A stretch of 64,000 nt of DNA from NCBI GenBank assembly GCA_001801025.1, contig MGWO01000002.1:248001-312000 (forward strand). Reading direction: 5' to 3'. A model generated the notes under the pieces. The model searched no databases. It was not told the origin of the DNA and was given only the letters and a program-made list of their open reading frames with translations. The number at the start of each line of letters is the position of its first letter. The first letter of the stretch is position 1. Source of the stretch: Gallionellales bacterium GWA2_54_124 (GTDB taxonomy: Bacteria > Pseudomonadota > Gammaproteobacteria > Burkholderiales > Gallionellaceae). A program made the position numbers and the translations under genes. Shown here one piece after another: positions 1 through 64,000 of this stretch.

Positions 1-1017
1 TTGCAGGTCGCGCAGAGTCGGATCGCCTGCAAGCGGGGAGCCTGATTTGTAGGCTGACGCGCCCTGCAGCATGGAGTACATTGAATTGTACGCGGCGACA
101 AAATCCGTTGCGGCTTGAGTAACCGCTGCGGTGTCGCGCGCAATTGTCAGTGTGACCGGGGCGGCACTAATCGTGTTGAGATTCAGTGTGACGCCTTGCA
201 TTGCATTGGTTACCGTATTCGAGGTGTTGGTTATCGCGATACCGTTTACCGTGAAGTTTGAATTTTGCGCAGCAACGGTTTGATTCATGTGTTGAGCGGC
301 AGGCAGTCCTGTCGGATCATTCGCCAGCAGCGTGTTGAGTGTGCCGTCACCGCCGGTGGTGGAAATTTTGACACTGTTGCTAATGCCGGTGGCTGTTGAA
401 GTCAGTGTCAGTCGGTACGGGCTGCTGCTGCCATCGTTGACAATTGTGGCAGTCAGACCGATGCCGGCTGCATTGATGGCATCACTGATGCCCTGCAACG
501 TGTTGTTGCTTGAATCGATGGTGATGCTTTGGGTTGCGGTGCCATTGCTGGTAAACGTGGCAGGCGATGTGTATACGCCGCCGCTCAATGTGCCGCCGCT
601 GAGCGTGCCGAAATCGAAATTGATCGTGGTGCTAGTGCCATCGCTGATCGCAGTTGTGCTGCTGGCTTGTCCCGCTGAAACCAGATTCTGTGATTGCGCG
701 AGGCTGGTGACATTCAAGGCATAGGTCCCGGCAACGGCTGTGCTGCCCGCCGATGCCGTCAATACGCCGGTGTTGGAAGAGCTGGTTTTAAATGCAAGCA
801 GACTGCTGGAACTGGAGCTGCCTAATGCCGCCGCCGCTGTTTGAAAGCTGGCCATTTGACTTTGCATCGTGCCATAAGTGGATATTTTGGCCTGATAGCT
901 TGTTTGCTGCGTGTTAAGACGGTTGACAGGTAATCGCTCAACAGCCATCAGGCTCGAGACGATGGTGTTGACATCAATGCTCGAACCTGACGTGGATGTG
1001 GTGGTTGCGGCAACCAT
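1..1017 (-). CDS. fliD: Flagellar filament cap protein FliD, C-terminus cut off by the window edge
   Basis: FliD caps the growing flagellar filament and helps flagellin monomers assemble. The frame stays open from the ATG at 1015-1017 to the left edge, giving the N-terminal 339 residues; the rest lies outside. The N-terminus has the usual low-complexity Ser/Thr start, then a segment reading IDVNTIVSSLMAVERLPVNR, the N-terminal FliD coiled-coil signature. Near the edge the frame reads GDPTLRDLQ, a familiar FliD landmark before the C-terminal domain. A GGGAGA ribosome site lies 7 bases before the ATG. It is the third gene of a fliC-flaG-fliD series, 15 bases after flaG. The Ser/Thr-rich middle is normal for the family. 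Identification is firm; length and C-terminus cannot be judged. Confidence 0.93.
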   Translation of the reverse strand, partial: MVAATTTSTSGSSIDVNTIVSSLMAVERLPVNRLNTQQTSYQAKISTYGTMQSQMASFQTAAAALGSSSSSSLLAFKTSSSNTGVLTASAGSTAVAGTYALNVTSLAQSQNLVSAGQASSTTAISDGTSTTINFDFGTLSGGTLSGGVYTSPATFTSNGTATQSITIDSSNNTLQGISDAINAAGIGLTATIVNDGSSSPYRLTLTSTATGISNSVKISTTGGDGTLNTLLANDPTGLPAAQHMNQTVAAQNSNFTVNGIAITNTSNTVTNAMQGVTLNLNTISAAPVTLTIARDTAAVTQAATDFVAAYNSMYSMLQGASAYKSGSPLAGDPTLRDLQ

Positions 1018-1032
1018 GATATGTCTCCCGGA

Positions 1033-1389
1033 TTAAGCTTTTTGGGTAAACAGCAAGCCCGGCTGTAACTGGTCTATTGAACGCGCTATGGCCAGCGCCT
1101 GTTCGGTCGGGTACTGGCGTATTGTTTCGCCGGTATTTGAATCTTTCATACGCATGACAGGTATATTAGTCGAGCTGTCGATACTGAATTCAAGGCTCTG
1201 GTTCGATTGGAGCATGACGTGATTTATGCTGTTCACCGCAGATTTGAGCTGTTCTTGCGATGGCTGTTGCACGGGAGTCTGTGCTGTCGAAGCAGTATCA
1301 TAAACCGGTGTTGCCTGAGTCGCTACACGTGGCGTATCACCGCGTGCCACAGGCGTCTGAATTTGGCTGTTAGTTGGTTGGATGAGCAT
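1033..1389 (-). CDS. flaG: FlaG family flagellar protein
   Basis: FlaG proteins are small cytoplasmic proteins encoded beside fliD; they influence filament length, and their biochemical role is poorly defined. The 118-residue product has a variable, Gln/Thr/Pro-rich N-terminal third followed by the conserved FlaG core, seen here as LEFSIDSSTNIPVMRMKD then GETIRQYP. I chose the ATG at 1387-1389, which follows AAGGAGAG at good spacing, over an in-frame ATG 14 codons upstream with no such site. It lies between fliC and fliD on the same strand, the usual betaproteobacterial order. The hairpin between fliC and flaG suggests flaG-fliD get less transcript than flagellin. Confidence 0.9.
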   Translation of the reverse strand: MLIQPTNSQIQTPVARGDTPRVATQATPVYDTASTAQTPVQQPSQEQLKSAVNSINHVMLQSNQSLEFSIDSSTNIPVMRMKDSNTGETIRQYPTEQALAIARSIDQLQPGLLFTQKA

Positions 1390-1461
1390 TTTATCTCTCC
1401 TTGATGGATTGAATTCCAGTGACTGAGTCAACTGGAATTTGTCTGATTATAGCGCTATCCG

Positions 1462-1492
1462 GCCGCCGGATTAAATTCTTTAGTCCGGCGGC
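1462..1492 (-). terminator. Hairpin after fliC, probable terminator or mRNA-stabilising stem
   Basis: GCCGCCGGATTAAA pairs with TTTAGTCCGGCGGC around a 3-base loop, giving a 14-base-pair stem with one wobble pair. It begins 15 bases after the fliC stop. No long U tract follows on the minus strand, so it may only attenuate transcription, or protect the flagellin mRNA 3' end, ahead of flaG. Confidence 0.6.
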
Positions 1493-1506
1493 AGATTTAG
1501 TCGTTA

Positions 1507-2223
1507 TTAACGCAGCAGTGTCATGACTTGGTTAGGTTGCTGATTGGCTTGAGCCAGCATCGCCGTACCTGCCTGTTGCAGAATGTTGTTGCGGGTCATG
1601 TTCGCTGTTTCTGCCGCATAATCGGTATCCATAATCCGGCTGTACGCAGCAGACAGGTTGACCGATGTTGTCTGCAGGTTGGCAATAGCGGAGCTGAATG
1701 TTGCCATATCCGCACCGAAGTTCGCACGTGCTGCTGCCAGTGTGGTCAGGTTCAAATCGATATTGGCAATCGTAACGCCGGTTGGAACCGCAATCGCTGT
1801 ACCTACGCCAGTTACGGTGCCGCCACTTGAGTTGATAACCACAGAACCTGTTGCGGAGCTCAGACCAGCGATACGTGAGTTTTCTGCCAGCAGGGCGGTC
1901 GTTTCAACACCGGTTGCTGTTCCACCCAATTGAACTGCGATTTCACGCAGGCGCTGTACGTTGGCTGTGATCTGTGCTGCATAACCTTCGTTGGTTTGCG
2001 CTGTCGAGATACCGTCGTTTGCATTGCGGATCGCTTGATTGGAGCCGCGAATCTGACTGTCATAACCTGTGGCTGTTACCAAACCGGTTGCATCGTCCTT
2101 GGCGCTGTTGATACGCAAGCCTGAAGACAGACGTTGCATTGCAGTTTGCAGACCCAGATTCGAATGGTTCAGCGCTTGAGCAGTGAACAGGGATGAAATG
2201 TTTGTGTTGATGACTTGTGCCAT
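1507..2223 (-). CDS. fliC: Flagellin, short form lacking large outer domains
   Basis: This is the filament subunit, exported by the flagellar type III system and polymerised under the FliD cap. The 238-residue product has both conserved ends: N-terminal D0/D1 (MAQVINTNISSL, then LSSGLRINSAKDDATG near residue 32) and C-terminal D1/D0 (ANLQTTSVNLSAA through QANQQPNQVMTLLR). The middle (about residues 100-165) is only some 65 residues, rich in Thr, Ser, Gly and Val, where larger flagellins carry D2/D3. AAGGAGAG precedes the ATG and a sigma-28 promoter lies about 90 bases upstream. The neighbouring array of OGT-like glycosyltransferases makes this the most obvious substrate candidate, with the Ser/Thr segment as acceptor; that link is inferred from position. 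Confidence 0.96.
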   Translation of the reverse strand: MAQVINTNISSLFTAQALNHSNLGLQTAMQRLSSGLRINSAKDDATGLVTATGYDSQIRGSNQAIRNANDGISTAQTNEGYAAQITANVQRLREIAVQLGGTATGVETTALLAENSRIAGLSSATGSVVINSSGGTVTGVGTAIAVPTGVTIANIDLNLTTLAAARANFGADMATFSSAIANLQTTSVNLSAAYSRIMDTDYAAETANMTRNNILQQAGTAMLAQANQQPNQVMTLLR

Positions 2224-2314
2224 TTTAGCTCTCCTTGGGTTTGGTTTTCGGCATCATTGCCGTTTACGTTGGTTTGCCGTTTTCTGCTAGCTTAATCAAC
2301 CGCCGTTATTCCAG

Positions 2315-2341
2315 TTATCGGTGCATGCCGGAAAAACTTTA
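2315..2341 (-). promoter_or_regulatory. Sigma-28 (FliA) promoter of fliC
   Basis: Read on the minus strand, TAAAGTTT is followed by 11 bases and then ACCGATAA. Against the enterobacterial FliA consensus (TAAAGTTT, 11 bases, GCCGATAA) only one base differs. It points at fliC and leaves a leader of roughly 85 bases, so flagellin is expected to be a late, FliA-dependent gene. Confidence 0.9.
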
Positions 2342-2414
2342 GGACTTTTTTAAAACTTTTTTAATTCAATTGCCGAATGTTGCATGTGGAGCATAGGCCG
2401 GATTTTGAGATTCA

Positions 2415-2446
2415 CGCTGTTGACTGGCATCAGCCAGTCAACAGCG
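2415..2446. repeat. Perfect 14-bp inverted repeat between fliC and the first GT41 gene
   Basis: CGCTGTTGACTGGC and GCCAGTCAACAGCG form a perfect 14-base-pair palindrome around ATCA. It lies between the fliC promoter and the first glycosyltransferase gene. No U tract follows on either strand, so it is not a standard intrinsic terminator. It could be an operator or a leader hairpin for the island transcript; the function is unknown. Confidence 0.6.
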
Positions 2447-2504
2447 CAGACACATGTTCCGAGACTGATCGCTATCCTACTCTAAAATCGAATAAACTTC
2501 TGTA

Positions 2505-5423
2505 ATGGAAATAATTATGAGTGCTGTCATGCCCGAGTTTGATCAAGAAAATTTATTATCGTGGTTGCGTTTGGCCTTCGAGGCGCGTAATCAGGGGCGC
2601 TTGCAGGAGGCCGAACAGCATTATCAGGACGTGCTGCAAATGGAACCTTGCCATCCGGAGGCGAATTTTCATCTGGGTGTTCTGGCCGTTGAGATGAACG
2701 AGGCTGTGCGTGGCTTGCCTTATTTGTTGCGTGCCCTGGAGGCCGACCCGCAGCGCGGTCAATACTGGTTGAGTTACAGTGAGGCGTTATTTTATGCAGG
2801 TCAGCATGACGCCGCTAAAGAAGTGCTGGCGCTGGCCCGCCAGCAGGGGTTGCAAGGCGAGGAGGTGGATGTGCTGGCGATGCGACTCGAAGCGGGAGCG
2901 GTGCATCTCGTGTGTAATCCGGGCCCTGCGCTCACGCAGACACATGGACATCAACCTGCGGCTCGGGATATTGCCGCACTGACTGCTTTGTTTAGCCAGG
3001 GGAAACTGGCGGAAGCAATCACGCTCGCTCAGTTGATGACGGCGCATTTCCCACGACATCCGTTCGGCTGGAAGGTGCTGGGATTGGCCTTCCAGCAAGC
3101 GGGGCGCGATGAGGATGCGCTGCCTGCGATGCAAAAAACAGCTGCGTTATCGCCCCGTGATGCACAGGCGCATGGCAACTTGGGTGTCGTATTTAAAGCG
3201 ATGGGTCGACTGCAGGAGGCTTTAGTCAGTCTGCGCCGTGCGATAACGATCAAGCCCGATTATGCGCAGGCACATTGCAATCTGGGCGCTACACTCAACG
3301 ATTTGCAAAGGCCGGAAGAGGCGGAAAAAAGTCTGCGGCGTGCTTTGCAGTTGAATCCGGATTATGCGGATGCGCACAATAATCTGGGGCTGGTACTGGA
3401 TGGTTTGGGATTGTTGCAGGAAGCTCAGGCAAGTTATTGGCGTGCGTTGAAAATCAACCCTAACCTTTTTCAGGTGCATAGCAATCTGGGGAATGTACAA
3501 AGAGCACAGGGACTGTTAACGGAGGCTGAGGCCAGTTACCGGCGTGCTCTCGAACTCAACCCGGATTATGTTGAGGCGCTGTGTAATTTGGGCATCACGC
3601 TGCAGGATCGGGGGCAATTAGCCGAGTCGGAAGCGTGTTACCGGCAGGCGCTGGTAATCAGGCCTGATGATGCACAGGCCTATTCTAACCTCGGCGTCGT
3701 ATTGCAATCGCTTGGGAGATTCGATGAAGCTGCTGCCTGCTTGATTCAAGCGGTGCAGCTTCATCCTGACCGGGCCGATGCGCACAATAACCTGGGACAT
3801 ACGCTGCACGGAATGGGGCGGTTGACGGAAGCTGCGGATTGCTATTTGCGTGCGTTGCAGATTCAGCCGGAATTTGCGCAGGCGTATTCTAATCTGGGTT
3901 TTACACGGCTTGTGCAGGGGCGGCTGGATGAAGCTCGTGCTGCGCTCAATTGTGCGTTGCAAATCAATGAGCAGTTGGCCGATGCCCACTGTAATATGGG
4001 TATTACACTCATGGAGCTGGGGCTGTTGGCTGAGGCTGAGTCGAGTTGCCAGCGTGCGATACAACTTAAGCCTGATTTCGCAGTGGCACACAGCAATCTT
4101 GGTATTGTCGCAATGGGGATGGGGCGACTTGAGGACGCCGCGGCCAGTTTCAACCGCGCGTTGCAGCTCAGGCCGGATTTTTGTGACGCGCACAGCAACC
4201 TGATCTTTGCGCTGGACATGGTAGCAAGTTCCGATATTGCCACCTTACAGGCTGTGCGGCGGCAGTGGGATGTGGCACATGCTGCCTCTTTGCATCAGCA
4301 CAGGCCGCATCTGAATAGCCTCGATCCTGAACGCCGTCTGCGTATCGGTTATGTCTCGGCTGACTTCAGGGGACATTCGGCAGCGTATGCCTTCGGGGCG
4401 ATGCTGGTGCTGTTTAATGATAAGTCGTTCGAAGTGATCGCGTATTCAAATTCCGCTAAACAGGATGCCATGACCGATGTATTTCGCGAGGGGGTAACGG
4501 TTTGGCGCAATATTTTCGGGCTCTCAGATGATGTCGTTGCCGATCTTGTCAGGGAGGATAAAATTGACATTCTGGTTGATTTGTCAGGACACTCGGCGGG
4601 TAACCGTCTTTTGGTCTTTGCCCGTAAACCTGCGCCGGTTCAGATTACCGCCTGGGGTTATGCAACCGGTACCGGGATGAGCGCGATGGACGTGTTTTTT
4701 TCTGACCCGGTATTTGTACCGCCGGCGGAAAAAGAGCTGTATGTTGAACAAGTCAGGTACTTACCTTGTGCGCTGGGTACTTTCTTTACGCATGACAGCG
4801 CTGTTATCAATGCGTTGCCAGCTTTGTCGGGTGCGGGGATTACTTTCGGCTCCTTTAACAGGCTGGTCAAAAATTCGGATGCGACCTATGCGGCTTGGGC
4901 GCAAATATTGTGCGCATTGCCAGAGAGTCGGATGATCATTAAAACTGAAGCGCTGGATGATCCCGTAACGCGTGAGCGGGTCATTGCTTGTTTTGTGCGG
5001 GCAGGTATCGCAGCGGATCGGATATCATTGCAGGGGAAGACGGCGCGGGATCAGCATCTTGCGGCGTTCAATCAGATTGATATTGCGCTGGATCCGTTTC
5101 CACACGGTGGTGGTGTGACAGCGATGGAAGGGCTGATGATGGGCGTGCCTGTGGTTACGTTGCGCTGGCCGACGATAGCAGGCAGGCTGTCGGCCTCAAT
5201 TCTGACTTCGCTTGGTTTGACGGACTGGATTGCTGAAACGCAGCAGCAGTATATTGAACTTGCCATTCAAAAGGCGGGTGAAGTACAGTCTCTGGCAGCA
5301 CTTCGCAAAGCGTTGCCCGTTATTTTGGCCAATTCGGTGATCGGTGATCAGGCTCGCTATGTCCGTTGTGTCGAACATGAATACCGGTTGTTATGGCAGG
5401 AATGGTGCGCGAGCAACCCTTAA
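2505..5423 (+). CDS. TPR-GT41 (SPINDLY/OGT-like) glycosyltransferase 1
   Basis: Predicted soluble protein O-glycosyltransferase that adds a sugar from a nucleotide donor to Ser/Thr of proteins. The 972-residue product has an N-terminal helical module shared by all paralogs here (about 20-130), about twelve 34-residue TPRs (about 185-570, with repeated GR..EAE.S.RRAL and PDYA.AH.NLG patterns), and a GT41 domain (about 605-972). GT41 landmarks are RIGYVSADFRGHS with His624, DILVDLSGHSAGNRLL, the FGSFNRLVK lysine, and DPFPHGGGVTAMEG. All match the OGT family, whose motif His and Lys serve donor binding and catalysis. A second in-frame ATG at 2517 could be the true start; neither has a strong ribosome site. 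It opens a 33-kb co-directional island next to fliC, which suggests flagellin as substrate. The donor sugar cannot be told from sequence. Confidence 0.9.
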   Translation: MEIIMSAVMPEFDQENLLSWLRLAFEARNQGRLQEAEQHYQDVLQMEPCHPEANFHLGVLAVEMNEAVRGLPYLLRALEADPQRGQYWLSYSEALFYAGQHDAAKEVLALARQQGLQGEEVDVLAMRLEAGAVHLVCNPGPALTQTHGHQPAARDIAALTALFSQGKLAEAITLAQLMTAHFPRHPFGWKVLGLAFQQAGRDEDALPAMQKTAALSPRDAQAHGNLGVVFKAMGRLQEALVSLRRAITIKPDYAQAHCNLGATLNDLQRPEEAEKSLRRALQLNPDYADAHNNLGLVLDGLGLLQEAQASYWRALKINPNLFQVHSNLGNVQRAQGLLTEAEASYRRALELNPDYVEALCNLGITLQDRGQLAESEACYRQALVIRPDDAQAYSNLGVVLQSLGRFDEAAACLIQAVQLHPDRADAHNNLGHTLHGMGRLTEAADCYLRALQIQPEFAQAYSNLGFTRLVQGRLDEARAALNCALQINEQLADAHCNMGITLMELGLLAEAESSCQRAIQLKPDFAVAHSNLGIVAMGMGRLEDAAASFNRALQLRPDFCDAHSNLIFALDMVASSDIATLQAVRRQWDVAHAASLHQHRPHLNSLDPERRLRIGYVSADFRGHSAAYAFGAMLVLFNDKSFEVIAYSNSAKQDAMTDVFREGVTVWRNIFGLSDDVVADLVREDKIDILVDLSGHSAGNRLLVFARKPAPVQITAWGYATGTGMSAMDVFFSDPVFVPPAEKELYVEQVRYLPCALGTFFTHDSAVINALPALSGAGITFGSFNRLVKNSDATYAAWAQILCALPESRMIIKTEALDDPVTRERVIACFVRAGIAADRISLQGKTARDQHLAAFNQIDIALDPFPHGGGVTAMEGLMMGVPVVTLRWPTIAGRLSASILTSLGLTDWIAETQQQYIELAIQKAGEVQSLAALRKALPVILANSVIGDQARYVRCVEHEYRLLWQEWCASNP

Positions 5424-5472
5424 TAAAGTCGTGCCGTTTTAATTTCTCTCAACCTAATTTTCAATGTGAACT

Positions 5473-8358
5473 ATGACAGCTGCTTATATCGAACAACTTC
5501 AGTCAGCTGTATTTCACCAGCAGGCTGGCCGTTTTGAGGATGCCGCACACCAGTACCGTGCTGTTTTACAGGTCGCGCCGCATCATCCTGAGGCAAATCA
5601 CAATATGGGCGTGCTTGCAGTCCAGATGCAGCAGCCTGCACTCGGTCTCCCCTATTTGATTGCAGCACTGGAGGCGGATCCTGCGTGCGGGCAATATTGG
5701 ACAAGCTATATTGATGCGTTGTATCAGGCAGGGCAGCTTGAAGAGGCGCGCCAAATGCTTGCGTTGGCACGGCAGCAGGGGCTGCAAGGCGATGATGTGG
5801 ATGAGTTGGCGCTGCGTGTGAATCGTGCGGTCAGTCAGGGGGAGGCAGACCTGCCAGTACAAGGGGCAGCGCATCCTGAAATCGATCAGATCGATGCCTT
5901 GGTGGCCTTGTTCAGTTGCGGCCATTTAGAAGAGGCGGAAAAACGCGCGCGTGTGATGACTGTGGAATATCCGCAGCATGCGTTTGGCTGGAAGGCGTTG
6001 GGTGCGATATATCAACAGCAGGGCAATATTGATGCGGCGTTAGTGCCCATGAAAACCGCCGCATCGCTGTCACCCGGGGATGTAGAAGCGCACTACAATT
6101 TGGGGATCACCTATCAGGATCTCGGGCGGCTGGATGAAGCGTGCCGCTGTTACCGGCAGGCCGTGCAGATCAATCCGCATTATGCCGAGGCACACTGTAA
6201 TCTCGGTGTCATTCTGCAGGGCTTGGGCGAGAGGGAAGGGGCGGAACAGTGTTATCGCCGTGCATTGCAGATCAAGCCGGCTTATGGGGCCGCACTCGGA
6301 AATCTGGCTAACCTGTTACAAATGCTTGGACGATTAGAAGAGGCCGAGGCCTGTTGTCGAACGATTTTGAAAAGTAGTCCGGATTCCGCTGATGTGTTGT
6401 TTAATCTGGGCAATATCCTCAAATGCCTTGGCCGACTGGCGGAGGCGGAAGGCAGCTACCGGGCGGCGTTGCGGGGCCATCCCGATTCTGTCCAGATCTA
6501 TGGCAATCTGGGGATTACGTTGAAGGAACTGGGGCGTTTTGAGGAAGCCGAGTTGAGTTTCAGGCACGCGTTGCGGATTAATCCTGACTATGCGCAGGCG
6601 CATTGCAATTTGGGGGTGATGTTCAAGGAGCTGAACCGGCTGGATGAGGCTGAGCGGTGTTATCTCAGTGCGCTGCAGCGAGCTCCGGACTATGCGGAGG
6701 CTCTCAGTAATCTGGGGATTGTTCAGCAGGAGCTGGGAAGGGTGGCTGACGCAGAAGCGAGTTTCAGGCAGGCATTGCAATTCAATCCGGATTTACTCGA
6801 GGCGCATTGTAATCTTGGCAATGTGTTACTGGCAGCTGCGCGTCTGTCCGAGGCCGAAAGCTGTTATCGGCATGTGCTGCAGATTAAGCAGGATCATGCA
6901 ATAGCGCTGCGATTTCTCGGTCTGACAATGATGTCGATGGGGCGTCTCCAAGATGGGGTGGCGAGCTTTCGTGATGTTGTGCATCTCAGACCGAATGATG
7001 CATCGGCTTATAACGATCTTGGCAACGGACTAAGAGATTCAGGGCTGCACGATCAGGCAGTTCAGTGCTATCGTCGTGCGCTGGAGCTTGATCCGCGGGA
7101 TGCAGCAGTGCATAGTGATTTGATATTTACACTCGATCTGGTGGCTGATTTAAGCGTGTCCGCGATGCAGGATGAGCGAAAAAAATGGTGTCAAATGCAC
7201 GCGGCGCATTTGCGGCAGCGTATTTCCTACGACATAACCCCCGATCCTGACCGGCGATTGCGCATTGGCTATGTTTCCAGCGATTTTTCGAGCAATTCTG
7301 CGCCAGCTTTTTTTGGCGGCATGTTGTTCAATTTTGACCGATCCCGTTTTGATGTGTTTGCCTATGCTAATGAAAGCCACACGATTTCGACGCCATTAAC
7401 GCGACGTTTTGAGCAGAGTGTAACGGTGTGGAGAAATATCTTCAGAATGTCCGATGATGCCGTCGCCGATCTGATTCGCGCCGATAAAATTGATATTCTG
7501 GTTGATTTGTCCGGACATTCCGGTAGAAACCGTTTGCTCGTTTTTGCACGAAAACCTGCGCCTGTTCAGATCAGCGCATGGGCCTATGCGACGGGTACCG
7601 GGATGGATGCGATGGATGTCTTGTTTTCCGATATCACGCTTATTCCGCCTGAAGAGCGTTCTTTGTACGCTGAAAAAATAAGATATCTACCGGCTTTTTT
7701 TACCTATTTTTCCTGTCAGGAGCCGCCGGCAATTGCTTTGTCGCCCGCATTGACAAAAAAGACGATTACTTTTGGGACCTTCTCCCGGCTGGAAAAGGTG
7801 ACAGAGCAAACCTGGCAAACATGGGCTCAGGTATTGTTGTCCGTTCCGGATAGTTGTATGTTGTTCAAAAATGCCGAGATGGATCATGCGGTCGCCCGTG
7901 CGCGTGTGGCGGGATATTTTCAGCGTGCCGGTGTTGCGATCGATCGACTTGTTTTTCATGGCAGGACAGCTTGGAATGATCATATGGCTGTCTTTAATCA
8001 GGTTGATATTTGTCTTGATACGTTTCCGCAAGGGGGCGGGGTTACCACACTGGAAGGTCTGATGATGGGCGTTCCCGTAATTACCTTGCATTCGCCCACC
8101 TTTGTGGGCCGGACCGGGGTGTCAATATTGACCGCATTAGGACTGGTAGACTGGGTCGCTCAAAGTCCCGAGCACTATGTCGCCATTGCCGTGCAAAAGG
8201 CGAGCGATATTCCGGCTTTGGCCGAATTGCGCGCACAGTTGCGAAACCGTTTAACCTCCTCGGTTATCGGGGATACCGTGGCTTACGCAAAGGTGGTTGA
8301 GCAGGAATATCTGGCGCTTTGGCAAGCGTGGTGTCTTACACAGGAAAAGGTTGTTTAA
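5473..8358 (+). CDS. TPR-GT41 glycosyltransferase 2, active-site motifs altered
   Basis: Second paralog, 961 residues, with the same plan: N-terminal helical module, about a dozen TPRs (about 175-560) and a GT41 domain (about 590-961). Two motif positions conserved in all five other GT41 domains of this window are changed. The motif histidine is Asn608 (DFSSNSAPAF instead of DF..HSAAYAF), and FPHGGG is FPQGGG (Gln853). The donor-site lysine is kept (FSRLEK). In characterised OGTs the first position corresponds to a His important for catalysis, so this protein may be weakly active, inactive, or use another acceptor; its TPRs could still bind protein. The reading frame is intact throughout, so this is not an ordinary decayed gene. 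It begins 49 bases after paralog 1. Confidence 0.9.
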   Translation: MTAAYIEQLQSAVFHQQAGRFEDAAHQYRAVLQVAPHHPEANHNMGVLAVQMQQPALGLPYLIAALEADPACGQYWTSYIDALYQAGQLEEARQMLALARQQGLQGDDVDELALRVNRAVSQGEADLPVQGAAHPEIDQIDALVALFSCGHLEEAEKRARVMTVEYPQHAFGWKALGAIYQQQGNIDAALVPMKTAASLSPGDVEAHYNLGITYQDLGRLDEACRCYRQAVQINPHYAEAHCNLGVILQGLGEREGAEQCYRRALQIKPAYGAALGNLANLLQMLGRLEEAEACCRTILKSSPDSADVLFNLGNILKCLGRLAEAEGSYRAALRGHPDSVQIYGNLGITLKELGRFEEAELSFRHALRINPDYAQAHCNLGVMFKELNRLDEAERCYLSALQRAPDYAEALSNLGIVQQELGRVADAEASFRQALQFNPDLLEAHCNLGNVLLAAARLSEAESCYRHVLQIKQDHAIALRFLGLTMMSMGRLQDGVASFRDVVHLRPNDASAYNDLGNGLRDSGLHDQAVQCYRRALELDPRDAAVHSDLIFTLDLVADLSVSAMQDERKKWCQMHAAHLRQRISYDITPDPDRRLRIGYVSSDFSSNSAPAFFGGMLFNFDRSRFDVFAYANESHTISTPLTRRFEQSVTVWRNIFRMSDDAVADLIRADKIDILVDLSGHSGRNRLLVFARKPAPVQISAWAYATGTGMDAMDVLFSDITLIPPEERSLYAEKIRYLPAFFTYFSCQEPPAIALSPALTKKTITFGTFSRLEKVTEQTWQTWAQVLLSVPDSCMLFKNAEMDHAVARARVAGYFQRAGVAIDRLVFHGRTAWNDHMAVFNQVDICLDTFPQGGGVTTLEGLMMGVPVITLHSPTFVGRTGVSILTALGLVDWVAQSPEHYVAIAVQKASDIPALAELRAQLRNRLTSSVIGDTVAYAKVVEQEYLALWQAWCLTQEKVV

Positions 8359-8396
8359 TTGATGTTGATTATTTTGTCTCAGTACGGCTTTTGCGC

Positions 8397-10787
8397 ATGA
8401 CACACCCTTCGATACAGCAGGTTTTGCCGGATATGGTCAGGGCAAAAAGACTCCGGCAGTCCGGACAATTTGCAGAAGCAAAGCATGTGTATCTTGTTAT
8501 ATTGCAGGCGGATCCGACTCATGCGGAAGCGAATGACGGGATGGGGTGTGTTGAGCTGGCTCTTGGCAATCCGGCTGCGGCACTGGGCTTTTTTATGGCG
8601 GCCCTCGAGTCCGATCCGGTTTGCAGTCATTACTGGATCAATTACATCGAGACCTTGTTACAACTCGGACAGTTGGCTGCGGCGCGCGAAGTGCTGGCGC
8701 TGACCCGGCAACAGGGAATGCGCGGGGAAGCGCTCGATGCCCTGATGTCGAGATTGGATGTCCGTGCTCCCCCGCTTGATGAACTGATGTCATTCGCTAA
8801 CTCAAATTTTAATGCTGAACCGCCTTCGGAGCAGGTCGATGAGTTGTTGGCACGGTTCTGCGAGAAAAAATACGCTGACGCGCTCGTTGTTGCCGGAAAA
8901 ATGACGGTTGACTATCCTGTGTTTGCCTTGGGCTGGAAGATGCTGGGGGCTGTGTTAAAGCTGACGGGGCGGCATAAAGAGGCGCTGACGGCGATGCAAA
9001 CCTCGGTTGTACTGTCGCCGTTTGATGCGCAGGCCCATGGCAATCTGGGCGTTGCGCTTCAGGATTTGGGCCGGTTTGAAGAGGCCGTGGCAAGTTTTCG
9101 GCAGGCGTTGCAGATTAATCCTGACTATGCACAGGCGTATTGCAATCTGGGGGCGACATTCAAGGCGCTCAACCGTCCAGCCGAGGCTGAGGCCAGTTAC
9201 CGAAAAGCGTTGCAATTGGCGCCCGATTACGCCGAAGCGTACAGCAATCTCGGGATTGTGCTGCAGGCATCGGGGCGCTTGACTGATGCGGAAACCTGTT
9301 TTGTGCAGGCCTTGCAATTGAAGCCGGATCTGCTGGAGGCGCGCAGCAATCTGGGGCATCTTTTTCTGGAGAACGGTCGATTCTTGGATGCCGAAATGTG
9401 TTACCGGCAGGTATTGCAAAGCGCTTCTGATAACGCAGAGGCCTATAGCGCGCTAGGTAATGTGTATATGAAATTGGACAGGCTCGATGAGGCGGTTGCC
9501 TGTTTTCGTCATGCGATCGAACTTAAGCCGGATTTTGTGGTGGCACACAGCAATCTGATTTTTGCGCTGGACCTGTCGGGGAATTTGACGCCGGCGACCT
9601 TGTATGAAGAGCGAAAACGATGGAATGCCGTACATGCAGCGCATTTGAACCCTAAACGGTCTCACTTGAATGTTGCAGACGCTGAACGACGCTTGCGGAT
9701 AGGCTATGTGTCAGCAGACTTCAAAGTCCATTCCGCAGCGTATGCGTTTGGAAATATGCTGGTCAATTTCGATGCCGGACGGTTTGATGTCATCGCCTAT
9801 TCTAATACGCTGGTAGAGGATGACTTAAGTCTGGTTTTTCAGCGTGCGGTGACGGGCTGGAGAAACATCGTCGGGCTGTCTGATGAGGCGGTCGCCGGCC
9901 TGATACGCGAAGATCAGATCGATATTCTGGTCGATTTGTCAGGACATACGGCGGGAAATCGTTTATTGGTGTTTGCCCGCAAGCCGGCGCCCATACAGAT
10001 TTCAGCGTGGGGGTATGCAGCGGGTACGGGGTTGACTGCGATGGATGTTTTGTTCTCAGACCGCGTAGTGATTCCGCCCGCAGAGCAGGCATTTTATAGC
10101 GAAAAAATCAGCTATTTACCCAGCTTGATTTGTTCATTTATGCCGTTTAATTATCCTGCGGTGAATGAACTGCCTGCGTTATCGGCCGGTACGGTGACGT
10201 TTGGTTCATTCAATCGTTTAGTCAAAAGCTCTGAGGCGGTGTACGCGGCGTGGGCGAAGATACTGCTGGCGGTTCCGGGCAGCAGGATGATACTAAAAAC
10301 GCATGAACTGGATGATGCCGGGGTGAGAGCTCGGGTCACCGGATATTTTATACGGGCAGGCGTTTCCGCCGGGCGTATCGTGTTACAGGGCAAGACGTCA
10401 AGAGAGGCGCATCTGGCTGCATTTAACCAGATCGATATTGCGCTGGATCCTTTTCCTCACGGGGGAGGAATGACGGCGATCGAAGGGCTGATGATGGGGG
10501 TGCCTGTGATGACCCTTTGCTGTCCGACGCTGGTAGGTCGCGTCTCCGCTTCCATCATGACGACACTGGGTTTGACGGACTGGATCGCGCAAACGCCGCA
10601 GGACTATGTGGATATGGCCGTTCAGAAGGCGGCCAATTTGCAATCGTTGTCGGCGCTCAGGGGGCACTTGCGTGGTATTTTTTCATCATCAATCATTGGC
10701 GATCAAAAGGCCTATGTTCGCTGTGTTGAACAGGAATACCGGCAGTTGTGGCGTGAATGGTGTGTAAACCAATCGGCAGCTCAGTAA
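8397..10787 (+). CDS. TPR-GT41 glycosyltransferase 3
   Basis: Third paralog, 796 residues, with fewer TPRs (about seven, about 170-400) than paralogs 1 and 2. The GT41 domain fills the C-terminal half and keeps DFKVHSAAYAF, DILVDLSGHTAGNRLL, FGSFNRLVK and DPFPHGGGMTAIEG, so it is predicted to be active. The frame extends upstream into paralog 2. I chose the ATG at 8397 because MTHPSIQQVLPDMVRAKRLR aligns with the N-termini of the paralogs, while the upstream extension only overlaps the preceding gene. The start lies 38 bases after the paralog 2 stop; no strong ribosome site is visible. A shorter superhelix should change which substrate fits. Confidence 0.9.
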   Translation: MTHPSIQQVLPDMVRAKRLRQSGQFAEAKHVYLVILQADPTHAEANDGMGCVELALGNPAAALGFFMAALESDPVCSHYWINYIETLLQLGQLAAAREVLALTRQQGMRGEALDALMSRLDVRAPPLDELMSFANSNFNAEPPSEQVDELLARFCEKKYADALVVAGKMTVDYPVFALGWKMLGAVLKLTGRHKEALTAMQTSVVLSPFDAQAHGNLGVALQDLGRFEEAVASFRQALQINPDYAQAYCNLGATFKALNRPAEAEASYRKALQLAPDYAEAYSNLGIVLQASGRLTDAETCFVQALQLKPDLLEARSNLGHLFLENGRFLDAEMCYRQVLQSASDNAEAYSALGNVYMKLDRLDEAVACFRHAIELKPDFVVAHSNLIFALDLSGNLTPATLYEERKRWNAVHAAHLNPKRSHLNVADAERRLRIGYVSADFKVHSAAYAFGNMLVNFDAGRFDVIAYSNTLVEDDLSLVFQRAVTGWRNIVGLSDEAVAGLIREDQIDILVDLSGHTAGNRLLVFARKPAPIQISAWGYAAGTGLTAMDVLFSDRVVIPPAEQAFYSEKISYLPSLICSFMPFNYPAVNELPALSAGTVTFGSFNRLVKSSEAVYAAWAKILLAVPGSRMILKTHELDDAGVRARVTGYFIRAGVSAGRIVLQGKTSREAHLAAFNQIDIALDPFPHGGGMTAIEGLMMGVPVMTLCCPTLVGRVSASIMTTLGLTDWIAQTPQDYVDMAVQKAANLQSLSALRGHLRGIFSSSIIGDQKAYVRCVEQEYRQLWREWCVNQSAAQ

Positions 10788-10805
10788 ATTTTACGTTAAT
10801 TATCT

Positions 10806-13049
10806 ATGTCTACCACACCGAGCACAGCGCATTATCTGAAACAAGCCGTTGCACACCAGCTGGCAGGAGAGTTCGAGGCCGCCGAGCGCGGCTATCTGGC
10901 GTTATTGCGGCTGGAACCGCGCCATCCGGAGGCTCAGCACAATATGGGGGTGCTGCTGCTTAATCGGGGGGCGTCGGGCGATGCACTGCCGTATTTTCTG
11001 GCGGCACTGGAAATAGACCCTTCGCGCGGACAATACTGGATCAGTTATATTGATGCGCTGTTTAAGGCGGGGCAGAGCGACGAGGCGCGGCAGGTGCTGG
11101 CGCTGGCGGTACAGCAGGGGTTGCAGGGCGAGGAAGTGGATGCGCTGTGTTTGCAGGGGCAGGATATAGCGCCTGTGTCTGCGGGTGAACCGTCGTCTCA
11201 GGAGCAGCAGGCGCTACTGGCGCTGTTCAATGCAGGACAGCAGGCGGAGGCTGCCGTCCTGGCACGCCGGATGACACAGGCTTATCCTTTGTGTGGCGTG
11301 GGATGGAAGGTGCTCGGGGCTGTGACGGCGAGCGATGAAGAGGCGCTTATCCCTATGCAGCAGGCCGCATTGCTTTGTCCCGATGATTTTGAGGTGCATT
11401 ACAATCTGGGCTTGATACTTCATGCATTAGGACGGTTAGACGAGGCCGCCGCCAGCTATCTGCGGGCATTGCAGATTAATCCTGATTATGCTCAGGGTTA
11501 TAACAATCTGGGTGTCACGCAGCAGGAGCTGGGGAAGTTCGAAGCAGCGGAAGCCAGTTACCGGCGTGCCGTTTTGATCAGGCCGGATTACCTCAATGCG
11601 TATCACAATCTGGGCATCGTGCTGCAGTGCCTCAGTCGTTTCGATGAGGCTGAAGTCATACACAGAAAAACATTACAGCTCAATCCGGATTACCCGGAAG
11701 CGCATTGCAATCTTGGCATCGTGCTGCTGAGTTTGGGGAAAAATGATGAGGCCGTAAAATGTTTTCGTCGCGCACTGCAACTAAAACCTGATTTTGTTGT
11801 GGCGCACAGTAATCTGATCTTTTGTCTGGATATGGCGCCGAGCGCCGATCTGTCTGAACTCCTGCAGGAAAGAAAGCGCTGGGATGAGCGGCATGCAGCC
11901 CGTTTTTTGCAGGCAATCCCTTATAGTAATACGCGCTCCCCGGATCGTTTACTTAGAATCGGTTATGTATCAGCCGACTTCAGAAACCACTCTGCATCCA
12001 AGGCCTTTGGCGCGATGCTGACTCGGTATGACAGGGGACAGTTTGAAGTGTTTGCCTATTCGAATTACAAGGGGGAGGACGACAGATACACCCGGCTGTT
12101 CAGGCAGAATGCAACTGGCTGGCGAAATATTTCGGCGATGTCCGATGAGGCGGCGACGCAGCAGATACGGGAGGACCGGATCGATATTCTGGTGGATTTG
12201 TCCGGACATTCCGCAGGCAACCGATTGCTGGTTTTTGCGCGTAAGCCCGCTCCCGTGCAGATTACCGCCTGGGGCTATGCCGCAGGTACAGGGATGCGTG
12301 CGATGGATGTCTTTTTTACCGATAAGGTGATCGTTCCGCCAGAGGAGCAAAGGTTTTACAGCGAAGAAGTCAGGTATTTACCCAGCGCGCTGGGATCTTT
12401 TTTTATCGACCCTTTTCCCGATCTAAATGAATTGCCCGCCTTGAACTTGGGGAGCATTACCTTTGGCTCCTTTAACCGCCTGGCCAAAATATCCGGGCAA
12501 ACTTACCGTACATGGGCTCAGATTTTGCTGCAGATTCAGGGAAGTCGGTTGATACTCAAGACGCCGGAGTTGAATGAGCGTTCTAATCGTGAACGCATTT
12601 TAAGCTATTTTGAAAATGCGGGGCTGGACGCTGATCGTATTGTTATGTTGGGGGGCTCATCGTGGTTTGAACATATGCGGGCCTATCAGGAGGTTGATAT
12701 CGCGCTTGATCCGTTTCCGCACGGCGGTGGCATGACTGCGATGGAAGGCCTGATGATGGGGGTGCCTGTTATTACATTGAACTGGCCGATACTGACGGGC
12801 AGGCTGTCTTCATCGTTGATGACAACGCTGGGACTGCAAGACTGGATCGTACAAAGTGAGGATCAATATCTGGAATTAGCCATCAAAAAATCCGCTCAGT
12901 TGCCGCAACTTTCTGTGTTGCGCCAGACATTGCGCGCCCTGTTTAGCGCATCGATTATCGGTGATCAGGGGGCTTACACGCGGGTTGTTGAGCAGGAATA
13001 CCGTGCGTTGTGGCAGGCGTGGTGTGTGTCTGCCGGTGAGCAGAAATGA
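10806..13049 (+). CDS. TPR-GT41 glycosyltransferase 4
   Basis: Fourth and shortest paralog, 747 residues, with about six TPRs (about 165-345) after the shared N-terminal module. GT41 motifs are intact: RIGYVSADFRNHSASKAF, DILVDLSGHSAGNRLL, FGSFNRLAK and DPFPHGGGMTAMEG. It starts 18 bases after paralog 3 and its stop overlaps the next start in ATGA, so it is translationally coupled to the sugar-modification genes that follow. Paralogs 1-4 form a graded series in TPR number, with nearly identical stretches in the catalytic domains. Confidence 0.9.
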   Translation: MSTTPSTAHYLKQAVAHQLAGEFEAAERGYLALLRLEPRHPEAQHNMGVLLLNRGASGDALPYFLAALEIDPSRGQYWISYIDALFKAGQSDEARQVLALAVQQGLQGEEVDALCLQGQDIAPVSAGEPSSQEQQALLALFNAGQQAEAAVLARRMTQAYPLCGVGWKVLGAVTASDEEALIPMQQAALLCPDDFEVHYNLGLILHALGRLDEAAASYLRALQINPDYAQGYNNLGVTQQELGKFEAAEASYRRAVLIRPDYLNAYHNLGIVLQCLSRFDEAEVIHRKTLQLNPDYPEAHCNLGIVLLSLGKNDEAVKCFRRALQLKPDFVVAHSNLIFCLDMAPSADLSELLQERKRWDERHAARFLQAIPYSNTRSPDRLLRIGYVSADFRNHSASKAFGAMLTRYDRGQFEVFAYSNYKGEDDRYTRLFRQNATGWRNISAMSDEAATQQIREDRIDILVDLSGHSAGNRLLVFARKPAPVQITAWGYAAGTGMRAMDVFFTDKVIVPPEEQRFYSEEVRYLPSALGSFFIDPFPDLNELPALNLGSITFGSFNRLAKISGQTYRTWAQILLQIQGSRLILKTPELNERSNRERILSYFENAGLDADRIVMLGGSSWFEHMRAYQEVDIALDPFPHGGGMTAMEGLMMGVPVITLNWPILTGRLSSSLMTTLGLQDWIVQSEDQYLELAIKKSAQLPQLSVLRQTLRALFSASIIGDQGAYTRVVEQEYRALWQAWCVSAGEQK

Positions 13050-13645
13050 TCATGCGCATCGGCATCGATTTCGACAATACGCTGGCCGGTTATGATCATG
13101 TTTTTACCGCTTTGGCGCGCGAACTGGCGCTCATCGGTGTGTCGGAAGTGAAAACCAAGCAAGAAATCAGGGCGCAGGCTAGATTGCGCGATGAACTGCT
13201 GTGGCAGCGCATGCAGGGGATAGTTTACGGGCAGCGCATGCAGCAGGCCGAGCTGTTTTCGGGGGTGGCCGATTTTTTGACTCACTGTGCGGCGAGCGGG
13301 GTTGAAGTGTGCATCGTCAGCCACAAGACGCGCCTCGGGCATTACGACGAGACTCAGACCGACTTGCGGGAGGCGGCCCGCTTATGGATGCGCAATCAGG
13401 GTTTTTTCGACCGCTATGCCATCCCCGAAGAAAATCTGTATTTCGAATCTTCTCAGTCGGACAAAATTGCGCGCATCAACAGCCTGCAATGTGATTTTTT
13501 TATCGATGATCTGCCGGAAGTTTTGCGGCACCCCGATTTGTCGCACCCCATCAAAAAAATCCTGTTTAACAGCAATGCGGGGGCGGGTGATGTGACTGTG
13601 TGTGGCAGTTGGCGGGAAATCACGGCGGTGATATTTGGAAGCTGA
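13046..13645 (+). CDS. HAD-superfamily hydrolase-like protein
   Basis: The 199-residue product begins MRIGIDFDNTLAGYD, the HAD motif I in which the first Asp is the nucleophile and the second the acid/base. A mid-protein VSHKT segment (about residue 90) fits motif II, and FFIDDLPEVL (about 150) fits the acidic motif IV. HAD proteins in polysaccharide clusters usually dephosphorylate sugar phosphates, but the substrate here is unknown. The ATG overlaps the preceding stop (ATGA), and the 3' end overlaps the next gene. Pairing with a downstream kinase-fold protein suggests sugar-phosphate handling; this is inference. Confidence 0.75.
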   Translation: MIMRIGIDFDNTLAGYDHVFTALARELALIGVSEVKTKQEIRAQARLRDELLWQRMQGIVYGQRMQQAELFSGVADFLTHCAASGVEVCIVSHKTRLGHYDETQTDLREAARLWMRNQGFFDRYAIPEENLYFESSQSDKIARINSLQCDFFIDDLPEVLRHPDLSHPIKKILFNSNAGAGDVTVCGSWREITAVIFGS

Positions 13646-14612
13646 ATTTATAAAAATTGCAGAAGCCTTGAGCGGGCGACGCGTCGATCAGCTGATACTG
13701 TGCAAGAGCGGCAGGAATAGCCGCGTCTATAAGGTGGTCTGCGGCGATGATGCCTATACGCTGAAGAGCTATCCGCCTGAAAATTCCGATCCTCGCGATC
13801 GCTTTGGTACCGAAGTCCGGGCTCTGAAGTATTACGAAGCAAGCGGCAATCGTTATGCGCCGCGTCTGCTGGCGCTCGATCCTGTCAGACATGTAACTTT
13901 GCTCGAATGGTTGGACGGCGAGGTGGTTGGCAATCCTGCCGTTTGCGATATCGAACAGGCGCTTGATTTTATCGCCCGCACGCACGCTGCGCGGTCGCTC
14001 GGCGGCGATGAATTTAGTCTGGCGGCAGAGCCCTGTCTGTCTGGTGCGGAACTGTACCGGCATATTTCGGTGCGACTTGAAAAGCTCATCGTTCTGCCGG
14101 AATTAAAATGCTACCTTACCTCTGAAATCGTCCCTCTGCTTGAGCTTGCCCGTCGGCATGCCGAAAATTCGGCATTTACGGCGGCACTCCCCAAATCGAA
14201 GCAAACGCTGATCCCTGCTGATTTCGGTTTTCATAACGCGATTAAGTCGAATACCGGACGGGTGCATTTTATCGATTTCGAATATTTCGGCTGGGACGAT
14301 CCGGTCAGGCTTGCGGCAGATTTTCTGCTGCACCCCGGCCGTGAACTCGACGCGCAGTGTGCGGATCAATTCCGTGCCGGGATGATTTCCCTGTTTCAAA
14401 CAGATGAATATTTCGAATTTCGTCTGTTAAACTTGCTGCCGCTGTATGCGATACGCTGGGTATTGATTCTGCTGAATGAGTTTCTGCCCGAACGCTGGGA
14501 TGCACGGGTTTTTGCAGGAGAGAGCGCGTCTCATGCAGAAATAAAAGCGCAGCAGCTCAAGAAAGCCCGGCTTGCTGCCGATAAGGCTGTTGATTGCCTT
14601 AAACTACCCTGA
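13635..14612 (+). CDS. Aminoglycoside/choline-kinase-fold phosphotransferase
   Basis: The 325-residue product has the APH kinase fold: a nucleotide-binding Lys in DAYTLKSYPPE, then PADFGFHNAI (the catalytic-loop counterpart of HGDxxxxN, with an Asp and Asn retained) and IDFEYFGWDDPVRLAADF (the metal-binding Asp motif). In surface-polysaccharide clusters such proteins phosphorylate sugars, choline or ethanolamine-type groups rather than give drug resistance. The start is probably TTG at 13635, overlapping the HAD gene by 11 bases; no ATG lies nearby. It ends 7 bases before the transketolase gene. The substrate is unknown. Confidence 0.75.
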   Translation: MEAEFIKIAEALSGRRVDQLILCKSGRNSRVYKVVCGDDAYTLKSYPPENSDPRDRFGTEVRALKYYEASGNRYAPRLLALDPVRHVTLLEWLDGEVVGNPAVCDIEQALDFIARTHAARSLGGDEFSLAAEPCLSGAELYRHISVRLEKLIVLPELKCYLTSEIVPLLELARRHAENSAFTAALPKSKQTLIPADFGFHNAIKSNTGRVHFIDFEYFGWDDPVRLAADFLLHPGRELDAQCADQFRAGMISLFQTDEYFEFRLLNLLPLYAIRWVLILLNEFLPERWDARVFAGESASHAEIKAQQLKKARLAADKAVDCLKLP

Positions 14613-14619
14613 GAAAAAC

Positions 14620-15429
14620 ATGCCTCTTGACGAACGTGCAATAAATTTAAGAAAACTGGTCGTGCGCGGCCTGGCGGGCGGCGGGCGCGGGCATTTGGGG
14701 CCGGCGCTGTCGCTGATTGAAATGCTGCGGGTGCTCTACGACGACGTGCTGCGCCATCAGCCTGACAATCCGCTCTGGCCTGAACGAGACCGCTGTATTC
14801 TGAGCAAAGGCCACGGCTGTCTTGCGCTTTACGCGCTGCTGGCCGATCAGGGCTATTTCCCCGTCGAGGCCTTGGATGATTTTTGCAAGCGCAATGCGAT
14901 GCTGGGCGGTCACCCTGAAGCCGGAAAAATTTCCGGGGTGGAGGCCTCCACAGGCTCTCTCGGGCACGGTATGCCCATCGGGCTGGGTATGGCGCTGGCC
15001 GCGCGCATGGCGGGACGAGGCAGTAAAATATTTGTCGTCGTAGGCGATGGCGAAATCAACGAAGGCTCGGTCTGGGAGGCCGCACTGTGTGCCGGCAAGC
15101 ACGCGCTGGACAATTACACCGTGCTGATCGATTACAACAAGATACAGGCGAGCGGGCCGACGGCCGATATTCAGGATCTCGAACCTTTAACCGACAAGTG
15201 GCGCAGTTTCGGTTTTGCCGTGACCGAGGTTAACGGGCACGATGTTGCGGCTTTGCGCAGAACCTTGACATCGCTGCCTGCCGGCAAGCCCAATGTGGTG
15301 ATTTGCCATACCGTCAAGGGCAAGGGCGTCTCCTTTGCCGAGAACAATCCCGACTGGCATCACAAGGCTAAGATAGGCGAGAAGGAAGTGTCCGATATGT
15401 TGTCTGCACTGGATAGTTATCATGCGTAA
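14620..15429 (+). CDS. Transketolase-like protein, N-terminal (ThDP-binding) subunit
   Basis: First half of a two-gene transketolase, 269 residues. It carries LSKGHGCLALYALLAD (residues 62-77), STGSLGHGMPIGLGMA (110-125) and the ThDP/Mg motif GDGEINEGSVWEAA (142-155), followed by the metal-ligand Asn173. The partner half is the next gene, overlapping by 8 bases. Such split transketolases transfer two-carbon ketol units, and in surface-sugar clusters they are thought to act on unusual sugars instead of the pentose phosphate pathway. I chose the ATG at 14620, 7 bases after the previous stop, over an upstream in-frame start inside that gene. Confidence 0.88.
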   Translation: MPLDERAINLRKLVVRGLAGGGRGHLGPALSLIEMLRVLYDDVLRHQPDNPLWPERDRCILSKGHGCLALYALLADQGYFPVEALDDFCKRNAMLGGHPEAGKISGVEASTGSLGHGMPIGLGMALAARMAGRGSKIFVVVGDGEINEGSVWEAALCAGKHALDNYTVLIDYNKIQASGPTADIQDLEPLTDKWRSFGFAVTEVNGHDVAALRRTLTSLPAGKPNVVICHTVKGKGVSFAENNPDWHHKAKIGEKEVSDMLSALDSYHA

Positions 15430-16375
15430 AGTCTGTCTCGATACGATACACAGTCTGGCTCACCGCGATCCGCGCGTGGTGTTCATCGGCTCTGATTTGG
15501 GCGCAGGCGTGATGGATGAAATGAAGCAATCGCTCCCCGGGCGATTTTTCATGGAAGGGATTTACGAGGCGAATGTCGTCGGCATGGCGGCCGGGATGGC
15601 GATGGATGGTTTCATTCCTTACGTGAACACCATCGCGACCTTTCTGACGCGGCGCGCTTTCGAACAGGTCGCGCTCGACTTATGCCTGCACCGTTTGCCG
15701 GTGCGTCTGATCGGTAACGGCGGGGGCGTGGTGTATGCGCCGCTCGGTCCTACCCATCTGGCGGTCGATGATTTCGCGCTGATGCGGGTGCTGCCCAATA
15801 TGACAGTGGTCGCGGTCAGCGATGCGAACGAGATGCGCCGTTTGATGGAAGCATCCCTCGACTGGCCGGATCCGATCTATATTCGTCTGGCTAAAGGCGG
15901 CGATAAAGTGATTAGTTGCGAGGATGACGGCTTTGCGATCGGCAAAGCGATCGTGCGGCGTCGTGCCATGAAGTCAGGTCACATACTGTTCGCCACCACC
16001 GGGGTGATGACGACCCATGCGCTGGCGGCGGCCGATAGTCTGGCAGCGCTCGGGATAGACAGCACGGTGCTGCATTTTCATACCGTCAAACCGCTTGATG
16101 TCGATGCGTTGCTCGAACATGCAAAAGAGGCCTGTGCGGTGGTGACAGTCGAGGAGCACTCGCTCATCGGCGGCTTCGGTTCTGCGATTCTTGAGGCCCT
16201 GAGTGATCGGTTGCTCACCCTGCCGCCGGTTAAACGATTGGGGTTGTCGGATGAATTTGCCAGTATTTACGGTAGTCAGAACGATGTGCTCGAAGCGAGC
16301 GGACTGATGCCGGCTCAGATCGCAGACACCACTGCGCAGTTATTTAATGCAATTATTGAAGGAGCTCGCCGGTGA
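15422..16375 (+). CDS. Transketolase-like protein, C-terminal (pyrimidine-binding) subunit
   Basis: Second half of the split transketolase, 317 residues. It has the pyrimidine-binding domain with the ThDP-activating Glu in GIYEANVVGMAAGMA (about residues 47-60) and the transketolase C-terminal domain (about 185-310, VTVEEHSLIGGFGSAI). It overlaps the N-subunit stop by 8 bases, as expected for equal amounts of both subunits. A frameshifted single gene is unlikely, because each half has complete domain ends and its own start. The next gene begins GTGA on this stop. The substrate is unknown. Confidence 0.88.
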   Translation: MRKVCLDTIHSLAHRDPRVVFIGSDLGAGVMDEMKQSLPGRFFMEGIYEANVVGMAAGMAMDGFIPYVNTIATFLTRRAFEQVALDLCLHRLPVRLIGNGGGVVYAPLGPTHLAVDDFALMRVLPNMTVVAVSDANEMRRLMEASLDWPDPIYIRLAKGGDKVISCEDDGFAIGKAIVRRRAMKSGHILFATTGVMTTHALAAADSLAALGIDSTVLHFHTVKPLDVDALLEHAKEACAVVTVEEHSLIGGFGSAILEALSDRLLTLPPVKRLGLSDEFASIYGSQNDVLEASGLMPAQIADTTAQLFNAIIEGARR

Positions 16376-17436
16376 GCCAGCTATACAGCAATCTGAAGTT
16401 TTTGCGTTATGCCGATCATATTGCGGCGCTGCACGATCAGCGTGTTGTCGCCCCCGTCCATATTCGTATCAAGCCGATGAATCACTGCAATCACGACTGC
16501 TGGTACTGCGCGTACCGCGTCAGCAATCTGCAGTTGGGCGAGGATATCGACTACAAAGATACGATCCCCAAGGCTAAGATGTTTGAGATCGTCGAAGACG
16601 TGATCGCGATGGGCGTTAAAGCCGTCACGTTTTCAGGAGGGGGGGAGCCGCTGCTCTACAAACCGTTGCCCGAGGTCGTCAAGCGACTGGCCGAAGGCGG
16701 GGTGCGGGTGGCAACGCTGACCAACGGCTCAAACTTGAAGGGGCGGGTCGCCGATGCATTTGCCGAGTACGGCACCTGGGTGCGGGTGTCCACCGATGCG
16801 TGGGATGATGCGAGTTTCGCAAAATCGCGCGGCATTAAGGAAGGGGAGTTCACCCAGTTGCTGGAGAACCTTAGCCGTTTTTCGGCGCGCGGATCAAAAT
16901 GCGTGCTGGGGGTGAGCTTCATTGTCGATGAAACCAACTGCACCCATTTATATGACGCCTGCCTGCTGCTCAAAAATGCCGGCGTGAATCATGTGAAGTT
17001 TTCCGGCGTGGTGGTGAGCAATTCCGGTGAGCAGAACAATGTCTATCACGCGCGGATCAGGGAGGTGGTGACCGAACAAATCGAGCGAGCCCGCACGCTG
17101 GCGGACGACAAATTCTCTGTCATCAATCATTATCACGATCTTGACGATCGTTTCGAGAAGGCTTACGAAACCTGCCCTTATTTGATGTTTCTGACGGTGA
17201 TCGGCGCCGACTGTAAGGTGTACACATGTCAGGACAAGGCGTTCACCGTGTCGGGCACCTTAGGTTCGATTGCCGAACGCAGTTTTCGCGACTTCTGGTT
17301 TTCCGAAGAAAACCGTCGCCGTATCTTTGAACTTAATCCGTCCAAAGAGTGTACGCATCACTGCGTCTCGCACGGCAAGAATCTGGCGATCGCCGATCTG
17401 CTCTCGATTGATCCTGACCACGGCGCTTTTGTTTGA
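16372..17436 (+). CDS. Radical SAM/SPASM-like enzyme 1 of the island
   Basis: The 354-residue product has the radical SAM cluster motif CNHDCWYC (near residue 39), which binds the 4Fe-4S centre that splits S-adenosylmethionine, followed by FSGGGEPLLY. Cysteines in the last third (CPYLMF, TCQD, CTHHCVSHG) look like a SPASM-type auxiliary cluster. The start is GTG at 16372 after AAGGAG and overlaps the transketolase stop as GTGA. The next gene overlaps its stop as TGATG. Radical SAM proteins in sugar clusters carry out dehydrations, epimerisations or C-C bond changes; the reaction here cannot be named. Confidence 0.88.
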   Translation: MSQLYSNLKFLRYADHIAALHDQRVVAPVHIRIKPMNHCNHDCWYCAYRVSNLQLGEDIDYKDTIPKAKMFEIVEDVIAMGVKAVTFSGGGEPLLYKPLPEVVKRLAEGGVRVATLTNGSNLKGRVADAFAEYGTWVRVSTDAWDDASFAKSRGIKEGEFTQLLENLSRFSARGSKCVLGVSFIVDETNCTHLYDACLLLKNAGVNHVKFSGVVVSNSGEQNNVYHARIREVVTEQIERARTLADDKFSVINHYHDLDDRFEKAYETCPYLMFLTVIGADCKVYTCQDKAFTVSGTLGSIAERSFRDFWFSEENRRRIFELNPSKECTHHCVSHGKNLAIADLLSIDPDHGAFV

Positions 17437-18122
17437 TGTCACACGTTAAAACCCCAACGGGCCGCCTGCTCAATATCGTCACGCCGCTGCACCAGCTGAC
17501 GCGCCGTGACTATCTGGCGCGGATGACAGACGACAAGGTCGCCTGCATGAAGATTGCCAAACAGTACGGACAAGACTATTGGGACGGCGACCGGCGCTAC
17601 GGCTATGGCGGTTATAAATATATGCCCGGGCGCTGGAAGTCGGTCGCCCAAGCCTTGATTAAAACCTACGGTCTGGGGCCGGGGTCATCGGTGCTGGACG
17701 TGGGCTGCGGCAAGGGATTTTTGTTGCACGAGATGCTTTTGTTAGAGCCGGAACTCAAAATCTGCGGTTTTGATGTGTCATCTTATGGCATCGAATGCGC
17801 GAGCGTTGAGGTGAAACCTCATCTGTTCTTGCATCAGGCGCAGCAGCCTTATCCATTTGCGGATCAGCAGTTCGATCTGGTGATTTCGCTGGGTACGCTG
17901 CACAACCTGCAGCTGTTCGATTTGAAAGCTGCACTGACTGAAGTTGAGCGTGTCGGTAAAAATGCTTATGTGATGGTTGAGAGTTACCGCAACGAGCAGG
18001 AGCTGTTCAATCTGGAGTGCTGGGCGCTGACTGCGGAATTGCTGTTCGATTTCGATGAGTGGGTCTGGCTATACGGCGAGTTCGGTTATCGCGGCGATTA
18101 CGAGTTTATCTATTTCGAATGA
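17436..18122 (+). CDS. Class I SAM-dependent methyltransferase
   Basis: The 228-residue product has a class I methyltransferase core: VLDVGCGKGFLLHEM (about residues 87-101) is the SAM-binding glycine loop, with FDLVISLGTLHNL (about 147-159) as the acidic/motif IV region. The N-terminal segment reads KTPTGRLLNIVTPLH. It is probably a sugar O- or N-methyltransferase from its setting. The ATG at 17436 overlaps the previous stop (TGATG); a TTG one codon upstream is possible. Its stop overlaps the following epimerase start. The substrate is not known. Confidence 0.82.
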   Translation: MSHVKTPTGRLLNIVTPLHQLTRRDYLARMTDDKVACMKIAKQYGQDYWDGDRRYGYGGYKYMPGRWKSVAQALIKTYGLGPGSSVLDVGCGKGFLLHEMLLLEPELKICGFDVSSYGIECASVEVKPHLFLHQAQQPYPFADQQFDLVISLGTLHNLQLFDLKAALTEVERVGKNAYVMVESYRNEQELFNLECWALTAELLFDFDEWVWLYGEFGYRGDYEFIYFE

Positions 18123-18994
18123 GCGGTTCTTCGATGCCAAAAAAAATAATCATACTGGGGCATTCAGGGTTTATCGGCTCGCGTCTTGAGGGGATGCTGT
18201 CCGTATCGGGTCGTTGGGAGGTGATCGGACGCTCTTTGCCCGAAATCGATCTGACCGATCAGGAACAGGTATTGCAGCTGGCGCCCTACATGACGCCCGA
18301 TGCGACGCTGGTGCTGGCTGCGGCCGTCAAGCGGCAGTTCGGCGATACGCTGGAGGTATTCCGGCAGAACATGGCTATCGTCGAGAATGTCTGTCACCTG
18401 TTGGCCTTGTATCCTGTCGGGCGGGTGATTTTCATGAGTTCTTCCGCCGTCTATGGAGAGGAAACTGAAAACAAGTGCATTAGCGAGCAGACGCCGGTGA
18501 ATCCGACTTCCTATTACGGAATCAACAAATACACCGCCGAATGCCTGTTAAAAAAAGTCTGTGCAGACAAAATTTCACTGGTTTGTCTGAGACCGCCGCT
18601 GATTTACGGGCCCGGGGATTCCGGAAAAACTTACGGCCCTGCCGGGTTTGTCGCTGCTGCGATTGAGTCACAGCCTGTGACCCTGTGGGGCGATGGCACA
18701 GAGTTACGAGAATTTATCTACATCGATGACCTGTGCCGCCTGATCGAGCATCTGGTGGATCACCCCTTTACGGGCGAGCTCAATGTGGTTGGCGGTACGC
18801 CGTATTGCTTTGCCGATGTGATCGCCATCCTGAAAAAAAATGTGCCGGCGCTTGCGGTGAATTTACGTCCGCGCAGCAAGCAAAAGGCCGACAATGCATT
18901 CGATAATCAAAAGATACGAGCGTTGCTGCCTGATGATTTTAGGTTTACTTCGCTGGAAACAGGCGTTGCCGCCATGCTAGAGACGCGTGTATGA
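18119..18994 (+). CDS. NAD-dependent sugar epimerase/dehydratase (extended SDR)
   Basis: The 291-residue product has a Rossmann start IIILGHSGFIGSRL (the GxxGxxG pattern near residue 15) and the catalytic SDR triad: Ser in FMSSSAVYGE and YxxxK in SYYGINKYTAE. LRPPLIYGPGD and LREFIYIDDL are typical of NDP-sugar 4-epimerases and dehydratases. The likely substrate is a nucleotide sugar. The ATG at 18119 overlaps the methyltransferase stop (ATGA); a second ATG at 18134 may be used. The closest role could be 4-epimerase, 4-ketoreductase or 4,6-dehydratase, which motifs alone do not separate. Confidence 0.85.
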   Translation: MSGSSMPKKIIILGHSGFIGSRLEGMLSVSGRWEVIGRSLPEIDLTDQEQVLQLAPYMTPDATLVLAAAVKRQFGDTLEVFRQNMAIVENVCHLLALYPVGRVIFMSSSAVYGEETENKCISEQTPVNPTSYYGINKYTAECLLKKVCADKISLVCLRPPLIYGPGDSGKTYGPAGFVAAAIESQPVTLWGDGTELREFIYIDDLCRLIEHLVDHPFTGELNVVGGTPYCFADVIAILKKNVPALAVNLRPRSKQKADNAFDNQKIRALLPDDFRFTSLETGVAAMLETRV

Positions 18995-20184
18995 GGGCTG
19001 AACCGTTATTCGGCGAATTGCTGATCGATTTTGGTCTTCAGCCTGTTTCCAACCGTTTTTTACCTCCGGGCAGCGTTGATGTTGTGCCGGATTTTTCGCT
19101 GCAATTGCGCATCGATGCCGACACCGGCCTGATTCATCTGGGGACGCCTTTCCCTGTCGAGGCGCTGAAGCCGCGCTACGATTGGCTGACCTGTTTTGAG
19201 CCCGAGGATCATCTGGATGATCTGGCACGTCAGCTGGTTGCGTTGCCGGAAATTTCACCGGATTCGGTCTTCGGCGCTTACAGTTTCAAGGATGATTCGA
19301 TGCTGCGTCGTCTGGAGCGGCTGGGATATGCAAATACCTGGCGTATTGATCCGGCCGAGGATCTGGCGGTCACCGACCCCTGTGCAAACGTTGAGACTTA
19401 TCAGCGAGAGTTAACCACCGCGCGTGCGCTCGCCATCGCGGCGAGGCGCGGGCGGTGTGACGTGATGATTGTGCGGCATGTCGCCGAGCATGCACATGAT
19501 CTGCACGCTTTTATCGATGCCATCAGAGTGATGGTGAAGCCCGGCGGCTATATCGTCTGGGAAGTGCCCGATTGCGAACGGGTGCTGACGATGGGCGACT
19601 GCACGACCGTTTGGGAGGAGCACCAGTATTACTTTACACGTTATACCTTCAGGCGGGTGCTGCTCGATGCCGGATTTACGGTTGTGGACTATGCTTCGGT
19701 GCCTTATGTGCTGGAAAATTCACTGGTGGCGATCGTTCAGGAGGGGCGTGAACCTGCTCATTCAGATGATTCGGTTGCTGTTGCAGCTGAAATCGAGCGA
19801 GCACGGCATTTTGCGCAGAAAATTCAAGCACGTACTATCGCGGTACACAATAAACTCGAATATTGGCGATTTACTCGAGGAGAGATCGCACTGTTCGGTG
19901 CAGGTCACCTGTCCTGTGCTTTTTTGTCGCTGATGCAGGCATCATCTCTTATGTGTTGTGTGATCGATGACAATCCCAATAAAAAAGGTTTGCAGATGCC
20001 TGTCGGCGGATTGCACATCGCAGGTTCCGAAGTGTTGAATTCGGGCAGGATTGGTGTCTGTCTGCTGGGGTTAAATCCGCTTAATCAGGCAGGTGTGATC
20101 GCTAAACATCAGAAGTTTGTCGATCAGGGCGGGATATTCGCGTCGATTTTCCCCGGCAGTGCGCTGGATTTGGAGTTAAGGTGA
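18991..20184 (+). CDS. Sugar C-methyltransferase-like protein lacking the N-terminal zinc cysteines
   Basis: The 397-residue product aligns in layout with the EvaC/TylC3 sugar C-methyltransferase family. It has an N-terminal region (FGLQPVSNRFL) like the Methyltransf_13 domain, a central SAM domain (RHVAEHAHDL, then VKPGGYIVWEVPD), and a C-terminal Methyltransf_14-type Rossmann domain (ALFGAGHLS, then DDNPNKKG). The paired CxxC zinc motifs that start the related gene at 20708 are absent, and the SAM glycine loop is hard to recognise. It may be a divergent enzyme or a partner of the intact one. It is coupled by overlaps to both neighbours. Confidence 0.75.
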   Translation: MRAEPLFGELLIDFGLQPVSNRFLPPGSVDVVPDFSLQLRIDADTGLIHLGTPFPVEALKPRYDWLTCFEPEDHLDDLARQLVALPEISPDSVFGAYSFKDDSMLRRLERLGYANTWRIDPAEDLAVTDPCANVETYQRELTTARALAIAARRGRCDVMIVRHVAEHAHDLHAFIDAIRVMVKPGGYIVWEVPDCERVLTMGDCTTVWEEHQYYFTRYTFRRVLLDAGFTVVDYASVPYVLENSLVAIVQEGREPAHSDDSVAVAAEIERARHFAQKIQARTIAVHNKLEYWRFTRGEIALFGAGHLSCAFLSLMQASSLMCCVIDDNPNKKGLQMPVGGLHIAGSEVLNSGRIGVCLLGLNPLNQAGVIAKHQKFVDQGGIFASIFPGSALDLELR

Positions 20185-20705
20185 TGATAAAAGTCCGTAA
20201 AGAGAACGATGAAGTGCTGTATCCGGAAGATGATCTGGTGCTGGTGAGCGCGCAGGATCTGGATGAACTGAAGCGGCGGGCATCGTTGAATCCGCGCCGG
20301 CGGATCAGGCTGTGCGCGCATCGTTCGCCTGATGATCGCTTGCATGAAATGTTTATCGTGCATGCGCGGGAATGTTATGTCCGGCCGCATAAGCATCTGG
20401 ACAAAGCCGAATCGATGTTGATTCTCGAGGGCGAAGTGGATGTGGTGCTGTTTGATGAAGACGGCACATTGCGGCAGATCATACAGATGGGTGCGCCCGG
20501 TACGGGCAAGATTTTTTATCAGCGTCTGTCCAGTTCTGTTTATCACTGCCTGTTGATTCGCACGGAATTTCTGGTGTTCAACGAGGTGATCGAAGGCCCG
20601 TTTATCCGCGATAACACGGTGTTTCCCGCGTGGGCGCCAGTGGAGGATGCGCCGGCAGAATTCAGAGCACGGATTGATGCGTTAATTCAAAGTAAGGAAG
20701 GATAA
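20184..20705 (+). CDS. wbuC: WbuC family cupin metalloprotein
   Basis: The 173-residue product is a small single-domain cupin of the WbuC type found in O-antigen clusters. Metal-binding-type residues sit in HEMFIVHA and RPHKHLDKAESM, and the barrel continues through LILEGEVDVVLFDEDG. WbuC function is not established; a role in sugar or acceptor modification is usually assumed. The start is ATG 20184, or GTG one codon earlier; GGAG lies upstream and the start overlaps the previous stop. The gene symbol is given for family membership only. Confidence 0.82.
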   Translation: MIKVRKENDEVLYPEDDLVLVSAQDLDELKRRASLNPRRRIRLCAHRSPDDRLHEMFIVHARECYVRPHKHLDKAESMLILEGEVDVVLFDEDGTLRQIIQMGAPGTGKIFYQRLSSSVYHCLLIRTEFLVFNEVIEGPFIRDNTVFPAWAPVEDAPAEFRARIDALIQSKEG

Positions 20706-20707
20706 CG

Positions 20708-21940
20708 ATGAACGATCAGTTGATCAGGCACGATACACACTGCCGTTTATGTGGCGGCAATCGGATTGCAACGGTTTTTCGGCTTGCCGACACGCCGATG
20801 GAAGATCAGTTTGTCGTCGCCCCGCTCGAACAGCCCTTTTTCCCGCTTGAACTGGCGTTATGCGAGGATTGCGGTTATCTGCATCTGCCGCATATCGTCA
20901 GTCCTGAGGCAAGTTATACCGATTACGTTTACGTGAGCAGCCTGACAGTCGGGCTCAGAAACCATTACGATCAGTATGCGCAGAAAATAATTAACGATTG
21001 GGGGGTGCCGGCCTCTGCGCTGGTTGTCGATCTGGGCAGTAACGATGGCTCTATGCTGGCATCTTTTAAGCGGCAGGGCATGCAGGTGGTCGGCGTTGAG
21101 CCGGCCGGTAGTATTGCCGGGCTGGCTAATCAGGCCGGTCTTGAGACGATCAACTATTTTTTCACTGCTGAGGTTGCGGCCGGCATTACCGAAAAGTACG
21201 GCCATGCCCGCGTTGTCACGGCAAATTACATGTATGCCAATATCGACGATGTGACCGGATTTACCCGTTCGGTTGCCAAACTCTTGGCGCCCGATGGCAT
21301 TTTTGTCGTCGAAACGGGCTACCACCCCGAACAGATGAAGATCAGGATGTTCGATTACATCTATCACGAGCATTTTTCCTATTTTACGGTCGAGGTGCTG
21401 CAGCAGCTTTTTGCCGCCGCGGGCCTTGAATTGATTCATGCCCAGAAGACAGCGCCTAAGGGCGGATCGATCCGGCTGGTCGCGCAGCTCAAATCGGCTC
21501 ACAGACCGGTCGATCCGAGTGTCAGTGAACTGATCGAAGAAGAGCGTGCCAGCGGGATGCGGGATGCAGAAACCTACCGGAAATTCGCATGCGAGATTGC
21601 TGATGCGAAGCGTCAGTTACTGAGCCTTCTTGAGGAATTTAAAGCTGCCGGCAAAAAAATTGCAGGATTTGGCGCTTCCCACAGTACCACGACGCTGATC
21701 TGCCATTTTGGCCTTGCGCCGTTTATCGATTATCTGGTCGACGATAACCCGGTCAAGCAGGGGCGATATTCTCCCGGTTTTCACCTGCCGGTTTTTGCAG
21801 CCGATAAACTCATAGCGGATCAGCCGGATTACGTGATTATGCTAGGCTGGCAGCACAGGTACAGCATCATGGCAAAGCATCCCTTGATGAACGGGACGCA
21901 GTGGATCATTCCGCTGCCTGAACTTCAGATCACTTCGTGA
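20708..21940 (+). CDS. Sugar C-methyltransferase (EvaC/NovU type) with zinc-binding N-terminus
   Basis: The 410-residue product has the full three-part layout of NDP-4-keto-sugar C-methyltransferases. A Cys4 zinc site (CRLCGG near residue 14, CEDCG near 57) comes first. A SAM domain follows (VVDLGSNDGSML, about 105-116; VEPAGS), with a YHEHFSYF segment like the family active site. The C-terminal Rossmann domain reads AGFGASHSTTT and VDDNPVKQG. Family members add a methyl branch at C3 or C5 of a 4-keto-deoxy sugar, which implies a branched sugar is made here. AAGGA precedes the ATG. Overlap with the next start (GTGATG) suggests coupling. Confidence 0.88.
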   Translation: MNDQLIRHDTHCRLCGGNRIATVFRLADTPMEDQFVVAPLEQPFFPLELALCEDCGYLHLPHIVSPEASYTDYVYVSSLTVGLRNHYDQYAQKIINDWGVPASALVVDLGSNDGSMLASFKRQGMQVVGVEPAGSIAGLANQAGLETINYFFTAEVAAGITEKYGHARVVTANYMYANIDDVTGFTRSVAKLLAPDGIFVVETGYHPEQMKIRMFDYIYHEHFSYFTVEVLQQLFAAAGLELIHAQKTAPKGGSIRLVAQLKSAHRPVDPSVSELIEEERASGMRDAETYRKFACEIADAKRQLLSLLEEFKAAGKKIAGFGASHSTTTLICHFGLAPFIDYLVDDNPVKQGRYSPGFHLPVFAADKLIADQPDYVIMLGWQHRYSIMAKHPLMNGTQWIIPLPELQITS

Positions 21941-22743
21941 TGGCAAACGAACATGTGATTATCGTAGGTGCGACGTCTCCTTTGGCAACGGAGGCTGCCC
22001 GTGCCTTTATTGCCCGCGGGGAGCGGGTTAGTCTGATCAGCCGGAATGGTGCGGACAATCAGGAACTTCTGGCACTGGGCGAATACGCCTCGGTGTTTTC
22101 ATTCGATCTGAATGATCTGGCGGCCATCCCGGCCCTGTTTCAACGTATCGTTGATGACGCAGGTCCTGTAACAAGAATTTGTTTCTTTCAGCGTTACCGC
22201 GGCGGTGCTGAGAACCCGTGGGACGGTGAATATGCGGTCAGTCTGTGCGCGACCAGTCAGATCATCGAGCAGTTCAAGCTTCAACCGGTAACAGATCAGG
22301 ATCGTTCGGTTGTGATTGTCAGCTCACCTGCCGACAGCAGTGTCGTTATGGAACAATCGGCCGCCTATCATGCCGTTAAGGCAGGCTTATCGCAAATGGT
22401 GCGTTACTACGCTGTTGCGCTGGGCAGTCATGGCATTCGGGTAAATGGCATTAAACCTGCGATTGTCATTAAGCCGCGCGCGCAAGCATTTTATGATCAA
22501 AATCCGGAGCTGGTGACACTGTTTAATCGTGTCACGCCGCTTGGCAGAATGGGGCGTCCGGTCGATATTGCGAATGCGGCGCTGTTCCTGAGCAGCGATC
22601 AGGCGTCCTTTGTCACCGGGCAAATTTTAGGCGTGGATGGCGGTTTATCATTGCATGAATCGGCGTCACTAGCGCGCCTTGCCGCCAGCATTTTCAATCC
22701 GGATCTGGAAGATCACAGATGGGCGCCCCCCGCGTTAAAGTAA
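21940..22743 (+). CDS. SDR family oxidoreductase
   Basis: The 267-residue product is a classical short-chain dehydrogenase. The cofactor loop is VGATSPLATEAAR, Ser lies in VVIVSSPADSS, and YxxxK appears as YHAVKAGLSQ. The C-terminal GRMGRPVDIANAALFL and ITGQ-like VTGQILGVDGG are standard for 3-ketoacyl-reductase-like SDRs. It may reduce a keto-sugar or an acyl/amino-sugar intermediate. The start is ATG 21940 (GTG at 21937 is also possible), overlapping the C-methyltransferase stop. Its end is followed by 18 bases to the next gene. Confidence 0.85.
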   Translation: MANEHVIIVGATSPLATEAARAFIARGERVSLISRNGADNQELLALGEYASVFSFDLNDLAAIPALFQRIVDDAGPVTRICFFQRYRGGAENPWDGEYAVSLCATSQIIEQFKLQPVTDQDRSVVIVSSPADSSVVMEQSAAYHAVKAGLSQMVRYYAVALGSHGIRVNGIKPAIVIKPRAQAFYDQNPELVTLFNRVTPLGRMGRPVDIANAALFLSSDQASFVTGQILGVDGGLSLHESASLARLAASIFNPDLEDHRWAPPALK

Positions 22744-22761
22744 TGAATAACAGGAATAATG

Positions 22762-23946
22762 ATGCCTAAGACCCATCTTGAATTTTATGATGCCCACGGC
22801 ATTTCGCCAGTGCACTATGTTGTCGGTGATACGCAGCAGCACTTCGAGCGACGCGCCTCGTTGTACCGCAGTTTAGGGGTGATCCCACTGTCTTGTCGGG
22901 GTGCGCGGGTGCTTGAGGTCGCTGTCGGCTCGGGTCAGAACAGCCTGTATGTCGCTTCGTTAATGCCGGAATCACTGACGCTGGTCGAACCCAATCCCAC
23001 CGCGATACGCGAGATTCGCGAGCTGTATGCGAACACAAAGGTGCCGCATACCAAACCCTTGCTGGTTGAAATGACGCTGCAGGATTACATGCCCGAACAC
23101 CCGTTCGATATCGTGCTGTGTGAAAACTGGCTGGGGCGGGTGCCGCATGAGCGTGCTTTGTTGCGAAAACTGGCTGGTTTTCTTGCGCCTCAAGGCGTGA
23201 TGGTGGTGACGACGCTCACGCCAACCGGTTTTTTGCCGAATCTGATCCGGCGCGCACTGTCGGTCAGGTATTGCGATCCGCGCCTGCCATTTGCGGACCG
23301 TACTGAACAGCTGGTGACGATGTTTGCGCCGCATCTGGCGACCATGAGCGCGATGACACGTTCGGCGACCGACTGGGTGCAGGACAACATGATGAACCCG
23401 GCGTATTTCGATATCTGTCTGACGATACCGGATGTGTTGCAGGAAGTGGGAAATGGACTCAATGCGCTGGGCACTAACCCGTCGTTTTCCACCGACTGGC
23501 GCTGGTTCAAGGCGCTGTTTGGTGAGGGGCGGGAATTCAACCGGCATATGATAGGCGCTTATCAGGCCGAACTGCACAATTTTTTTGATTATCAGCTGGA
23601 ATTTTCTCAGCCCGATGTCGAGTTAAATTGTGCTATTGAAACATCCTGTCTGGTGTTCCTCGATGCGGTGCGTGACTATGAGTCAGCAGCGCTGGCGGGC
23701 GTGAATTTAACTGAGTGCTTTTCCGAGGTGATAGCCTGCTTGACGAATATTATCAGGCAGCTCAAGGATTTTCCGGAGCAGGTCAAAGCAGGGCTTGAGG
23801 CCGGTCTAAAACTGTTGTCAGATGAAGAGCGTGACTTGCAAAAAGTGGCTACCGACAGTCCCTTTAGCCGGCTCTTTGGTCGTGAAACCGTCTATCTCTC
23901 TTTGATCGCCGATGTGACGCCGGCTCGTTTTGATGCACGGGGGTAA
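22762..23946 (+). CDS. Class I methyltransferase with a long C-terminal helical domain
   Basis: The 394-residue product has a SAM domain in its first half: VLEVAVGSGQNSLYVA (about residues 50-65), LTLVEPNP as the acidic motif II, FDIVLCENWLGRVPHE and a GVMVVTTLTPTG motif. The second half (about 200-394) is mostly helical and rich in aromatic residues, and I do not recognise it. Two ATGs, 22759 and 22762, follow AGGA; I prefer the second for spacing. The target may be a sugar, lipid-linked glycan or protein. A 63-base gap follows, longer than most in this island. Confidence 0.78.
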   Translation: MPKTHLEFYDAHGISPVHYVVGDTQQHFERRASLYRSLGVIPLSCRGARVLEVAVGSGQNSLYVASLMPESLTLVEPNPTAIREIRELYANTKVPHTKPLLVEMTLQDYMPEHPFDIVLCENWLGRVPHERALLRKLAGFLAPQGVMVVTTLTPTGFLPNLIRRALSVRYCDPRLPFADRTEQLVTMFAPHLATMSAMTRSATDWVQDNMMNPAYFDICLTIPDVLQEVGNGLNALGTNPSFSTDWRWFKALFGEGREFNRHMIGAYQAELHNFFDYQLEFSQPDVELNCAIETSCLVFLDAVRDYESAALAGVNLTECFSEVIACLTNIIRQLKDFPEQVKAGLEAGLKLLSDEERDLQKVATDSPFSRLFGRETVYLSLIADVTPARFDARG

Positions 23947-24009
23947 TGTGCCACCTTGTCGGATGAACATGTGCGGCACGTATAGTGCATCCTTTGGTCG
24001 GGAACGAAT

Positions 24010-24885
24010 ATGAGCGGACGTCGTTTTTTGATTGTAGGTGGAGACGGGCTGATTGGTGTCGCGCTGAACGAGGCTATCCGGCTGCAGGGAGGGATTGTGA
24101 CCTGTACGTCACGACGACTAGGTGCGGATGTCTTTCTGGATTTACAGGATAGGGATACGATTTCATCGCTTGATGTCTCGGGATATGACATTGCGTATAT
24201 CTGCGCCGGATGGTCTCGGTATGCGGAAATCGAGTTGAATTGTGAGCTCAGCGAGCAGGTTAATGTGACCAACACGATGTGCTTATGTGAGCGCCTGCTG
24301 GCTGCGTGCTGTACGGTGGTGTTTATTTCTACCGCCGCCGTTTTTGACGGACAGCAGCCTTATCCTTCAGAAGCGTCTGTCGCAGGACCGGGTACCCGCT
24401 ACGGTATGCAAAAGTATCGGGTCGAACGTGCTTTAACTGAAAGTCTGCAGCAGGGAGGCCGCGTCAAGATTATCCGTTTGTCCAAAGTCATTTCGTCCGC
24501 AATGCCGCTGCTTGTGGGGTGGCGTCACGCCCTGTTGCGCGGCGAAATCATAAAACCACTGTCTGATTTGCGGTTGAGTCCGGTATCGCTTCGTTACGTG
24601 GTCGCCGGTCTGATTAAAATTGCCTTGCTGGAGCAATGCGGCCTATTTCATCTTTCAGGTAAGTCCGATGTGAGTTATGCAAATTTCGCCACGCTGCTTG
24701 CGACCAAATGGGGGCTTTCGTCTTCATTGATTTGTCCATCGACATCACGGGACTTATCCGCGCACCTGCCGTATGCGCCGAGATACCCGTCGCTTGGCAT
24801 GAGTCAGACCGAAGCGATGGCACAAATTTCACCGCAGAAACTGGCTGATTGCATTGCCGACCTGACAGCTCAAGGTTCACTCTAG
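24010..24885 (+). CDS. NAD-dependent epimerase/reductase, RmlD-like
   Basis: The 291-residue product has LIVGGDGLIGVALNEA as the nucleotide-binding loop and FISTAAVFDGQQPYPSEAS plus YGMQKYRVERAL as the Ser and YxxxK parts of an extended SDR. The VFDG segment resembles RmlD, the dTDP-4-keto-rhamnose reductase, so a 4-keto-sugar reductase is plausible. GGGAAC lies before the ATG. The 63-base upstream gap contains TATAGT, a possible internal promoter -10, with no good -35. It ends 50 bases before the B12-type radical SAM gene. Confidence 0.8.
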   Translation: MSGRRFLIVGGDGLIGVALNEAIRLQGGIVTCTSRRLGADVFLDLQDRDTISSLDVSGYDIAYICAGWSRYAEIELNCELSEQVNVTNTMCLCERLLAACCTVVFISTAAVFDGQQPYPSEASVAGPGTRYGMQKYRVERALTESLQQGGRVKIIRLSKVISSAMPLLVGWRHALLRGEIIKPLSDLRLSPVSLRYVVAGLIKIALLEQCGLFHLSGKSDVSYANFATLLATKWGLSSSLICPSTSRDLSAHLPYAPRYPSLGMSQTEAMAQISPQKLADCIADLTAQGSL

Positions 24886-24935
24886 TCGTGCCGATAAGGC
24901 ATCTGTGATTTACAATTTCTAATGTGTTACCCGAT

Positions 24936-26990
24936 ATGAAGACCACTTACTTTGCTGATTTGACTCATACCGCGCAAGGCATCCATGCAAAGTGTATGCC
25001 CTTGGGGGCTGCGCTGGTCGCTTCCTATATCAAAAGGGAGTTTCCCGATAGTATTGATGTCAGCTTGTATAAGTTGCCCGAAGACCTTGAGGCGGCGGTT
25101 GTAAAGACGTGCCCGGACATCCTGTGTTTGTCTAATTACGCCTGGAATTTGAGGCTGACCGTTGCATTTGCGCGTCTGGTTAAAAAGATCAATCCGCAGC
25201 TGATCGTCATTTTCGGCGGTCCGAATTTCCCTTTAAAGGAAGACGAGAGGCAGGCGTTTCTGACCGAAAATGACTGCATCGATTTTTATGTTTTCGGCGA
25301 GGGTGAAACCGCGCTGGCCAATTTGTTCCGTGAGATGATCGCTCATAACTTCGAGGTGGCAGCGATTAAAGCTGCGCGGTTGCCGCTGATCAATTGCTCA
25401 TACCTCAGTGCAGGGGAGGTGATTTCGGGTGAGTGGACGCGTACGGTTGAACTGGATCAGTTTCCCTGTCCCTATACCGATGGTTTGATGGATAAGTTTT
25501 TTGAGTTGCCACTGATTCCGCTCTATGAGACGACGCGAGGATGCCCGTTTTCGTGTACGTTTTGCACCGATGGTATCAGTGAAAAATCGAAAATATTCAG
25601 GAAGTCTCACGACAATATTGAAGAATCAATCGCTTATATTGCACAAAAAGTACAGCACAGCGATACGCTGATACTGGCCGATCTGAATTTCGGAATGTAC
25701 AACGAGGATATCGAGACTGCTGAAATCATCGCAAGGCAAAAAAAATCGACAGGTTATCCCTTGAGTGTCGGTACGGCGCTTGGCAAAAGCCGTCCGGAAA
25801 ATATCATGCAGGCCGTCAAGATTCTCGACGGCAGTTTGCATATCGGTCTGAGTCTGCAGTCGACGGATGTCGATGTGCTGAAAAATATCAAACGCAAAAA
25901 TATTCAGACACCTAAATTGATTCTGGCGGCCGAAGAAGTCGGTTTGCGAGAAGCGGTTGATTTTACCGAGCTGATCTTAGCGCTGCCGGGCGATTCAATG
26001 GCCAAGCACTATCAGTCGTTGCGGGAAGGTGTGGAACTTGGAATGACCAATATCAGGATGTATCAGCTGATGCTGCTGACCGGTTCGACGATGAACAGTC
26101 AGGCTAGTCGTGAAATTTATCAGATGCAGACTCGCTGGCGGGTCATGCCTAACTGTGCCGGTGTCTACCGGTTTTTTGGTACAGAATTGAGAGTAGCTGA
26201 AATAGAGGAAATCGTCGTTGCCAACAGCACCTTGAGTTTCGAGGACTATGTCGAGTGCCGCGTGATGGATTTCATTATCGAACTGTTTGTTAACAACGAC
26301 TGGTATGTCGAGTTGTTTGAACTGATTAAAATTTACGGTTTTGAATTATTCGATTTTCTGTTGTTTATCAAAGAAAAACGCAGCGGATTTCCCGACCGGA
26401 TGGCCAAAATATTTGATAGTTTCGTCCACGATACCTGTAAAGACCTGTTCGTCGAAAAGCAGGAAATCGAAGCTTACATTACGGGTGCAGGCATACTGGA
26501 AAAGCATGTGAGCGGTGAGCTGGGCAACAATGAGATACTCGATCACAAGGCGTTGTGCTACCTGAATTTCAGACAAACGACGCAGTTCATTTTTGAAATG
26601 GCGACGATATTCCTGGCTTCCGTAAAGCGCCGGGATGACACGTTGTCACTTTATCTGGCGGATCTGCAAAAATTCATTTTATGCCGGAAGGATAATGTCA
26701 TCGACGTCGGGCAGACTGTGCGTGAACAGTTTAATTTCGATTTCAGGCAGATTGCGCAGGCGCATTTCAGAGTCGATCCGCAGCAGTTGAATCTCGCGCC
26801 CTCACAGTTGGTGTTTTTTCATGACGAGAAACAGTCTGCTGCGATCAAAAAAGCCTCTAGAATATACGGCACCTCCGTATCGGGGCTTGGACGATTTATC
26901 CAGAATAATAAAATGAACCGTATGTTCAGACAATTTCAAAGCTGCGAAGATAACGCAGCGATTGAACAAAAGAAGGAGGCCGTATCGTGA
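24936..26990 (+). CDS. B12-binding-domain radical SAM enzyme
   Basis: The 684-residue product combines an N-terminal cobalamin-binding-type domain (about 1-150; a fold-like stretch at ILCLSNYAWNLRLT and VIFGGPNFPL, without the classic DxHxxG) with a radical SAM core (CPFSCTFC near residue 204, ETTRG just before it). The last 200 residues are helical and unrecognised. Members of this class methylate unactivated carbons or rearrange carbon skeletons. ATG 24936 is the likely start; a GTG at 24924 is possible and neither has a clear ribosome site. A TTTACAAT sequence just upstream may mark a promoter. The stop overlaps the next start. Confidence 0.82.
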   Translation: MKTTYFADLTHTAQGIHAKCMPLGAALVASYIKREFPDSIDVSLYKLPEDLEAAVVKTCPDILCLSNYAWNLRLTVAFARLVKKINPQLIVIFGGPNFPLKEDERQAFLTENDCIDFYVFGEGETALANLFREMIAHNFEVAAIKAARLPLINCSYLSAGEVISGEWTRTVELDQFPCPYTDGLMDKFFELPLIPLYETTRGCPFSCTFCTDGISEKSKIFRKSHDNIEESIAYIAQKVQHSDTLILADLNFGMYNEDIETAEIIARQKKSTGYPLSVGTALGKSRPENIMQAVKILDGSLHIGLSLQSTDVDVLKNIKRKNIQTPKLILAAEEVGLREAVDFTELILALPGDSMAKHYQSLREGVELGMTNIRMYQLMLLTGSTMNSQASREIYQMQTRWRVMPNCAGVYRFFGTELRVAEIEEIVVANSTLSFEDYVECRVMDFIIELFVNNDWYVELFELIKIYGFELFDFLLFIKEKRSGFPDRMAKIFDSFVHDTCKDLFVEKQEIEAYITGAGILEKHVSGELGNNEILDHKALCYLNFRQTTQFIFEMATIFLASVKRRDDTLSLYLADLQKFILCRKDNVIDVGQTVREQFNFDFRQIAQAHFRVDPQQLNLAPSQLVFFHDEKQSAAIKKASRIYGTSVSGLGRFIQNNKMNRMFRQFQSCEDNAAIEQKKEAVS

Positions 26991-28144
26991 CATTGTCGCA
27001 GCTGGAATTGCCTGAAGAGTTGAACTATGTCGGTGTGTTTCTGACGCTTGAATGTAATTTGAGCTGCAGTTATTGCATTAACGACCCGGAGCAAAGCGGA
27101 CAGCGAACCATCCTGTTTCCGATTAAGTCGCAGGCCAAAACGTTGCGCAACAGTTTAACGCCTGACGAATGGGTATTGGCCCTGAACCGGATTCCTTTCC
27201 GTGTTGACCTGCCCATTACGCTGCAAGGTGGAGAGCCGATGTTGTACTGGAAGGGTAAAGGCTTGGGGCTGGTATTGTCCGAGACGCCGCACTACTACGA
27301 TTTACTGACCAACTTCGCCTTGAAGCCGGAAGTGTTCGCCGCCAATTTGAACGGGCAGCAGGCCAAACTGCAGCGCGATGCGCCCTATCCATCGATTCGC
27401 ATCAGCTATCATGCGGAAGAGATGAATCGCACCTGGCAGGGCAGAGGTATTGAAGAGCTGGTTGAGCGTTGCGCGGCTTTGAGTGAGCACGGGTTTAGGG
27501 TTTCGCCCAACAAGGCTGACAGCGATGTGGGTATTTACATGGTAGCGCACCCGCAAAACCGGGTGACGGCCGAAATGGAGGCAGTCTATAGAGGGCGCGT
27601 GCCTTTCGAGACCAAGGAGTTTTTAGGTGTCGACGAAGGGAAGTTGCACGGGCATTATCTGTATCCCTTTTCGACCGATCTGATTGCGTCAGGGATTCAT
27701 CCTCATACGCTGTCCTGCGAATGTCACACGACCGAATTGCTGCTTGACCCGTTAGGCTTTGTCTGGGGATGTCACTATTACCTGTATCAGAGCTGGGTTG
27801 AAGGGGGGCCGCTCAAGGCTTTTGCTGCGCTGGAGGCTCAAGATTTTCGTTTCACCGAACTGGGAGCTGCCATTTTTGCAGGACAAAAGCAGGTGCCGAT
27901 AGGTCATATGCTGGATCCTGAGTTTTCGATGGCAGCACTTGAAGTTTTCCGCACTTGCCACGATTACGGCCGCTGTATCGGTTGCGATACCAAGATCAAG
28001 AATAACCGTTTCCAGAGCTACTATGATCAGGGCGTTGCTCACACGTCAGTTAAGATTCGCAATATTCAGATGCCCGCGAGTCTGTTTGATAAAATCGACA
28101 ATCTGGAGCAGGCGCGGCCATTCCTCAAACCTATTGCCGGTTAA
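26987..28144 (+). CDS. Radical SAM/SPASM-like enzyme 2 of the island
   Basis: The 385-residue product has CNLSCSYC (near residue 23) as the 4Fe-4S site, LQGGEPMLYW as the GGE motif, and many C-terminal cysteines (CECH, WGCHYYL, CHDYGRCIGC) suited to an auxiliary cluster. AAGGAGG lies well spaced before the GTG start, the best ribosome site in this part of the island, and the start overlaps the preceding stop by 4 bases. It is only distantly similar in pattern to the enzymes at 16372 and 29184. It may modify a sugar or a peptide; nothing here decides. Confidence 0.85.
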   Translation: MTLSQLELPEELNYVGVFLTLECNLSCSYCINDPEQSGQRTILFPIKSQAKTLRNSLTPDEWVLALNRIPFRVDLPITLQGGEPMLYWKGKGLGLVLSETPHYYDLLTNFALKPEVFAANLNGQQAKLQRDAPYPSIRISYHAEEMNRTWQGRGIEELVERCAALSEHGFRVSPNKADSDVGIYMVAHPQNRVTAEMEAVYRGRVPFETKEFLGVDEGKLHGHYLYPFSTDLIASGIHPHTLSCECHTTELLLDPLGFVWGCHYYLYQSWVEGGPLKAFAALEAQDFRFTELGAAIFAGQKQVPIGHMLDPEFSMAALEVFRTCHDYGRCIGCDTKIKNNRFQSYYDQGVAHTSVKIRNIQMPASLFDKIDNLEQARPFLKPIAG

Positions 28145-28148
28145 AACC

Positions 28149-29114
28149 ATGCACAATACACCTCATATACCGGACGAAAAGCGTAAGCGTGTCCTGATTA
28201 TCAAGCCGGGTTATAGCGAGACGCTGGATCCTGACGAGAGCGGCATCGTAAGTCTGGGCGACATTCTGCGCACCACCGTGATACTGCATCTGTTTCCGTC
28301 CGATCAGTATCATGTGACTTGGCTGGTCGATAAAAGGGGCATTCCGCTCCTCAAAGGCAACACGCATATCCACCGCCTGCTGGCGGTGAATCCCTTTACG
28401 CCGCATTTGTTGCTTTCAGAGTGGTTCGACATCGTTGTGAATTTCGAGAAGGAGCCGGGAATCTGTGCGGTGTCTGACCGTATTCCGGCATGGCGTCGGT
28501 TTGGATTCCGGCTTGATCCGCAGTCTCACGCTGCGGTCGCCTATGATCACTCCGATGAGGCGTTGAGCTTTACTAACGATTCAACGGCCAAACGAAAAAA
28601 AGCAAAATCCTGGTCGGAGATACTCTACGAGATGCTGGGGCATAAATATACTGGTCAGCCGTATCTGCTGGGTTACCAGCCTAAATCTGAAATTCACTAT
28701 GACGTTGGCATGAATCACCTGATCGGAAAAAAATTTCCGCTCAAACGCTGGCCTGAGGCGCACTGGCAACAACTGAACGAGATGTTGTCGCAGCGTTATT
28801 CTGTGTGCTGGCAGCAGGGTGATAACGACATCAATGATTATATTGAGTGGATTGCGAGTTGCCGTGTGCTGGTCACCAACGATTCTCTGGGGTTGCATAT
28901 CGCGCTTGCGCTCGGCAAACCGGTCGTTGCACTTTTTGGCCCTACCATCGCCACCGAGGTCGCAGGCGAGTCGCTGATTAAAATCGCACCGCCGCTTGAT
29001 TGGGACTGTATCCCCTGTATGGAAACAGTCTGTCATCGGGGAGATCCTTGTATTGCACATATCACGGTCGACAGTGTCGCAAAAGCGGTTGCCGGGCTGC
29101 TGGAAAAATCCTGA
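28149..29114 (+). CDS. Glycosyltransferase family 9 (heptosyltransferase-like)
   Basis: The 321-residue product has a GT-B fold. The N-terminal part reads VLIIKPGYSETLDP and GDILRTTVILHLF, as in ADP-heptose:LPS heptosyltransferases. The C-terminal part has VTNDSLGLHIALALGKPVVALFGPT, the hallmark of GT9. It probably transfers a heptose-like or other sugar at the inner membrane to a lipid-linked glycan. The ATG at 28149 lies 5 bases after the preceding stop; the frame extends further upstream only by overlapping that gene. A CxxC pair near the C-terminus (CIPCMET) is uncommon. Confidence 0.85.
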   Translation: MHNTPHIPDEKRKRVLIIKPGYSETLDPDESGIVSLGDILRTTVILHLFPSDQYHVTWLVDKRGIPLLKGNTHIHRLLAVNPFTPHLLLSEWFDIVVNFEKEPGICAVSDRIPAWRRFGFRLDPQSHAAVAYDHSDEALSFTNDSTAKRKKAKSWSEILYEMLGHKYTGQPYLLGYQPKSEIHYDVGMNHLIGKKFPLKRWPEAHWQQLNEMLSQRYSVCWQQGDNDINDYIEWIASCRVLVTNDSLGLHIALALGKPVVALFGPTIATEVAGESLIKIAPPLDWDCIPCMETVCHRGDPCIAHITVDSVAKAVAGLLEKS

Positions 29115-29183
29115 ATTCGTACCAAATTACTGCGCAGATTTTCCCGCTAGGGATGGTTTTGCCGCCTTTTGAAGGAATATGTT

Positions 29184-30287
29184 ATGTCTGATCGTTACGC
29201 TATTGACAGTCACAAGCTCATTTATCATCCCGCGCGGGTGGCGCAGTTTCTCGATGCCGGAGACGACTGGGAGAAGATGAAAACGGTTTATCCGCTTTAT
29301 GTTGAAATTTCTCCTGTCGGCGCCTGTAATCACCGCTGTACGTTTTGTGCGGTCGATTACATAGGTTATAAACCGGTTCGGCTGTCGCTGCCGGCGATTG
29401 AACGGACGCTTGCACAGATGGGCGCGCGGGGGGTTAAGAGCGTGATGTTTGCCGGAGAGGGTGAGCCCATGCTGCACAAGGACATCGACAAAATGGTGAT
29501 AGCGGCACATGCGGCCGGTATCGATACCGCGATGACGACCAATGCCTCTGTGCTGTCGGATGCGTTCGTCGAAAACGCGTTGCCGTTGATGTCCTGGATC
29601 AAAGCCTCTTTCAATGCGGGTACTGCGCAGACTTACGCGCGTATTCACGGTACGAAGGAGCGCGATTTCGATCTGGTGATCGCAAATCTGAAACGACTGG
29701 TCGAGGCGCGAAATCGTCACGGTTATTCCTGCGTGTTAGGGGCGCAAATTGTCCTGTTGCCTGAAAATGCGGACGAAGTCGAGACGCTCGCCCGTCTTTG
29801 CCGCGATGAAATTGGTTTAGATTATCTGGTCGTCAAGCCGTATTCGCAGCACACCTCGAGCGTGACGCAGATTTATCAGGATATCAGTTATCAGGGGTAT
29901 GCCGGGCTGAGCGCTCAGCTGGCAGCGCTCAACACCGATCGATTCAGCGTGGTGTATCGCCAAAATACCATGAAAAAACACGATGAAAGCGCAGCGAATC
30001 GCTACCGTCGCTGTCATGCCACCCCTGCTTTTTGGGGGTACATTATGTCGACAGGGGCGGTGTACGGGTGCAGCGCGTATCTGCTGGATACCCGCTTTGA
30101 CTACGGGAATATCAACGAATCCTCTTTCGAGGAAATCTGGGAAGGCGAGGCGCGCCGCAAAAACTTCCGTTTTGTTCGCGATGAACTCGATATTAAGGAG
30201 TGCCGGCTTAACTGCCGTATGGACGAAGTCAATCGCTACCTTGACAGAGTCGTTAACCAAAATGTTAGTCATATAAACTTTATTTGA
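29184..30287 (+). CDS. Radical SAM/SPASM-like enzyme 3 of the island
   Basis: The 367-residue product has CNHRCTFC (near residue 48) and FAGEGEPMLHKD as radical SAM motifs. The C-terminal cysteines CRLNCRMDEVN and the GNINESSFEEIW segment resemble SPASM-type proteins that carry an auxiliary Fe-S site. GAAGGA lies 8 bases before the ATG at 29184; an upstream TTG frame extension lacks this. It lies between the GT9 gene and the giant fused GT41 gene. Its pattern is closest to the enzyme at 16372, so the two may act on related substrates. Confidence 0.87.
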   Translation: MSDRYAIDSHKLIYHPARVAQFLDAGDDWEKMKTVYPLYVEISPVGACNHRCTFCAVDYIGYKPVRLSLPAIERTLAQMGARGVKSVMFAGEGEPMLHKDIDKMVIAAHAAGIDTAMTTNASVLSDAFVENALPLMSWIKASFNAGTAQTYARIHGTKERDFDLVIANLKRLVEARNRHGYSCVLGAQIVLLPENADEVETLARLCRDEIGLDYLVVKPYSQHTSSVTQIYQDISYQGYAGLSAQLAALNTDRFSVVYRQNTMKKHDESAANRYRRCHATPAFWGYIMSTGAVYGCSAYLLDTRFDYGNINESSFEEIWEGEARRKNFRFVRDELDIKECRLNCRMDEVNRYLDRVVNQNVSHINFI

Positions 30288-30302
30288 GTCTGGTCGTATT
30301 AA

Positions 30303-33300
30303 ATGCAACCTACATCAGAACAGATGTTGCAGCGGGCAGTGGCGTACCAGCAGGCCGGCGAATATCAGGACGCCGAACGTTACTATCTGACGATTTTGCA
30401 GGCTGATCCTCATCACCCTGAAGCAAATCACAATGCGGGTGTCATGGCCGTGCAGATGAAGCAACCGGCTCTCGGGCTGTCTTATTTGTTGACCGCACTG
30501 GAAGCTGATCCCGGTCGCGCGCAATACTGGATCAGTTATATTGATGCGCTGTTGCAGTCAGGGAATAGGGACGAGGCGCAGCAGGTGCTCTCCATTGCGA
30601 TGCAGCAGGGGTTGCAAGGTGACGAAGTCGACGCACTGGCGCAGCAATTGGCAGGCGTGCCGTCAGATAATGGGGGGGCGACATCGGCGCATCCGAGTCG
30701 TGCACAGATCGATCATCTGGTGATGCTGTTCGGTCAGCATCGCTATGCAGAGGCTGCCGGGTTGGCACGGCAGATGACAGAGCGCTATCCGGCGCACGAA
30801 TTTGGCTGGAAGGCGCTGGGCGCCGCTTTAAAACAGCTGGGGCATACTGAGGATGCGCTGGCTGCTATGCTGCGCTCCGTTGAGATATCGCCTGATGATG
30901 TCGAGGCGCATTACAATTTGGGTGTTGTGCTTCAGGAGGCGCACAGGTTAGAGGAGGCAGAACTTAGTTACCGCAGCGCGATAGCACTTAATGCGGCTTA
31001 TGCTGATGCTCATTGCAATCTTGGCGTGGTCCTTCAGGAATTAGGGCGAGGGAGGGAGGCCGAGGCTTGTTACCGGCGGGCGATACAGATTAATCCCCGT
31101 TATGCGGCGGCTTACAGCAATCTTGCGAATACGCTGATGGCCTCGGCGGAGCTCCCCGAGGCGGAAAATTGCTGCCGGCGAGCGCTTGAGATTAATCCGG
31201 AGGCCGCAGATGCGCACAGTACGCTTGGGCATATCCTAGAAAAACAGGGAAATTTGGCTGAGGCGGAAGCCAGTTTCCGGCGCGCGTTGCAAATCAGTCC
31301 GGATTCTGCCGTCGATTTCAGTCATCTGGGCAGCGTGCTTAAAGCTGAGGGGCGTATGCAAGAGGCGAGTGACTGTTATCACCGTGCGTTGCAGATCAAT
31401 CCGGGTTATGCCGATGCGCATTACAATCTTGCGACACTGTTCAAAGAGCAGGGGTGCCTGGATGAGGCTGAACGCAGCTACCGGCAGGCACTGCTGTTCA
31501 ATCCGGACTTCGTTCATGCACATTACAATCTGGCGAACGTTCTGCTCAGTCAATCCCGTTTAACGGAAGCGGAGTCGGGTTATCGCGAGGCTATCCGGTT
31601 GAAACCTGATTTTGCCGAAGCGCATAATAATTTGGGCATCGCGCTCAGAGCGCTGGGGCGGCCGGACGAGGCGAAGGCCAGTTACCTTGATGCGATACGC
31701 ATCCAGCGCGATTATGCCGAGGCGCACAGCAATCTGGGGATTACCCTGCACGAATTGGGGCGCTCATCTGACGCGGCGCAGCACATAAAACAAGCGTTGC
31801 TGATCTGCCCTATGCTGGCTGAAGCGCATTGCAATCTGGGTAATGTCCTGCTGGGTGTCGGACGTCAGGCGGAGGCGCAGGCCAGTTACAGGCGCGCATT
31901 GCAGTGTGATCCTGATTTCGCCGAGGCACACAGCAATCTGATTTTTACCATGGATCTGGCGGTGGGCAGTGATGCCGCGATACAGCAGCAAGAACGAAAA
32001 AACTGGGATGCTGCGCACGCGGCGCATTTGTATCAGCAGCGGAATTTTTCGAATCAACGTGATCCGGATAAACGGCTGCGCATAGGGTATGTTTCCGCTG
32101 ACTTCAGAGTGCATTCTGCCGCCTATGCGTTTGGTGCGATGCTGACGAGATTTTCTCCTGATGCCTTTGAGGTCGTTGCCTATTCGAATTCGAATCGTGA
32201 AGATGCGATGACGCAGCGGTTCCAGCAGCACGTGACGTTGTGGCGCAAGATTATCGGCATGTCGGATGAGGCGGTTGTCGATATGATCCTCGCAGATGGT
32301 ATCGATATTCTGGTTGATTTGTCAGGCCACTCCTCGGGCAACCGTTTGCTCGTGTTTGCCCGAAAGCCAGCGCCCATACAGATTACGGCCTGGGGATATG
32401 CATCGGGGACCGGGCTGCGGGCAATGGATGTATTGCTTTCAGATGCAATCTTTGTGCCGCCAGAGGAAGCGCCTTTATACGCAGAGCAGGTCAGGTATCT
32501 GCCCTGTGCAATCAGTTATTTTTCCCCGGATATCGCACCGGATGTGAGTCGCTTGCCGGCCTTATCCGGTCAGGGGGTTACTTTCGGCTCATACAACCGG
32601 CTGGCCAAAAATTCTGAAGCGGCTTACCGCGCCTGGGCGAAGATATTGCGAGCGGTGCCGGATAGCCGGATGATCTTTAAAACGCCTGTGCTCGATGATG
32701 TGGCGGTGCAAGATCAGGTGAGGGCGTACTTTACCCGTGCCGGTGTTGCGGCTGAGCGCATCATCCTGCTGGGGAAGTCGCCTCACGAAGAGCATATGGC
32801 TGCGTTTAATCAGATCGATATCTCGTTGGATCCTTTTCCTCACGGCGGAGGTGTGTCAGCCCTCGAAGGCTTAATGATGGGCGTGCCTGTGGTAACGCTG
32901 AACTGGCCGAGTCTGGCCGGGCGGATTTCAGCCTCGATCATGACGACGCTTGCGATGCCGGACTGGATTGCAGGTTCAGAGGATGAATATGTGCAGCTTG
33001 CGATTCAAAAAGCCACGGATATTCCCTCCTTGTCAGTATTGCGTGGTCAACTGCGCGGGCGATTTATGACGTCTGTGATCGGTGATCAGGCAGCTTATGT
33101 ACGATATGTTGAGCGTGAGTACCGCCAGTTATGGCGGGAGTGGTGCGTTATTAATCCTGTGGGCTTGGCAGAAAAAAAAAGCAATCTGAATGTAGATGAA
33201 GCCGGCGGTTTACCTGACGCCTTACCTGTTGCAAGTGTATCTGCCGATATATCACAGCCCTCTGATCTGGCAGTGAAGGCCTTGCTGCGTCATTTTTCTG

Positions 33301-35228
33301 ACGCTTCGCAGAATGATGCATGGATGCTTGCACAGGAAATGACGAAAAATTTTCCGTCGTATGGTTTGGGTTGGCTGGTGACGGGAGCGATATTAAGGCA
33401 GCGTGGGCAATATGTTGATGCCCTGACTGCAATGCAAAAGGCGGCTGTGCTGTTGCCGGATGATGTTGCTGCCATAAATAATTTAGGGCTCGCATTGCAC
33501 GATATGGGGCGCTTAGTCGAGGCGGAGGCCACGTTTAGACGAGCTTTGGCGATGAATCCGGATTTTGCAGAGGCCTATGGTAATTTAGGCAATACGCTGC
33601 ATACCCTCGGCAGGGTATCTGATGCGGAAGACTGTTATCAGCGTGCAATACGGATTAAGCCGGATTTTGCCGATGCCTATAATAATTTATCGATCACCCT
33701 CAAGGGGGTAGGGCGGCTCGTCGAGGCAGAGGGGGCTTGCCGGCGCGCGCTGGAAATCAACCCGGGCTTTGCTGAGGCGTTCAGCAACTTAGGATTTATA
33801 CTCAAAGAGCAATGGCGTCTGGGTGAAGCTGAAGAGAACATTCAGCTGGCACTGTCGATCAATTCAAATTGTGTAGAAGCGCATTGCAATCTCGCCGCTA
33901 CCCGGCTTGAGTCGGGTAAATGTGTCGAGGCGGAAGCGAGCCTTAGGCATGCTTTGCAGCTTAGACCATACGATGCAACGCTGCATAGCAATCTGATTTT
34001 TACGCTGGATTTGATGTCCGCGGAAAGTACCGCTTCGCTGCAAAAGGAGCGCAGGCTATGGAATGCCTTGCATGCGGCTCATTTGCCAAGGTACGAGTTG
34101 CATCGAAATATACCAAGTCCTGAGCGACGGTTACGCGTCGCTTATATCTCCGCTGATTTTAGAACACATTCTGCCGCCTATGCATTTACCTCGATGCTGC
34201 TTGATTTCGATCGCAAGCAGTTTGAGGTGATCGCTTATTCGAATTCAAAAAATGAAGACAAACTGACTGAGACTTTTAAGAAAAGTGTGACGTTATGGCG
34301 GAATATCGCCGGTTTGCCGGACGATGAGGTTGCTGATCTGATTCGGCAAGATGAGGTTGATATTCTGGTAGATCTTTCAGGACATACGGCTGGCAACCGG
34401 TTGCTGGTGTTCGCGAGGAAACCAGCTCCCATTCAGATCACGGCGTTTGGTTATGCAGCCGGCACGGGTATGGAGGCGATGGATGTACTCCTCGCTGACG
34501 AGATATTCGTTCCCCGGGATGAAGTGCCGTTGTATGCTGAACGTGTGAGGTACTTGCCTTGTGCGGTCAGTATGTTTGTATCAGACGATATGCCCGCGCC
34601 GGATACCTTGCCTGCACTGTCGGGCGGCGGGATTACGTTTGGTTCATTTAACCGGTTAGTGAAACTATCGGGGCAAACTTATCTTGCATGGGCTGAGATA
34701 TTGCGGGCGCTGCCGGACAGCAGGCTGATACTTAAAACACATGCGCTCGATGATGCCGGGACGAGGGGGCGTGTAAGCGAGCATTTTATTCGCGCGGGCA
34801 TCGATCCCAGCCGGATTATCTTGCTTGGAAAGACATCGCGCGAAGCCCAGCTTGCGGCTTTTAATCGTGTCGATATCGCACTCGATACGTTTCCGCATGG
34901 TGGTGGTATGACCACGTTGGAAGGTCTGGTGATGGGGGTGCCGGTTGTAACGTTACGCTGGCCGACATTGACGGGGCGTGTGTCAGCATCGATTCTGACG
35001 ACACTGGGGATGCAGGACTGGATTGCCGAATCACAGGACGAATATGTAAAACTTGCGATTAAAAAAGCAGCGGATCTGCAGTTGTTGTCTGTATTACGCG
35101 GGCAATTGCGCGGGCGCTTTATGTCTTCGGTGATCGGAGATCAGGCGGCCTATGTGCGTTGTGTCGAGCGTGAATACCGCCTGTTATGGCGGGAGTGGTG
35201 CGCAAAATACGGCGACCAGACGCTCTGA
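30303..35228 (+). CDS. Giant fused glycosyltransferase: TPR-GT41-TPR-GT41
   Basis: A single uninterrupted 1641-residue protein contains two complete OGT-like units. Unit 1 has the shared N-terminal module (1-130), about twelve TPRs (165-555) and a GT41 domain (about 590-950, DFRVHSAAYAF, DPFPHGGGVSALEG). A Ser/Ala/Asp-rich linker (about 955-1000) leads to unit 2, with about seven TPRs (1000-1240) and a second GT41 domain (about 1275-1641, DFRTHSAAYAF, DTFPHGGGMTTLEG). Unit 2 lacks the N-terminal module, consistent with in-frame fusion of adjacent paralogs by recombination. Both catalytic motifs look intact, including the FGSYNRLAK and FGSFNRLVK lysines. The protein may glycosylate two sites processively. 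It is the last gene of the island and abuts a convergent GGDEF gene by 18 bases. Confidence 0.9.
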   Translation: MQPTSEQMLQRAVAYQQAGEYQDAERYYLTILQADPHHPEANHNAGVMAVQMKQPALGLSYLLTALEADPGRAQYWISYIDALLQSGNRDEAQQVLSIAMQQGLQGDEVDALAQQLAGVPSDNGGATSAHPSRAQIDHLVMLFGQHRYAEAAGLARQMTERYPAHEFGWKALGAALKQLGHTEDALAAMLRSVEISPDDVEAHYNLGVVLQEAHRLEEAELSYRSAIALNAAYADAHCNLGVVLQELGRGREAEACYRRAIQINPRYAAAYSNLANTLMASAELPEAENCCRRALEINPEAADAHSTLGHILEKQGNLAEAEASFRRALQISPDSAVDFSHLGSVLKAEGRMQEASDCYHRALQINPGYADAHYNLATLFKEQGCLDEAERSYRQALLFNPDFVHAHYNLANVLLSQSRLTEAESGYREAIRLKPDFAEAHNNLGIALRALGRPDEAKASYLDAIRIQRDYAEAHSNLGITLHELGRSSDAAQHIKQALLICPMLAEAHCNLGNVLLGVGRQAEAQASYRRALQCDPDFAEAHSNLIFTMDLAVGSDAAIQQQERKNWDAAHAAHLYQQRNFSNQRDPDKRLRIGYVSADFRVHSAAYAFGAMLTRFSPDAFEVVAYSNSNREDAMTQRFQQHVTLWRKIIGMSDEAVVDMILADGIDILVDLSGHSSGNRLLVFARKPAPIQITAWGYASGTGLRAMDVLLSDAIFVPPEEAPLYAEQVRYLPCAISYFSPDIAPDVSRLPALSGQGVTFGSYNRLAKNSEAAYRAWAKILRAVPDSRMIFKTPVLDDVAVQDQVRAYFTRAGVAAERIILLGKSPHEEHMAAFNQIDISLDPFPHGGGVSALEGLMMGVPVVTLNWPSLAGRISASIMTTLAMPDWIAGSEDEYVQLAIQKATDIPSLSVLRGQLRGRFMTSVIGDQAAYVRYVEREYRQLWREWCVINPVGLAEKKSNLNVDEAGGLPDALPVASVSADISQPSDLAVKALLRHFSDASQNDAWMLAQEMTKNFPSYGLGWLVTGAILRQRGQYVDALTAMQKAAVLLPDDVAAINNLGLALHDMGRLVEAEATFRRALAMNPDFAEAYGNLGNTLHTLGRVSDAEDCYQRAIRIKPDFADAYNNLSITLKGVGRLVEAEGACRRALEINPGFAEAFSNLGFILKEQWRLGEAEENIQLALSINSNCVEAHCNLAATRLESGKCVEAEASLRHALQLRPYDATLHSNLIFTLDLMSAESTASLQKERRLWNALHAAHLPRYELHRNIPSPERRLRVAYISADFRTHSAAYAFTSMLLDFDRKQFEVIAYSNSKNEDKLTETFKKSVTLWRNIAGLPDDEVADLIRQDEVDILVDLSGHTAGNRLLVFARKPAPIQITAFGYAAGTGMEAMDVLLADEIFVPRDEVPLYAERVRYLPCAVSMFVSDDMPAPDTLPALSGGGITFGSFNRLVKLSGQTYLAWAEILRALPDSRLILKTHALDDAGTRGRVSEHFIRAGIDPSRIILLGKTSREAQLAAFNRVDIALDTFPHGGGMTTLEGLVMGVPVVTLRWPTLTGRVSASILTTLGMQDWIAESQDEYVKLAIKKAADLQLLSVLRGQLRGRFMSSVIGDQAAYVRCVEREYRLLWREWCAKYGDQTL

Positions 35229-35246
35229 TAGCGGAGGGGCTGTCGT

Positions 35247-37046
35247 TTAGCTGGCAACCACGACGCGATTTTTACCGGTCTGTTTGGCCTGATACATCGC
35301 TTTATCCGCACGCCCAATCAGTTCTTCCTGCGATTCATCAGTACCCAATTGCGCGACCCCTGCACTGAAGGTGACGAGGATACGGTCGTTTTCATGCATG
35401 AAGAACTGTTTGGTGAGTTCCCTTTGCAGGCGTTCCACTGTTAACGCAGCTTCTGCCAGCGTGATATCGGGGAGGATCAGCACGAATTCCTCCCCGCCGT
35501 AACGGGCGACTGAGTCAGAGGGGCGCAGTGCTTCTTTGATGACGTGGCACAGATGAAGCAGCGCCTTGTCACCTACTTGATGACCCATGGTGTCGTTCAG
35601 GCGTTTGAAGTTGTCGATATCCAGCAGCGCAACGCACAGCGATTCGTGGCTGCGCTCCACGCGGCGGCTCTCGCGATCAAAGGCCGCATCTAAGCCGCGC
35701 CGGTTCAATGCACCGGTCAGCTGATCCTGATGAACCAGTTCGCTCACTTCGGACAGTTCCTTTTCCAGCTTAGAAATTTTTTCTTCCGCGCTTTCGACCT
35801 GTTTGCGCGAATCGAGCAACTCCTCATGCGATTTAAGCGCGCTAGCCTGTATTACCCGGGTGTCTTGCATGATGTCGTCGAGTAAGTGCCCAAGATCATT
35901 CAGGTTGCTCGATTGCGCGATTTTCTCGCTGTAACCTGCTATCTTCTGATGATAGTCGCCGGTGCTGACCGTGATGATGCCCAGACGGTCAATAAAGGTC
36001 GTCATTAAGCTCTTGAGTGTCGATTTCGCATCAATCAGGCTCTTTTTGAGCAGTCCTTGTTTAATGATGGCTTCGCGCAGACTGCGCTCGGCATCTGCGA
36101 TCACATATTTATCGATCGGATTTTCGATGATGGTGTGCAGTGCGTTTACCTGACCGTGCAGCCAATCCTCGTCTTCGACCATTTCTCCAACGTTTTCAAC
36201 CAAAAGACGCAGCAGGCGCACCAGACCTTCCTGGATTCTGGATTTGTCACTGCCGCGCAATTCAACCTTCAGCCAGAAGCTGCGCAGATCCTTGGCAAGC
36301 TCTGCAATCTGGTCGCAGGTTTTGATCTGGCGAACTTGTGCGCTGAGCAGGCCGACTTCCTCTGCGAGTTCCGGTTGTGCGCTAAGCGTACCCTCCAGCG
36401 CGTGTGCGAGCAGCTCTTTGAGTTTTTCGAGCATTTCTGCTGCCTGATTTTTGATGGACGAGAGATCTGAAGCCGCGGATTTTGGTTCCGTCGTTTGGGC
36501 AGTTGCCGGTGGCAACGCAGGATGTACCGCGCTCGATTCTGGATTTTCAATCAGGCTGTCAGTGATCGCAGATTCCGACCATGAGCGGATCAGCTTGCCT
36601 AACTTTTCAAACAGGATGTCAGGATCGGATGTAAAGCGTGCTAATACGGTTTCCAGACTTTCCTTTTTGCGCGAAACGGTCAGGCCTTTGTGCGGCAGGT
36701 CAATTTGTCGCAATAAATCGCGGATTAAAACCGGCCAGGTTTGTTCGGGTGCATCGCTCTTATGTGTCTTGGGAAGTACCTTTTCAATTTCCTCGAAGCA
36801 TTTGTCCCAGTTTTCTTCGCCCAGCCTTTTTTTCAAGGCGAGTCCGGTACCGGCGGCCTTGTCGGTTTGCAGCAAATGTTCGACGACATTGCGCAAAACT
36901 TTTGCAGCACCGTTCACCTCGATGGCGGGCTCGCCGCTGATCTCAGTAAAAATTTTTGCATAATTGTCAGGGGTGGGCATGAGCCTGCGTTGAGCCAGCA
37001 TTTTTAGGGTTTCGCGGGCAACTTCTGACGGATTTTGCTTATTCAT
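35247..37046 (-). CDS. GGDEF diguanylate cyclase with a long helical N-terminus
   Basis: The 599-residue product makes cyclic di-GMP from two GTP. The C-terminal GGDEF domain (about 435-599) has the active motif GGEEF at 517-521 and an RxxD inhibitory site five residues before it, so product inhibition is expected. The first 430 residues are largely helical or coiled coil, with no clear sensor domain and no membrane segment. It is convergent with the glycosylation island and separated from the downstream response regulator by 85 bases. Cyclic di-GMP typically controls flagellar motility versus attachment, which fits the neighbouring flagellar genes; that role is inferred. Confidence 0.9.
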   Translation of the reverse strand: MNKQNPSEVARETLKMLAQRRLMPTPDNYAKIFTEISGEPAIEVNGAAKVLRNVVEHLLQTDKAAGTGLALKKRLGEENWDKCFEEIEKVLPKTHKSDAPEQTWPVLIRDLLRQIDLPHKGLTVSRKKESLETVLARFTSDPDILFEKLGKLIRSWSESAITDSLIENPESSAVHPALPPATAQTTEPKSAASDLSSIKNQAAEMLEKLKELLAHALEGTLSAQPELAEEVGLLSAQVRQIKTCDQIAELAKDLRSFWLKVELRGSDKSRIQEGLVRLLRLLVENVGEMVEDEDWLHGQVNALHTIIENPIDKYVIADAERSLREAIIKQGLLKKSLIDAKSTLKSLMTTFIDRLGIITVSTGDYHQKIAGYSEKIAQSSNLNDLGHLLDDIMQDTRVIQASALKSHEELLDSRKQVESAEEKISKLEKELSEVSELVHQDQLTGALNRRGLDAAFDRESRRVERSHESLCVALLDIDNFKRLNDTMGHQVGDKALLHLCHVIKEALRPSDSVARYGGEEFVLILPDITLAEAALTVERLQRELTKQFFMHENDRILVTFSAGVAQLGTDESQEELIGRADKAMYQAKQTGKNRVVVAS

Positions 37047-37131
37047 GGATTAATCTTAGATAAGTAGATTAGGCGTTTGTGATTGTCTGATATATCTGCG
37101 ATAAAAGACAAGGTAAATTAATCGTGCCTCG

Positions 37132-37773
37132 CTAATCCTGAAGTTCGACTAAACGATGGGTAATCGCATAGTGGATCGCTTCGGCATTGTTGGTGAACGT
37201 CATTTTCGCCAGCATCCGGCTGCGATAGACGCTGACCGTTTTGGGGCTGAGCGCCATAATCTGTGAGATTTCACTCAATGTTTTACCCGAGGCCATCAGG
37301 CACAGCGTTTGGTATTCGCGGTTCGACAGATTTTGGTGCATCAGTTCTTGTGATTCGCCGATCAGATTGTTCAGCAGTTGTTCGGCCAGTATTTCGCTGA
37401 TATATTTTTTCCCGCCCAGCACATGGTGAATCGCTTTGATCAGGACATCAGATGCACTTTGCTTGTTGATGTAACCCATTGCGCCCGCCTTGAGAGCGCG
37501 CACACCATACTGGTCTTCGGGATACATGCTTAAAATTATAATTTTGAGCTGAGGTTGTTCAGATTTAAATTGTTTGAGCACTTCGATGCCGTGCTTGTCA
37601 GGCAGATTGATGTCCAGCAGCATTAAATCAAAATGTGCTGCGCGCAGCATGCTGATGGCTTCTGTTCCGCTGGATGCCTCTCCCGTTATTTTCAGGTCCG
37701 GCGTATCCTCCAGCAGTTGCTTAAGCCCTTTGCGGATTAAAGCGTGATCATCGACGACAAGAATCTGGATCAT
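37132..37773 (-). CDS. NarL/FixJ-type response regulator
   Basis: The 213-residue product has a receiver domain (MIQILVVDDH, acidic pair at 8-9; phospho-acceptor Asp54 in LMLLDINLPD; a conserved Lys in YINKQS) and a C-terminal LuxR/GerE helix-turn-helix (NLSNREYQTLCLMASGKTLSEI, then SPKTVSVYRSRM). It is a DNA-binding transcription factor switched by a HisKA_3-type kinase. A kinase of exactly that type lies on the same strand at 45070-46275, with 7.3 kb of other genes in between. The ATG at 37773 is preferred to a TTG five codons upstream. Confidence 0.92.
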   Translation of the reverse strand: MIQILVVDDHALIRKGLKQLLEDTPDLKITGEASSGTEAISMLRAAHFDLMLLDINLPDKHGIEVLKQFKSEQPQLKIIILSMYPEDQYGVRALKAGAMGYINKQSASDVLIKAIHHVLGGKKYISEILAEQLLNNLIGESQELMHQNLSNREYQTLCLMASGKTLSEISQIMALSPKTVSVYRSRMLAKMTFTNNAEAIHYAITHRLVELQD

Positions 37774-38052
37774 ATCGTTATTGAACAAGGCATTTGTTGA
37801 TTTGAGTGTGGCGGGCAGACTTTCAATCTTGATTTTCCTTAAGCCGGAAGGTTCGTGTAATTGGATTTACACTGCTTGAGAGCCGATATGTTAAACACGT
37901 TTACTGTATTTAGAGGATTCTACTGCAAAACAATTTATAATTTCACGATTTAGGTTAATTATGTGGTTTTACGCCGGTGAGTTGCGGATTATGCGTATAC
38001 CGGCTATGTCGCATATTCTTTACGTAAGGCCGTATCTGTTAAGCTTCAATTT
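37774..38052. other. Divergent intergenic region between response regulator and Ser/Thr kinase
   Basis: About 280 bases without a gene. A TTTATAATTT stretch at 37934-37943 looks like a -10 element for the downstream kinase gene, but I find no matching -35 at the right spacing. The region is AT-richer than its flanks around 37890-37970. No repeat, tRNA or hairpin of note was seen. Confidence 0.4.
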
Positions 38053-39753
38053 ATGAACAATCTAGAAATGTTGGGTAAATATCGCATCGTCGGCGAGCTC
38101 GGTAGGGGGGCGATGGGTATTGTTTATGAGGCCTTTGATACGCTGATTGAGCGTACGGTCGCCATTAAAACGATACTGAAATCCGGTATACAGGCTGATG
38201 AGGCGGAGGATGTTTTTAACCGTTTTCGCAGCGAAGCGAGGGCTGCGGGCCGTCTGGCTCACCCGAAAATCATCTCCATTTATGAGTATGGCGAAAATGA
38301 GGAAATGGCGTATATCGTCATGGAACTGGTTCGCGGTCGGGAATTAAGCGACTATTTCGATCATGGCAGACGGATGTCGCTAGGCGCCGGACTGCGCATT
38401 GTGGTGCAATTACTCGATGCACTTGAATATTTGCATGCGCACGGTATTGTTCATCGCGACATCAAGCCTGCGAATATCATGATAACGGCTGAGGGCGACG
38501 TCAAAATTGCGGATTTTGGTATCGCCAAGATTGATGCATCGGGGCATACCCAGGTGGGTGTGGTGCTGGGAACGCCTACTTATATGGCACCTGAACAATT
38601 TATGGGGCACGATGTTGATCATCGCGCCGATCTGTATGCGGCGGGTGTTATTCTGTATCTGATGCTCACAGGCGAACGTCCCTTCGTCGGCAGCGTCATC
38701 GCGATCATGCATCAGGCGGTGCATCGCGATGCGACGCCACCCTCCCAGCTCAACCCGCTTGTGACAAAACAGCTCGATGCCGTGGTGAGTCGAGCAATGG
38801 CAAAGCGCGCGGAAGATCGCTTTCAGAGTGCAAATAAGTTTTTGAAAGCCCTCAAAGTGGCGGCTTTGAGCTTGCCTGAGACTGAGCAGGAGACGGATCG
38901 TTCAGTAGACTCATCTGAGGTCTTTTCGCCTGATGAGACGCTGGAACTGCCGGGTGAGGGGCGCTCCACAGGTACCTGGCGAGAAGCCGATATTGCCGAG
39001 TGGCAGCGTATTTCCCATAGTAAAAATCCTGATGACTTCAGGGATTACTTAAAGGAGTTCGCTGATGGCGGTTTCGTTACGCTTGCGATGTCGCGCATTG
39101 AAATGCTGGAGAAGGCAGCGCTACGAGCCAGACAGGAGGCGCAGGCCGCAGAATTAAAAGCGCGCGCCGAGGCACAGGCCGAACTTGAAGCCCGTCAGAA
39201 ACAGGATGCGGAGACCAAGGCGCTGTTGGCATTAAAAATTGCTCAGATTAAAAACGAAGCGGAAGCGTCGCGTGTGGAAGACGCGATCAGACGCGAAAAA
39301 GAAGCTGCAGAGCAGGCAGAGCGGGCACGTACGCTCTCCGCTACGCTATCTTTGCATGCAGAAAAGCGTGCCGGAGTCGTGTTAAGTCGGGAGGCTAGCA
39401 GCGATGCTGAGCGTCAAATGAAAATCGAGGAAAAGCGTCGCTTAGAAGAAGAAGTGCGGCGCAGACGTCAGGCCCGTCAGCAGATGCTGTCTGCGCGCGA
39501 GTCCGCCGAACATAAAGCCGAGGCGGCTGCGGCGGCTCAGCGTGAGCGTACAGCGGCAGAGTTGATGGCGCGTAACCGCGAGGTGGAAGAGGCGAGGGCG
39601 CAGGCAGAAACGGCCAATCGTCTTAGGCTGGAAGTGGAGGAAAAGGCAGCTTTGGAACAGAAGAGAACAGGTATCAAAATGTTGATTATCGGTATCTTTC
39701 TGGTGTTTATGCTGATTGGAATTATCTTCGGTCTGTTGCCTTCGTCAAAGTGA
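38053..39753 (+). CDS. Membrane-anchored Ser/Thr protein kinase with long coiled coil
   Basis: The 566-residue product is a bacterial Hanks-type kinase (about 9-275). It has a glycine loop GELGRGAMG, catalytic VAIK Lys39, HRDIKPANIM near residue 134, DFGIAK near 154 and GTPTYMAPEQ. All catalytic residues are present. Residues about 340-535 are a very charged Ala/Glu/Arg/Lys coiled coil, and one membrane helix closes the protein (MLIIGIFLVFMLIGIIFGL). There is no PASTA domain. The convergent neighbour encodes an FHA protein, a phosphothreonine reader, 8 bases away. The Zorya-like genes follow, so kinase, reader and membrane motor may be one signalling set; this is inference. Confidence 0.92.
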   Translation: MNNLEMLGKYRIVGELGRGAMGIVYEAFDTLIERTVAIKTILKSGIQADEAEDVFNRFRSEARAAGRLAHPKIISIYEYGENEEMAYIVMELVRGRELSDYFDHGRRMSLGAGLRIVVQLLDALEYLHAHGIVHRDIKPANIMITAEGDVKIADFGIAKIDASGHTQVGVVLGTPTYMAPEQFMGHDVDHRADLYAAGVILYLMLTGERPFVGSVIAIMHQAVHRDATPPSQLNPLVTKQLDAVVSRAMAKRAEDRFQSANKFLKALKVAALSLPETEQETDRSVDSSEVFSPDETLELPGEGRSTGTWREADIAEWQRISHSKNPDDFRDYLKEFADGGFVTLAMSRIEMLEKAALRARQEAQAAELKARAEAQAELEARQKQDAETKALLALKIAQIKNEAEASRVEDAIRREKEAAEQAERARTLSATLSLHAEKRAGVVLSREASSDAERQMKIEEKRRLEEEVRRRRQARQQMLSARESAEHKAEAAAAAQRERTAAELMARNREVEEARAQAETANRLRLEVEEKAALEQKRTGIKMLIIGIFLVFMLIGIIFGLLPSSK

Positions 39754-39761
39754 GGTATGAC

Positions 39762-40661
39762 TTACAGGCCGTTTGTAATCGAAAATGCGATAAATTCGTT
39801 GGGATTTTTTTTGTAGGGATGTCCCAGACTGATGGTGCCTGATTCGCGCAGCACCATTTCTTCACGCCGTAACTGAATTTCACCTTCGCCGTTGATGGTT
39901 ACATAGGTTCCGTTTGAGCTTAGATCGACCAGAATAAACTTGTCGCGTCGTCGCTCAATCTTTGCGTGCATACGAGATGCGCTGCGATTCTTCGTGACGA
40001 TATCAGCGGTCTCATCGCGACCGATTGTGATGGAGGGCTGAGTGGCATTGACGATAAATGCTTCGCGCAGATGGGTCAGCTGTAAAACGGGTTCGCAATC
40101 CTGAGTGGTGTAGGTATTGCCGACCATCATGGTCAGATCTTCACTCTCGTGCCAGATAACCTCGCGTACTTCGATATCATCGGCCTTGCCTTTGATTGAT
40201 AAGCTGCTGAGTGTGCGGGTGCCGGTGCGCATGATGGGCGGAAACAGCGCGACGGTAGCTCCGGTTGTGATGATTTGCTGCGCCTGAGCAATTTCTGCCA
40301 TGCGAGCGGCGATGTTGACTGTGTCACCGAAGATATCCCCGTCGTTCTCCAGTACAGGACCGTAGTGAAAGCCGATGCGAATGAAAACGTGAATGCCGTC
40401 AATCGGTGGCTTTGCGCTCACCACCATCTGCATTTCGCAGGCGGCCTGTGCTGCCGAAACCGGGTCGGGGAAAACTGCCATAATTTCGTCGCCTATCGTT
40501 TTGACGACACGGCCGGCATGCGCCAGTGTGAGGCTGCGCAACACACTCAGGCAGCGGTCAATGGCTGCGAATGCGCGTGCGTCCCCGAGAACCTCATACA
40601 AGCGCGTACTGCCGCTCACGTCGGCAAACAGTACTGCATTCTCCTGTTGGGTTGTGTTCAC
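39762..40661 (-). CDS. Class III adenylyl cyclase fused to an FHA domain
   Basis: The 299-residue product has an N-terminal class III cyclase domain (about 8-170) with metal-binding Asp14 (LFADVSGSTR) and Asp58 (KTIGDEIMAVF), and the FGDTVNIAARM segment with transition-state Asn116 and Arg120. Lys54 suggests ATP over GTP. The C-terminal FHA domain (about 205-280) has SITIGRDE, SRMHAKI and LVDLSSNGTYV, with the Arg, Ser and Asn residues that bind phosphothreonine. I start at GTG 40661 because a TATAAT -10 element lies 30 bases upstream and the longer frame would begin inside the divergent gene. Expected product: cAMP, under control of a phosphoprotein partner. Confidence 0.9.
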   Translation of the reverse strand: MNTTQQENAVLFADVSGSTRLYEVLGDARAFAAIDRCLSVLRSLTLAHAGRVVKTIGDEIMAVFPDPVSAAQAACEMQMVVSAKPPIDGIHVFIRIGFHYGPVLENDGDIFGDTVNIAARMAEIAQAQQIITTGATVALFPPIMRTGTRTLSSLSIKGKADDIEVREVIWHESEDLTMMVGNTYTTQDCEPVLQLTHLREAFIVNATQPSITIGRDETADIVTKNRSASRMHAKIERRRDKFILVDLSSNGTYVTINGEGEIQLRREEMVLRESGTISLGHPYKKNPNEFIAFSITNGL

Positions 40662-40691
40662 TATTGCAATTCCGATTGAATCAAGCTTCCC

Positions 40692-40697
40692 ATTATA
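40692..40697 (-). promoter_or_regulatory. -10 element for the cyclase-FHA gene
   Basis: On the minus strand the sequence reads CCTTTATAATGGG, a perfect TATAAT. A -35 match at 17 bases is poor. The transcript would start near 40685, giving a short leader before GTG 40661. The rest of the 147-base divergent gap (40662-40808) shows CATAAT at 40766-40771 as a weak -10 candidate for zorA. Confidence 0.5.
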
Positions 40698-40808
40698 AAG
40701 GGTGTTGATGAAAATGAATGGTATGAATTTAAGCAAATCGCATACCCAGATGATAGAACTTCCGTCATAATTCTCGCGCCCGGCAGGCGGGTTTTTCTGT
40801 AAATTAAA

Positions 40809-42746
40809 ATGATGACATTCACCGCGCTTCCCCAGCATATTTATATTTTTGCCGCCATACTCGGTGTGCTGCTGATTTCATTCGTGTTTTTTTCCATGCT
40901 CCCCGCTTTTATCGTTTCGCGGCGTTTGTCTGGAATCATTAAAAGACTGCGCGAGTTGAACGGCAAACCTGATGGCAGTCTGGAGAAAATATTTCAGAAA
41001 ACGGGTGTGCTTGAGCATTTGTGGTATGAGTATTCAGATTCGTTGCATCAGCAGCTCGATGAGAAGCAGCCGCAGGCGATACGTTTTCGCTCCACGCTGC
41101 CCGCCAGCGTGGTGTTCAGGCCGGATATCGTTGTGGATATTCCGTTGCGCTCGGATTTTTTCAAACATTTGCCGGGGTTGTTCACCGGGGTCGGGATCAT
41201 CGGGACTTTCTACGGTCTGTTGATCGGCATGCAGTCGTTCGTGGTTTCCGAAAATCCGGTTGTGGTGCGCGCAAGTTTGACGCGCCTGTTACACGGTGTC
41301 TCCGAAGCGTTTTTGGTGTCTGCATCCGCCATTACACTGGCCATGATCGTCACCTTTGTTGAAAAATTAGTGGTGTCGAGCCTGAATGCGAAAGTCGAAA
41401 AACTGATTCAATTGCTCGATGGATTGTTTGAAGGGGGGGCCGGCGAAGAATATCTTGCGCGCCTCGTCCGCGCCTCCGAAGCTTCCGCCGGGCAATCATT
41501 GCTCAAGGGCGATCTAAAGGAAATGCTCACTGAACTCAGTGAAAAGCAAATCGCGGCAAACAACGCAGGTGTTGCGGCATTGGGAGAGCAGATTTCTCGT
41601 AGCATTGAAGTGGGCTTGAAGGGCCCCTTGTCTGAAATTGCCCAGGCGCTGAAAGCGACGCACGATGAGCCTGCGCTACAGACGATGCTAAGTGGTATGT
41701 TTGACAACTTTAACCGGCAAATGAAAGAGTTGTTCGGCGGTCAGGCAAATGATATGAACAGCTTGCAGAAGCAGACGATTGATGCCCTGAGCGCAACGGT
41801 TGCAAGGCTGGAAGCGATGGCGACGGAAGCGGGGGCTGCAGGCCAGCGCAGCATGGAGGCGATTGCCGAGCAACTGGGACGATCGAGCGCTGCGGCAGAA
41901 TCGCGTCAGGCTTTGATGAATGAAAAGTTGGCTGAGTTTATCGGACAAATGCGCGAGGCGGCCAGCCAGACTCAGTCCGAATCAAAGGGGCAATTGCAGC
42001 AATCACTGAGCGAACTGTCAGTGCGTATGGGTGCGTTGATAGACGGCTTGGGTACGCAGGTGCGTTCAGTAACCGATGTTAGTCGTCAGAACCAGCTTGA
42101 GATGGAGCAGCAGGGCAAACAGATGGTCAGTCAGTTCGGCGGGCAAATCGAGGCGGTGGTCGAAGGTGTGACCGAGGCTGTTGCCGAGATGAAATCGGCC
42201 GTGACCGTGATGCAGGCGACGACGAAAGATGCCCTGTCGGCGCTGGGCGGCAGCGCGGATACCCTGTATTTGGCGAGTCAGGATTTTGCACGTGCTGGTC
42301 AGTTGGTGAACGCAACGATGGAAAAATCAGCCGCGGTGGCCAATCAGTTGCTTGAGGCCGCAGAGACGGTGTCGACCGCCGCCAGCGGCTTGGGCGATTT
42401 GTTTGCCGATTACAAGACATCGCGCGATGCGATGATTGCGCAGATGCAGACCTTGCAATTGCTGGCAGAGCAGGTGCGACGCGATGCTTCTATGTCAGGC
42501 GAGGTGTTTGAGAAGATTGAGTCGGCCACAGGCAAGCTGGTTGCGGCGCAAATGGACGCGGACCAGTATTTGTCCAGAATATCGGATGTGATTGGCCTTG
42601 CTCATCAGTCATTCAGCGATGGAATGACGCGCGCTGTGGGTGAGGCAAACCGTGAGTTTCATCAGGCCTTGTCAGACTCAGTCAAGCTGTTGCGTGAGGG
42701 AATTCATGAACTGGAGAGTACGCTCGATGCGGCCACCAATGTTTAA
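40809..42746 (+). CDS. zorA: ZorA-like MotA/TolQ-family proton-channel protein with long tail
   Basis: The 645-residue product has three membrane segments (about 10-33, 121-143, 162-187). The second reads LPGLFTGVGIIGTFYGLL, the pattern of ZorA proteins of the anti-phage Zorya system and of the MotA/TolQ/ExbB stator family. Residues about 195-645 form a long helical cytoplasmic tail rich in Ala, Gln, Ser and Glu, as in ZorA, where the tail transmits motor rotation or membrane sensing. It does not look like flagellar MotA, which is about 290 residues and has no such tail. zorB follows after 12 bases. ATG codons at 40809 and 40812 are both possible. Confidence 0.85.
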   Translation: MMTFTALPQHIYIFAAILGVLLISFVFFSMLPAFIVSRRLSGIIKRLRELNGKPDGSLEKIFQKTGVLEHLWYEYSDSLHQQLDEKQPQAIRFRSTLPASVVFRPDIVVDIPLRSDFFKHLPGLFTGVGIIGTFYGLLIGMQSFVVSENPVVVRASLTRLLHGVSEAFLVSASAITLAMIVTFVEKLVVSSLNAKVEKLIQLLDGLFEGGAGEEYLARLVRASEASAGQSLLKGDLKEMLTELSEKQIAANNAGVAALGEQISRSIEVGLKGPLSEIAQALKATHDEPALQTMLSGMFDNFNRQMKELFGGQANDMNSLQKQTIDALSATVARLEAMATEAGAAGQRSMEAIAEQLGRSSAAAESRQALMNEKLAEFIGQMREAASQTQSESKGQLQQSLSELSVRMGALIDGLGTQVRSVTDVSRQNQLEMEQQGKQMVSQFGGQIEAVVEGVTEAVAEMKSAVTVMQATTKDALSALGGSADTLYLASQDFARAGQLVNATMEKSAAVANQLLEAAETVSTAASGLGDLFADYKTSRDAMIAQMQTLQLLAEQVRRDASMSGEVFEKIESATGKLVAAQMDADQYLSRISDVIGLAHQSFSDGMTRAVGEANREFHQALSDSVKLLREGIHELESTLDAATNV

Positions 42747-42758
42747 GGCGGCGATGTC

Positions 42759-43475
42759 ATGATCAATAAATACCTGCTTTTGGGGCGACGCAACAAGGAA
42801 GAGGGTGAAAAACCGTTCTGGATTTCATTCGCCGACCTGATGACGGCGCTGATGGTGATGTTTTTGCTGGTGATGAGCGTCGCGCTATTGGCTGTCACCG
42901 ATCAGGTCTCGTCGGCGGATCGCAATAAAATTCAGCGTGAGCAGGAAATTGATCAGCTGCTGGGAAAAATTGCCAAGGCGGCTGAAAAATACCCTGGAAT
43001 TTTTGTCGATAAAAATCGCGCGGTGATCGATTTTGGCGACCGCGCCCGCTTTGATACCGGCAGTTCAACCTTGTCTGCTGAACAGGCGCAGTATCTGAGC
43101 CTTTTTGTATCCGAAATGCTGGTCGTGGCCAAGGATCAGCTGGGCCGTAAATGGCTCAAGCGCATTATTGCAGAGGGGTATGCCGATCAGCGGGGCGATT
43201 ACCTACTGAATCTGAATTTGAGTTTGCAGCGCAGTCAGCGCGTGTTGTGCGCACTGCTGTCACCGCCTGTTAATCAGACATTCATGCTGACGCCAGAGGA
43301 AAAGGAACGCGTGCGCGATTATTTTCTGGTGGGTGGTTATTCATTCAATTCGGCCAAAAAATCCCTGGAGGAGAGTCGTCGTATTGAATTACGTCTGGAG
43401 TTTTTCGGTCAGGATGAGGAGCATCCGGTCATGAACGATATTACCCGCGGGAATTTTGGCAGTTGCAGAATCTAA
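42759..43475 (+). CDS. zorB: ZorB-like MotB/OmpA-family stator protein
   Basis: The 238-residue product has one N-terminal membrane helix (about 24-46, FADLMTALMVMFLLVMSVAL) with Asp26, the position of the proton-carrying Asp in MotB-type stators and ZorB. A periplasmic OmpA-like peptidoglycan-binding domain follows (about 85-225: FDTGSSTLSAEQ, IIAEGYADQRGDYLLNLNLS, RRIELRLEF). With the preceding gene it should form a proton-driven ZorAB complex fixed to the cell wall. It is shorter than typical MotB and lies next to an EH-signature gene, which supports ZorB over a flagellar stator. AAGG lies about 12 bases before the ATG. Confidence 0.87.
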   Translation: MINKYLLLGRRNKEEGEKPFWISFADLMTALMVMFLLVMSVALLAVTDQVSSADRNKIQREQEIDQLLGKIAKAAEKYPGIFVDKNRAVIDFGDRARFDTGSSTLSAEQAQYLSLFVSEMLVVAKDQLGRKWLKRIIAEGYADQRGDYLLNLNLSLQRSQRVLCALLSPPVNQTFMLTPEEKERVRDYFLVGGYSFNSAKKSLEESRRIELRLEFFGQDEEHPVMNDITRGNFGSCRI

Positions 43476-43476
43476 A

Positions 43477-45060
43477 ATGGATGCGCTTGAGAAATTGCAG
43501 GGCAAGCTGCTGGCGATAAATACCACTTCGCTGTCACGGCTGCGTCCGGGTGATTCGTTGCAGATGCAGCATGAATTTTCGATGATGCAAGACTGGGTTA
43601 AAGGCGCATCGCGGCGGGAGGATGTGCCTCTGGCGACGATAGAAGCGGCTTTGCTTTTCTATCAGAAAAACAACTATATAAAGGGGTTGCGTCAGGCGAG
43701 GTTGATTTGTTATGGCTGTACCCAGCGGCTCAATTCATATTGTCTGATTGAAGAGCGCGATGCGTTCAATCAATTACTCAGTTATGTCGATGGTTACAAG
43801 TCGCGCCGGCGCACCTTTCGCAAGCTTTATCGCGGTCTGCTGAGCAGCTATTTTTCCTATGATCCTGATTCGGCTGGCATGCGCGGTGGCGTCAGCCGGG
43901 ACGTATTGAGAGCCTTTTTAAGCGATCATCTGGCAACGTTTGTGATTGGGGATTTTACACCGGACTGGCTAGCTGCACTGGCCAAGTATCCTGATTTGCT
44001 CGGGGAAAATCCGGGGCAGGCAGTTGAGTCGTCCTTGCTGCAAGGCGATGGCTCAATGCTCGAAGAAATTCGCGAACGGCTAGGTGTGGATGGCGGTTCC
44101 TGGCTTGTGCGCCGACTGGTGATGTCGCCGTTTGTCGCCATTGGACGTATGCCGGATGCTGAGTTTAAGGATCATCTGGCGAGCCTGTTGCTGTTGCTGA
44201 ATGATTATCCTCTGTATGCCAGTGCCGCACTTCCGCTGCTGCTCGAGCGTTATGTGCAGTGCAAGGACAGACCTGTGCATGCGCAGATGAGAGATTATGC
44301 CGTCGGACTTTGGGGTAACCCGTGGCGGGCGCAGCAGCAATGGTTATGCAGCGACAAGGCTCGTTTGATGCTCTCGCACTGGCTTAAGCGGCAGTTGCTC
44401 AGTGAGTTTTTCAGTTTGCTGTCGAACGATGATAAAGCGTTGTCGCGACGCTTTAATTTTTGGGATCTGTATAGCGAAGATTTGACGGGCATGTATTTCG
44501 CGCTGGGCAAAGATGCTTATGTGCAGGGGAATATGCGGCTTTATAAATTCAGGCATCTGGCAAAAGGGCTGATCGCTAAGCTCACTGAAGAGAAGCACGG
44601 CGTGCATACCTGCATCATGCAGTTTTCCCATCATCACGTGGTTGAGTTCAACCGCGAAAAAAATATCGCTTATTTTTATGATGTTCGTCAGGGAACGCCT
44701 TCATTTTATTTTGCCAAGGGGTGGGTCGATATTGGTGCAATCGGCGTCACTGCGATCGAAAAAGGGGCGGATATTGCCCGTACATCCAAACCGTTACGGC
44801 ATGAAGATACTAAACTTTCGACTTGGGAGGCGTGTTTCGCCGAGGAGTTGGGCGAGACCGAGAATGCCCTGCGGGCGTTCTGTATCAAGTATCAGTGTGA
44901 GTATGAGGACAGGCGCGGCACAGAGGGCAGTCAGTGTATACGCCCCGCGGATTGTGACCGGTATGGAATCGAGGTATGGTCAGTGTTGAAGGGTTGGGGG
45001 TATGACTTCTCGCCAGCACAAAAGATGTGGTATCGACTGACGTACCCCAAGCTCAGTTGA
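43477..45060 (+). CDS. zorC: ZorC-like EH-signature domain protein
   Basis: The 527-residue product matches the EH_Signature family to which ZorC belongs. The C-terminal part has the expected Glu in MQFSHHHVVEFNREKN (Glu390) and a His in LRHEDTKLSTWEACF (His442), with RRFNFWDLY before them. The first 280 residues are helical. In Zorya type I, ZorC works with ZorAB and binds DNA while ZorD degrades it. Here no ZorD or ZorE gene follows; the next gene is a convergent histidine kinase 9 bases on. The ATG at 43477 lies one base after zorB; a TTG at 43456 inside zorB is an alternative. Confidence 0.8.
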   Translation: MDALEKLQGKLLAINTTSLSRLRPGDSLQMQHEFSMMQDWVKGASRREDVPLATIEAALLFYQKNNYIKGLRQARLICYGCTQRLNSYCLIEERDAFNQLLSYVDGYKSRRRTFRKLYRGLLSSYFSYDPDSAGMRGGVSRDVLRAFLSDHLATFVIGDFTPDWLAALAKYPDLLGENPGQAVESSLLQGDGSMLEEIRERLGVDGGSWLVRRLVMSPFVAIGRMPDAEFKDHLASLLLLLNDYPLYASAALPLLLERYVQCKDRPVHAQMRDYAVGLWGNPWRAQQQWLCSDKARLMLSHWLKRQLLSEFFSLLSNDDKALSRRFNFWDLYSEDLTGMYFALGKDAYVQGNMRLYKFRHLAKGLIAKLTEEKHGVHTCIMQFSHHHVVEFNREKNIAYFYDVRQGTPSFYFAKGWVDIGAIGVTAIEKGADIARTSKPLRHEDTKLSTWEACFAEELGETENALRAFCIKYQCEYEDRRGTEGSQCIRPADCDRYGIEVWSVLKGWGYDFSPAQKMWYRLTYPKLS

Positions 45061-45069
45061 GGTGGCGGG

Positions 45070-46275
45070 CTAACTCTGTCCGTCTTTCGGCAGGCGCACG
45101 GCAATTTTGGTTCCTTTGCTGGGGCGGCTGGTAATTGACAGCGTCCCGTCGAGTTGTCTGATGCGCTCCTGAATGCCGCGTAAGCCAAATGAGCGCGGTT
45201 TGTTGCGCGCCGCCTCATCAAATCCGCAGCCATCGTCCGAGACGATAAGCTCAACGTATTGGTCGATTTGATCTGTCCCGGATTGACATATTTTCACTTG
45301 CACGCGTCTGGCTTGTGCGTGTTTCATGATGTTGTTCAGCGTTTCCTGAAATACCCGGAACAGCGTAATGGATTGTTCGTCTGATACATCGAGATTGTCG
45401 CTTGATTTAATTATTTTGCAGGGGATGGTGGTGCGTTTGGTAAATTCGGCGGCTTCGATTTCGATGGCGGCAACGATGCCAAAGCAATCCAGAGACCCGG
45501 GGCGTAAACTGTGTACCAGATTGTTGGCGGCTATTCCTGCTGTGTCGAGCAGGTTGGCCATGACCTGTGATTTTTCCTGCAGCGCCCCGTCATCGGCCGG
45601 GAAACGTTGCCTCATCCACGCCAGATCCATCTTTAATGCAGTCAGCAGCACGCCTATTTCATCGTGAATTTCCCGGGCAATGCGTGTGCGTTCTTCTTCC
45701 TTGATGTTTTCAATATGTGACGATAGTTCGCGCAGTTGTTGTCTTGAATGCAGAAGCTCAATTTCAGCCTGTTTGTTTTGCGTGATATTGACGACAAACC
45801 CTTTCCAGTGCGTGCCGAGTAGATCGGTTTTCCGGTATTTAGCACGCAGGTTAACCCACTTGATTTCTCCGTCGGGTGGCAAGAGGGTGCGGCCCTCCCA
45901 GTTCCACGGGGTGGCGTGTCGGGCTGAGTGTTGCATGCTCTGGTGAAACGAGGCTGCATCGTCGGCATGCAGGTACTTAATGAGGCGTTCGGGGTGATGT
46001 TTTAGCTCGGTGGCGCTGAGTCCTAGCAGGTCGAAGCATCCTTCGCTGACGTAGGGGAGGTGCAGTTTTCCTTGTGTGTCTAATCGTATCTGACAAGCCA
46101 TACCGGGCAAACTGTCCAGAAAAGAATAGGGGGTGTGATCCGGGGTTTCTTCAACAGTTTTGAGCGGGTCTTGTGTGTGTCGTGCAGCTGTCACAGCGGC
46201 TTCGTTGTGAACAGAGGGGGCAAGGGTTGCATTACGTTTTTTCGCTTGTTTAATATGTAAGCGGTTTGCCGGCAT
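45070..46275 (-). CDS. PAS-containing NarL-family histidine kinase
   Basis: The 401-residue product has one PAS-like sensor domain (about 50-170), the HisKA_3 dimerisation segment EEERTRIAREIHDEIG with phospho-acceptor His204, and a HATPase domain with FQETLNNIMKHA (N box), SDDGCGF and GLRGIQERI. There is no membrane helix, so it senses a cytoplasmic signal. Its expected partner is a NarL/FixJ regulator; the one at 37132-37773, on the same strand, is the only one in the window. The stop is 9 bases from the convergent zorC stop and the start is 160 bases from thrS. Confidence 0.92.
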   Translation of the reverse strand: MPANRLHIKQAKKRNATLAPSVHNEAAVTAARHTQDPLKTVEETPDHTPYSFLDSLPGMACQIRLDTQGKLHLPYVSEGCFDLLGLSATELKHHPERLIKYLHADDAASFHQSMQHSARHATPWNWEGRTLLPPDGEIKWVNLRAKYRKTDLLGTHWKGFVVNITQNKQAEIELLHSRQQLRELSSHIENIKEEERTRIAREIHDEIGVLLTALKMDLAWMRQRFPADDGALQEKSQVMANLLDTAGIAANNLVHSLRPGSLDCFGIVAAIEIEAAEFTKRTTIPCKIIKSSDNLDVSDEQSITLFRVFQETLNNIMKHAQARRVQVKICQSGTDQIDQYVELIVSDDGCGFDEAARNKPRSFGLRGIQERIRQLDGTLSITSRPSKGTKIAVRLPKDGQS

Positions 46276-46287
46276 GGGTAGGGATGT

Positions 46288-46315
46288 TTGAGTGATGAGC
46301 GTCCGAGCTTACTAT
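46288..46315 (+). promoter_or_regulatory. Probable sigma-70 promoter of thrS
   Basis: TTGAGT and TACTAT are separated by 16 bases, followed by GGGC near the expected start. The leader to the thrS ATG would be about 115 bases, long enough for an autoregulatory operator such as enterobacterial thrS has, though I could not recognise one. Confidence 0.5.
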
Positions 46316-46435
46316 AGGGCGTGTGGCGCCGCAAACAAATCGCGCTATCTTGCCCGGGAGGGCGTGACTGTGGGACAATTCGCAGTTGCCCGAATCGGGG
46401 CGGGTCGTCATTTACGTTTATTTGAAAGAAGTTCA

Positions 46436-48349
46436 ATGCCTATTATTACTTTGCCGGATGGTTCACAGCGCAGTTTTGATCAGTCGGTGACCGTTGCCGA
46501 TGTGGCAGCGAGTATCGGAGCGGGGCTGGCGCGTGCAACGCTGGCCGGACGCGTGGACGGCAATGTGGTAGATGCCTCTTTTTTGATTGAAAAGGATGCA
46601 CAGCTTGCAATCATCACCGATAAGGATGAGGCTGGCATTGAAATTATTCGACATTCTATGGCGCATTTGATGGCGCATGCGGTGAAAGAATTGTTTCCTG
46701 AGGCGCAGGTGACCATCGGTCCTGTGATCGAAAATGGCTTCTTTTACGATTTTTCGTATCAGCGCGCATTCACTCCGGAAGATTTGCTGGCGATCGAAAA
46801 GCGCATGACTGAGATCGTCAAGCGCGACCTGAAGGTTGTGCGCAGCGTCGTACCCCGCGATGAGGCGGTGGCCTACTTTAAGGGGATCGGTGAAAACTAC
46901 AAGGCCGAAATTATCGAATCGATTCCGGCTGATCAGGATGTGTCGCTCTACACGCAGGGCGAATTTACCGATCTGTGCCGCGGGCCGCACGTGCCGTCCA
47001 CCGGAAAGCTCAAGGTGTTTAAGCTGATGAAGCTCGCCGGCGCTTACTGGCGCGGCGACTCGAAAAATGAAATGCTGCAGCGTATTTACGGTACAGCCTG
47101 GGCGAAGAAGGAAGAGCTGGAAAGTTACTTGCATCGTCTGGAAGAAGCTGAGAAGCGCGATCACCGCAAGCTGGGCCGTCAGCTGGATCTGTTTCATATG
47201 CAGGAGACAATGCCCGGAATGGTGTTCTGGCATCCTAAAGGCTGGACGCTGTGGCAGGAAATCGAACAATACATGCGCGGCAAATTCCGCGAGCACGACT
47301 ACCAGGAAGTACGCACACCGGCGATTATGGACAAGACGCTGTGGGAAAAGTCTGGTCACTGGGAGAACTACCGCGACAATATGTTCACGACCGCCTCTGA
47401 AAATCGGGATTATGCGGTGAAACCGATGAACTGTCCGGGCCACGTGCAGATTTATAATCACGGTCTGCACAGCTACCGCGATCTGCCGCTGCGTCTGGCC
47501 GAATTCGGCTCCTGTCACCGTAATGAGTCCTCGGGCTCCTTGCACGGTCTGATGCGCGTGCGCGGTTTTACTCAGGACGATGCGCATATCTTCTGTACCG
47601 AGGCGCAGGTCGAGTCTGAAGTGTCCAATTTCATTGTGATGCTCAACGAGGTCTATCGCGATTTCGGTTTTGACAACGTCATCGTTAAGCTCTCAACCCG
47701 GCCTGAAAAGCGCGTGGGTTCTGATGAAACCTGGGATAAGGCGGAAGCGGGTTTGGCTGCGGCTTTGAAGCGGAACGAACTGGCATACGACATTCAGCCG
47801 GGAGAGGGTGCGTTCTACGGCCCTAAGGTTGAGTTTACCCTGAAGGATAGTCTGGACAGAATGTGGCAGTGCGGCACAATACAGCTGGACTTTAATCTGC
47901 CGGTGCGTTTGAGTGCCGAGTTTGTCGACGAGGACAATACGCGCAAACCGCCTGTTATGCTGCATCGCGCGATCTTAGGTTCGATGGAGCGTTTTATCGG
48001 AATTCTGATCGAGCATCACGCAGGCGCCTTCCCTTTGTGGCTCTCACCCGTTCAGACCGTGCTGATGAATATCTCTCAGGCGCAGGAGGAATATGCGAAG
48101 GAAATCGGCCAAATATTGGCGCGTGCCGGCATCAGAGTGCAATTGGATTTGCGCAATGAGAAGATTACCTATAAAATCCGCGAACATAGCTTGCAGAAAT
48201 TACCTTATCAGCTGATTGTGGGCGATAAGGAAGTGTCTGGAAGGCTGATTGCCGTGCGTACCCGTAGTGGTGAAGATCTCGGACAGATGACGGTCGATGC
48301 GTTAATCGAGCGTTTTAAGGCTGAAATCAAATCGGGCAGCACGGTTTAA
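46436..48349 (+). CDS. thrS: Threonyl-tRNA synthetase
   Basis: Charges tRNA-Thr with threonine. The 637-residue product is full length, with an N-terminal TGS domain (about 1-62, [15 protein letters not shown]), the SAD/editing domain with [15 protein letters not shown], a class II catalytic core (NCPGHVQIY, motif 2 around [18 protein letters not shown], motif 3 [18 protein letters not shown]), and a C-terminal anticodon-binding domain. The ATG at 46436 gives the family N-terminus MPIITLPDG; the frame runs further upstream to 46292 but that part has no similarity. It heads the translation cluster, with infC following after 22 bases. Confidence 0.97.
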
Positions 48350-48371
48350 TTTTTCATACGGAGACATTCCA

Positions 48372-48899
48372 ATAGCACAGAATAAATTACAGCGCCTCAA
48401 TGAAATGATTACCGCACCACAGGTGCGACTCATTGGAGCAGATAAAGAACCCCTGGGGATCGTGTCCAGCGCAGAAGCATTGCGTCTGGCAGGTGAAGCC
48501 GAGCTGGATCTGGTGGAAATTTCACCGATGGCCGACCCGCCTGTTTGTCGCATCATGGATTTCGGTAAGTTTAAATACGCCGAGAGCAAGAAGCAGCATG
48601 AAGCCAAGCTCAAACAAAAGCAGGTTCAGGTCAAGGAAATTAAGTTTCGTCCGGGTACCGATGATGGCGATTACAACATTAAGTTGCGTAATCTGACCAA
48701 ATTCCTGTTGGATGGCGATAAGACCAAGATCACGCTGCGTTTCCGCGGTCGTGAAATGGCCCATCAGGAAATCGGTATGCGCTTGATTGAGCGCGTCAGA
48801 AATGATCTGGAAGAATACGCAGTCGTCGAACAGTTTCCGAAAATGGAAGGCCGTCAGATGGTGATGGTGCTGTCGCCTAAAGCGGCGCTGAAAAAATAA
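48372..48899 (+). CDS. infC: Translation initiation factor IF-3, probable AUA start
   Basis: IF-3 keeps ribosomal subunits apart and proofreads the start codon. The 175-residue product contains the family landmarks [54 protein letters not shown] and [11 protein letters not shown]. An ATG start at 48405 would cut off the basic N-terminus. In frame upstream, ATA at 48372 lies 8 bases after GGAG and restores [10 protein letters not shown], an IF-3-like beginning. Rare start codons (AUU, AUC, AUA) are a known feature of infC and allow autoregulation by IF-3 itself. ATT at 48366 is too close to the ribosome site. Confidence 0.95.
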
Positions 48900-48931
48900 G
48901 CAGTAAGTAGGTAGTAGTAAGTAGTAAATAG

Positions 48932-48948
48932 GTCGGGTTTATCCCGAC
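48932..48948 (+). promoter_or_regulatory. Leader hairpin 1 upstream of rpmI
   Basis: GTCGGG pairs with CCCGAC around a 5-base loop. It follows a short tract with two GTAAGTAG copies (48903 and 48917). No U tract follows, so it is probably an RNA structure, not a terminator. Position before rpmI-rplT fits an L20 autoregulatory leader, which is an inference. Confidence 0.4.
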
Positions 48949-48979
48949 ACAACAATAAGTGGTGTATGGGTTAACAAGC

Positions 48980-48996
48980 TTTTCCACAGTGGAAAA
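48980..48996 (+). promoter_or_regulatory. Leader hairpin 2 upstream of rpmI
   Basis: TTTTCCAC and GTGGAAAA form a perfect palindrome around one base, 29 bases before the rpmI ATG. It may form with the preceding hairpin the L20-binding leader known in other bacteria, or may be a protein site. It is close to, but does not cover, the AAGGAG ribosome site. Confidence 0.4.
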
Positions 48997-49025
48997 CACC
49001 TCCCACCATAAATCAAGGAGTAGTT

Positions 49026-49223
49026 ATGCCTAAGATGAAAAGCAAAAGCGGAGCAAAAAAGCGCTTCGTAGTACGTGCCGGCGGCACTATCAAGCGCGCA
49101 TGTGCGTTCAAACGTCACATTCTGACTTCGAAGACGACCAAGACTAAGCGTCAACTGCGTGGTATTGCGGAAGTTCACTCAACCAATACAGCAGCGGTTC
49201 GTCGCATGCTGCCATACGCGTAA
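49026..49223 (+). CDS. rpmI: Ribosomal protein bL35
   Basis: A 65-residue basic protein of the large ribosomal subunit. It reads [14 protein letters not shown], then [16 protein letters not shown] and KTKRQLRG, which is standard bL35, and length is typical. AAGGAG lies 8 bases before the ATG. It is followed by rplT after 10 bases, and both are expected to be on the infC transcript or a separate leader-controlled one. Confidence 0.97.
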
Positions 49224-49233
49224 GGAGTAGAGC

Positions 49234-50660
<1,427 letters not shown>

Positions 50661-50670
50661 GTATATCGCG

Positions 50671-53022
50671 ATGAAATTTTCTGAAAATTGGTTAAGAAGC
50701 TGGGTCAACCCGAAACTGACAAGCGAGGAATTGGGTCATCTGCTGACGATGGTGGGTCTCGAAGTCGAGGAGAGGGAGGCTGTTGCGCCGGCATTCAATA
50801 ACGTGGTGGTTGCTCAGGTTTTGTCAGTTGAGAAACACCCTGATGCGGACCGGCTGAATGTGTGTCAGGTGAATGTGGGTGAGGCCGAACCGTTAACGAT
50901 CGTCTGCGGTGCATCCAATGTGGCTGTCGGTTTAAAAGTGCCTTGTGCGCGCATCGGCGCGGTACTGCCGGGCGAGTTTAAGATCAAGCAGGCGAAGGTG
51001 CGTGGTGTCAGTTCGTCTGGAATGCTCTGTTCGGCGGTTGAGCTGGGCTTAGCGACTGAGAGCGACGGGCTGTGGGTCTTGCCGGCTGATGCACCTGTCG
51101 GGCAATTGATGCGCGAGTATCTGGATCTGGACGATCAGTTGTTTACCCTTAAACTCACGCCTAATCGCAGCGACTGTTCCGGTATGAAGGGGATTGCGCG
51201 TGAGGTTGCGGCGTTAACCGGCAGCGAACTTTCGCCCGTTGCGATCGCGGCTCAGGCTGTTGCACTGAGCGATCAGCTTGTGGTGACGGTTGAAGACAAA
51301 ACATCGTGTCCGTTATATTGCGGGCGACTTGTGCGTGGCGTGAATGCGGCCGCAGTAACGCCGGTATGGATGCAGCGACGTCTTGAGCGCAGCGGGTTGC
51401 GCTGTATTAACGCGGTCGTCGATATCACCAATTACGTGATGATGGAATTAGGTCAGCCCATGCACGCCTTCGATGCCGCGACCTTGTCCGGTGGCATTAC
51501 CGTGCGCCGTGCGATCAAAGATGAAGCGCTGATGCTGCTGAACGATCAGGCCGTGGTGCTGGATGAAAACGTTCTGGTGATCGCAGACGATGCGCGCGTG
51601 CTGGCTTTGGCGGGCATCATGGGCGGTGCGGGGAGCGGCGTTGAGACGACGACACAGGATGTGTTTCTGGAAGCCGCCTTTTTCCACCCCGATGCGATTG
51701 CGGGGCGTGCGCGCCGCTTTGGTCTGGCCACCGATTCATCATTCCGCTTCGAACGGGGCGTCGATTTTGCGGCAACCCGCGAGGCGCTGGAGCGTGCGAC
51801 CCAATTGCTGCTGGAAATTTGCGGCGGTAGCGTCGCTGAAATTACCGAAGTTCGCGGTGAGTTGCCGGCTCGTGCGGCCATCGTCTTGCGTACCTCCCGT
51901 GTGGCGCGTGTGCTGGGAATTTCGTTCGAATGCAGCCAGATTGCTCAATTGCTGACACGTTTGCAATTTGAATTTGTCATGTCAGGTGACAGTTTTAGTG
52001 TGACGCCGCCGAGTTTCCGTTTCGATCTGTCGATCGAATCCGATCTGATCGAAGAGGTTGCCCGTCTGCATGGTTACGACGCCATTCCCGCGCTGGCGCC
52101 TCATGCTGCGCTGACCATGCTGCCCGATAGCGAATTGCAGCGTCCGCTCAGTCGCATTCAGCAAGTACTGGTCGCACGCGATTATCAGGAAATCGTCAGT
52201 TACGCTTTTGTAGAAGCGCAGACTGAGAGCGAGTTGTGCGGTAACGACCATCCTGTTGCATTGCAAAATCCGATTGCCAGCAATATGTCGGTGATGCGCA
52301 GCAGTCTGATTGGCGGCTTAGTGGGCGCCTTGCGCTTTAACTTGAACCGTCGTCAGTCGCGTGTGCGTCTGTTCGAAGTCGGTGCGTGCTTCGCCAAATC
52401 TGATGGACAGTATGTGCAAACCCAGCGACTGTCAGGTATCGCCTGTGGTGCATGTCAGCCGGAGCAGTGGGGCGCTGCCGCCAAAGCAGTTGATTTTTAC
52501 GATGTGAAGGCGGATATCGAGGCGTTGTTTGCGCCATTGACGTTGCGTTTTGCAGCGGCCTTGCATCCGGCCTTGCATCCGGGGCGTTCTGCGCAGATTT
52601 TTGCCGGTGAAAATTTGGTTGGTTGGATAGGCGAGTTGCATCCGAAGTGGCAGCGCGAGATGACGCAGGCAGCGGTCTGGTTCGAGGTCGAGTTAAACGC
52701 GTTGATGCAGAGCCGTGTTCCGCGCATGAGTGAGATTTCGAAGTTTTTGCCGGTGCGTCGCGATCTGGCGGTGCTGGTGGATGAGTCGGTCAGCGCGCAA
52801 ACGCTGACGGATGCGATGCTGGCGGCCAAGGCGGATTATGTGCAGGAAGTTGTTTTATTTGATGTATATCGCGGGCCCGGTGTGGACGCAGGCAAAAAAA
52901 GTCTTGCATTCCGCGTGTCGTTACAAGATACTCAAAAAACACTCACGGATGCAGAAATAGAACCCGGCATGGCATTGCTGGTGGACGCATTGAATAAGCA
53001 AGGTGCGCAATTGCGTATGTAA
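50671..53022 (+). CDS. pheT: Phenylalanyl-tRNA synthetase beta subunit
   Basis: The 783-residue partner of PheS that binds tRNA and edits misactivated tyrosine. Domains in order: a tRNA-binding EMAP-like domain (about 40-150, EKHPDADRLNVCQV, GASN), B3/B4 editing domain (about 210-380, ITNYVMMELGQPMHAFD), B5 (about 405-475), a catalytic-like core (about 490-680), and the FDX-ACB anticodon domain at the end (KFLPVRRDLAVLVDE). Length is normal. The next gene, ihfA, starts 9 bases after the stop, the usual arrangement. Confidence 0.97.
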   Translation: MKFSENWLRSWVNPKLTSEELGHLLTMVGLEVEEREAVAPAFNNVVVAQVLSVEKHPDADRLNVCQVNVGEAEPLTIVCGASNVAVGLKVPCARIGAVLPGEFKIKQAKVRGVSSSGMLCSAVELGLATESDGLWVLPADAPVGQLMREYLDLDDQLFTLKLTPNRSDCSGMKGIAREVAALTGSELSPVAIAAQAVALSDQLVVTVEDKTSCPLYCGRLVRGVNAAAVTPVWMQRRLERSGLRCINAVVDITNYVMMELGQPMHAFDAATLSGGITVRRAIKDEALMLLNDQAVVLDENVLVIADDARVLALAGIMGGAGSGVETTTQDVFLEAAFFHPDAIAGRARRFGLATDSSFRFERGVDFAATREALERATQLLLEICGGSVAEITEVRGELPARAAIVLRTSRVARVLGISFECSQIAQLLTRLQFEFVMSGDSFSVTPPSFRFDLSIESDLIEEVARLHGYDAIPALAPHAALTMLPDSELQRPLSRIQQVLVARDYQEIVSYAFVEAQTESELCGNDHPVALQNPIASNMSVMRSSLIGGLVGALRFNLNRRQSRVRLFEVGACFAKSDGQYVQTQRLSGIACGACQPEQWGAAAKAVDFYDVKADIEALFAPLTLRFAAALHPALHPGRSAQIFAGENLVGWIGELHPKWQREMTQAAVWFEVELNALMQSRVPRMSEISKFLPVRRDLAVLVDESVSAQTLTDAMLAAKADYVQEVVLFDVYRGPGVDAGKKSLAFRVSLQDTQKTLTDAEIEPGMALLVDALNKQGAQLRM

Positions 53023-53031
53023 GGGAAAAAT

Positions 53032-53343
53032 ATGATAACAACACTAACAAAAGCTGAACTGGCAGACTTATTGTTTGCTAAGGTTGGTCTGAATAAACGT
53101 GAAGCCAAGGATATGGTTGAAACCTTTTTCGAGGAAATTCGCGTGCAGCTGGAGCAAGGTGAGAGCGTTAAGCTCTCCGGTTTTGGCAATTTTCAATTGC
53201 GAGACAAGCCGCAACGTCCCGGGCGTAATCCCAAGACAGGCAAAGAAATTCCAATCTCTGCACGCCGGGTGGTGACCTTTCATCCGAGTCAGAAGTTAAA
53301 GACGCTGGTAGAAAAATCGTATCATGGAACTCCACACCTCTAA
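53032..53343 (+). CDS. ihfA: Integration host factor alpha subunit
   Basis: DNA-bending protein that forms a heterodimer with IHF-beta. The 103-residue product reads [39 protein letters not shown] and [22 protein letters not shown], the minor-groove-inserting arm with its Pro. These are alpha-type rather than HU or beta-type features. GGGAAAA lies before the ATG. Its last 20 bases overlap the MerR gene start. Confidence 0.96.
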
Positions 53344-53716
53344 TACAGTGCTGCCTCCCATTCCTGCCAAGCGCTACTTCACCATAGGTGAAGTCAGTGA
53401 GTTGTGCGGCGTAAAAGCGCACGTTTTGCGTTACTGGGAGCAGGAGTTTACGCAGCTCAATCCCGTGAAGCGCAGCGGAAATCGCCGCTATTACCAGCAT
53501 CATGAAGTGGTGTTGATACGCCGTATCCGCGAGTTGCTCTACGAGCAGGGGTTTACTATCAGCGGTGCGCGTAACAAGCTCGATGGCGTGCGCGGTTCTG
53601 CAGCTGCGCCTGAGTCCGTTCAGGTGCCGGCAGCCGATCTTTCGGTGGCGCAGGTTGTTGATGTTGTCGCATTGAAACGTGAAATACAGGAAATCATTGC
53701 GCTGTTGAGTGCTTAA
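53324..53716 (+). CDS. MerR-family transcriptional regulator
   Basis: The 130-residue product has an N-terminal winged helix (about 16-85): [26 protein letters not shown] and [19 protein letters not shown] are the MerR recognition helix and wing. The C-terminal part is short, with no cysteine or other obvious effector site, so the inducer is unknown. The gene overlaps ihfA by 20 bases in another frame, a linkage common in betaproteobacteria. A tRNA-Pro gene with its own promoter follows. Confidence 0.92.
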
Positions 53717-53740
53717 GCAGATTTATTTTGTGCGCAGCTC

Positions 53741-53749
53741 TGTTATAAT
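53741..53749 (+). promoter_or_regulatory. Extended -10 promoter element for tRNA-Pro
   Basis: TGTTATAAT is a perfect extended -10 box 9 bases before the tRNA 5' end. The -35 region (around 53721) is a poor match, as can be tolerated by extended -10 promoters. Confidence 0.65.
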
Positions 53750-53758
53750 GGCGAGCTT

Positions 53759-53835
<77 letters not shown>

Positions 53836-53842
53836 AAAAATT

Positions 53843-53875
53843 AAGGAGTCAGGTTTATTGCCTGACTCCTTTTTG
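53843..53875 (+). terminator. Intrinsic terminator after tRNA-Pro
   Basis: AAGGAGTCAGG and CCTGACTCCTT form a perfect 11-base-pair stem around a 7-base loop, followed by a T run. It ends the tRNA transcript. The remaining 169 bases to surE hold no gene; TGTTATTAT at 53969-53977 is a possible extended -10 for surE. Confidence 0.9.
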
Positions 53876-54044
53876 ATTTTCCTGCACAGATGGCGGTAGC
53901 CTGCGGGAAATTCAGCGCTCACTCACTTCATTTATGTTGCGGGCAGTTTAGAATATTGAGTGCCAATTTGTTATTATGCGCAAGTTAAATCTGAATCACT
54001 CAAACTATGCAGCCTTGCCGTCTTTTTAAAATTCCGGGTGTCCG

Positions 54045-54797
54045 ATGCGTATACTGATCAGCAATGACGATGGTTATTTCGCACCGGGACTGGCGTGTCT
54101 GGCGCAGCAGCTGGCTAAAATCGCCGAGGTTGTCGTGGTGGCGCCGGAACAGGATCGCAGCGGCGCGAGCAATTCGCTGACGCTGGACCGTCCGTTGAAG
54201 CTGCGCAAAGCGGCCAGCGGCTATTATTATGTCAATGGCACGCCCACCGACTGCGTGCATCTGGCGGTGACCGGTATGCTCGATTATCAGCCGGATATGG
54301 TGGTATCTGGGATTAACGCCGGGGCGAATATGGGCGATGATACGATATATTCGGGTACCGTGGCGGCCGCGACCGAAGGGTATCTGCTGGGCATTCCTTC
54401 CATTGCCATCTCGTTGGTGGGAAGCAATCTGGTGCATTTCGAGACGGCGGCGCGCGTCGCCTCAGAACTTGTGCTGCGCTTTGGCGCTCAGGCGCAACCA
54501 TCACCCTGGCTGCTCAATGTCAATGTGCCCGATGTGCCCTATGATCTGTTGCAGGGGATAGAAGTCACGAGGCTGGGAAAGCGTCACAAGGCAGAACCCG
54601 TGATCAAAGCGCAGAGTCCGTCAGGGGAGACCGTGTACTGGGTCGGCCCCGCAGGACGCGCACAGGATGCGGGCGAGGGGACGGATTTCAATGCGCTGAA
54701 TTTAAAGCGTGCATCGCTCACCCCTTTACAGATCGATCTTACTCAATACAGCCAGATAGATGCCGTGCGCAACTGGCTGGGACAGGATTTGGCATGA
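54045..54797 (+). CDS. surE: 5'/3'-nucleotidase SurE
   Basis: Metal-dependent phosphatase acting on nucleoside monophosphates, linked to stationary-phase survival. The 250-residue product begins [10 protein letters not shown], whose Asp-Asp pair binds the metal, followed by [14 protein letters not shown] and [13 protein letters not shown], and [23 protein letters not shown], all conserved SurE motifs. Length is typical. The stop overlaps the pcm start (ATGA), the standard surE-pcm coupling. Confidence 0.96.
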
Positions 54798-55456
54798 CTA
54801 TGCGGCATAGCGGTATCGGAATGACCTCAGCACGAACCCGGCAACGCATGATAGACCGGCTGCGTGATCAGGGGATCGTGGATGAGGCGGTGCTGGCGGC
54901 GATGTATGAAGTGCCGCGACATCTGTTTGTCGATGAGGCGCTGGCAAGCCGTGCCTATGACGACGTCTCTTTGCCGATCAACTATGAACAGACGATTTCG
55001 CAGCCTTATATCGTCGCGCGCATGATAGAAGTGCTGCGCGCCTCGACGACGCGTCCGGTCAAAAAAGTGCTGGAAATCGGTACTGGTTGCGGATATCAGG
55101 CGGCTGTGCTGGCGCATGTGTTTCCCGAGGTGTACAGCATGGAACGCATCGAGCCTTTGTATCAGCGCGCTAAAAGTAAATTGCACGATCTTGCACTCGA
55201 CAACGTGAAGGTGAACTATGCGGACGGCTCGGCAGGTCTGCCTGAAGCTGCGCCTTTCGATGGCATCATCATGGCCGCCGCCGCTCCCGTGATGCTGGCG
55301 GCCTTGCGCGAGCAACTGGCGGTGGGCGGACGTATGGTGCTGCCGGTCGGCCGGCAGGAGCAGTGGTTGTATCTGGTTGAGCGCGATGCGCAGGGATTCC
55401 GCGAATCTCGTCTCGAGCCGGTAAAATTTGTACCTCTTTTGATGGGAAAAGCATGA
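54794..55456 (+). CDS. pcm: Protein-L-isoaspartate O-methyltransferase
   Basis: Repairs isoaspartyl damage in proteins using SAM. The 220-residue product has [22 protein letters not shown], the substrate region with the family Thr/Ser motif in [13 protein letters not shown], and the SAM loop [19 protein letters not shown]. The final part GRMVLPVG is typical. It overlaps surE by 4 bases at its start and nlpD by 4 bases at its end, so the three are one operon. Confidence 0.96.
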
Positions 55457-56328
55457 GCCGTATCGTCGTCGGGTTGTTAGTCTTGAGTGTATTGGCAGGT
55501 TGCGCCTCCAGCGGCCCGCGTGCGCCGGTTGTCGAGCGCAGCTCAGCACCTACTAAAGCGGCTAAAGCGCCTGTCAAAGCGACTGAAAAGGACTGGCGCC
55601 CGCGTGTGCATGTCGTGCAAAAAGGCGATACGCTGTACGCGATCGCGTTCAATTACGGACTGGATCCGCGCGAGTTGGCAGAACAGAACGGCATTCAGGA
55701 TGCGAATTTGATTAAAGTGGGGCAGCAGATCAATTTGTTTGCAGGCGCGCCACGTGCAGCGGTCGAATCCAAAATGTCGCTGGTTAAAGATCAGCCCAAA
55801 GCCGTGAAATATCCCTATAGTGAGAGCGCGGTCAGTCAGGCCGAAGGCGGCGCAGCCAGGGCTGAAGCCAAGCCTAAAGCTGAAACTAAAGCCGAGCCCA
55901 AACCTGAAGCAAAGCCTGAGAGTAAGGCTGAAACGGTGGCAGAGGCAGATGACGCGCTCGAGTGGAGCATGCCGGCTCAAGGCAAGATCATCGCAGGCTT
56001 TTCCGAAGCGGATAACCGTAAGGGCGTCGATATTGCCGGTAAGCTTGGCCAGTCAGTTTTTGCCAGCGCGCCGGGTAAAGTGGTGTACAGCGGAAGCGGT
56101 TTGAGGGGATACGGTAAGCTTTTGATTGTAAAGCATAATAAAACTTATCTTAGCGCCTATGCGCACAACGATCAGTTGCTGGTCAAGGAAGGCGAATCGG
56201 TGACGCGCGGTCAAAAAATCGCCGAGATGGGCAATTCCGACAGCGATCAGGTCAAGCTGCACTTCGAAGTGCGCCGGCTGGGTAAACCGGTCGATCCGGC
56301 AGGTTATCTGGCACTCAATAAACCTTGA
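55453..56328 (+). CDS. nlpD: NlpD-like outer-membrane lipoprotein, LysM plus degenerate M23 domain
   Basis: Envelope protein that activates cell-wall amidases during division. The 291-residue product has a signal peptide with lipobox LAGC (Cys17), a LysM peptidoglycan-binding domain (about 50-97, VHVVQKGDTLYAIA), an Ala/Lys/Glu/Pro-rich linker (about 130-165) and an M23/LytM domain (about 170-291). The zinc ligands look incomplete: RKGVDIAG lacks the usual first His and KLHFEV replaces HLHFEV, as in non-catalytic NlpD/EnvC activators. It is coupled to pcm. rpoS, often the next gene, is absent here. Confidence 0.93.
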   Translation: MSRIVVGLLVLSVLAGCASSGPRAPVVERSSAPTKAAKAPVKATEKDWRPRVHVVQKGDTLYAIAFNYGLDPRELAEQNGIQDANLIKVGQQINLFAGAPRAAVESKMSLVKDQPKAVKYPYSESAVSQAEGGAARAEAKPKAETKAEPKPEAKPESKAETVAEADDALEWSMPAQGKIIAGFSEADNRKGVDIAGKLGQSVFASAPGKVVYSGSGLRGYGKLLIVKHNKTYLSAYAHNDQLLVKEGESVTRGQKIAEMGNSDSDQVKLHFEVRRLGKPVDPAGYLALNKP

Positions 56329-57194
56329 CTATTCCCTCGGCTATGAATGGGGTGCTGAATGTCGTCAATCACGACCGAAACAGCGCTGCGCTGCACTACG
56401 TTTATCCTGTGATCTCGCGCCGCGCCGGTGGCGTGTCAGTCGGGATCAATCTCAATCCGAATAACGCCTGCAACTGGCGCTGTGTTTACTGTCAGGTGCC
56501 CGATCTGACGCGCGGTACGGCTCCACCGGTCGATTTGAACTTGCTAGGCTGCGAGTTGCACGCCTTTTTAACCGAACTGCTGCACGGCGACTTCATGCAA
56601 AAACGCGTGCCTGTCGAGGCGCGGCGCCTCAATGATATTGCGTTATCCGGTAACGGTGAACCGACCAGCGCGCAGGAATTCACAGAGGTCATCTCATTGA
56701 TCAGTCGGGTGCGCAGGGAGCTGGCGGTGCCGGCTGCTGTCAAGACCGTGCTGATCACCAACGGCAGTCTGCTGCATCGAGCCGAAGTGCAACAGGGCTT
56801 GCGCGAGATGGCAGGCATGAACGGCGAGGTCTGGTTTAAATTCGATCGAGGGAATGCTGAGGGCATGTTGCGGGTGAACGATACGCACGCACGTCTGAAT
56901 CAGGTGCGTTCGAATCTGATCGCTGCGATGTCGTGTTGCCCCACCTGGCTGCAAACCTGCTGGTTTGCGATGGATGGCGCACCGCCTTCAAGTCAGGATG
57001 AAGCCGATTATCTGGCATTTGTCAGTGACATCGTGCGGGCGGGTTATCCGCTGCAGGGCGTGCTGCTCTATGGTCTGGCCCGTCCTTCCATGCAGGCGGA
57101 GTCTGAGCGTTTGTCGGCCCTGCCGGCAGAAGCGATGCAGGCCTTTGCCGTCCGCATTACGCAGTTGGATTTGCCCGTCAAAATCAGTGTCTGA
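56325..57194 (+). CDS. Radical SAM protein
   Basis: The 289-residue product has CNWRCVYC (near residue 49) as the 4Fe-4S site, preceded by GINLNPNNACN, and ALSGNGEPTSAQEF as the GGE-like motif. There is no C-terminal cysteine cluster, so it is a minimal radical SAM protein whose reaction I cannot name. The start is probably TTG at 56325 overlapping the nlpD stop; ATG at 56343 is possible and would lose six residues. It is unrelated in setting to the radical SAM genes of the glycosylation island. Seven bases separate it from the DUF3025 gene. Confidence 0.85.
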   Translation: MTIPSAMNGVLNVVNHDRNSAALHYVYPVISRRAGGVSVGINLNPNNACNWRCVYCQVPDLTRGTAPPVDLNLLGCELHAFLTELLHGDFMQKRVPVEARRLNDIALSGNGEPTSAQEFTEVISLISRVRRELAVPAAVKTVLITNGSLLHRAEVQQGLREMAGMNGEVWFKFDRGNAEGMLRVNDTHARLNQVRSNLIAAMSCCPTWLQTCWFAMDGAPPSSQDEADYLAFVSDIVRAGYPLQGVLLYGLARPSMQAESERLSALPAEAMQAFAVRITQLDLPVKISV

Positions 57195-57201
57195 GGCCGG
57201 T

Positions 57202-58017
57202 ATGACTCACCTTCCACGCCGGGACGCGCTGCTGCAATCGATGCTGTTCGCACCGCTGCATCCGGTGATCGCAACCCTAGCGCCGGACGGTTTTCCCTCT
57301 CTTGAGGATTTAAACCGCATGCTGGCCGTACATCAGCCCTCGGTCGCGTCCGGCTGCAAACTTAGCTTTGTCGCGCAAGGCGCGGGCCGGCTGGCATTTG
57401 AGTCGCAATACGAACCCCGTTGCTATCTGACAGGCGAAGTGCAGACCCGGCAGGACAACTGGCACGATCTGCTCAACGCGCTGGTTTGGCTGACCTATCC
57501 CAATGCGAAAGCCGCGATCAACGTGCGCCATTTTCAGGCGCTGACGCAGGGTGGCTTAGCAGACGAGTCAACCAGTCAGCGCGGCGCGGTGCGCGATACC
57601 AGTACCCTGTTCGATGAATCCGGGGTGATTGTTGCCTGTGCCGACGAGGAACTGGCCGGTTTGCTGCAAAATTTCCGCTGGCGTGAATTGTTCTGGCAGC
57701 GTCGCCAGGCGGTGCGCGAGCGGATGGGCTTTTATATTTTTGGTCATGGCCTGTATGAAAAGGCCCTGCAACCTTATATTGGTATGACCGGTCAGGGGTT
57801 GCTGCTGCCAGTTGCGCAGGAATTTTTCAGATGGACGGCAGAGCAGCAGCGGGCGCATTTAGATCGCAGGCTGGCCGATTATCTGGCAGGGGCCTGCCGC
57901 ACGACGCGCGAACTCTCGCCGGTACCGCTGCTGGGGGTGCCGGGCTGGTCGGCGGATAACGAGTCCGAGTCTTACTATGACAATACCGCGTACTTCCGGC
58001 CGGGCAGACAGCGGTGA
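57202..58017 (+). CDS. DUF3025 domain protein
   Basis: The 271-residue product matches the DUF3025 family, known from proteobacteria and without assigned function. Visible features are RCYLTGEVQTRQDNWHDLLNAL, then WLTYPNAKAAIN, the acidic/His-rich segment QRGAVRDTSTLFDESGV, and FGHGLYEKALQPYIGMTGQG. A metal or nucleic-acid site is conceivable. The ATG at 57202 gives a family-like start; the frame extends upstream only over the preceding gene. It overlaps the DUF3820 gene by 4 bases. Confidence 0.8.
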   Translation: MTHLPRRDALLQSMLFAPLHPVIATLAPDGFPSLEDLNRMLAVHQPSVASGCKLSFVAQGAGRLAFESQYEPRCYLTGEVQTRQDNWHDLLNALVWLTYPNAKAAINVRHFQALTQGGLADESTSQRGAVRDTSTLFDESGVIVACADEELAGLLQNFRWRELFWQRRQAVRERMGFYIFGHGLYEKALQPYIGMTGQGLLLPVAQEFFRWTAEQQRAHLDRRLADYLAGACRTTRELSPVPLLGVPGWSADNESESYYDNTAYFRPGRQR

Positions 58018-58226
58018 AACCCGAGTCCTTGCAACTTCTGGTCACCCGCGTCATGCCCTATGGCAAATACAAAGGGCGTATCATTGCCGACCTGCCGGGG
58101 CATTACCTTAACTGGTTTGCCCGCGAGGGTTTCCCATCCGGTGAACTGGGCAGTTTGCTCGCGCTGATGCAGGAGTTGGATCATAACGGTTTGTCCTCTT
58201 TGCTCGATCCGCTGCGAAAACGTTGA
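58014..58226 (+). CDS. DUF3820 small protein
   Basis: A 70-residue protein of the DUF3820 family, best known from a small virulence-factor-like protein of Pseudomonas and also fused to exonucleases. The core MPYGKYKGRIIADLPGHYLNWFAREGFP is the whole signature. Function is unassigned. The start is GTG overlapping the preceding stop (GTGA), indicating coupling with the DUF3025 gene. Confidence 0.82.
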   Translation: MKPESLQLLVTRVMPYGKYKGRIIADLPGHYLNWFAREGFPSGELGSLLALMQELDHNGLSSLLDPLRKR

Positions 58227-58294
58227 TCGCCGCCCGGGTGGTTGCTGGCAGGTTATCATCCGAGAATGGCTATAATGCCTGTGAGGAGTAAACG

Positions 58295-59770
58295 ATGCAT
58301 CACGGAATTTTTCGAAATGTTCGGACTTATCTGGTGGCGGCGGCCCTGCTGGGTGCAGCACTCGCGCTGGTATCCGCCATTTTTTTCACGCTGGACAATT
58401 TACCCTGGACCGCTTTTTTGACCGGCATACTGGTGGCGTCCGTGCTGGCTGAAGCGGCGCGCGCATCGCGCTCTGAATGGGTGTTGATGCGGCGTACCGC
58501 GCAGTTGTCGTCCTTCAAAGAAAAGCTGGAGCAGGAATCGGCGCTTCGTCGCAGCGTAGAGGAGAAATATGCGGTGTCACAACTGCGTTTACGCCTGATG
58601 GACGAAAAAATTTCCACGATGATCGTCCTTATCGATACCGAAGGGCGCTGCCGTTATCACAACAGAGCTTTTCGTGAATGGCTGCATCTGAAGGCTGAGT
58701 CGATTGAAGGCAGGCCTATCCGCGAGTTGTTCGGATCCCACGCGTATGCCGGTATTGCCACGGCGGTACGGCAATCTCTGGACGGACAGTCGCTGCATTA
58801 CGAGTTTTTGCAGGAGATGCCGGGCGGGGCCTTATACCGGTTGCTGGTTGACCATATCCCTCTGTTTGAAGCGGATGGAAAAATTGCCGGTTTTTATTTT
58901 TTGGCCGAAGACATTACGCAGCGCGGCGATGTGTCGGGTGCAACCGCTGCTCAGAAGTCATCCGTCGCAGCGCTGGATGTCGATCAGCAAATGTATCTGG
59001 ACGTTTTTTCCGAGCAGGTCAGCGGCAGGCCGGACGCGGGCAAGCAGTTTATCGCAGCGATACAGGGGGGAGAGTTTCGCCTGTACTGCCAGTTGATTGC
59101 GCCGCTCCCCGTTGATTCGGGCAGGAGCGCACATTATGAAATCCTGATACGCCTGCTCGAAGAGGAAGGCGGCATGATTCCTCCGGGCGCATTTTTCCCG
59201 CTGGCTGAAAAAAATGGTCTGATGCCCTACCTGGATCGCTGGGTGATAGAACATGTGCTGGACTGGATATCGCACCAGCAAAATGTTGATAAGGACGCCA
59301 TCTTTTTTATCAATGTGGGCGCGGCGACTCTAGGCGATCCGGATTTTCCGGGATTCTTGCAAGGTGCGCTGACCGAGACGGGGATGTCAGGCGGCGTTTT
59401 GTGTTTTGAAGTGGCTCAGACAGATCTGGCGATACGTCACGAAAGTGTTGCCGAATTCGCCCGTCAGGTTAAGCTGTGCGGTTGCCGGGTTGCGTTAAGC
59501 GGCTTTGGTCGCGACTCGGTATCGTTTGATCAGATTCGCGGGTTTGAGGTGGATTTTATTAAAATTGACGGCAGCCTGATTTTCAATCTGCTCAGTAATC
59601 CGGTTGACCTGGCTAAAGTGATATCGATCGATCGGGTTGCCAAAAAAATCGGTGTCAGAACGGTTGCAGAACTGGTTGAAAATGACGAGCTCATCGAAAA
59701 ACTCGGTGAAATCGGTATCGATTTTGCGCAGGGCTTCGGTGTTTCGCGCCCGCGTATCCTGGGCGAGTGA
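58295..59770 (+). CDS. Membrane PAS-EAL protein with degenerate phosphodiesterase site
   Basis: The 491-residue product has two N-terminal membrane helices (about 12-33 and 37-56), a short coiled coil, a PAS domain (about 103-210), and an EAL-type domain (about 240-491). EAL phosphodiesterases cut cyclic di-GMP, but here EAL is EIL (282-284), FEITE is FEVAQ (371-375) and the metal-binding DDFG is SGFG (402-405). Asn340, Lys423, Glu459 and Gln479 remain. Losing both DDFG aspartates should abolish catalysis, so it is more likely a cyclic di-GMP or protein-binding receptor. AGGAG precedes the ATG. Confidence 0.88.
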   Translation: MHHGIFRNVRTYLVAAALLGAALALVSAIFFTLDNLPWTAFLTGILVASVLAEAARASRSEWVLMRRTAQLSSFKEKLEQESALRRSVEEKYAVSQLRLRLMDEKISTMIVLIDTEGRCRYHNRAFREWLHLKAESIEGRPIRELFGSHAYAGIATAVRQSLDGQSLHYEFLQEMPGGALYRLLVDHIPLFEADGKIAGFYFLAEDITQRGDVSGATAAQKSSVAALDVDQQMYLDVFSEQVSGRPDAGKQFIAAIQGGEFRLYCQLIAPLPVDSGRSAHYEILIRLLEEEGGMIPPGAFFPLAEKNGLMPYLDRWVIEHVLDWISHQQNVDKDAIFFINVGAATLGDPDFPGFLQGALTETGMSGGVLCFEVAQTDLAIRHESVAEFARQVKLCGCRVALSGFGRDSVSFDQIRGFEVDFIKIDGSLIFNLLSNPVDLAKVISIDRVAKKIGVRTVAELVENDELIEKLGEIGIDFAQGFGVSRPRILGE

Positions 59771-59810
59771 CGGTTGTGAGTGAGATGACGCGTGTAAGCG
59801 CGGGGGGATG

Positions 59811-60221
59811 ATGGAACATTTCAATTGCTGGTTTTTGCTGGCGTTAATTTTGCTCGCGCTGGAAATGGCGACGGGGACTTTTTATATGCTGGTGCTGTCG
59901 GTTGCGATGGCGGTGGCAGGGTTTGCTGCCATGCTATCAGTCAGTTTGGCGTGGCAGTTCGCGCTTTGTGCGCTGGCGGTGATGTCGGGGCTGGGGATTT
60001 TGCGCGTTCTGAAGGCGCCGTTCATGCCTGATCAATCGAGTATGGATGTCGGGCAGCCGGTGGAGGTTTTGGTCTGGCATGACAACGGCTCGGCGCGGGT
60101 TTTCTACCGGGGGGCTGAGTGGGATGCCGAGCTGGCATCGGCTGATCTGCCGCATCAGGGTACTTTTTATATCAGCGCGGTGCAGGGTGCGACGCTGATT
60201 TTGACGCATCAAAAACTGTAA
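59811..60221 (+). CDS. NfeD-like membrane protein
   Basis: The 136-residue product has two to three N-terminal membrane segments (about 5-70) and a small C-terminal OB-fold-like domain (GQPVEVLVWHDNGSARVFYRGAEWDA), the short NfeD plan. NfeD proteins pair with SPFH/stomatin proteins in membrane microdomains, and such a gene follows 10 bases later. ATG codons at 59808 and 59811 follow a G-rich stretch; the second has better spacing. Confidence 0.87.
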   Translation: MEHFNCWFLLALILLALEMATGTFYMLVLSVAMAVAGFAAMLSVSLAWQFALCALAVMSGLGILRVLKAPFMPDQSSMDVGQPVEVLVWHDNGSARVFYRGAEWDAELASADLPHQGTFYISAVQGATLILTHQKL

Positions 60222-60231
60222 CGGAGGAAAT

Positions 60232-61134
60232 ATGGAAGTCTCATTGTTAGTACTGGTCGCGGCCGTTATTTTTTTAGTCAAAGCGCTCAAGGTTGTGCCG
60301 CAGCAAAATTCCTGGGTCGTCGAGCGCTTGGGGCGCTTTCACGCGGCCTTGCTGCCGGGCCTCAATATTGTGATCCCGTTTGTCGATCGGGTGGCCTACA
60401 AGCATATGCTCAAGGAAGTGCCGCTCGATGTGCCCAGCCAGGTCTGTATTACCCGCGACAATACCCAGTTGACCGTGGATGGTATTTTGTATTTTCAGGT
60501 GACCGATCCTAAGCTGGCTTCCTATGGCACCAGTAATTACATCATGGCGATCACACAACTTGCTCAGACGACCTTGCGTTCGGTGATCGGCAAGATGGAA
60601 TTGGACAAAACCTTCGAGGAACGCGATGACATCAATCGTGCGGTGGTGGCGGCGCTCGACGAGGCCGCGACCAGTTGGGGCGTCAAAGTGTTGCGCTACG
60701 AAATCAAGGATCTGACACCGCCTAAGGAGATCCTCCATGCCATGCAGGCGCAGATTACCGCCGAACGTGAAAAGCGCGCGCTGATCGCCGCCTCCGAAGG
60801 CCGCAAACAGGAGCAGATTAATATCGCCACGGGTGAGCGCGAAGCCTTTATTCAGCGCTCGGAAGGCGAGAAGCAGGCTGCCATCAATACCGCACAAGGG
60901 CAGGCCGAAGCGATCAAGACGGTGGCATCCGCGACCGCACAGGCGATTGAGCAGGTCGCGACAGCGATACAGTCGCCGGGCGGCATGGATGCGGTCAATC
61001 TGAAGGTGGCCGAGCAATATGTGGCAGCGTTCGGCAACGTGGCAAAAGCGGGCAATACCCTGATTTTGCCGGGGAATCTGGCCGATATGGGCTCCATGGT
61101 GGCCGCTGCGATGAATATCGTTAAATCGCGCTGA
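60232..61134 (+). CDS. qmcA: SPFH/stomatin family protein, QmcA-like
   Basis: The 300-residue product has one N-terminal membrane helix (about 3-18) and an SPFH domain (about 20-190: VVPQQNSWVVERLGRF, TRDNTQLTVDGILYFQ, ALDEAATSWGVKVLRYEIKDLTPP), then a long helical region (about 195-265) rich in Ala, Glu and Gln. Stomatin-like proteins form membrane scaffolds, and QmcA is the enterobacterial member. GGAGG lies before the ATG. It is almost certainly co-transcribed with the NfeD gene. Confidence 0.9.
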   Translation: MEVSLLVLVAAVIFLVKALKVVPQQNSWVVERLGRFHAALLPGLNIVIPFVDRVAYKHMLKEVPLDVPSQVCITRDNTQLTVDGILYFQVTDPKLASYGTSNYIMAITQLAQTTLRSVIGKMELDKTFEERDDINRAVVAALDEAATSWGVKVLRYEIKDLTPPKEILHAMQAQITAEREKRALIAASEGRKQEQINIATGEREAFIQRSEGEKQAAINTAQGQAEAIKTVASATAQAIEQVATAIQSPGGMDAVNLKVAEQYVAAFGNVAKAGNTLILPGNLADMGSMVAAAMNIVKSR

Positions 61135-61151
61135 TTTGGGGGCCGATATTC

Positions 61152-61508
61152 ATGACTAAACCTGATCACGCCCGACTCGATCGCGTCGTTGCCGATGCGC
61201 GTAAGCAAAGCGAATTGCGCGAGGCGGGGTATCGCGAGCGCGCACTTAAACTTTACCCTTGGATATGCGGGCGGTGTGCACGCGAATTCTCCGGTGTGCG
61301 CCTGCGCGAGTTGACGGTGCACCATAAGGATCACAATCACGACAACAACCCTACCGATGGCAGCAACTGGGAGTTGCTCTGTCTGTACTGCCACGATAAC
61401 GAGCATTCGCGCGTGCTGGAGGAGGCGGGGCGACACCGTTCCGCTGACTTGCAAAAGCTGGCGACGCACAATCCTTTCGCTGCCTTGCAGGGTCTGCTGA
61501 AAAAATGA
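61152..61508 (+). CDS. yajD: YajD-like HNH nuclease family protein
   Basis: The 118-residue product has an HNH core: CGRCAREF and CLYCHDNEHS are the two zinc CxxC units, and the HHKDHNHDNN segment between them supplies the catalytic-type histidines. YajD proteins are small, widely conserved, and of uncertain biological role. Length is standard. It follows qmcA by 17 bases and precedes rep by 28 bases. Confidence 0.9.
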   Translation: MTKPDHARLDRVVADARKQSELREAGYRERALKLYPWICGRCAREFSGVRLRELTVHHKDHNHDNNPTDGSNWELLCLYCHDNEHSRVLEEAGRHRSADLQKLATHNPFAALQGLLKK

Positions 61509-61536
61509 CGGTATTCGGTATGCCTGCCTCCGCCTC

Positions 61537-63537
61537 ATGTTAAGCAAACTCAATGCCGAGCAGCGCGAAGCGGCCATGTACCTCGACGGCCCCCTTTTGG
61601 TGCTGGCGGGGGCCGGCAGCGGCAAGACGCGCGTGATCACCCACAAGATCGCCTATCTGGTGGAGGAGTGCGGCTACGCTGCGCGCAATATTGCGGCAAT
61701 CACCTTTACCAATAAGGCGGCCAATGAAATGCGGGAGCGCGTGGGACTGCTGTTGCCGGGAAAAAGTGCCAAAGGGCTGGTGGTCAGCACTTTTCATTCG
61801 CTGGGGATGACAATACTGCGCGCCGAGGCCAAGCTGCTGGGCTATAAGCCGCAGTTTTCGATTTTCGATTCGAGCGATACCTTTAAAATCATCAGCGAAC
61901 TGACCAATTCGGGCGATAAGCAGGAAATACGGGATATACAGACGCAAATTTCGAACTGGAAGTCGGCCTTCGTTGCGCCGGAGCAGGCGGTGGTGGTGGC
62001 CGACAGTGCGGAAGTTGAAGCCTATGCGCGGATTTATATGCGCTATCAGGAAACGCTGCGCGCCTATCAGGCGGTGGATTTCGACGATCTGATTCATCTG
62101 CCGGTGCTCTTGTTCAAGGATCATCCCGACGCTTTGCTGCGCTGGCAGCATAAGTTGCGCTATTTATTGATCGACGAATATCAGGACACCAACGATTGTC
62201 AGTATCAGTTGACCCGCTTGCTGGCGGGCGCGCGTGCGGCCTTTACCGCCGTGGGCGATGATGATCAGGCGATCTATGCGTGGCGCGGGGCGAGCATCGA
62301 GAATCTGCACAATTTGCGCACCGATTACAGCCAGTTGCGCGTGATCAAGTTAGAGCAGAATTACCGTTCCTCGCAGCGCATTTTGAAAGTGGCCAACGAG
62401 CTGATCAACCACAATACCAAGGTGTTCGAAAAAAAGCTGTGGAGCGATCACGGCATCGGCGATCCGATCCGCGTTTACGCCGCACGTGACGACGAGCATG
62501 AAGCCGAGAGCGTGGTAATGAAACTGGTCACGCACAAGTTCGAGAATCAAGCCAAGTTTTCCGATTACGCGATTTTGTATCGCAGCAATTATCTGTCGCG
62601 GGCTTTTGAAGAGCAGTTGCGCGCGCAGCGCGTGCCCTATACCGTCAGCGGCGGCACCTCGTTTTTCGACAAGCCCGAGATCAAGGACATTACCGCTTAT
62701 CTGCGTTTGATCGCCAACCCGGACGACGATCCGGCTTTCATCCGCGCCATCACCACGCCTAAACGCGGTATCGGCAATACCACGCTGGAGAAACTGGGCA
62801 GTCATGCAGGTCTGCGTCACATCAGTCTGTTCGAGGCGGCGTTCGACGTGCAGATCGAACAGTTGCTGCCTCCGCGCCAGTATGAAGATCTGATGATTTT
62901 TTGCAGATTTATCAACCGGCTGGAGGATAGGGCCGAATCCGACCCTTGCGGCGAACTGCTCGACGAACTCTTGCGCGCGATCAATTACGAAACCTGGCTG
63001 TACGACTCGTCCGATGCGCGTCAGGCGGAGAGTAAATGGAAGAACGTCGAGGATTTTATCGGCTGGCTCAAGCGCAAATCCGAAGCGGATGAAAAATCCC
63101 TGATCGCCATGGTGCAGACGATTGCGCTGATCAATATGCTGGAGGGCAAGGATAAGGAGCAGGAGGCGGTCTCGCTCTCTACCTTGCATGCGGCTAAGGG
63201 GCTGGAGTTTCCGCACGTGTTTATCATCGGTGCCGAGGAGGATATCCTGCCGTTTCGCGACAGCGACGCTAAAGGTATCGAAGAGGAGCGCCGCCTGATG
63301 TATGTCGGTGTGACCCGCGCCGAGCGCACGTTGCAGATCAGTTACTGTAAGCGCCGCCGGCGCGGTAAGGACTGGGCGCTGTGTGAACCGAGCCGGTTTT
63401 TAGAGGAAATGCCCCAGAGCGAACTGGTTTATGCGGGCGGTCATGCGGAGGCGGTTCAGGTGGTGACGAAGGACGAAGGGATGGATAAACTCGCCAGATT
63501 AAAAGCGATGCTGGCGAAACCGGCGGCAGAATTATGA
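61537..63537 (+). CDS. rep: ATP-dependent DNA helicase Rep
   Basis: Superfamily 1A 3'-5' helicase that clears proteins ahead of replication forks. The 666-residue product has Walker A AGAGSGKT (motif I, near residue 25), TFTNKAANEMRER (motif Ia), DEYQDTN (motif II), GDDDQAIYAWRGA (motif III), LEQNYRSS (motif IV), TLHAAKGLEFPHVF (motif V) and EERRLMYVGVTRAE (motif VI). Length and motif variants favour Rep over UvrD. The stop overlaps the next start (ATGA). Confidence 0.93.
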   Translation: MLSKLNAEQREAAMYLDGPLLVLAGAGSGKTRVITHKIAYLVEECGYAARNIAAITFTNKAANEMRERVGLLLPGKSAKGLVVSTFHSLGMTILRAEAKLLGYKPQFSIFDSSDTFKIISELTNSGDKQEIRDIQTQISNWKSAFVAPEQAVVVADSAEVEAYARIYMRYQETLRAYQAVDFDDLIHLPVLLFKDHPDALLRWQHKLRYLLIDEYQDTNDCQYQLTRLLAGARAAFTAVGDDDQAIYAWRGASIENLHNLRTDYSQLRVIKLEQNYRSSQRILKVANELINHNTKVFEKKLWSDHGIGDPIRVYAARDDEHEAESVVMKLVTHKFENQAKFSDYAILYRSNYLSRAFEEQLRAQRVPYTVSGGTSFFDKPEIKDITAYLRLIANPDDDPAFIRAITTPKRGIGNTTLEKLGSHAGLRHISLFEAAFDVQIEQLLPPRQYEDLMIFCRFINRLEDRAESDPCGELLDELLRAINYETWLYDSSDARQAESKWKNVEDFIGWLKRKSEADEKSLIAMVQTIALINMLEGKDKEQEAVSLSTLHAAKGLEFPHVFIIGAEEDILPFRDSDAKGIEEERRLMYVGVTRAERTLQISYCKRRRRGKDWALCEPSRFLEEMPQSELVYAGGHAEAVQVVTKDEGMDKLARLKAMLAKPAAEL

Positions 63538-64000
63538 TCACGCCAACCGAATTGCGTCAGGCCGCACTGTTCTGGTTGTCTGAGCCGGATGCTCAGCGCA
63601 AGGCGGCGGGCGTGCGTGCGCTTGCGGCTAATTGGGCTTCGGGCGCGCTGCCGCTTAATCGCGAGGCGGCATTGACTGCAACTTTGCCTGTTCCGGGGAT
63701 GCCAGCGAAACCTGAACTGGTTGCGCCCAGGCTGGTTAAACACCGGTCGATGGTGACGCTAGAGGGGCGCGCGATTTTAATTCATGCGCTGGTGCATATC
63801 GAATTTACCGCGATCAATCTTGCGCTCGATGCGATCTGGCGTTTCGCCAGTATGCCGCCAGATTACTATACCGACTGGTTGCAGATCGCCGATGAGGAGG
63901 CACTACATTTTTCGCTGTTGTCCGGCCATTTGAAAACGCAGGGATATGTCTACGGCGATTTTCCCGGTCACGGCAGTTTATGGGAAATGGCCGATAAAAC
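63534..64000 (+). CDS. DUF455 ferritin-like protein, C-terminus cut off by the window edge
   Basis: The first 155 codons are visible. The N-terminus MITPTELRQAALFWL is followed by HALVHIEFTAINLALDAIWRF, which has the Glu and His pattern of a ferritin-like di-iron helix, and by ADEEALHFSLL for the second helix. This matches DUF455 proteins, of which some are linked to tRNA hydroxylation of MiaE type; the function is not settled. It overlaps the rep stop by 4 bases. Confidence 0.82.
   Translation, partial: MITPTELRQAALFWLSEPDAQRKAAGVRALAANWASGALPLNREAALTATLPVPGMPAKPELVAPRLVKHRSMVTLEGRAILIHALVHIEFTAINLALDAIWRFASMPPDYYTDWLQIADEEALHFSLLSGHLKTQGYVYGDFPGHGSLWEMADK

Follow-up and report, generated by a model that had tools for sequence, protein, structure and literature searches.

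The published Zorya systems of type I and type II have nucleases as their final component, and types II (ZorA-ZorB-ZorE) and III (ZorA-ZorB-ZorF-ZorG), in which the same ZorAB motor pair is combined with different output genes, provide a published precedent for modular outputs. In type I, ZorA, ZorB and ZorC are accompanied by ZorD, which carries a helicase and an Mrr-like nuclease. In a Zorya I system studied elsewhere every component was needed, and the ZorABC subset is not marked there as significant (PMC11890865). Here we describe a module of the iron-oxidising Gallionella group that consists of zorA, zorB, zorC, a Ser/Thr kinase and a nucleotide cyclase with an FHA domain, located in a 64,000-nucleotide stretch of Gallionellales bacterium GWA2_54_124 (hereafter the window, to which all coordinates refer). 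Its three Zor proteins are homologous to those of type I over most of their length, stand in the same order and keep the key residues; in contrast, ZorD is absent, and the Ser/Thr kinase and the cyclase-FHA protein are found instead. On balance, we consider it somewhat probable that the five genes form a module derived from type I Zorya, in which the ZorD nuclease output has been replaced by kinase/FHA-cyclase signalling. Among the titles and abstract openings listed by searches of the open-access literature, no report of such a zorABC-kinase/cyclase variant was found.

The original prediction, made from the DNA alone, had recognised zorA (40809..42746, forward strand), a MotA/TolQ/ExbB-like stator subunit with a long cytoplasmic tail, zorB (42759..43475, forward), a MotB/OmpA-like subunit, and zorC (43477..45060, forward), an EH_Signature protein of 527 aa, and all three assignments were confirmed by PADLOC, Pfam and PDB matches. 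ZorA matched the PADLOC ZorA1 model PDLC00598 over residues 2-642 (691 bits, versus 38 bits for the best ZorA2 model) and the PDB ZorA 8qyd (E = 1e-72), and scored under the cut-off of Pfam MotA_ExbB (18.2, cut-off 22.9). ZorB matched the ZorB1 model PDLC00611 (334 bits; best ZorB3 model, 24 bits) and 8qyd_F (E = 7e-48), and fell just under the Pfam OmpA cut-off (24.0, cut-off 27.2). ZorC matched EH_Signature (PF15611, 269 bits, cut-off 27.5) and the PDB ZorC 8r68 (E = 8e-21); neither 8r68 nor the best PADLOC model for ZorC matches its sequence past residue ~460-467. The NCBIfam type I equivalog cut-offs were not reached by any of the three (ZorA1 316/750, ZorB1 223/400, ZorC 118/490), and ZorA passed that of the broader ZorA_3 subfamily (307/250). 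Unlike types II and III, the module has a ZorA that fits type I models and an EH protein, and a Pfam scan of eight window proteins around the locus gave no match to HNH (ZorE type), DUF3348 (zorF) or DUF2894 (zorG).

The key residues of the three proteins are conserved. T133 and S171 of ZorA are invariant in 20/20 aligned rows (the module rows plus G033), and Asp26 in the membrane helix of ZorB, singled out by the original prediction, in 18/18 (the module rows plus G033, without G028 and G064, whose start was not resolved). The best start of ZorC is the ATG at 43477, rather than the TTG at 43456 of the longer ORF; the predicted Glu390 and His442 fit the numbering from this ATG, and both are invariant in 18/18 rows (the module rows without G083, with G009 included in its right frame).

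The two additional genes lie upstream, as had been predicted. The kinase (38053..39753, forward, 566 aa; PF00069, 184 bits) comprises a kinase domain at residues ~8-270 followed by a C-terminal hydrophobic segment, seen by eye in the sequence, which is likely a tail anchor; residues 342-560 are predicted as one long helix in a structure model that is of poor quality over the kinase domain. K39, H134-R135-D136 and D154-F155-G156 are invariant in 18/18 rows from 17 genomes. In a comparison with PD-T4-6, a defence kinase encoded by a single gene, the best PADLOC kinase match (317 bits) is not specific, since 36 PADLOC models match this protein, nearly all of those shown being kinases. The class III nucleotide cyclase (39762..40661, reverse, divergent from zorA; PF00211, 60 bits) carries a C-terminal FHA domain (PF00498, 50 bits). 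Its full ORF (39762-40838) is over-called at the 5' end, because a stop lies within the extension in three relatives (G078, G010 and G065), and the GTG at 40661 is the likely start. In an alignment without these three, D73, K113, D117, D168, N175 and R179 of the cyclase and G273-R274, S288 and N309 of the FHA domain (long-ORF numbering) are invariant in 15/15 rows. As the catalytic residues are intact, the output of the module may be phosphorylation or cAMP signalling.

Two other described systems resemble parts of this pair. In type VI secretion, the PpkA-PppA-Fha pathway of threonine phosphorylation, which responds to envelope events, likewise joins a membrane Ser/Thr kinase to an FHA partner; however, in the module the FHA domain is fused to the cyclase and the kinase ends in a hydrophobic tail, and no type VI genes were recognised among the scanned neighbours. 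PycC of Pycsar is also a class III cyclase, with a weak PADLOC match here (31 bits, residues 66-184); the closest solved structure is Ma1120. A Lys/Asp purine-specifying pair is typical of adenylate cyclases, and the module cyclase, in contrast to PycC, keeps this pair and carries an FHA domain. No Pycsar effector was recognised beside it.

As predicted, neither ZorD nor ZorE was found adjoining zorC at this locus. It had also been proposed that the effector might be encoded elsewhere, and a search for an unlinked ZorD with two probes, the ZorD of G033 and PADLOC PDLC00632, spoke against this as far as ZorD is concerned: full-length ZorD was not found in this genome, and among 61 genomes of the genus it was found only in G033, at a different, classical locus. 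Each probe matched 39/61 genomes, all but G033 over parts of the SNF2 region, and PDLC00632 also matched 7/14 control genomes and is thus not specific below full length. The module could still be a Zorya I system that is incomplete by itself and relies on a ZorD-like SNF2 enzyme encoded at another site of the genome, as the unlinked proteins of ~1100 aa matching the ZorD SNF2 core in G000 and G080 would allow. We regard this as very improbable: such a match occurs in 25/42 genomes without this zorABC versus 14/19 with it, it spans only positions 714-1083 of 1101 in G000, and none is present in G064, a single-contig genome with the module.

Recurrence of the kinase and the cyclase-FHA protein with zorABC had been named beforehand as a test of the association, and was found within the genus and slightly beyond it. 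Of the 61 genomes, 19 carry this zorABC and 42, including G033, do not. A kinase ortholog is present in 17/19 versus 0/42 (17/19 versus 7/42 when the related kinases of seven genomes are counted as positive), and a cyclase-FHA ortholog in 17/19 versus 1/42. On a species tree of 53 genomes (leaving out G003, G005, G012, G013, G030, G032, G062 and G077), eight independent contrasts gave 7 same / 0 opposite for the kinase (median p = 0.016) and 8 same / 0 opposite for the cyclase (median p = 0.008), agreeing with co-occurrence in most pairings; with related kinases as positive, the mean was 5.8 same / 0 opposite (median p = 0.03). Linked genes co-transfer, and part of this signal could be due to linkage. 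The module genes occur in three relative arrangements at several chromosomal sites. In G064 and G082, 45 bp separate zorC from the kinase, which lies downstream in the same orientation, in the usual slot of ZorD. The copies in G080, a single-contig genome, are 93-98% identical to the five genes described here.

These patterns bear on a further alternative, in which zorABC is a Zorya I core, either decayed or solo, and the kinase and cyclase are neighbours carried along by linkage with no functional connection to it. It would account for G031, a 99% complete genome with zorABC and the cyclase and no kinase ortholog, and for several genomes in which the kinase stands beside a response regulator and a GGDEF gene, away from zorABC; G061 has the cyclase alone. 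Nevertheless, the neighbours are kept through rearrangement, and also after unlinking: kinase and cyclase lie on contigs other than that of zorABC in G011, G015 and G076, as does the kinase in G004 and G071. Together with the residue conservation of ZorA, ZorB and ZorC and the independent tree contrasts, this makes such a core without a functional link to kinase and cyclase rather improbable. Also in its favour, a sister clade (L125, L126, L128 and L132, L128 being cut by contig ends) carries zorABC, and its available flanks contain no ZorD, kinase or cyclase gene.

In a wider search, the best 80 of 156 ZorB relatives comprised 43 loci with ZorD, 19 with kinase and/or cyclase (ten overlapping the genus sample and nine new) and 18 with neither; none of the 80 combined ZorD with kinase or cyclase. 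ZorD is also absent from loci without kinase/cyclase (L125, L126, L132, L167, L174 and L178), so that a new output cannot be concluded from its loss alone. The kinase/cyclase loci formed one clade placed among ZorD-bearing loci, with one change between types on the ZorB+ZorC tree (SH-aLRT = 98 for the enclosing clade). L145 has a zorABC of this clade with neither gene within the available flank. In Crenothrix, the lineage branching next, PADLOC identified ZorD from a fragment (219 bits). This ZorC was found in 0/24 other-genus genomes of the order, and a class-wide sample of 369 genomes added a single ZorC, that of G316, which has an adjoining ZorD match; a genome-contig scan with ZorC as query returned no match.

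If the five genes do form a signalling variant of type I Zorya, ZorA-ZorB would be a proton-driven motor tethered to peptidoglycan that senses envelope disturbance, with phage entry as the precedent; ZorC would, as it does in Zorya I, dock on the tail of ZorA. The place of the lost ZorD would be taken by the tail-anchored kinase and an FHA-domain adenylate cyclase. Turning of the motor might activate the kinase by way of ZorC and the tail of ZorA, and the kinase would then phosphorylate a threonine in its own sequence, in ZorA or in ZorC. The FHA domain would bind this phosphothreonine, and the cyclase would make cAMP, acting via cNMP-binding proteins of the cell (15 matches in the genome, 14 above cut-off). 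We suggest tentatively, at slightly less than even odds, that the module represents a new signalling output class of Zorya, in which a peptidoglycan-tethered rotary motor couples detection of phage entry to the kinase and the FHA-cyclase, with cAMP or phosphorylation in place of the nuclease. A clade that consistently lacks ZorD and nearly always has the kinase and FHA-cyclase would identify ZorAB(C) as a sensor of general use whose outputs can be exchanged, and would provide a natural case of sensing set apart from killing; the kinase, the cyclase, the FHA domain and ZorB D26 are concrete loss-of-function targets for communication between motor and effector.

The same module might instead be a domesticated sensor of envelope or cell-wall stress that signals through the kinase and cAMP and has no part in phage defence, which we judge possible but unlikely. 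The module lies at housekeeping sites (thrS; rpoD-dnaG-yqeY/tyrS; behind CTP synthase, DAHP-family synthase and enolase), includes no nuclease gene and is kept through one subclade of the genus, as such a role would suggest. Few defence genes surround eight module loci, and these surroundings provide no argument for defence. On the other hand, zorABC is patchy in the manner of defence genes, with at least 10 changes on the 53-genome tree, and has its ancestry in Zorya I.

We also considered whether the module kinase is an ordinary Gallionella kinase, which was partly upheld. In six genomes without Zor genes (G025, G007, G077, G026, G074 and G032), the interval from yqeY to tyrS holds a resident kinase; G064, G082 and G068 have the module at this site. 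A tyrS-site kinase of this kind is among the closest relatives of the module kinase, which counts against the proposed signalling module. The resident kinases are 67-74% identical to the G025 copy, and their kinase domain is 64-72% identical to that of the G064 module kinase (five compared, G032 left out); the C-terminus differs in the two full sequences compared (G025 and G007). In a tree for which nine other kinases served as the outgroup, the resident kinases and those of the module group weakly (59/72) with unresolved order, the 16 genus rows of the module kinase form one clade (88/97), and module kinases of all sources were not recovered as one clade. The G063 kinase was counted with the resident ones in this tree, but tyrS was not found in its available stretch. 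Recruitment of a resident kinase and loss of zorABC and cyclase around the kinase are both compatible with this tree.

Finally, the histidine kinase that the original prediction had pointed out does lie convergent after zorC, adjoining thrS (45070..46275, reverse; a PAS histidine kinase with HisKA_3/HATPase_c). It is present in 13/19 genomes with zorABC versus 6/42 others, and its presence across the tree does not follow that of zorABC: contrasts run as a control were not significant (mean 3.0 same / 0.2 opposite). The prediction was partly supported, in the association of kinase and cyclase with zorABC, and not in the histidine kinase or, as regards ZorD, an effector elsewhere. On the other side of the module are a LuxR-type response regulator (37132..37788, reverse; PF00072, PF00196) and a GGDEF protein (35247..37046, reverse; PF00990, 150 bits). 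In the zorABC-negative G001 and G014, the histidine kinase, response regulator and GGDEF genes are contiguous beside thrS: they are a recipient operon split by the module, and the histidine kinase is a bystander.

Five module genes (window positions 38053-45060) are flanked by a response regulator on one side and a histidine kinase adjoining thrS on the other, in a 2.9 Mb genome; related records carry the titles Gallionella, Sideroxydans and Candidatus Ferrigenium. A Ser/Thr kinase and an oppositely oriented cyclase-FHA gene are followed by the co-directional zorA, zorB and zorC, with 12 bases between zorA and zorB and 1 base between zorB and zorC. The Zor proteins matched PADLOC type I Zorya (ZorA 691, ZorB 334 and ZorC 339 bits), and ZorC is an EH_Signature protein according to Pfam (269 bits). 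By sequence, this zorABC is a divergent branch of type I Zorya, because the stricter NCBIfam type I equivalog cut-offs were not reached by the window proteins while the broader NCBIfam ZorA subfamily cut-off was reached by ZorA. The helicase-nuclease ZorD was looked for and is absent, so that the module falls outside Zorya type I as defined; this confirms the original observation of zorABC without ZorD alongside a kinase and a cyclase-FHA protein. Elsewhere in the window (30303-35228), a 1641-aa protein appears by eye to consist of two tandem TPR and O-GlcNAc-transferase-like halves.

In one draw of 61 genomes of the genus, zorA of the module kind was found in 19, and one more genome (G033) carries a classical zorABCD (L022:738-8823) and is sister to the module-bearing G078 on the species tree. 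Kinase orthologs (a match over the whole protein or membership in the best-scoring group) were present in 17/19 zorABC genomes versus 0/42 others, and cyclase-FHA orthologs (at least 329 bits, the next group beginning at 246) in 17/19 versus 1/42. The kinase is absent from G031 despite zorABC and from G065, where the contig breaks off beside the cyclase; the cyclase is absent from G003, a fragmented assembly, and its match in G071 is split in two, with the pieces in different frames. In G061 the cyclase is the only module gene. On a species tree of five housekeeping proteins covering 53 of the 61 genomes, independent contrasts agreed in most random pairings for the cyclase (8/8, p 0.008) and for the kinase (7/7 among eight contrasts, p 0.016). 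Scoring as positive the seven genomes with a related kinase weakened the kinase result (17/19 versus 7/42, median p 0.03). The proposed linkage of kinase and cyclase-FHA to zorABC holds beyond the window genome. The histidine kinase proved to be flanking only and was rejected as a part of the system: its contrasts on the 53-genome tree were not significant, and in two genomes without zorABC (G001, G014) it lies contiguous with the response regulator and a GGDEF gene next to thrS. The module of the window sits exactly between histidine kinase and response regulator.

Gene order varies. The window shares the order kinase, cyclase, zorABC with eleven named loci (L103, L109-L111, L119-L122, L124, L129, L168); L113 has kinase, zorABC, cyclase; and G064, L112 and L123 have zorABC, kinase, cyclase, with the kinase downstream of zorC on the same strand; the zorC-to-kinase gap is 45 bases in G064 and G082 and 47 in G068. 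G011, G015 and G076 retain kinase and cyclase on contigs other than that of zorABC, where zorA is preceded by 6 kb or more of unrelated DNA, and the kinase of G004 and that of G071 are located away from zorABC; the zor contig of G003, broken just upstream of zorA, was not usable for judging linkage. The module occupies at least two sites, thrS and rpoD-dnaG-yqeY/tyrS. The latter gap holds either a lone Ser/Thr kinase of about 600 aa, in Zor-negative genomes, or the entire zorABC-kinase-cyclase module (L190-L194, L211; L065-L067, L112). Lone and module kinases there have similar kinase domains (64-72% identical in the pairs compared), and their C-termini differ where both were read. G004 has two module-type kinases on separate contigs (L076, L077), each next to a response regulator and a GGDEF gene of its own.

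Among 80 named ZorB loci (thresholds of at least 90 bits for ZorD, 350 for the kinase and 200 for the cyclase), 43 had ZorD without kinase or cyclase, 19 had kinase and/or cyclase without ZorD, 18 had neither, and none had both; no kinase or cyclase match exceeded 50 bits at any ZorD locus. Six of the 18 are Gallionella-group loci with partners elsewhere in the genome or beyond a contig break (in G003, the kinase only), contig ends truncate L128, L135, L137 and L149, a ZorC match is missing from L160, and in L125, L126, L132, L145, L167, L174 and L178 both zorB and zorC are present with no partner in the flanks covered. On an 81-row tree built from ZorB and ZorC, whose root is a convenience choice, ZorD and kinase/cyclase types are separated by one change when the rows with neither are set aside. 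All kinase/cyclase loci fall within a single 28-row clade (SH-aLRT 98), the 28th row being L145, with neither partner; it is adjoined by Crenothrix loci with a ZorD fragment, then by a clade of zorABC-only loci. The simplest account is that ZorD was lost and kinase/cyclase gained in a Zorya I ancestor. In the sister clade (L125, L126, L128, L132), ZorC is short, at 475-477 aa, and the flanks covered contain no ZorD, kinase or cyclase. The zorBC loci L174, L178 and L167 fall inside ZorD-bearing clades, and ZorD was not matched within at least 6.9 kb downstream of them, which points to separate ZorD losses or replacements.

L125 and L126 are very alike, yet are titled Alistipes and Oxalobacter, making at least one title doubtful. 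In the Methylococcaceae Zorya I loci L147, L148 and L150-L152, zorB and zorC lie 2-3 kb apart; by eye, the intervening stretch of L148 encodes a 630-aa protein carrying Sel1-like repeats and also contains a PIN-like ORF. At L160:8297-15109, zorA and zorB matches are followed, with no zorC match, by an 842-aa protein with a TIR-like start (by eye).

Kinase and cyclase look intact in alignments. The catalytic lysine, HRD and DFG of the kinase are kept in 18/18 rows from 17 genomes, and one helix of about 220 residues is predicted for it, ending in a C-terminal hydrophobic segment. The cyclase, whose closest solved relative is Ma1120, keeps two metal aspartates, a Lys/Asp purine pair and an Asn/Arg pair in 15/15 rows, and the FHA domain keeps its Gly-Arg, Ser and Asn in the same alignment; these residue roles are the ones usual in the two families.

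ZorAB is a 5:2 ion-driven motor that depends on the ZorA tail and on the binding of ZorB to peptidoglycan, and it is believed to bring in either ZorCD or ZorE; deleting each Zorya I component abolished protection, and a figure legend includes a ZorABC plasmid among the subsets and marks significance for the full system (PMC11890865). Output swapping is shown by type III Zorya (PMC8565338). The module probably works like Zorya with a different output, which would be swapped to signalling through a putative kinase-cyclase cascade with cAMP as product. Patchy presence and Zorya descent speak for a defence role, whereas housekeeping surroundings and few defence genes nearby speak against it. The genome has 15 cNMP-binding matches, 14 of them above cut-off, and these could be the responders.
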